23,515 nucleotides of DNA, taken from positions 1 to 23,515 of the IMG/VR virus record IMGVR_UViG_3300020437_000420; one strand, given 5' to 3'. A program made the position numbers and the translations under genes. The notes beneath the pieces were generated by a model that made no database searches, was not told the DNA's origin, and saw only the letters and a list, made by a program, of their open reading frames with translations. How positions within the stretch are numbered: the stretch's first letter is position 1; each line of letters begins with the position of its first letter. Below are positions 1-23,515 of this stretch, piece by piece. This DNA is from a virus.

Positions 1-99
1 AAAATACCCTTGCATCTTATAGAGAAGTCCTACTCACTCGTTAGAGTCGTTTAAGGTTCGTTGCTTGTAATTTTTTTTTTTTTCTGTTAAGGTTTGGTT
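1..99. other. Leader with T13 tract; possible end of an upstream gene
   Basis: No complete gene lies here. Two frames on the + strand are open from the window edge and could be the tail of an upstream gene: one stops with TAA at 52-54, the other with TAG at 42-44. Neither can be recognised from so few codons. A run of thirteen T (71-83) follows a very weak hairpin (AAG at 53-55 with CTT at 64-66, loop of 8), so a rho-independent terminator is possible but poorly supported. A small ACTC/GAGT hairpin lies at 36-47. I could not fold a tRNA from it. TTAAGG at 87-92 is the ribosome binding site of the next gene. Confidence 0.35.
71..83 (+). terminator. T13 homopolymer, doubtful terminator
   Basis: Thirteen consecutive T precede the first gene of the small-gene cassette. 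The upstream stem is only about three to four base pairs (53-55 with 64-66, plus a T-G wobble), which is weak for an intrinsic terminator. The tract could equally be a spacer or a place where read length or assembly errs. Confidence 0.2.
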
Positions 100-405
100 A
101 TGACAAATAAAAAGTTTCAAAAAAAGTCTGTTAAACAATTTGGCGGTATGATTACATCAAAGAATGTAAATCCTTTTACGGGTGCAAAACAACTTAAATC
201 ACTTGGTGGATATATGGTAACTAGTAATCCAAAAACATCTGGAGAGAAAGCATTAAAGCCAACACGTTATACAGATAAATATGGGAACGTAGATAAATCC
301 AAAACGTGGTTTGATGGTTTATGGAAAACATCAGATACAGAAATAGAACTAGCTAGAAAAAAAAGATTAGCTAAAAAAACAGCCAAAAGGAAAAAAAAGA
401 AATGA
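100..405 (+). CDS. Small basic protein of unknown function (101 aa)
   Basis: The protein is lysine-rich and its C-terminal 15 residues are almost all Lys, Arg and Ala (ending KRKKKK). I do not recognise a domain. No membrane segment or signal peptide is visible, so it is probably cytosolic, and the charge would suit nucleic-acid binding, which is inference only. ATG at 100 is chosen over the in-frame TTG at 94 because TTAAGG at 87-92 sits seven bases upstream of the ATG but only one base from the TTG. It is the first gene of the basic small-gene cassette, and its stop TGA overlaps the ATG of a 15-codon mini-gene at 402. Confidence 0.75.
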   Translation: MTNKKFQKKSVKQFGGMITSKNVNPFTGAKQLKSLGGYMVTSNPKTSGEKALKPTRYTDKYGNVDKSKTWFDGLWKTSDTEIELARKKRLAKKTAKRKKKK

Positions 406-449
406 TTACATATATTGTTGTATCAGTAATTCTTTATGTGGTATTCTAA
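402..449 (+). CDS. 15-residue hydrophobic mini-gene, possible translational coupler
   Basis: The reading frame encodes MITYIVVSVILYVVF and stop. It begins within the stop of the previous gene (ATGA at 402-405), has AAGGA at 387-391 ten bases upstream, and its TAA (447-449) shares a base with the ATG of the next gene. The next gene has no ribosome binding site of its own, so passage of ribosomes through this short frame may be how it is reached. The peptide is almost wholly hydrophobic and could insert in a membrane, but it may have no function as a peptide. Its length gives little statistical support; the evidence is the ribosome site and the exact overlaps at both ends. Confidence 0.4.
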   Translation: MITYIVVSVILYVVF

Positions 450-769
450 TGGCTAAATCACCGGCGTGGCAAAGAAAGGCAGGAAAGAATCCTAAAGGAG
501 GATTAAATGCAAAAGGTCGTGCATCTTATAAAAGACAAACAGGTGGTACATTAAAAGCACCGGTCAAGTCTGGAGATAATCCTAGACGGGCATCTTTTTT
601 AGCACGGATGGGAAATATGCCGGGGCCTGAACGAGATAGCAAAGGTAGACCAACTCGTTTACTTTTGTCATTAAGAGCGTGGGGTGCCTCAAGTAAAGCT
701 GATGCAAGACGTAAAGCCAAAGCAATGTCAATACGATTAAAAAATAAAAAAAAGAAAGGAAAGAAATAA
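449..769 (+). CDS. DUF6321-like small basic protein (106 aa)
   Basis: The N-terminal half carries the pattern AWQRKAGKNPKGGLNAKGRA (residues 6-25), followed by a KAPVKSGDNPRRASFLARM stretch and GPERDSKGRPTR near residues 59-70. This is the arrangement I associate with the DUF6321 family, common in marine phages and of unknown role; the family assignment is from memory. The last 15 residues are nearly all Lys. Predicted soluble and strongly basic. ATG at 449 shares a base with the stop of the 15-codon frame before it, and no Shine-Dalgarno sequence precedes it. The next mini-gene starts on its own stop codon (TAATG at 767-771). Confidence 0.8.
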   Translation: MAKSPAWQRKAGKNPKGGLNAKGRASYKRQTGGTLKAPVKSGDNPRRASFLARMGNMPGPERDSKGRPTRLLLSLRAWGASSKADARRKAKAMSIRLKNKKKKGKK

Positions 770-831
770 TGCCCGGATATAAAATGCCAAAAGCACCAAA
801 AACTAAAAAGAAAAAGAAAAAAGGTTACTAA
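769..831 (+). CDS. 20-residue Lys-rich mini-gene
   Basis: A 20-codon frame starts on the previous stop (TAATG) and ends on the next gene's start (TAATG at 829-833). AAGGA at 756-760 is a good ribosome site eight bases upstream. The product begins MPGYKMPKAPKTK and continues as a lysine run ending GY. It is consistent with the basic tails of the neighbouring proteins, but I know no function. It could be a degraded remnant of a longer member of the cassette or simply a coupler for the next gene. Confidence 0.55.
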   Translation: MPGYKMPKAPKTKKKKKKGY

Positions 832-1022
832 TGAAAGGAGTTAAACATTATACCGAAGATGGTAAAGTTCATACAGGTGGTTCACATAAGATGCCTAATG
901 GGGATCTTCATTCTGGAAAGACACATACATCTTCTAGTAAAAAATTATTTCACTTTAAAGATTTGTCAGCCAAAGTAAAAAGAAAAGTGCTTATGTTGAC
1001 AAAAAAGAAAAAGCAAGGATAA
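831..1022 (+). CDS. Conserved-looking small phage protein (63 aa), unknown function
   Basis: The protein contains the regularly spaced phrases VKHYTEDGKVHTGG, HKMPNGDLHSGKTHT and LFHFKDLSAK, then a Lys-rich tail. The two histidine/glycine/threonine phrases look like a short internal repeat (DGKVHTGGSH and NGDLHSGKTH). I recall very similar small proteins in marine phages, none with a known role. No membrane segment. The four histidines (H6, H14, H19, H27) could bind a metal, but this is speculation. AAGG at 821-824 gives a ribosome site about six bases from the ATG. Confidence 0.75.
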   Translation: MKGVKHYTEDGKVHTGGSHKMPNGDLHSGKTHTSSSKKLFHFKDLSAKVKRKVLMLTKKKKQG

Positions 1023-1029
1023 TAACATT

Positions 1030-1818
1030 ATGGCCTATACAGGAACATACGAACAAGAATTACGAAAAAATCCTACTGACTATAAACTTCGTGCAATGGG
1101 AAAACGAAAGTATGAACTGAAAAGACGTGAAGATGGTAAAGTAACTATTTCTACTAAAGGCGAACCAAAGAAACGTGAAGATTTTAGATCAGATAAGAAT
1201 GCTATTGAATCAGAAAGAAAAAGTAGAAAACGAACAAAAAGTATTTTTGATGCTGTTAAAAAAGTAAAAGAAGAACAAAAATCAAAATCTAAAGAAGAAT
1301 CACCATCTAAACAGAAAGAAGTTAAAACAAGTAAAGATGATGTTCGTAAAACAGATAACGAAGGGGAAAGAAAAAGAAAAATAGAATTACAAAATAAAAA
1401 AAGAAAAGACGTAAATATTCCTAGTCAAGCACTTGAAAATTTAGCAACAGGAACAGCGGCATTTAGTTTACTAGCAGGAGGATATGGAATAAAAAAATTT
1501 AAAGAAGCAAAGAATAGACAAAAGTTACAAACGGCTGTGAACAAAATAAAAGATTTACCAAAAGATCAACAAAAAGAAGTAGGGAAAAGAATTGGTGAAA
1601 AAATGGCAGAAAAAATGAAAAATGCCAAACCTTCTCTTAAACAAAAAATTAAAACCCAACTTGCAAAATTAAAACAAAAACTTGCCTCTGGATTAAAAAG
1701 CAAACTTACAGCAAAAACAGGTGGCTCAAGAACAGGAGCACCTGCAGGAATGGGAGTAGGTGGCACACCTTTTGGTGGTAAGGATTTTGATGGCAGACGG
1801 AAAAAAACAATCTTCTAA
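1030..1818 (+). CDS. Lys-rich protein with one hydrophobic segment (262 aa)
   Basis: I do not recognise this protein. Residues 1-130 are highly charged and probably extended or coiled. Residues 134-155 (around ENLATGTAAFSLLAGGYGI) form the only hydrophobic, Gly/Ala-rich stretch, long enough to touch or cross a membrane. Residues 156-228 are again Lys-rich and helical-looking, and the tail from 231 is Gly-rich (GGSRTGAPAGMGVGGTPFGG). AAGGA about ten bases upstream supports ATG 1030. The 3' end overlaps a separate 47-residue membrane-protein gene starting at 1790 in the +1 frame. A seven-A run lies within the overlap (1801-1807). It may be a structural or host-interaction protein, but nothing in the sequence decides this. 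Confidence 0.75.
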   Translation: MAYTGTYEQELRKNPTDYKLRAMGKRKYELKRREDGKVTISTKGEPKKREDFRSDKNAIESERKSRKRTKSIFDAVKKVKEEQKSKSKEESPSKQKEVKTSKDDVRKTDNEGERKRKIELQNKKRKDVNIPSQALENLATGTAAFSLLAGGYGIKKFKEAKNRQKLQTAVNKIKDLPKDQQKEVGKRIGEKMAEKMKNAKPSLKQKIKTQLAKLKQKLASGLKSKLTAKTGGSRTGAPAGMGVGGTPFGGKDFDGRRKKTIF

Positions 1819-1933
1819 AAAATATCCACAGAAAAATTATTATGTTCTTTGGAATATATATCATACACTTTTAGCTTTATTTTTAGGATTAATTGTTATA
1901 ATAGAATTAATTGAACTAGTGAGGTATTGGTGA
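1790..1933 (+). CDS. Single-span small membrane protein (47 aa), hidden in an overlap
   Basis: The frame starts with ATG at 1790 inside the end of the preceding gene. AAGGA at 1780-1784 is five bases upstream, which supports real initiation. Residues 5-18 are polar and Lys/Tyr-rich. Residues 20-44 (beginning LWNIYHTLLALFLGLIVII) form one strong transmembrane helix with two glutamates near its end (E39, E42), followed by RYW. The charge pattern suggests the short N-terminus is cytoplasmic. Its stop (1931-1933) overlaps the GTG start of the next gene. A small holin-like or other membrane role is possible, but one span alone does not establish a holin. Confidence 0.7.
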   Translation: MADGKKQSSKKYPQKNYYVLWNIYHTLLALFLGLIVIIELIELVRYW

Positions 1934-2115
1934 ATAAAAAATTAGAAAAAAATAAAAAAGTTGCCCAAAGTATGGAAACGTCAAGACTTGCAGAACTTGA
2001 ACGCCATAGAGAAAAACAAATAAAAGATTACGCAGAATTTAAAATGATACGTGGTCATTCTAAAGAAAAAGCATATGCAATGGCAAAACAACATATATTA
2101 AATAGTAATGAGTAG
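1930..2115 (+). CDS. Small charged helical protein (61 aa), unknown
   Basis: The protein has no recognisable domain. It is rich in Lys, Glu and Ala and looks like one or two amphipathic helices (for example SRLAELERHREKQIKDYAEF), so a coiled-coil dimer is plausible. GTG at 1930 is preferred to TTG at 1927 because GTGAGG at 1919-1924 lies five bases before it, and because the GTGA overlaps the stop of the membrane-protein gene. The 3' end overlaps the HNH gene by eight bases (ATGAGTAG). Confidence 0.65.
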   Translation: MNKKLEKNKKVAQSMETSRLAELERHREKQIKDYAEFKMIRGHSKEKAYAMAKQHILNSNE

Positions 2116-2329
2116 AAATTATAGACACGAGTATGATTCTTTCCAATCATCTTCTTCGTCAAAAAAAGATCGTGTAAAAAGAAATAGAGCAAGACGACGT
2201 GCTCTTAAACTTGGTATCGTAAAAAAAGGCGACAATAAACATATTGATCATATAGATGGCAACCCACAAAATAATGCACTAAGTAACTTACGAGTAGTAA
2301 CAGCATCATATAACACAGCAAAAAAATGA
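2108..2329 (+). CDS. HNH endonuclease, small phage type (73 aa)
   Basis: Residues 19-35 are a basic segment (KKDRVKRNRARRRALKLG) and residues 45-69 carry the HNH-like core HIDHIDGNPQNNALSNLRVV with a final Asn in SYN. D47-H48, N60 and N69 correspond to the metal-binding and catalytic positions of small HNH_3-type nucleases. In several phages with cohesive ends an HNH protein encoded beside terminase is needed for DNA cleavage during packaging, and this gene lies two genes upstream of the large terminase. Alternatively it is a free-standing homing-type nuclease. Start and stop overlap both neighbours, and no separate ribosome site is visible, so coupled translation is likely. Confidence 0.85.
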   Translation: MSRNYRHEYDSFQSSSSSKKDRVKRNRARRRALKLGIVKKGDNKHIDHIDGNPQNNALSNLRVVTASYNTAKK

Positions 2330-2724
2330 GTACAGCAAAGAAAAAAAATCCTTCGTTATGGAAACGTATTGTAGCTAGAATAAAAGCACAAGCATCACAC
2401 GGAACTGCGGCAGGTCAATGGTCAGGAAGAAAAGCCCAAGCCGCCGTTAAAGCATATAAAAAAGCAGGAGGTGGATATAGTGGTGCTAAAAAGAAATCTA
2501 ACTCATTATCTAAATGGTCAAAACAAAAATGGCGTACAAAGTCAGGAAAAAAATCTTCAGAAACGGGAGAGCGTTATTTACCAGAAAAAGCCATTAAAAA
2601 ATTATCATCAAAAGAATATGCGAGAACTACGGCTAAGAAAAGAAAAGATAAAGCTAGTGGAAAACAATTTAGTAAACAACCAAAATCTATTGCAAGAAAA
2701 GTAAGGAGATATAGAAAAGTATGA
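2326..2724 (+). CDS. DUF5872-like basic protein (132 aa)
   Basis: The central part reads SLSKWSKQKWRTKSGKKSSE, then TGERYLPEKAIKKLSSKEYA and KGKQFSKQPK-type phrases (here ASGKQFSKQPKSIARKV). I recall this arrangement as a family of unknown function (DUF5872 type) common in marine phages and some large viruses; the number is from memory. The N-terminal 50 residues (KNPSLWKRIVARIKAQASHG, then Gly/Lys-rich) look like a separate short module. Very basic, no membrane segment; a nucleic-acid-binding role is only inferred. The ATG lies in ATGA with the HNH stop, and the stop overlaps the next start the same way. Confidence 0.75.
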   Translation: MSTAKKKNPSLWKRIVARIKAQASHGTAAGQWSGRKAQAAVKAYKKAGGGYSGAKKKSNSLSKWSKQKWRTKSGKKSSETGERYLPEKAIKKLSSKEYARTTAKKRKDKASGKQFSKQPKSIARKVRRYRKV

Positions 2725-2915
2725 CAATATTTACAAAGTATTCAATAAGAGAAATAGACACACTACGTACTGTTGTGAAATCACAACATATGAAACATTA
2801 TCCAAAAGAATTTGTGAATAACCACGAAGCTGATAGAATCATAGAATCTCTATCGGAAGAAGCTAGAGAAAAACTATATGAACTAGCAGTTAATTATGGC
2901 ATCACTAAATTATAA
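2721..2915 (+). CDS. Small acidic/helical protein before terminase (64 aa)
   Basis: This is the first protein of the cassette without a Lys tail. It is mixed in charge and largely helical in appearance (REIDTLRTVVKSQHMKHY and EADRIIESLSEEAREKLYEL). It lies immediately upstream of, and overlaps by 20 bases, the large terminase gene, where small terminase subunits often sit. It is shorter than known small terminases (T7 gp18 has 89 residues) and shows no clear helix-turn-helix, so the assignment is only a possibility. AAGGAG at 2702-2707 is 13 bases from ATG 2721, a long spacing; ATGA overlap with the previous stop favours coupling. Confidence 0.65.
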   Translation: MTIFTKYSIREIDTLRTVVKSQHMKHYPKEFVNNHEADRIIESLSEEAREKLYELAVNYGITKL

Positions 2916-4401
2916 ACCTGATGGACAGGTACTAAAAGAATTTCTTAAAAATGATACTTTCTTCAGAGGAATACGTGGCCCTGTAGGAAGTGGTAAATCT
3001 GTTGCTTGTTGTATTGAAATAATAAAACGAGCAATCTCACAAAAACCAAATGAAGATGGAATACGTAAAACCCGTTGGGCAGTTATTCGTAACACAAATC
3101 CACAGCTTAAAACAACCACAATCAAGACTTGGTTAGATTGGTTTCCCGAAGAAGATTGGGGTGGTTTTACTTGGAGTGTACCTTACACACATAAACTAAA
3201 AAAGGGAGATATTGACTGTGAGGTAATCTTTTTGGCTCTTGATAGACCAGAAGATGTAAAGAAACTGTTATCTCTTGAATTAACGGGGGTATGGATAAAT
3301 GAGGCACGAGAGATTCCTAAAAGTATCGTTGATGCTTGTTCTATGCGTGTTGGTCGTTTTCCATCTATGCGTGATGGTGGCCCAACTTGGTATGGTGTCG
3401 TTTGCGATACCAACCCACCTGATACCGATCATTGGTGGGCAATAATGGCAGGTGAAACTATTATACCTGACTATATTAGTAAACAAGAAGCAAAGATGCT
3501 AATTAAACCAGATAACTGGAAATTTTTTAATCAACCACCTGCTATGGAGGAAGTTCAAGACAAGAACAATCAGGTGGTTGAATATAAAAATAATAATCAA
3601 TCTGAAAATCAAAACAACCTTACACAGAATTATTATAAAAATATTATTAGAGGTAAAACAAAATCGTGGATAGATGTATATGTATTAAATAAACTTGGGC
3701 AGGTAGAAGATGGCAAACCTGTTTATGAAGCATTTAGACAAGATGTACACGTAGCTAAAGGTGAATTAGCTATTGCCGAATCCTTACCAATCTATATGGG
3801 TATAGATTTTGGATTAACTCCCGCCTGTGTATTTGCACAAAAAATAAGAACAAGATGGATAGTATTAGAAGAACTTGTAGCTGAAGATATGGGTATAGTT
3901 AAGTTTTCTGACTTAATGAAACAATCTATGGCAAAGTATCACCCTAGACCATTTTATATATTTGGCGATCCTGCCGGTGATCATAGAGTGCAAACAGATG
4001 AAAATACACCTTTTCAAATATTAAGAGGTAAAGGTATAACTGCCCGACCTGCACCAAGTAATGATGTAACACTTCGATTAGAAAGTGTAAATGCTACATT
4101 AACAAGAATGGTAGATGGTGAATCTGGTATTCTTATAGATAAAAATTGCATTAATTTAATTAGAGGATTTGCAGGAGGATATCACTATAGAAGACTACAA
4201 GTATCGGGAGAACGCTATGATGAACGCCCAAATAAGAACAGATTTTCACACATTCACGATGCACTTCAATATTTATTATTAGGTGCAGGTGAGGGTAGGT
4301 CGTTGACGATTGGAACGAAATATAGTAAACCTATAATAGCGAAACGTAATTTTGATGTTTTTAGTGGTCAACCTAAAAACATTTATGAAAGAAGGAGGTA
4401 A
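2896..4401 (+). CDS. terL: Terminase large subunit
   Basis: This is the ATP-driven DNA packaging motor and nuclease that loads the prohead. The N-terminal ATPase shows Walker A GPVGSGKS (28-35), a Walker B region GVWINEARE (131-139) with catalytic Glu, and the coupling motif CDTNPP (170-175). The C-terminal RNase H-like nuclease shows acidic residues in GIDFG (D304), GDPAGD (D358, D362) and SHIHDALQ (D455). A polar Asn/Gln-rich linker lies near residues 215-246. The length of 501 residues fits podoviral and related terminases. ATG at 2896 begins a conserved-looking N-terminus just before FFRGIRGPVGSGKS. There is no Shine-Dalgarno sequence, and the start lies within the previous gene. In T7 the terminase genes are at the far end of the structural genes; here they come first. 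Confidence 0.96.
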   Translation: MASLNYKPDGQVLKEFLKNDTFFRGIRGPVGSGKSVACCIEIIKRAISQKPNEDGIRKTRWAVIRNTNPQLKTTTIKTWLDWFPEEDWGGFTWSVPYTHKLKKGDIDCEVIFLALDRPEDVKKLLSLELTGVWINEAREIPKSIVDACSMRVGRFPSMRDGGPTWYGVVCDTNPPDTDHWWAIMAGETIIPDYISKQEAKMLIKPDNWKFFNQPPAMEEVQDKNNQVVEYKNNNQSENQNNLTQNYYKNIIRGKTKSWIDVYVLNKLGQVEDGKPVYEAFRQDVHVAKGELAIAESLPIYMGIDFGLTPACVFAQKIRTRWIVLEELVAEDMGIVKFSDLMKQSMAKYHPRPFYIFGDPAGDHRVQTDENTPFQILRGKGITARPAPSNDVTLRLESVNATLTRMVDGESGILIDKNCINLIRGFAGGYHYRRLQVSGERYDERPNKNRFSHIHDALQYLLLGAGEGRSLTIGTKYSKPIIAKRNFDVFSGQPKNIYERRR

Positions 4402-4404
4402 ACT

Positions 4405-4665
4405 ATGTGCGGAGGCGGAGGCGGATATACACCACCACCACCACCACCACCTAGCCCTTATGAAAAAACATTACGCCAACAAAGAGCAGAAGCTAGGCGT
4501 AATGAGTTAGCTGAAAAGGCAAAACAGAAAGATGAAGCGTATCAAGAAAGTGTTGCCGATTTATCAGGAAAAAGAGGTAGACGTTCTCTACTTTCTGGTA
4601 GAAAAAGCGGACAAGGGTTTATGGTAAGTGGGGATATACAAACTAGACAAACTCTAGGAGTATAA
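4405..4665 (+). CDS. Small Gly5/Pro7 protein between terminase and portal (86 aa)
   Basis: The N-terminus reads MCGGGGGYT followed by seven prolines, then a charged helical, coiled-coil-like region (about residues 18-55) and a C-terminus with GRRSLLSGRKSGQGF. This last phrase resembles a short motif I have seen near the ends of small phage virion-associated proteins, but its role is unknown to me. The gene has the best ribosome site in the region (AAGGAGG at 4392-4398, six bases before ATG). Seven consecutive prolines at codon 10 should stall ribosomes unless relieved by elongation factor P. It may be a minor virion or head-assembly protein, judging only by position. Confidence 0.7.
   Translation: MCGGGGGYTPPPPPPPSPYEKTLRQQRAEARRNELAEKAKQKDEAYQESVADLSGKRGRRSLLSGRKSGQGFMVSGDIQTRQTLGV
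4432..4451 (+). repeat. CCA triplet repeat coding for poly-proline
   Basis: Six CCA codons plus CCT form an in-frame trinucleotide repeat at codons 10-16 of the Gly/Pro protein. Slippage here would change the number of prolines without changing frame. Confidence 0.8.
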
Positions 4666-6269
4666 TGGTTGTAGATGTTAAACCACAAGCTACTATTGAT
4701 TTATCTGAATCAAAAGTAAATCAACTATTAGCACGTTATCGTAAAGCGAAAGCTATCAAAGATCAATGGACACCTATCTTTGAAGATTGCTATGAATATG
4801 CACTACCTCAACGTGAATCGTTTTATTCTGAAAGCATAGCAAAAAGAAGAAGTGAATCTATATTTGATGAAACTGCCGTAGTAGGTGTACAAGAATTTGC
4901 TTCACGATTACAAGCAGGTATAGTTCCTAACTATGCAAGGTGGGCTGATTTAACATCTGGCACAGAAATACCAAAAGATCAACAAAAAGCTGTAAATGAA
5001 AACCTTGACCAAGTTACAGAATATATATTTGAAATATTACAAAACTCTAATTTTTCTCAAGAAGTACACGAAACATTTTTAGATTGTGCTGTAGGCACAG
5101 GAGTATTGCTTGTAGAAGAAGGTGATGCTGTACAACCTGTACGTTTTCGTTCTATTCCTTTACCACAAGTATTATTAGATTCTGGATATGATGATAAAAT
5201 AGATCACGTATTTAGAGAACGATATATAAAATTTAAACAAATAACTGTTGCGTATCCAAAAGCTACAATACCAGAACGTATGATGGAGGAAATGAGTAAG
5301 AATCCTGATAAAGATTGTAAAGTTATTGAAGTTATATATAGAGATTATGAAAACACAAGAGAAGAAGAATACAAATATTGTGTAATATCAGAAATGTATC
5401 AAGCTGAATTATTCAACGATACATTTAAAGGTATAGGTTCTAATCCTTTTATTATATACAGATGGAGTAAATGTGCAGGAGAAGTGTATGGTAGAGGCCC
5501 ACTTCAATTAGCTTTACCTGCAATTAAAACTGCAAATCTAGTTATAGAATTAATATTAGAAAATGCCCAAATGGCAATATCGGGAATGTATCAAGTTGAA
5601 GATGATGGTGTTATTAATGTAGATAATATACAATTAATTCCCGGAACAATCATACCAAAAGCTGTAGGCAGTAGCGGTCTAACACCTGTCGCACCTGCGG
5701 GTAACTTTCAAGTATCTGATTTAGTTATAAGAGATATGCGACAAAATATTAAAAAAGCCTTATATAATGATATGTTAGGCAACCCAAACGAGAAAACTCC
5801 AATGTCAGCAACAGAAGTAGCAGAACGTATGGCAGATTTATCTCGTCAAATAGGTGCGGCATTTGGTCGTTTACAAGCTGAACTTGTAAATCCTGTACTA
5901 CAAAGAGTAATTTATATTTTAAAAAAACAAGGAAGAATAAACATACCTACTGTTAATGGTAGAGAAATTAAAATACGTTCTTCTTCGCCACTTGCACAAG
6001 CACAGCAACAACAAGATGTAGCAACAATAGATCGTTTTGTTGCAATGTTGCAAGGCAGAGTAGGGCCACAGATTACAAACCTATTAATTAAACAACAAGA
6101 TATGGCTAAATTTATAGCCAAAAAATTAGGTGTTCCAGAAGAATTAATACGTTCTGATGAGGAAATGATACAAGCAGGGCAACAATTACAACAGATGGGT
6201 GCGAATATGCAAGAACAAGGTATTGATCCAAAACAAGCATCAGATGTTGCAAAATCATTTACAGGGTGA
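4665..6269 (+). CDS. Portal (head-tail connector) protein, T7 gp8 type
   Basis: The portal forms the dodecameric ring at one head vertex through which DNA enters and leaves and onto which the tail is built. The length of 534 residues matches T7 gp8 (536). The N-terminal part (residues 21-100) has the pattern LLARYRKAKAIKDQWTPIFE then DETAVVGVQEFASRLQAGI, typical of the Head-tail_con family. YGRGPLQLALPAIKTAN (275-291) and TPMSATEVAERM (378-389) are further family hallmarks. The C-terminus is Gln-rich and helical (QQQLQQMGANMQEQG-like), as in other portals. The start shares a base with the previous stop (TAATG) and TAGGAG lies four bases upstream. Neighbours (terminase, scaffold, capsid) agree. 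Confidence 0.95.
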   Translation: MVVDVKPQATIDLSESKVNQLLARYRKAKAIKDQWTPIFEDCYEYALPQRESFYSESIAKRRSESIFDETAVVGVQEFASRLQAGIVPNYARWADLTSGTEIPKDQQKAVNENLDQVTEYIFEILQNSNFSQEVHETFLDCAVGTGVLLVEEGDAVQPVRFRSIPLPQVLLDSGYDDKIDHVFRERYIKFKQITVAYPKATIPERMMEEMSKNPDKDCKVIEVIYRDYENTREEEYKYCVISEMYQAELFNDTFKGIGSNPFIIYRWSKCAGEVYGRGPLQLALPAIKTANLVIELILENAQMAISGMYQVEDDGVINVDNIQLIPGTIIPKAVGSSGLTPVAPAGNFQVSDLVIRDMRQNIKKALYNDMLGNPNEKTPMSATEVAERMADLSRQIGAAFGRLQAELVNPVLQRVIYILKKQGRINIPTVNGREIKIRSSSPLAQAQQQQDVATIDRFVAMLQGRVGPQITNLLIKQQDMAKFIAKKLGVPEELIRSDEEMIQAGQQLQQMGANMQEQGIDPKQASDVAKSFTG

Positions 6270-6281
6270 TATAAAAGTAGA

Positions 6282-6572
6282 ATGAAAACTACAAAGCCCA
6301 ATCGTATAATTGGTTTGGACAACTTTGAAAGAAATCCCCAAGAAGAACAACAAATCAATACGTTATTTGAAAGTGTGTTTAAAAGAGAAGATGCACAAGC
6401 TATTTTGTCTTATTTACGTCAAATAACTATTGAATCTGTAGCAGGGTCAGAAATATCTGATGCTTCTCTACGCCATCTTGAAGGACAGCGATATATTGTT
6501 GGACTAATGCAAAGACGATTTAATAAAGGGCGAAGTCAACGTATAATAAAGGAGAAACAAGATGTCAGATAA
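6282..6572 (+). CDS. Bbp19-like small phage protein (96 aa)
   Basis: Residues 27-84 fit the Bbp19-like phage family: a helix with F and V, AILSYLRQITIES (40-52), then LRHLEGQR (63-70) and an arginine-rich end near NKGR. The family commonly lies between portal and scaffold genes in podoviruses. Its function is not established, to my knowledge; a minor virion or assembly factor is usual speculation. It is soluble with no membrane segment. No strong ribosome site is seen before ATG 6282 (AAAGTAGA). The end overlaps the scaffold start by 11 bases, and AAGGAG for the scaffold gene lies inside this gene. Confidence 0.78.
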   Translation: MKTTKPNRIIGLDNFERNPQEEQQINTLFESVFKREDAQAILSYLRQITIESVAGSEISDASLRHLEGQRYIVGLMQRRFNKGRSQRIIKEKQDVR

Positions 6573-7347
6573 TGCTGAAGAAAATCAAGAACCTGTACCT
6601 GAAAACATTACACAAGACCCTCAACCAGAACCACAACCTATAGAGGCAGATGTTCCACGTGAAACAATTTCAAAAGAAAGGCCAGAAAATGTGCCTGAAA
6701 AATTTTGGAATGCAGAAACAGGAGAGATACGCACAGATGAATTATTAAAATCAAATGAGCATTTAGAGAAGTTTGTTGGAGGAAAAAAAGACGAACTACG
6801 TGATGAAATTATTAATGAATTATCGGAAGAAGCAGAATCAGAAGTACCTGAAGAATATGCTTTACCTGCACTTCCAGAAACTATTACAGAACAAGATGTG
6901 GTTGAAAATCCATTGTTTGATTGGTGGAAAGATCATTGTGTAAATAATGCGTATAACCAAGAAATGTTTGAAGATGGTATTAATAAATTCATTACTGCAC
7001 AAGGTCATTATCAACCAAATTTAGATGATGAAGTAAGTAAACTAGGTGAAAATGCACAACTGCGTATAGATGCAGTAGATGCTTTTGCACAAAGTCATTT
7101 TGGTGCTGATGATTATGAATATTTACAAACAACATTAGGACAATCTGCAAGAGGTATTGAAATATTAGAAAGAGTTATGGATATGCAAAAACAAAATATT
7201 TCAAGACAACAATCAGAACCAATGAATAAATTATCATTAGAAGATGTCAGAAGTATGATGAAAGATCCTCGTTACTTTGATCCTAAAGAAAGAGATGAAT
7301 CGTTTGTAAGACAAGTAGATGATGCGTTTCAGAGATTATACAGATAA
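6562..7347 (+). CDS. Scaffolding (capsid assembly) protein
   Basis: This acidic, Pro/Glu/Gln-rich protein (261 residues) guides capsid assembly and leaves the prohead before or during packaging. Residues 1-40 are low-complexity and acidic. Residues 41-71 contain PENVPEKFWNAETGEI and a following helix, a conserved opening motif in podoviral scaffolds. The C-terminal region LSLEDVRSMMKDPRY (224-238) with a final helix ending AFQRLYR is the usual capsid-binding helical tail. A strong AAGGAG lies ahead of ATG 6562. Position between the portal and capsid genes supports the call. Confidence 0.9.
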   Translation: MSDNAEENQEPVPENITQDPQPEPQPIEADVPRETISKERPENVPEKFWNAETGEIRTDELLKSNEHLEKFVGGKKDELRDEIINELSEEAESEVPEEYALPALPETITEQDVVENPLFDWWKDHCVNNAYNQEMFEDGINKFITAQGHYQPNLDDEVSKLGENAQLRIDAVDAFAQSHFGADDYEYLQTTLGQSARGIEILERVMDMQKQNISRQQSEPMNKLSLEDVRSMMKDPRYFDPKERDESFVRQVDDAFQRLYR

Positions 7348-7883
7348 TGTATATGGATATAGCAATCCCTGATGATTGCTTTGAACTTGCACCTAAAATA
7401 AAACAAACAGATAAGTTTGAATTAGCTGTTATGGGTAAAGACCCTTTATGGACTTTACTCTATCCTTTTCGTATCAATAGACCTAATGTTCATACTTTTG
7501 GTGTATATCAAGATGATGGTACAATAGAAGCAATGTTTGGTTGTTGTTCATCAATGGATAACGAAAAAAAAGGTACGGCGTGGTGGTTAAGCACAGAAGA
7601 ACCTTTTGCTAATTATAGGTATATGCGACATCAAAAAAGAGTGTTTACTTGGTTGGCAAGTCATTATTCTTACTTGTGGAATGTAGCAACAGAAGAACAA
7701 GAAAAAACATTACGTTGGGTTAAATATATGGGTTTTACAATTTCTGATAGACCCCTACTTGTCAAACGTGTAAAAATGAAGTATTTTTATATAGAACCGA
7801 AAGGTTTTAATGGTGAACCCATAGATGATGTGTGTGGCCCACGTTGGAGAACCCTTAATCAGAATTCTACGGACAATTCATAA
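7347..7883 (+). CDS. T7 gp13-like (GNAT-like) protein
   Basis: The protein (178 residues) has the pattern of the T7 gp13/DUF2833-like group, which resembles acetyltransferase folds: HTFGVYQDDGTIEAMFGC (beta strands), GTAWWLSTEEPF, a helix RHQKRVFTWLASHY, and NVATEEQEKTLRWVKYMGF at about residues 113-131, the typical end of a GNAT-like fold. In T7, gp13 is needed for internal virion protein assembly and is encoded next to gp14, after the tail genes. Here the gene lies between scaffold and capsid. Whether it binds acetyl-CoA is unclear. ATG 7347 shares a base with the scaffold stop; ATG 7353 is an alternative start, and neither has a strong ribosome site. Confidence 0.75.
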   Translation: MYMDIAIPDDCFELAPKIKQTDKFELAVMGKDPLWTLLYPFRINRPNVHTFGVYQDDGTIEAMFGCCSSMDNEKKGTAWWLSTEEPFANYRYMRHQKRVFTWLASHYSYLWNVATEEQEKTLRWVKYMGFTISDRPLLVKRVKMKYFYIEPKGFNGEPIDDVCGPRWRTLNQNSTDNS

Positions 7884-7913
7884 ACTGTAATATTAACTAA
7901 ATAGGAGATAGGA

Positions 7914-8738
7914 ATGGCAACTTCCATTACTACTGCCTTTATTAAGCAGTTTGAATCTGAAGTACATATGGCATACCAACGTATGGGTTCTAAACTGAGA
8001 AATACAGTAAGACAGCTTAATAATGTAAAAGGCAACCAAGCGAGATTCCAGAAAGTGGGCAAAGGGTCTGCGACTGAAAAGTCAAGACACGCTAATGTTC
8101 CAACTATGGAAGTAACGCACAATACAGTTGACGTAACTCTATCTGATTTCTATGCGGCAGATTATGTTGATAGATTAGATGAGTTGAAAACTAACATTGA
8201 TGAAAGACAAGTGCTTTCTCAATCAGCGGCGGCGGCATTAGGTAGAAAAACAGATCAACTTATTGTTGATGTACTTGATGCAGGGTCTAATAGTAACAAC
8301 GTAGCACACGGGTCTGCGGCATTAACACTTGCTAAAGCCCTAACAGTTTACGAAGCATTTGGTGAAGCAGATGTGCCTGATGATGGTCAGAGATACTTTG
8401 TTGTATCTTCTGCAGGTTGGGCTGATTTATTACAAATAGATCAGTTTTCAAGAGCAGAGTACATTGGTGAAAAAGAACTTCCATATGCGGGTGGTATGAC
8501 GGCTAAGAGATGGTTAGGATTTTTATGGTTCTCATTCTCTGGTTTATCACTCTCTGGTACAACTAGAGATTGCCACGCTTGGCACAGATCATCAGTTGGT
8601 CTTGCTATGGGTTCTGACATCAGAACTGAAGTAAACTATATTCCTGAAAAGGTCAGTAATCTAATCACTTCATATATGTCTATGGGTGCTGTGATGATTG
8701 ACAATGATGGTGCTATAGAATGTCAAATAACAGAATAG
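7914..8738 (+). CDS. Major capsid protein (Phage_capsid_2-like)
   Basis: The protein of 274 residues starts TAFIKQFESEVHMAYQRMGS (7-26) and continues KLRNTVRQ, with LGRKTDQLIVDVLDAG at 109-124 and a Trp-rich core near residues 168-225. This is the pattern of the podoviral capsid group called Phage_capsid_2, which takes the HK97 fold. It builds the icosahedral shell. A good AGGAGA lies eight bases upstream of ATG. Codons are somewhat richer in GC than in the surrounding genes (GCGGCGGCGGCA, for example), as expected for a highly expressed product. It follows the scaffold/gp13-like genes and precedes a small decoration-like gene and a GC-rich hairpin. Confidence 0.93.
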   Translation: MATSITTAFIKQFESEVHMAYQRMGSKLRNTVRQLNNVKGNQARFQKVGKGSATEKSRHANVPTMEVTHNTVDVTLSDFYAADYVDRLDELKTNIDERQVLSQSAAAALGRKTDQLIVDVLDAGSNSNNVAHGSAALTLAKALTVYEAFGEADVPDDGQRYFVVSSAGWADLLQIDQFSRAEYIGEKELPYAGGMTAKRWLGFLWFSFSGLSLSGTTRDCHAWHRSSVGLAMGSDIRTEVNYIPEKVSNLITSYMSMGAVMIDNDGAIECQITE

Positions 8739-8748
8739 GAGAAAACTA

Positions 8749-8997
8749 ATGGCTTTTACTCAAGCAAACTTAAAAAAGATTGCAGGTGGTGGAGATCAGA
8801 ATGTTTATCTCTACAACTCTGCAGATGCTGTAGGTACTATTGCAGGATCTGGATATTTTAACAATGCTACCAATCAGCTTAAACAGAATGATGTAATCAT
8901 TGCTGTTGGGTCTACAGGTGGCACAAGAACAGTAGATGTCCTTGTTGTATCAAGTGCAACAGCGGCGGCTACAGTTACTTGTATTAATGGTACATAG
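8749..8997 (+). CDS. Putative capsid decoration protein (82 aa)
   Basis: The small beta-rich protein reads NLKKIAGGGDQNVYLYNSAD, then AGSGYFNNATNQLKQNDVII and a Thr/Val/Ala-rich end. Proteins with this layout (a short N-terminal segment, a YFNxAxxxLxxxD phrase and a hydrophobic strand) frequently follow capsid genes in phages, and are usually called head or decoration proteins. That is family knowledge by resemblance, without structural proof here. AGGAGA ten bases downstream of the capsid stop is its ribosome site. It shares the more GC-rich codon style of the capsid gene, and is followed by the hairpin at 9000-9025. Confidence 0.7.
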   Translation: MAFTQANLKKIAGGGDQNVYLYNSADAVGTIAGSGYFNNATNQLKQNDVIIAVGSTGGTRTVDVLVVSSATAAATVTCINGT

Positions 8998-8999
8998 GG

Positions 9000-9025
9000 T
9001 ATTGGGGGAGGCGACTCCCCCGATA
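9000..9025 (+). terminator. Strong hairpin after the capsid genes, T7 Tphi-like position
   Basis: GGGGGAG (9004-9010) pairs perfectly with CTCCCCC (9015-9021) around a GCGA tetraloop of the GNRA class. TATT/GATA flanks extend the stem to 11 pairs with one wobble. Only TTT follows, so as an intrinsic terminator it would be leaky, which suits a partial stop that lowers tail-gene expression below capsid level. T7 has its major terminator at the same point, after gene 10. It may instead act as an mRNA stabiliser or processing site. Confidence 0.7.
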
Positions 9026-9033
9026 TTTAGATT

Positions 9034-9651
9034 ATGGTAAGTAAAATAGATATATGTAATCAAGGATTAGTTTTAATTGGAGCAAACACTATTGCTTCTT
9101 TTACTGACAATACAACAGAAAGTAAGGTTGCTAATCAACTTTATGAAACAACATTGCGTTCTATGTTAACAAAAGCTAGATGGAGATTTGCTTCTAAACA
9201 AGCACAACTTTCAAAACTTGCAACCGATCCTTTAGATAAATGGGATTCTGCATACCAAATACCTAATGATGCAATATTAATACACACACTTACAGTTTCG
9301 GATAATGTTATTGTATTTGATAGATACAACGAAGAATTATTTACAAACACAAGTACTAACGATATTGTTGTTTGTCATTACACATATCAACCACACGAAG
9401 CAGAATTACCAGACTATTTTGTACAAGCCCTTGTATTTGAACTTGCTAGTTTATTTGCAGGTGCAATAGCAAGAAATGATAATTTGTCTACACTATATCA
9501 AAGACGTGCTCAACAACAATTATTACTAGCACGTAGTACAGAATCACAAACACAAACTACAAGAAAATTGAACACAAGTTTACTTATAGAAGTAAGAAAT
9601 AGAGGAACTGCAGATGGTATTAGAGCAGTTGTACCAAGTAGCAGTAGTTAA
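9034..9651 (+). CDS. Tail tubular protein A (T7 gp11-like adaptor)
   Basis: This 205-residue protein forms the ring between portal and tail nozzle. The start KIDICNQGLVLIGANTIASF, then ANQLYETTLRSMLTKARWRF (residues about 33-52) and a late helix PDYFVQALVFELASLFAGAI are typical of T7 gp11 and P22 gp4-type adaptors. An in-frame TAG three codons... at 9028 fixes the start at ATG 9034 or later. No Shine-Dalgarno sequence lies in the usual place; the only GGAGG upstream is locked inside the hairpin stem. The next gene, tail tubular protein B, starts four bases after its stop. Confidence 0.9.
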   Translation: MVSKIDICNQGLVLIGANTIASFTDNTTESKVANQLYETTLRSMLTKARWRFASKQAQLSKLATDPLDKWDSAYQIPNDAILIHTLTVSDNVIVFDRYNEELFTNTSTNDIVVCHYTYQPHEAELPDYFVQALVFELASLFAGAIARNDNLSTLYQRRAQQQLLLARSTESQTQTTRKLNTSLLIEVRNRGTADGIRAVVPSSSS

Positions 9652-9654
9652 TGA

Positions 9655-12111
9655 ATGGCAATACAACGTGTACACCAAAACAGTTTTACTCGTGGAGAAG
9701 TTGATGAAACTGTTATATCACGAACTGATATAGCCGCATTTCAGCAATCACTTAAAAAAGCTAGAAATGTTTTTGTTTTAAATCAGGGCCCTGTTGAAAG
9801 ACGACAAGGAACTTTGTTTAGATATGATTTAGGTGAATCTACTAGAATAGAACCATTTATATTTAATGAAAATCAAGAATATATAATTGCATTTCAAAAT
9901 ACTAAATGTAAAATTTTTTCTACTAATGGTACATTATTGCAAAGTTTTACAAGCTGTGCGTGGACTACAAGTAATCTATTTGAACTTACTTATACGCAAC
10001 AAGCGGATACAATGATAATTACTCACAATGATTTTAAACCCAAAATAATTACACGAACAGGAGCAACAACATTTACTATTACAGATTTTGCATTTAAAGA
10101 AAGTACAAATCAAGACCAAGTGTATCAACCATATTTTAAATTTGCTGAAGATTCTATTACACTAGATATTGACCAAACAACAGCACAAACAGGTGTAACC
10201 TGTACAACAAGTGCAGATTACTTTTCAGCAACTATGGTAGGAACACGTATACGTTATCACGAATCTGAATTATTAATTACTGCCTATACCAATCCAACAA
10301 CAGTAACAGCTACATTAAAAAAAGATGTAAGAATAGAATTAGATGATGACCCTTTAAAAAGTGAAGAAGGAAGTGGTACAGTTACAGTATTGCATCCTGC
10401 ACACGGCTTTGCAAATGGTGCTAGTGTAACTATAGAAGGTGCAGAGTCTATACTTAATGAAGATGGTAATGGATTGGCGGCAGGTAATTTAAATGGCACA
10501 TTTACTATAGCTGTATTAGATGACGATAGATATACCTATACAGCGGGTTCAAGTGATACAGGAGGAGATTCAGCAGATGGAGGAGGTACTAATGTAAGAA
10601 TTATAGGACACCCACCAACAAAACAATGGGATGAGCAAGTGTATAGTGATTACAATGGTTATCCTACTACGTGTAAATTTCATCAACAAAGATTATTTTT
10701 TGCAGGCGGTGCAATAAGTGATTTTGTTGCCGGTAGCAAAACAGCAGATTTTTTTAATTTTGATGTTGGAGCAGGTGAGGATACAGACTCTATACAGATT
10801 GCTATATCGTCTGATCAAATTAATGAAATACGACATTTAGTATCTGGTAAACATTTAGAAATATTTACAAGTACAGGTGAGTTTTATCTCAAACCACAAG
10901 TAGGTAGACCACTTACACCATCAGATTTAAAATTAGAAAGACAATCTAGTTTAGGTGCTACCCAAAAATGTATGCCACGATTGTTTGATGGTGCGGCAAT
11001 ATTTGTACAACCTAATGGCAAAACAGTAAGAGAGTTTTTTTACAATACAGCAACAGAAGATTATGTTCCAACTGTATTAACATTTTTATCACCACAAGCA
11101 GTTAATGACCCTACAGATACAGGTATTATAAAATCAACAGGTGCAAAAACAGAACAGTTTATTTTATTTGCAAATAGTGATGGTTCATTAGGTGTATTTT
11201 CTGCACAAAGACAAGAAAAACTAGCAGGGTGGGTAATATGGCAAACAGATGGTAGTTTTTTATCTACAGCAGGTATTACTTCATTTTTGTATACTGTTGT
11301 TAAAAGAACAGTAAATGGTGCAGATAAATATTATTTAGAACAAATATCTAATTCGCAATTTGCATTACCCACAGATTGTTCAGTAAGTAAAATATTATCG
11401 GGATCATATCAGCCACACGGCACAGTATTAGTAAATGGTGCTGTAACGTCAAGTAGACAACTTACACTAGATGGGTTTACCAATGCACCAACAACAGGAG
11501 AAAAGTTTAAGATTGGTGGTGCATCTACAGAATATATAATACAAAGTGCAAATGCTACAGGAACTTCTGGTGAATATATAGTTGTTATTGATCAAACAGT
11601 TTCCGCATCTGATAATGCTACAATAGAATTTACAACAAGTCGTGTGTTTACAGGACTTAATACTAACCCTGATTTACGTGGAAAAATTGTACACGCTACA
11701 TCTGGATCTGATGAAGAAGATGATATACGATACTATGGTTCAGGAACAGTATCGTCAGGAGGGGTAGTTAATTTTCAATTACCGGCAAGTGCGTGTGATA
11801 TAGGATTAAACTATACAGTTGAAATAGAAACATTACCTATTGATTCTGTTCAACCAATAAGAGGTTTAGGATCTACATATGGTTATCCTCGTAAAATAGG
11901 TAAAACTATATTAGAATTATCTAAAACATATAATTTACAAGTAAATACTAATGATGTATTGCTTAATGATAATGGATTACAAATGGTAGGATATACAGGA
12001 AAAAAAGATATACATACATTAGGTTATACACAAACACCTTTTGTTTCTATAACACAAACTGTGCCTGTGCCTTTTAGAATATTGGCTATAACTTCGGAGG
12101 TATATTTCTAA
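9655..12111 (+). CDS. Tail tubular protein B (T7 gp12-like nozzle)
   Basis: The 818-residue product (T7 gp12: 794) forms the nozzle at the end of the short tail. The N-terminal QNSFTRGEVDETVISRTDIA and the RNVFVLNQGPVERRQGT phrase (37-53), and HQQRLFFAGG (343-352), are family landmarks. Residues about 238-316 look like an inserted beta domain: HPAHGFANGASVTIEGAE, then LNGTFTIAVLDDDRYTYTAG, ending in a Gly/Ser/Asp loop. Inserts of this kind decorate the nozzle in other phages. The start is ATG 9655; another ATG at 9651 overlaps the previous stop but is in the wrong frame. GGAGG near the 3' end serves the next gene. Confidence 0.93.
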   Translation: MAIQRVHQNSFTRGEVDETVISRTDIAAFQQSLKKARNVFVLNQGPVERRQGTLFRYDLGESTRIEPFIFNENQEYIIAFQNTKCKIFSTNGTLLQSFTSCAWTTSNLFELTYTQQADTMIITHNDFKPKIITRTGATTFTITDFAFKESTNQDQVYQPYFKFAEDSITLDIDQTTAQTGVTCTTSADYFSATMVGTRIRYHESELLITAYTNPTTVTATLKKDVRIELDDDPLKSEEGSGTVTVLHPAHGFANGASVTIEGAESILNEDGNGLAAGNLNGTFTIAVLDDDRYTYTAGSSDTGGDSADGGGTNVRIIGHPPTKQWDEQVYSDYNGYPTTCKFHQQRLFFAGGAISDFVAGSKTADFFNFDVGAGEDTDSIQIAISSDQINEIRHLVSGKHLEIFTSTGEFYLKPQVGRPLTPSDLKLERQSSLGATQKCMPRLFDGAAIFVQPNGKTVREFFYNTATEDYVPTVLTFLSPQAVNDPTDTGIIKSTGAKTEQFILFANSDGSLGVFSAQRQEKLAGWVIWQTDGSFLSTAGITSFLYTVVKRTVNGADKYYLEQISNSQFALPTDCSVSKILSGSYQPHGTVLVNGAVTSSRQLTLDGFTNAPTTGEKFKIGGASTEYIIQSANATGTSGEYIVVIDQTVSASDNATIEFTTSRVFTGLNTNPDLRGKIVHATSGSDEEDDIRYYGSGTVSSGGVVNFQLPASACDIGLNYTVEIETLPIDSVQPIRGLGSTYGYPRKIGKTILELSKTYNLQVNTNDVLLNDNGLQMVGYTGKKDIHTLGYTQTPFVSITQTVPVPFRILAITSEVYF

Positions 12112-12602
12112 TGTGTGGAGCAGTATTAGGATTCTTTGGTAGTCTATTTAGTAACGAAAATGATCTCATTAGAGCACAAATGGATATGCAAACAAGAATA
12201 GCGGCAGAACAAAAAAAAATGTATGAATCACGTGCACAAGCAGAAGTATTAGCAATGGAACAAAAAATGAATGCACTTAAAGAAGATGCAAGACAAAAGA
12301 AAAAAAAGAACCAAGCACAATTTGCATCTTCTGGTTTGCTTTTTGATTCACCATCCTATGGTGCATTCCTTAAAGAAAATAAAAGATTACTTAAAAAGGA
12401 TTTACAAAATGCTAAACTAATGGGATATGAACGAGCAGAAAATGCTATGTTTGGTGCACGACAAGCAGTATTATCTGGACAAGCAGCACAAATAGAAGGA
12501 CAAGCAAAATTATCAGCTAGAAGAACAAGACTTCTTGGACAAGCAGGTCAAGCAGTAGGTGATGTAATAGGATTAGGAATGGATATTTATTCTTTAACAT
12601 AG
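12111..12602 (+). CDS. Internal virion protein, T7 gp14-like (163 aa)
   Basis: This is the smallest of the three proteins that T7-like phages eject into the host envelope; in T7 gp14 goes to the outer membrane. The N-terminus MCGAVLGFFGSLFS is short and hydrophobic, followed by long Gln/Ala/Lys-rich helices (residues about 18-70), and the end is Gly/Ala/Gln-rich (GQAGQAVGDVIGLGMDIYSL), which may interact with membranes. Length and order (after tail tubular B, before the larger internal proteins) match T7 gp14 (196). GGAGG at about 12096-12100 and TAATG overlap fix the start. It shares the MCG opening with the Gly/Pro protein at 4405. Confidence 0.82.
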   Translation: MCGAVLGFFGSLFSNENDLIRAQMDMQTRIAAEQKKMYESRAQAEVLAMEQKMNALKEDARQKKKKNQAQFASSGLLFDSPSYGAFLKENKRLLKKDLQNAKLMGYERAENAMFGARQAVLSGQAAQIEGQAKLSARRTRLLGQAGQAVGDVIGLGMDIYSLT

Positions 12603-12605
12603 ATT

Positions 12606-15011
12606 ATGGCAGAACGATATAAACCAAAAGTAGACTATGTATCTCAAATAGCGGTACAACAACCCTTTGGAGCACAAAAGGTTGCACGAGCATTTGAAGT
12701 TGCACAAAGAGAACAAGAACAAGCAAATGAGGTATTATTTAAAGGTGCTGAATCATTAGGTCGTGCTGTTGAAAAAGTTAAAACTAAAAAAGATATAGAA
12801 AATTTTACAGTAGATTTTGAAACTATAGATAAGGTAGATGCACAGGGTAATGAGTATACAATAGAACGCCCAAAACCTATGAAAAACAAAGTGTTTTTCT
12901 TTCAAGAAAATCGTCAACAATATGAAAAATTTGCGGCACTAAAAACAAAACAAGAAATTTCACGAAGTTTGCAACAACAAGCAGGAGATATAAAAAGACG
13001 GGTACAAACAGAGTTTGGTAATAATCCGCAAGAGTTTATAGCACAAATGCAACCGGTATTAGAAACAATTAAAGAAGCCTTGCCACCAAAATTTTATAAT
13101 TTATTAGAAGGTGATATAGATGATATATACGCACAAAATGTTACTAGTATTGAAAATTCATTTGCTCAAGAACAACAACGAGCACAAAATGCAGAATATG
13201 AAGATTATATGGATGTAACATCAAATACTCTTATATCTCATTTAAATAATAATAAGTTAGATACAGCTAAATATTTAATTAATGAAATAGAAGAATCTGG
13301 TATTGATTGGAAACAAACAAGTAGTAGTGCTCGTATTGGACATAATACTAACATACAATCACTTAAAGATACTGTAGGTTTTTATGAAAAATATGGTAGC
13401 TATTTGCCCGGACTTTCAATAGCTGATCAAACACCAAATGGACAAGCAATTAATTTACATAATCTAAATTCTTTTAAAGCATTAATAGATGGTGTAGGTG
13501 ATGTAAAATTATTTAGTAGAAAAAACAATATTGATACTCCAGATGTTACTATAACTTTAGATCAATTTAATAATGATTTTGCACTTAATAGTAAAAGTCG
13601 TACTGCTTTACGAACAGCAATAACACGTAGAATATCTATGTTAGATACAGAAACATCTACAGATAATTTACAAAATAAGTTAGTTAGATTAGATAGTTAT
13701 ATAAATGGCACAGAACAAGAAAAAGGTGGAACGAGTATTGAATTTATTTCTTTAATTAATTCTTTAGTAAATAGTACAAAGCCAGAAGAACGACAGGCGG
13801 CATTTGCTATATTTGCACGCAATCCAAAATATGGAATAACAGGAGGCAATGAGTTTGATGCTAATAATGTATCACATTATTCTATTCCTATATTGCATCA
13901 ATATGCTTCTGGTAAATTAAAAACTGTTATTGAAAATAAAATATTTAGTAAAGATACAAAATTTCTAAATGATTTATTACGTCTTACTGTAGCCAATCAA
14001 TATGGTAAAACTTTTAATGTTCATCATTTAGATGTATCACCTGCAACAGAAAGATATTTAAAATATTTAAGTTCTATTTATATTGCACGACCTTTAGAAG
14101 ATGCAGATTTGGCAGATATATCGCAGTTTGAAGCAATAGAAAGAGATCAAGAACGTGATCCTACTAAAACAAGTCAAAAATTAAAAGATTTAAATACAGG
14201 CATTGACAATGCTATTGAAAATAATTTTGAATTTGGTTTGTTTTCATTAAATCCAACTAATTGGTTTTATGGAAACAAATATCAACACGTAGATCCTACT
14301 ATAAAAGAATACCTACGAAGCAGAATAACAAATAACATTCATTTTTTAGATTTAGACAAAGGAGATGTTACAGAAGATGCAGACCTTATAATACAAAATT
14401 TAGCAGAAAAGGGAATAATAGGTACAAGCGAACTTAATACTGCAGGAAAAACAAAAGGTGAAACAGCAACATTATTAGATCGTGCTAAAGATAATGAATT
14501 AGCTGATGTTGTTATGTATCCTATTGAAAATTTTGCTATTGTTAATCCTAACACAGGCAAAAGAGATACTAAATTTATTGAAGCAATGATTTATAAAAAA
14601 TTTTTAGAATCTGATTGGAATGCAGAAAGAACAACACCTGCACCAAAATATAAAAAAGGATTTATATTTGTTACTCCTGTAGTTGCAGATGGTAGAGCAC
14701 CAATTAGAGATGTTGCACAAATGGAATATACAATTAAATTTTTTGATGGCACAGATTTTAGAGAATTAAAAAAAAATGGCGAAACAATTTATTTAAAACC
14801 TCTTAATGAATTACAAGATGCGTATAAGTTTGATAGTTCAAAAGGGCGAACTCGTAATTTAATAAAAGAAATTAGTGAAGAAACAAGGTATCAAACAGAA
14901 GTTAATGGAGAAAAAGGATATAAACAAATATTAAGTGATTTAAATTTAGTTGATGATGAAGAAGCATTTATAAAATATTTTAATGAATATACAAAAGACA
15001 TACCTGAATAA
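12606..15011 (+). CDS. Internal virion protein, T7 gp15-like (801 aa)
   Basis: The length (T7 gp15: 747) and position between the gp14-like and gp16-like genes indicate the middle ejection protein, which in T7 forms part of the periplasmic channel. I see no enzymatic motif. The N-terminal 60 residues (PFGAQKVARAFEVAQREQEQ onward) are helical and charged. The middle is Asn/Leu-rich alpha-helical. There is no signal peptide or membrane span, as expected for a protein packed in the head. Sequence alone would not identify it; the assignment rests on gene order and size. No ribosome site precedes ATG 12606, three bases after the previous stop. Confidence 0.75.
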   Translation: MAERYKPKVDYVSQIAVQQPFGAQKVARAFEVAQREQEQANEVLFKGAESLGRAVEKVKTKKDIENFTVDFETIDKVDAQGNEYTIERPKPMKNKVFFFQENRQQYEKFAALKTKQEISRSLQQQAGDIKRRVQTEFGNNPQEFIAQMQPVLETIKEALPPKFYNLLEGDIDDIYAQNVTSIENSFAQEQQRAQNAEYEDYMDVTSNTLISHLNNNKLDTAKYLINEIEESGIDWKQTSSSARIGHNTNIQSLKDTVGFYEKYGSYLPGLSIADQTPNGQAINLHNLNSFKALIDGVGDVKLFSRKNNIDTPDVTITLDQFNNDFALNSKSRTALRTAITRRISMLDTETSTDNLQNKLVRLDSYINGTEQEKGGTSIEFISLINSLVNSTKPEERQAAFAIFARNPKYGITGGNEFDANNVSHYSIPILHQYASGKLKTVIENKIFSKDTKFLNDLLRLTVANQYGKTFNVHHLDVSPATERYLKYLSSIYIARPLEDADLADISQFEAIERDQERDPTKTSQKLKDLNTGIDNAIENNFEFGLFSLNPTNWFYGNKYQHVDPTIKEYLRSRITNNIHFLDLDKGDVTEDADLIIQNLAEKGIIGTSELNTAGKTKGETATLLDRAKDNELADVVMYPIENFAIVNPNTGKRDTKFIEAMIYKKFLESDWNAERTTPAPKYKKGFIFVTPVVADGRAPIRDVAQMEYTIKFFDGTDFRELKKNGETIYLKPLNELQDAYKFDSSKGRTRNLIKEISEETRYQTEVNGEKGYKQILSDLNLVDDEEAFIKYFNEYTKDIPE

Positions 15012-18000
15012 TGTTTAACGCACCACCACAACTTAAACAACAATTACCAAAAGAAAAACAACGGGAAGAATTTTCTCGTAATCAAATAAGTCCTATACAA
15101 AGAGATATTCCCTATACAACAAAACCTGTATCACAATTTCTTAATAATGAACAATCTGGTTTTATGAATCTTAGAGATGCGTTTTTTACAGAAACAACAA
15201 TGGGTATATACGCTGATAGATTATTATATGAAAACGAAAAACTACCTCCACCAGATCCTACATTTAATCCTTTTAGTGATATTGTAGGTTATGAAGATTA
15301 TGCTAACGCATTTGTAGGTTCGTATAATCAAGAAATGAATAGTAGAATAAAAAGTCGTATTGATCGTAAATTATATAGAAAAGAACGCAGAGGCGACCCA
15401 ACCTTTCTATCTAGTTTAGGAGCACAAGCATTAGAACCAATTAATTATGTACCAATTTTTTGGCTACGAGGTGGTAGTTTTTTTTATAATGCAATTAAAG
15501 CCGGTGCTCAAGTTGGTGCATTAGAATTACCAAATCAATACTTACGTCATAAACTTGATCCTACAGTTAGTACATCTGAAATGTATCAAAGTGCAGGATA
15601 TGCTTCACTTTTTAGTGGCATATTAGTTGGAGCATTATCTAAATTTAGAGGAAAGTTTGGTGAAGAAGAAACAATAAAACAATTTGGTACTAAAAATACA
15701 GATGAGTGGTTTGCAAGATATTTTAAGCAACACGACAAAGCTGAAAATAAAATGAATTTAAATAATACAACATTTGATTTTGATCCAAGAAATTTAGAAT
15801 CTGGTATTGTATATGCAAAAAGTAAAACAGATCGTAATTTTTACAATCAAGATAAAAAACCAAATACAACAAGTGGCCATGTTAAAGCTAAAATTTTGAA
15901 TAATTCTGGTGATATTGATAAAAGATTTGAATCGTTTTCTAATATATACACAGATGCACAAATACGAAATAAATTAAATAATCCATCAAATAAAGAATTA
16001 CCTTTTGATATTACAGCAGTTGCAAAAGTTGCAGAATATAAAGAGAAAAAAAAAGTTGTGTTTTTTGATGAAGTGGTAGCACGAGCACAATTTGCTAAAA
16101 AACTACACGTTGAACAATTTAAACAATTAAATTTACCATTACCAGATTTTTTTAAATCTGTGGATGATTGGTTTCATTTTAATGTTACACGAGCAATAGC
16201 AGAAAAAGTTTATGTGCCAAAACAAAAAGGTGAAAATAAAATACAGCATCAACGTCGTGCAACAGAATGGACAGTTAATTATATCAAAAGACCAGAGAAC
16301 GCGTACTCTGTTACTGATTATGAAGGTATGTTAAAAACATTAGAAAAATTAAGTCCGTTACGTCGTGGTTTAGAAACTGTATTTAAAAGCAAAACATTGT
16401 CTAATGAACAAAAAACTAAACTAACACGAGATTTGTATGGTACTACAGGTAATGGTTCTACTCGTTTACATCTCAATAAAATGGGTATTGCATCTCCCCA
16501 ATCTATACAAATTAATATGTTAAATATACATTTTGCTAATTATATGAAAGCATCTAATGCCCTACAAAATGCGTATAGTAAATTTTATGGATTTGATCCT
16601 ACTACAAGTAATTTCCAACAACGATTTACAGGTGCGGCAATAAGCACACGTATAGCAAAAGATAGAGCCAAAAATTTTTTACTAGGTCAACGAGAAAAAA
16701 GTAAAGTACATATGACGAAAGATGAATTTTTTGAATTAGTAGGAGAATCACGAATTGATCCTACCCGTTTACAAAAATTTACAGAAGAACAACAAGCGGC
16801 AATACGAGAAGGAATGAAAGCATCAGAAGAATTTTTTGATGTATATTTAAAAGAAGCAAGTAATTTAGGAATGTTTGCTAATCAAAATAGTGTTGGTGCT
16901 ATTATAGAAAGATTGCGACCTGTTCTTAAAGAAGTTACAGATTACTTAGATGATACAAGTATAAAAAAAACAAAAGCACAAATACAACGAGCCGAAAAAT
17001 TAAAAACAAGATTAGCGAAAGATTTAGAAAGTCATACACAAGACATTAGAATATTACCTAATGACACATCTATATTAAAAGGTTATGTACCTTTAATGCC
17101 TCGTAGAGATAAAATATTAGCTAATCCACTAAAATTTAAAGCAATCTTACGAAATAATTTTGAAAAGATAACACCAAAAAGTAAAGCTGATCCGAAATAT
17201 CAAAATATAAAAACAAAAATTATAAGACGAGGCTTACACAAAGAATACAGAATATTGACAGATTTTGAATTAAACAGCAAACAAACATCTCAAGCATTTA
17301 AAAATGTTTATCTTGGACAAGAAAGAGAACTACTTATAAGAGCACAAGTAGATATTGAATATGGTCGTATGTTACACGAAACTGCGGGATTTAATGATAT
17401 AGATAATATTAATCAAATAGACAAAACATATACAGGTAAAGGTAAAATAGGTACTCGTCATTTATTAGAAAGAACACCAATAGATCCAAAAGAAATTATA
17501 GATTTTATTGAAACTGATATAAATCATTTAATGAAAATGTATCAAAAAAAAATGGGTGGAGCGATAGAATTTACAAAACGATATGGCGATCCACATATGC
17601 GAGATTATCTAAACAATTTAGAATTAGAATTAATACAAACCGGTGTAAAAGATACAGAAATAAATAAAATATTAAACTCATTTATTGATGAAAAAGATAA
17701 AATAATAGGTACTTTTTTTACAGGAGATCCTGCATCTTTTACATCACGTGCTGTAATGCTTATTAAAAATATGATTAATCTTGCATATATGGGAACAAGT
17801 AGTGTTGCGGCTTTACCTGAAACAGCACGACCAATAATGGCTCACGGCTTTGAAACTGTTATGGATAAAGGTATGGGAACACGAGCATTTTTTGGAGTAC
17901 TAGATGATTTTTCTAAAGCCAATCTAAAAGATATGCAACAATTTGCACCTTTAATAGAAATGTCGTCTGTATCAACTAATAAATTTGTAGCTGATGGTGG

Positions 18001-19111
18001 TATATCTCTTGATGCAACAAGAAGTGGTAGTGTACTTGACAAATATTTTGGGCAATATGCAGAAAGAGCACAAGAAATATTTTTTATTGCAAATGGATTA
18101 CAACCTATAACTCATTGGCAAAAAACTTTTACATCATTATTGTCATTACATAGATTTATAGAAGATTCTATAGCTTGGTCAAAAGGCAAACTTAATAAAA
18201 AAAGTCAAGAAAGAATGTTGTCATATGGCATAGATGAAGAAACAGCTAAACTTATTGCTCGTATGCCATTTGATACAATGACACAAGGGCCGAATATTAA
18301 ACCTGTATATTTAGCTAATGTATCTAAATGGGATACTATTGAAGGTGGTATGACGGCAAGAGAACGATTTATGAATGCTGTAAGACAAGATACAGATAGA
18401 CAAATTGTAACACCTACGTCTGCAGATCAACCAAATATGATGAGTGGTGTAATAAGAATAAACAGCGAATTAGTTAATAATTTATGGGAAAACAAAGCAT
18501 TTAGAACATTTATGCAATTTGTAACTGCAGGTAATATAGATAAAACACAGTTTGGTATAAAATTAAATGCCATGCCTATACAACTTTTAACACAATTTTA
18601 TTCTTGGGCAATGGGAGCAAACACAAAAGTATTATTATCTATGGCACAAGGAAGAGAACCATTAGCACATACAATAACAGGATTGTTTGCTATAATAGGA
18701 TTAGGTGGATTATCTGATAGAATTAAAAATCCAGATTATTATGAAAATAAATCAACAGCAGAAAAAATTGTTAGATCAATAGAATTATCGGGAGCATTAG
18801 CTTTATTAGGCGATTTAAATTATTCTATAGAAACTATATCACAAGGTATGTTTGGCACACCAATAGGTATAAGACCTATGATTGGTGCAGAACCACGTTT
18901 TGCAAACCCAGATGAACACTCTGCAATAGGAGAAGTTATAGGAGCAGGGCCAGAAGCTATGTATGATGTTATACGTATTTTTGCTGACCCTGACTTGTCT
19001 AATGAAGAAAAACATAATACAATAAAACGACTTTTGCCACTTAGTAATTTACATTATATAGGAGATGGTATAAGAAATTTATATGATATAGCATTTGGAA
19101 TTGAAGAATGA
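15011..19111 (+). CDS. Internal virion protein, T7 gp16-like, no transglycosylase domain seen (1366 aa)
   Basis: The largest gene of the window matches T7 gp16 in length (1318) and place. Hydrophobic, Gly/Ala-rich stretches lie at residues about 142-172 (LEPINYVPIFWLRGGSFFYN onward) and 192-212 (MYQSAGYASLFSGILVGALS), and near the C-terminus a segment around HTITGLFAIIGLGGLSDRI. The ending NPDEHSAIGEVIGAGPEAM and LLPLSNLHY is of the kind seen in other gp16-like proteins. T7 gp16 opens with a lytic transglycosylase domain; here the first 140 residues are Pro/Gln-rich and charged with no such motif. After ejection it would act at the inner membrane in DNA entry. The start overlaps the previous stop (TAATG), and its TGA overlaps the fibre start. 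Confidence 0.85.
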   Translation: MFNAPPQLKQQLPKEKQREEFSRNQISPIQRDIPYTTKPVSQFLNNEQSGFMNLRDAFFTETTMGIYADRLLYENEKLPPPDPTFNPFSDIVGYEDYANAFVGSYNQEMNSRIKSRIDRKLYRKERRGDPTFLSSLGAQALEPINYVPIFWLRGGSFFYNAIKAGAQVGALELPNQYLRHKLDPTVSTSEMYQSAGYASLFSGILVGALSKFRGKFGEEETIKQFGTKNTDEWFARYFKQHDKAENKMNLNNTTFDFDPRNLESGIVYAKSKTDRNFYNQDKKPNTTSGHVKAKILNNSGDIDKRFESFSNIYTDAQIRNKLNNPSNKELPFDITAVAKVAEYKEKKKVVFFDEVVARAQFAKKLHVEQFKQLNLPLPDFFKSVDDWFHFNVTRAIAEKVYVPKQKGENKIQHQRRATEWTVNYIKRPENAYSVTDYEGMLKTLEKLSPLRRGLETVFKSKTLSNEQKTKLTRDLYGTTGNGSTRLHLNKMGIASPQSIQINMLNIHFANYMKASNALQNAYSKFYGFDPTTSNFQQRFTGAAISTRIAKDRAKNFLLGQREKSKVHMTKDEFFELVGESRIDPTRLQKFTEEQQAAIREGMKASEEFFDVYLKEASNLGMFANQNSVGAIIERLRPVLKEVTDYLDDTSIKKTKAQIQRAEKLKTRLAKDLESHTQDIRILPNDTSILKGYVPLMPRRDKILANPLKFKAILRNNFEKITPKSKADPKYQNIKTKIIRRGLHKEYRILTDFELNSKQTSQAFKNVYLGQERELLIRAQVDIEYGRMLHETAGFNDIDNINQIDKTYTGKGKIGTRHLLERTPIDPKEIIDFIETDINHLMKMYQKKMGGAIEFTKRYGDPHMRDYLNNLELELIQTGVKDTEINKILNSFIDEKDKIIGTFFTGDPASFTSRAVMLIKNMINLAYMGTSSVAALPETARPIMAHGFETVMDKGMGTRAFFGVLDDFSKANLKDMQQFAPLIEMSSVSTNKFVADGGISLDATRSGSVLDKYFGQYAERAQEIFFIANGLQPITHWQKTFTSLLSLHRFIEDSIAWSKGKLNKKSQERMLSYGIDEETAKLIARMPFDTMTQGPNIKPVYLANVSKWDTIEGGMTARERFMNAVRQDTDRQIVTPTSADQPNMMSGVIRINSELVNNLWENKAFRTFMQFVTAGNIDKTQFGIKLNAMPIQLLTQFYSWAMGANTKVLLSMAQGREPLAHTITGLFAIIGLGGLSDRIKNPDYYENKSTAEKIVRSIELSGALALLGDLNYSIETISQGMFGTPIGIRPMIGAEPRFANPDEHSAIGEVIGAGPEAMYDVIRIFADPDLSNEEKHNTIKRLLPLSNLHYIGDGIRNLYDIAFGIEE

Positions 19112-19944
19112 CAATAGCATCAGCACAAAATACAGGTAGACAAGTTTTTACAGCTACAGGTGGACAGACTGCGTTTACTATTACATTTGAATTTTTTGGT
19201 ATAGCTGACTTAAAAGTTTATAAGAATGGTACATTAGCTACATACAATGCTAATCCTACTACAACTACTACATATAAAGTAACAGCTAGTAATTCTTCTA
19301 GCGATAGTGCGTATGAGTTTGGTACAGGTGCAGTTATTACATTTGGTTCTGGACTTACAGCTAATGATAAAGTTGTAGTTGTTAGACGTATTACTATAGA
19401 AAGAACAACAGATTTTCCTGTTAATGGCACATTTGATATTACTGCCTTAAATACAGAATTAGATAAAGCTGTTGCTATATTTAGCGATAATAAAGATCAA
19501 ATTACAAGAAGTATAAGATTAACAGATGGTGATGACACAACACCTACATTATCAATACCGGCAACAAGAGCCGATAAAATATTATCTTTTGATAGTTCTG
19601 GTAATGTTTCTGTAAGTGCACAACCTATTGGAGGTGGTGTAACAGTAAGCACATTATCTCCCGGAGCATCAGCTACAGCATCTTATAATACATCTACAGG
19701 CGTATTAGCACTTGGCATACCACAAGGTGCAACAGGTGCAACAGGTGCGGCAGGGCAAGATGGCACAGGTACATTTGATAGTTTTACTATTTCTGATGGA
19801 TCAACAACACAAACAATAACTGATGGAAATACATTAACATTTACTGCAGGAACAAATATGCAAGTGGCTGTAAGTGCAACGGATACAGTAACAATTACTA
19901 ACACAGCACCCGACCCTGTTGCATTAGCTATTGCTTTAGGTTAA
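19108..19944 (+). CDS. Tail fibre with T7 gp17-like N-terminal domain and collagen-like segment
   Basis: Residues 1-140 fit the tail-attachment domain of T7 gp17-type fibres: FTATGGQTAFTITFEFFGIA, then DFPVNGTFDITALNTELDKA (102-121), a helix IFSDNKDQITRSIRL. A Thr-rich loop lies at 50-56. Residues 207-221 hold five Gly-X-Y triplets (GATGATGAAGQDGTG), a short collagen-like stalk. The C-terminus (222-278) is Thr/Asp-rich beta, much shorter than a full T7 fibre (553). It therefore looks like an adaptor fibre to which the later fibre proteins may attach. That is inference. It follows the gp16-like gene with an ATGA overlap. Confidence 0.88.
   Translation: MTIASAQNTGRQVFTATGGQTAFTITFEFFGIADLKVYKNGTLATYNANPTTTTTYKVTASNSSSDSAYEFGTGAVITFGSGLTANDKVVVVRRITIERTTDFPVNGTFDITALNTELDKAVAIFSDNKDQITRSIRLTDGDDTTPTLSIPATRADKILSFDSSGNVSVSAQPIGGGVTVSTLSPGASATASYNTSTGVLALGIPQGATGATGAAGQDGTGTFDSFTISDGSTTQTITDGNTLTFTAGTNMQVAVSATDTVTITNTAPDPVALAIALG
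19726..19770 (+). repeat. Collagen-like Gly-X-Y coding repeat
   Basis: The nine-base unit GGTGCAACA occurs twice in tandem (19726-19743) and is followed by the variants GGTGCGGCA, GGGCAAGAT and GGCACAGGT. They encode Gly-Ala-Thr, Gly-Ala-Thr, Gly-Ala-Ala, Gly-Gln-Asp and Gly-Thr-Gly inside the tail fibre. Confidence 0.85.
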
Positions 19945-19957
19945 TATAGGAAACATT

Positions 19958-20302
19958 ATGGCTAATACATTTAAAGTAAAAACAAAAGCAAGTGTAAATC
20001 ATAGTGCGTTAGATACAATCTATACTGTGCCTTCAAGCACAAGTACAGTTGTGTTAGGTATGGCCTTGTGTAATAAAACAACAAGTGCAATAACTGCAGA
20101 CGTACAATTAGTAAGTGATACTTCTGATACAGAAACCAATACTAACATCTTTTTGTTAAAAGCAGTAGATATACCGGCTAACACTACACTTGAAGTGTTT
20201 GGAGGACAAAAAGTTGTCGTGCAAACAACTGATGTTATTAAAGCACAAGCAAGTGCCGCAACGGCATTAGATGTTGCATTGTCAATTATGGAGATAACCT
20301 AA
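19958..20302 (+). CDS. Small beta-rich virion-type protein (114 aa)
   Basis: The protein has an all-beta look: alternate hydrophobic residues, DTIYTVPSSTSTVVLGMALC, then SAITADVQLV, and VDIPANTTLEVFGGQKVVVQ, ending in DVALSIMEIT. Small proteins with this pattern (a TVYTVP opening, an LKxVxIPAxTxLxVxGG middle and a closing strand) sit beside fibre genes in many marine phages, and are presumed structural. I cannot name the function. AGGA lies about eight bases before ATG 19958. The stop overlaps the start of the next fibre (TAATG). Confidence 0.7.
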   Translation: MANTFKVKTKASVNHSALDTIYTVPSSTSTVVLGMALCNKTTSAITADVQLVSDTSDTETNTNIFLLKAVDIPANTTLEVFGGQKVVVQTTDVIKAQASAATALDVALSIMEIT

Positions 20303-21120
20303 TGGCTTATCTTGGTGTTACTCCTACTACATCTACACAATCACTTGTCAAACAAGATTTTTCTGTAAGTGCAACTGCAAATTATACATTATCTCAATCA
20401 GTAACAAATGCTAATGACATAGCATTATATATAAACAATGTAAGACAAGAACCTACATATGCGTACTCTGCCTCTGGTACAAGTTTAACACTAACTACGG
20501 CTACACTAAATACAGATGATATGTACTGTGTCTATATAGGCAGAGCAGTAGGAACAATTAATCCTGCAAGTGGTAGTGTTGGTTTAGCACAGTTATCAGC
20601 TACAGGTACAAAAAACAGTAGTACATTTTTAAGAGGTGATAATAGTTTTGCAAGTATTTCCTCAACACCAAATGCACCAGCATTTATGGCAGTTAGAAGT
20701 GCAAATATAGCTTTAACAAATAATGCAAGAAATAAACAACAATGTGATACAGAAATATTTGATTCTGGTGGGCAATATGACAACTCAACTAATTACAGAT
20801 TTACACCAACAACTGCTGGTAAATATTATGTATTTGGACAATCACAACTTATTTCTCAAGGTCAAGGAACTGTTTATTGGATGTTGCACGAAATTTGGAA
20901 AAATGGAACAAGTGGGATTAGATATTCAAGTTATATAGATTTTAGAAATACAAATGGTAATGGAGGTGGCCCATATGTAGCTGGAATATTTGATATGAAT
21001 GGTTCTAGTGATTATGTTGAGTTTTATACATATCCTGGCATGAGTAGTGGAACACCAGTTGCTGGAGGAACTAACACTTCACGAGATACTATTTTTGGTG
21101 CATATAAATTAGGAGTGTAG
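20302..21120 (+). CDS. Tail fibre with C1q-like C-terminal head (272 aa)
   Basis: Residues 1-85 are a beta module beginning MAYLGVTP with ANDIALYINNVRQEP (37-51) and a D-rich closing strand, shared with the fibre at 21957. Residues 90-120 are a linker with KNSSTFLRGDNSF. Residues 126-272 resemble the C1q/TNF-like jelly roll: PAFMAVRS, then DSGGQYDNSTNYRFTPTTAG (154-173), KYYVFG, and the closing GAYKLGV. C1q-like heads form trimers and bind surface molecules; a receptor-binding role is likely. GGAG lies about nine bases upstream. A second C1q-like protein at 21454 has similar sequence. Confidence 0.82.
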   Translation: MAYLGVTPTTSTQSLVKQDFSVSATANYTLSQSVTNANDIALYINNVRQEPTYAYSASGTSLTLTTATLNTDDMYCVYIGRAVGTINPASGSVGLAQLSATGTKNSSTFLRGDNSFASISSTPNAPAFMAVRSANIALTNNARNKQQCDTEIFDSGGQYDNSTNYRFTPTTAGKYYVFGQSQLISQGQGTVYWMLHEIWKNGTSGIRYSSYIDFRNTNGNGGGPYVAGIFDMNGSSDYVEFYTYPGMSSGTPVAGGTNTSRDTIFGAYKLGV

Positions 21121-21132
21121 AAAGGAGAAAAT

Positions 21133-21450
21133 ATGGCAGGTCTTGATAAAAAAATAGAAGCATATATGGGAAGAAGTGTAGATTTCTTAACAGAAGTAAC
21201 TTTGCAAGATGATGGTAAAGGTGCATATATTGCTGAATGGAATATAAAAGATAAAGCTAAACCAACAGATAGCCAACTCAAAGCTAAAGAATCTGATGCA
21301 GATAAATTAGAAAAAAATGCAATAGTAATAGATAATAGAAAAGCAGAGTATGGAACTGTTGAGCAACAGCTAGAATATATAACAGAAAATGGATTAACCA
21401 AGTGGCAAGAAAATGTTACTGCAATTAAGAAAAAATACCCAAAGGAATAA
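21133..21450 (+). CDS. Putative tail fibre chaperone-like protein (105 aa)
   Basis: The protein is helical and charged. Its second half has NRKAEYGTVEQQLEYITENG, then KWQENVTAIKKKYPKE. This recalls the R-x-x-EYP-x-x-x-QL...W...I..IK..YPK ending found in many small phage proteins beside fibre genes, often annotated as tail fibre assembly or tail assembly chaperones. The usual proline after Tyr is Gly here. The function is inferred from resemblance and its place between fibre genes. AAAGGAG lies well placed before ATG 21133. Confidence 0.55.
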   Translation: MAGLDKKIEAYMGRSVDFLTEVTLQDDGKGAYIAEWNIKDKAKPTDSQLKAKESDADKLEKNAIVIDNRKAEYGTVEQQLEYITENGLTKWQENVTAIKKKYPKE

Positions 21451-21453
21451 TTT

Positions 21454-21957
21454 ATGCCATTAAGTAAAATAGTATTAAATAAACCTTCATTTTTTGCTTA
21501 TGTAAAAACACAACATAACTTAACTGATGCAACATTTGTTAAAGTACAGTTTGATGAAGAAGAATATGATAATGGTAGTGTTTATGATAAAACAACTAAT
21601 CATAGGTTTACTTGTGCAGAAGCAGGAAGATATTTTTTTTCTACTCATTGTATGGTTAAAAATGCGGCAAACAATTATTATCAACAAAATGTAAGTGTTG
21701 GTTTTTATAAAAATGGTGTTATACATACAAGAACATCAAATAAACACGAGGCGTCAAGTGGTACTGGTGATGGTATGGGGTATTTTGATGGTGTATCAAA
21801 TAGTGCTGTACTTGACTTAGCAGTTAATGATTATATTGAAGTTTATTGTTATGTTAATGTTTCACAAAGCACACCATATATTTATGAGTCAAATAGTGCA
21901 ACAACACCTAAGAAACATAGAAGTTGGTTTACTGGATTTAAACTGGGGGATTCATAA
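21454..21957 (+). CDS. Stand-alone C1q-like adhesin (167 aa)
   Basis: Almost the whole protein is a C1q-like jelly roll: PSFFAYVKT (11-19), VQFDEEEYDNGSVYDKTTNH (31-50), RFTCAEAGRYFFS, FYKNG, DYIEVYCYV and a final WFTGFKLGDS. The phrases line up in order with residues 128-272 of the fibre at 20302, so the two are related. There is no N-terminal tail-attachment module; residues 1-10 are too short. It must attach through another fibre or associate as a tip. AAAGGAA lies upstream of ATG 21454. The stop shares a base with the next start (TAATG). Confidence 0.8.
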   Translation: MPLSKIVLNKPSFFAYVKTQHNLTDATFVKVQFDEEEYDNGSVYDKTTNHRFTCAEAGRYFFSTHCMVKNAANNYYQQNVSVGFYKNGVIHTRTSNKHEASSGTGDGMGYFDGVSNSAVLDLAVNDYIEVYCYVNVSQSTPYIYESNSATTPKKHRSWFTGFKLGDS

Positions 21958-23015
21958 TGCCTTATCTTGGACAAGAACCTATAACAGGAAACTTTATAAA
22001 GCTAGACACTATATCTGTTGTTAATGGTCAAGCCGCCTACACTATGCAATATAATTCTGCAAACTATGTTCCGGCTTCTGCAAATCATATGATCGTAAGT
22101 CTAAATGGTATAATACAAAATCCCGGAACGTCTTTTAGCGTTTCAAATCATACAATTACATTCGCCTCCAACCTTGTTACCGGTGATGTTATAAATTTTA
22201 TTTTAGTATTAGGTGATGTTCTTAATATAGGTACACCTAGTGATAATACTGTAACTAATGATAAGTTAGCTACTGCACCTACACTTATATCAAAGGGAGC
22301 AGGATCAGATTCGGGTGCAATACAATTAAATTGTGAAAATAATAGCCACGGTGTTAAGGTAAAAGGCCCACCTCATAGTGCGGCTCAATCATATACATTA
22401 ACCTTGCCAAGCACAGCACCTGCCGCAAATAAAATGTTACAATCAGATGGTTCTGGTAATTTAAGTTTTGTAGATGCACCAAGTGGAGGTTTAAAATTTT
22501 TAAATAGAACAACAATATCTTCATCAACAACATTTGTTGCTTTTGATAATACTTACATAAATTCTACCTATGATGATTATATTATAAAAGCGGCTAGGGT
22601 TGTACCTACAAGTGATGGTGCTTATAATAGATGGTTTACATCTGACCAAAATGGTGGAAATATGACACAAGGGTGGTATTCAAATGGTATTTATCAAAGA
22701 TTTGATAATGGTAGTATTCCGGCAAATGGTTATCTAGCAAACCAAACCTATTTTGAAATTGTAGATGGTGCGGGAACAGCGTCAGGAGAATCTACAACTT
22801 ATACTTTGTATTTAAATAATGTTAATAATTCATCACAAGGTGGAACAACTGTTCAAATTGATGCAGTACAACATTCTAGTAATAATCTTTATTACCACCA
22901 TAGATTTTCTGCTTATTTAGATCAAGGTGCGGCAACAAATTATATTAGATGTTATTTTTCTGCCGGAAATATAGCTAGTGGAACATTTACTTTATATGGG
23001 ATAGTGAAAAGCTAA
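21957..23015 (+). CDS. Second tail fibre with shared N-terminal module (352 aa)
   Basis: The N-terminus MPYLGQEPITGNF, with MIVSLNGIIQNPGTSFSVS and a closing VTGDVINFILVLGD strand, matches the first-module layout of the fibre at 20302. Residues about 110-175 hold a linker with GAIQLNCENNSHGVKVKGPP and SYTLTLPSTAPAANKMLQSD, a pattern common in marine phage fibres. Residues about 180-352 are a beta-rich C-terminal domain (TYDDYIIKAARVVPTSDG, then YHHRFSAYLD), different from C1q. It is a probable receptor-binding protein. GGGGGA precedes ATG at 21957. Confidence 0.8.
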   Translation: MPYLGQEPITGNFIKLDTISVVNGQAAYTMQYNSANYVPASANHMIVSLNGIIQNPGTSFSVSNHTITFASNLVTGDVINFILVLGDVLNIGTPSDNTVTNDKLATAPTLISKGAGSDSGAIQLNCENNSHGVKVKGPPHSAAQSYTLTLPSTAPAANKMLQSDGSGNLSFVDAPSGGLKFLNRTTISSSTTFVAFDNTYINSTYDDYIIKAARVVPTSDGAYNRWFTSDQNGGNMTQGWYSNGIYQRFDNGSIPANGYLANQTYFEIVDGAGTASGESTTYTLYLNNVNNSSQGGTTVQIDAVQHSSNNLYYHHRFSAYLDQGAATNYIRCYFSAGNIASGTFTLYGIVKS

Positions 23016-23515
23016 TGGCAATAATTAGAGCAAACTCAAGAACACTCGCTGATGTAAGCACAGGTAGTAATATTATAGAAATGTTATCTAGTCCTTGTAA
23101 TGGTACACAAGTAACAGTACCTAGCGGAACATATACAATGCCTGATATTACATCAAGACAAAGATTACCAACCAGTTATGAAGATATTACTGGTTCAAGT
23201 ATTACTTATACACCTCCTTCTGGTACTACAAGAGTTGTATATAAATATATATTTCAAACACAATATGATGGAACTAATTATAATGGTTTACATATAAGGT
23301 TTTATTTAGATGGTACGGAAGTAACAGATGGAAGAACAACTTTTTATGGTAATTATTTGGCAGGAAGATTTGAATATCAATATACAATTAATTGTAATGC
23401 AAGTTCAGCAAGTACAGCACATGGAGATATTACTTCTTGGTCAGGTGCAAAAGTTATGAAACTACAAGGTAGAGAATACGATAGTGGCAACCAATGTAAA
23501 TTACATGAAGCTGCT
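23015..23515 (+). CDS. Fibre-like protein, cut by the window end (167 codons seen)
   Basis: An open frame starts at ATG 23015 (TAATG with the preceding stop) and runs to the last base without a stop, so the gene is partial at its 3' end. The seen part opens MAIIRANSRTLADVSTGSNI, then EMLSSPCNGTQVTVPSGTYT, DITGSSITYTPPSGTTRVVY and YNGLHIRFYLDGTEV. This is a beta-rich pattern I recall in uncultured marine phage fibre-region proteins. No attachment module like those of the two preceding fibres is visible. A structural or adhesin role is inferred from its position. Confidence 0.7.
   Translation, partial: MAIIRANSRTLADVSTGSNIIEMLSSPCNGTQVTVPSGTYTMPDITSRQRLPTSYEDITGSSITYTPPSGTTRVVYKYIFQTQYDGTNYNGLHIRFYLDGTEVTDGRTTFYGNYLAGRFEYQYTINCNASSASTAHGDITSWSGAKVMKLQGREYDSGNQCKLHEAA

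Follow-up and report, generated by a model that had tools for sequence, protein, structure and literature searches.

A conserved hairpin lacking a U-tract between the capsid and tail genes of a probable pelagiphage as a candidate mRNA decay barrier

In a 23,515-base IMG/VR virus record (the whole stretch of DNA analysed here, hereafter the window), a stable hairpin without a U-tract was found between the capsid block and the tail tubular protein A (TTA) gene. Judging from sequence comparisons, we give close to an even chance to the reading that this hairpin is a 3'-boundary element of the capsid mRNA, which would act as a barrier to mRNA decay and lower tail expression, and its role may be to let a single transcript give plenty of capsid but little tail protein. 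The window is probably a pelagiphage fragment, because its capsid-to-TTA region shares 72% DNA identity with Pelagibacter phage EXVC031P Hodr. Its genes are ordered as terminase, portal (PF12236), capsid-assembly-like, internal virion protein, capsid (PF19821), an 82-aa gene, TTA and TTB. On the plus strand, the major capsid protein gene (7914-8738; Pfam PF19821 3.8e-74; phrog_3437) is followed by the small 82-aa gene, to which no function is assigned (8749-8997; phrog_18004 6.2e-14), and by the TTA gene (9034-9651; phrog_394 5.3e-38), which is homologous to annotated TTA genes by tblastn. A preliminary description of this DNA had placed the hairpin at the capsid/tail boundary; it does precede TTA, but the 82-aa gene intervenes on the other side, and the hairpin follows a block made of the capsid gene and the small gene.

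The core of the hairpin (9004-9021, plus strand) pairs GGGGGAG (9004-9010) with CTCCCCC (9015-9021) in seven perfect pairs, six of them G-C, around the GNRA loop GCGA (9011-9014), just as the preliminary description had it, and this core is kept in the 14 sequences of an alignment of the closest relatives (A1). The stem extends via TATT/GATA, including one G-U pair, to 9000-9025 (TATTGGGGGAG-GCGA-CTCCCCCGATA), and three further G-U pairs bring it to its full extent at 8997-9028, with 14 pairs and a free energy of -21.6 kcal/mol. In a scan of the plus strand, no other simple hairpin of the window was as stable, the next best reaching -13.0 kcal/mol (a gap of 8.6 kcal/mol), and 80 dinucleotide shuffles of the window all fell short of its energy on that strand (best -18.8, median -13.8 kcal/mol). 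The 76-nt region around it gave a folding z of -3.66, with 0/200 shuffles as low. An Rfam search of the window returned no family at gathering score. Between the core stem and the TTA start lies an AU-rich linker (9022-9033) with neither a U-tract nor an SD.

The hairpin was sought in relatives by a clade scan with the window's capsid, from which the best 80 IMG/VR loci were kept, and by four more capsid scans (HTVC010P, best 80; MEP301, best 80; a Vibrio phage, 2; a human-faeces phage, best 80). Adding the window and phage records with annotation brought the total to 336 loci, of which 318 contained both capsid and TTA; the other 18 were left out, 15 having no TTA match and 3 a truncated capsid gene. 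The 318 loci are not independent, as they include close relatives within clades and HTVC010P twice (L084 and L096). All 318 have a hairpin with at least 6 pairs, at least 4 of them G-C, in the capsid-TTA interval (small genes included), and in 311 a hairpin of -8 kcal/mol or lower lies between capsid and TTA outside reading frames of at least 50 codons; the seven loci without one are L297, L298, L304, L221, L248, L250 and L257. In the window's clade, such a hairpin was present outside reading frames in 81/81 loci. When the gap regions of the clade were shuffled 200 times each, no shuffle was as good in 66/81 loci and at most 2 were in 78/81, with 9 in the worst case. Among 12 further named phages of our choosing, T7 included, 10 have a hairpin, and no gap hairpin was found in Escherichia phage vB_EcoM_APEC (L346) or ctHz2215 (L345).

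The hairpin lies directly 3' of the capsid gene in HTVC024P, Greip and the Vibrio phages, and 3' of capsid plus a second gene in the window, HTVC034P, Skadi-1 and MEP301. The core stem is 8-23 nt from the TTA start across the clade, and the distances to both flanking genes are variable. Because the hairpin ends the capsid block regardless of its content and at variable distances, a 3'-end role fits better than a role in TTA initiation. In 21/81 clade loci, the plus-strand scan found a more stable hairpin elsewhere in the locus, several within TTA and the rest upstream of capsid. A second hairpin was observed within the TTA coding sequence (codons ~131-143, peptide LVFELAS) in L018 (4019-4052), L002 (2155-2180 of the Hodr record), L064 and L070; in 32/72 clade loci, no more than 2 out of 100 synonymous shuffles match its folding, and in the window itself, where 19/100 do, this hairpin is not evident.

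Compensatory changes in the hairpins behind the capsid genes of relatives, for which the preliminary description had proposed a search, were found in a subgroup alignment (A2) of 21 sequences, 20 of them distinct, hand-picked from the 81 clade loci. Two identical sequences in it (L039 and L067) are misaligned in the 3' arm and were counted unaltered. The flanks in A2 are similar while the stems change in step, and 96.9% of the cells are paired. Of five measures, the covariation was 0.650 against 0.194 in shuffles (0/500 as high; slid controls at most 0.291), and two-sided change was seen in 36 cells against 9.2 in shuffles. The two weaker measures gave 6/8 pairs with two-sided change against 4.0 in shuffles (10/500 as high) and 14 further pair types against 12.2 (84/500 as high). 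The case for covariation rests on A2 and not on A1, in which the closest 14 sequences (12 distinct) hold one covarying pair, A-U to U-A, in 4/12 distinct rows, 8/11 pairs are invariant, and 4/12 rows do not pair at the two positions below the G-C core. From these alignments, the pairing of the hairpin looks selected.

Folding is better on the plus than on the minus strand in 72/81 clade loci, 69/69 HTVC010P-type, 79/79 MEP301-like, 55/77 faecal-phage-like and 2/4 Vibrio loci, and the minus strand folds better in 19/77 faecal-phage-like and 2/4 Vibrio loci. Among 44 distinct clade hairpins, 10 carry a GNRA tetraloop on the plus strand, and in 2 the loop would be GNRA if read on the minus strand. 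Because of this folding bias and these loop counts, the hairpin in the window's clade most probably functions in the sense transcript, as RNA. That the palindrome arose by chance, or works at the DNA level, for example as an inverted repeat bound by a protein, is hardly credible: an inverted repeat in DNA would look alike, and the minus strand folds better in 9/81 clade loci, but the shuffles of the window, the covariation in A2, the plus-strand G-U pairs and the folding bias all speak against it.

The genes on the two sides of the hairpin differ in their ribosome sites. In the window, the capsid gene and the small gene have strong SDs (AGGAG at 7903-7907 and 8737-8741, -7.3 and -9.6 kcal/mol, respectively), whereas TTA has none (0.0 kcal/mol), which is the contrast expected if the upstream genes are better translated. 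Further starts in the window, for example that of TTB, are also SD-less. Across the window's clade, an SD of -6 kcal/mol or lower precedes capsid in 80/80 loci, the next gene in 81/81 and TTA in 2/81, the TTA SD being weaker in the other 79. Elsewhere the TTA SD is moderate, with medians of -5.1 to -6.8 kcal/mol in the other clades having more than one locus, a comparison that is not like-for-like for the HTVC010P-type phages, where a further gene sits between hairpin and TTA.

In the preliminary description, the stem was said to hold the only nearby GGAGG, TTA to have no other ribosome site, and the hairpin possibly to hold down tail translation by covering that site. As to the first two points, which stand, the GGAGG at 9007-9011, whose final G is the first loop base, has no other copy on either strand from 6783 to 10560, in a window that has 25 on both strands (22 on the plus strand) against 13.1 expected, and TTA lacks an SD of its own as given above. 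These facts, together with a stem that ends 12 nt (core), 8 nt (from 9025) or 5 nt (full extent) from the ATG, would suit a hairpin that hides the TTA ribosome site and lowers tail translation. However, a sequestered ribosome site should hold the SD at normal spacing inside the stem, and this GGAGG ends 22 nt ahead of the ATG at 9034. Moreover, GGAGG lies within the hairpin in 17/81 clade members, 22-37 nt from the TTA start; distances to the ATG are variable; and the hairpin is retained in L018 and L054 despite a separate SD-like stretch behind it (GAGGA or AAGGA, noted by eye). The stem GGAGG was thus discarded as a sequestered TTA ribosome site for its spacing and lack of conservation, and we regard this explanation as very unlikely. 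A stem this near the ATG may nevertheless hinder 30S binding without any SD role.

A similarly improbable alternative is that the hairpin folds the small-gene stop towards the TTA start, allowing ribosomes to reinitiate by translational coupling. With 9000-9025 folded, 10 unpaired bases separate stop and start in the window, whose other SD-less starts would also suit such a coupling. Against it, about 20 to 45 unpaired bases separate stop and start in several other subclades, and the extra gene in the HTVC010P-type phages stands between their hairpin and TTA.

The position of the hairpin matches that of the main terminator of T7, as had been pointed out in the preliminary description. In the T7 record NC_001604, promoter phi10, gene 10, Tphi (24210), gene 11 and gene 12 occur in this order, so that Tphi and the window hairpin share the gap between capsid (gene 10) and TTA (gene 11) on the late strand. 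However, the Tphi hairpin is followed by TTTTTTG, whereas the tail behind the window's stem is GATATTTAGATT, with no U-tract. The window hairpin therefore has the stable G+C-rich stem of a Rho-independent terminator (-21.6 kcal/mol, six G-C pairs) but not its U-tract, and a scan of the window for terminator-like sites, in which a T-run was demanded, gave nothing at 9000-9025. Related phages with homologous capsid genes, namely Vibrio phages 1.257.O, 1.138.O, 1.182.O and CKB-S2, Yersinia phage YeP5 and pelagiphage HTVC010P, also end the capsid block with a hairpin. Theirs has a U-tract and resembles an intrinsic terminator, which the hairpins of the window's clade mostly do not.

TTTT within 6 nt past the outermost G-C pair was found in 4/4 Vibrio, 33/69 HTVC010P-type, 3/7 Lederberg-like and 39/74 faecal-phage-like loci, and in 1/75 MEP301-like, 0/1 SI2 and 4/81 loci of the window's clade. 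In the MEP301-like phages, where the U-tract is thus mostly absent, TTA has an SD of -6 kcal/mol or lower in 55/79 loci, indicating that loss of the U-tract and loss of the SD do not coincide everywhere. The tail score of the window's clade was 2.45 against a background of 2.18, with 6/81 loci above the 95th percentile, and the stretch behind the stem held 3.23 T per 8 nt against 2.28 in the background, with at least 5 T in 8/81. In SAR11, the likely hosts, a control covering 400 kb from three genomes gave 21 hairpins behind genes, of which 14 are followed by TTTT, or 7/11 in co-directional gaps alone; convergent gaps were counted from each side, the 10 convergent hairpins representing fewer gaps. 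Some co-directional intergenic hairpins of SAR11 (L487, L485) are also without a U-tract, for example TGGGGGCGTTAGCCCCCA followed by AACATAAAC.

Tphi serves T7 RNA polymerase, a phage-encoded single-subunit enzyme. A search for a T7-type RNA polymerase (PF00940) found T7 and gave no match in the complete Hodr genome or in the window, which is a fragment. Among the best 14 hairpins and the best 6 tails per strand of complete Hodr, no intergenic hairpin has a strong U-tail, the best score (at 12825-12860) being 3.38. In the same listing of hairpins, the one behind capsid, at 2592-2623 of the Hodr record, ranks first on the late strand. The intergenic hairpin at 12825-12860 of Hodr (L083; -22.1 kcal/mol, tail TTACTTG) lies behind the first early gene and may be another boundary hairpin, in this case of the early strand. 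In GenBank OQ414635 and OQ414636 (L083 and L340), the locus tags are seemingly swapped, the Hodr record having EXVC032PBaldr tags and the Baldr record EXVC031PHodr tags.

These results bear on the suggestion of the preliminary description that the hairpin may reduce readthrough. A classical terminator finds no support, given the lack of a U-tract in the window, TTTT in only 4/81 clade loci, the silent terminator scan and the missing polymerase match in Hodr, but readthrough may be reduced by other means. Specifically, a leaky terminator corresponding to Tphi, with a poor U-tract or aided by helper proteins, would stop part of the polymerases behind the capsid genes. In its favour are the gap shared with Tphi and the TTTT at the equivalent site in the Vibrio, faecal-phage-like, HTVC010P-type and Lederberg-like groups; against it are the tail scores of the clade, the 14/21 SAR11 hairpins with TTTT, the scan and the polymerase search. 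Leaky termination is kept as the second explanation, and a serious possibility, because reported terminators include stem-loops that lack a distinct U-rich tract (PMC9045158); we rank a decay barrier somewhat more likely.

We put the decay barrier first because the window combines the elements of the differential-decay model presented for E. coli operons in PMC5927463, namely a block that is probably well loaded with ribosomes, a stable hairpin without a U-tract and a downstream gene lacking an SD. We infer a mechanism in which the host RNA polymerase would read a single long late operon spanning capsid and tail genes, and the hairpin would fold in the transcript 3' of the capsid and small genes and 5' of TTA. 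Strong ribosome sites would keep the capsid and small genes ribosome-loaded, and the SD-less TTA would be poorly loaded. An endonuclease would cut the poorly translated tail segment, and 3'-to-5' exonucleases would then halt at the hairpin, leaving long-lived capsid mRNA and short-lived tail mRNA and hence many capsid and few tail proteins. Either by decay or by leaky termination, a step down from capsid to tail is expected.

The observations counted for the decay barrier are the hairpins in all clade loci, the gap shuffles, the covariation in A2, the plus-strand bias, the place of the hairpin behind the capsid block whatever its content, the SD contrast, the TTTT frequency in the clade relative to SAR11, and the T7-type polymerase not found in Hodr. 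Counted against it are the terminator-like hairpins at the same site in relatives, which may mean that termination is the ancestral as well as the present role, the slight T-richness behind the stem, the weak enrichment of an RNase-E-like motif in the clade, and the stem-loops without a distinct U-rich tract among terminators in Clostridia (PMC9045158). The motif, RN|WUU, was found behind the stem in 24/40 distinct tails of the window's clade (shuffle mean 19.1, 14/300 as high) and 24/32 of the MEP301-like phages (shuffle mean 12.3, 0/300 as high), and lay under shuffle level in the HTVC010P-type (8/32) and faecal-phage-like (28/65) phages. It was not counted as support.

A more specific and rather unlikely reading is that cleavage immediately 3' of the hairpin yields both a protected 3' end of the capsid mRNA and a tail mRNA with a leader of ~8-12 nt and no SD, which would be read in a near-leaderless manner. 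If this were true, one conserved site would set both transcript dosage and initiation mode, and would have taken the place of an ancestral terminator and SD.

Like known mRNA-stabilising hairpins, the window hairpin is a stable stem behind an upstream gene, without a terminator U-tract. The malE-malF intercistronic hairpin, described in PMC5927463, and that of the Rhodobacter puf operon, known here from a title cited in PMC6238624, are likewise placed behind a gene needed in excess. Different from these, the window hairpin is in a phage, between capsid and tail genes, and is known from its sequence. A further point against the decay barrier is that, unlike the window hairpin, most of the protective structures (17/26) in PMC5927463 sat in the downstream coding sequence. 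In ABC importers of Clostridia, the internal terminators that set operon stoichiometry are likewise stem-loops placed 3' of the gene required in excess, and some of them have no distinct U-rich tract; according to PMC9045158, termination was shown there by reporters, a kind of evidence that sets them apart from the window hairpin.

Pelagiphages are among the most abundant marine phages, and we are aware of no explanation for how they come to produce capsid in large excess over tail protein. No publication on this hairpin was found in the literature searched, which mostly lacks subscription journals. Less expected than a U-less hairpin between genes at the position of Tphi are the two forms seen at one site in related phages of the same host, both recorded on Pelagibacter HTCC1062, with a U-tract in HTVC010P and without one in Skadi-1. 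A hairpin kept at one site across distant relatives, with or without a U-tract, would let termination and mRNA decay be separated. The Skadi-1 paper (PMC10504331) states that no terminators were found, although a strong hairpin follows the capsid block of this phage. Its U-less hairpin has a conserved inner GAGA loop. In a U-less subgroup of the HTVC010P-type phages (L089:3850-3889, L338:3334-3390), the loop GAAAGCGAGAGTGGAA is kept while the outer stem changes; this loop comprises a GAGA tetraloop and an A/G-rich internal loop and resembles a structured RNA or a protein-binding site.
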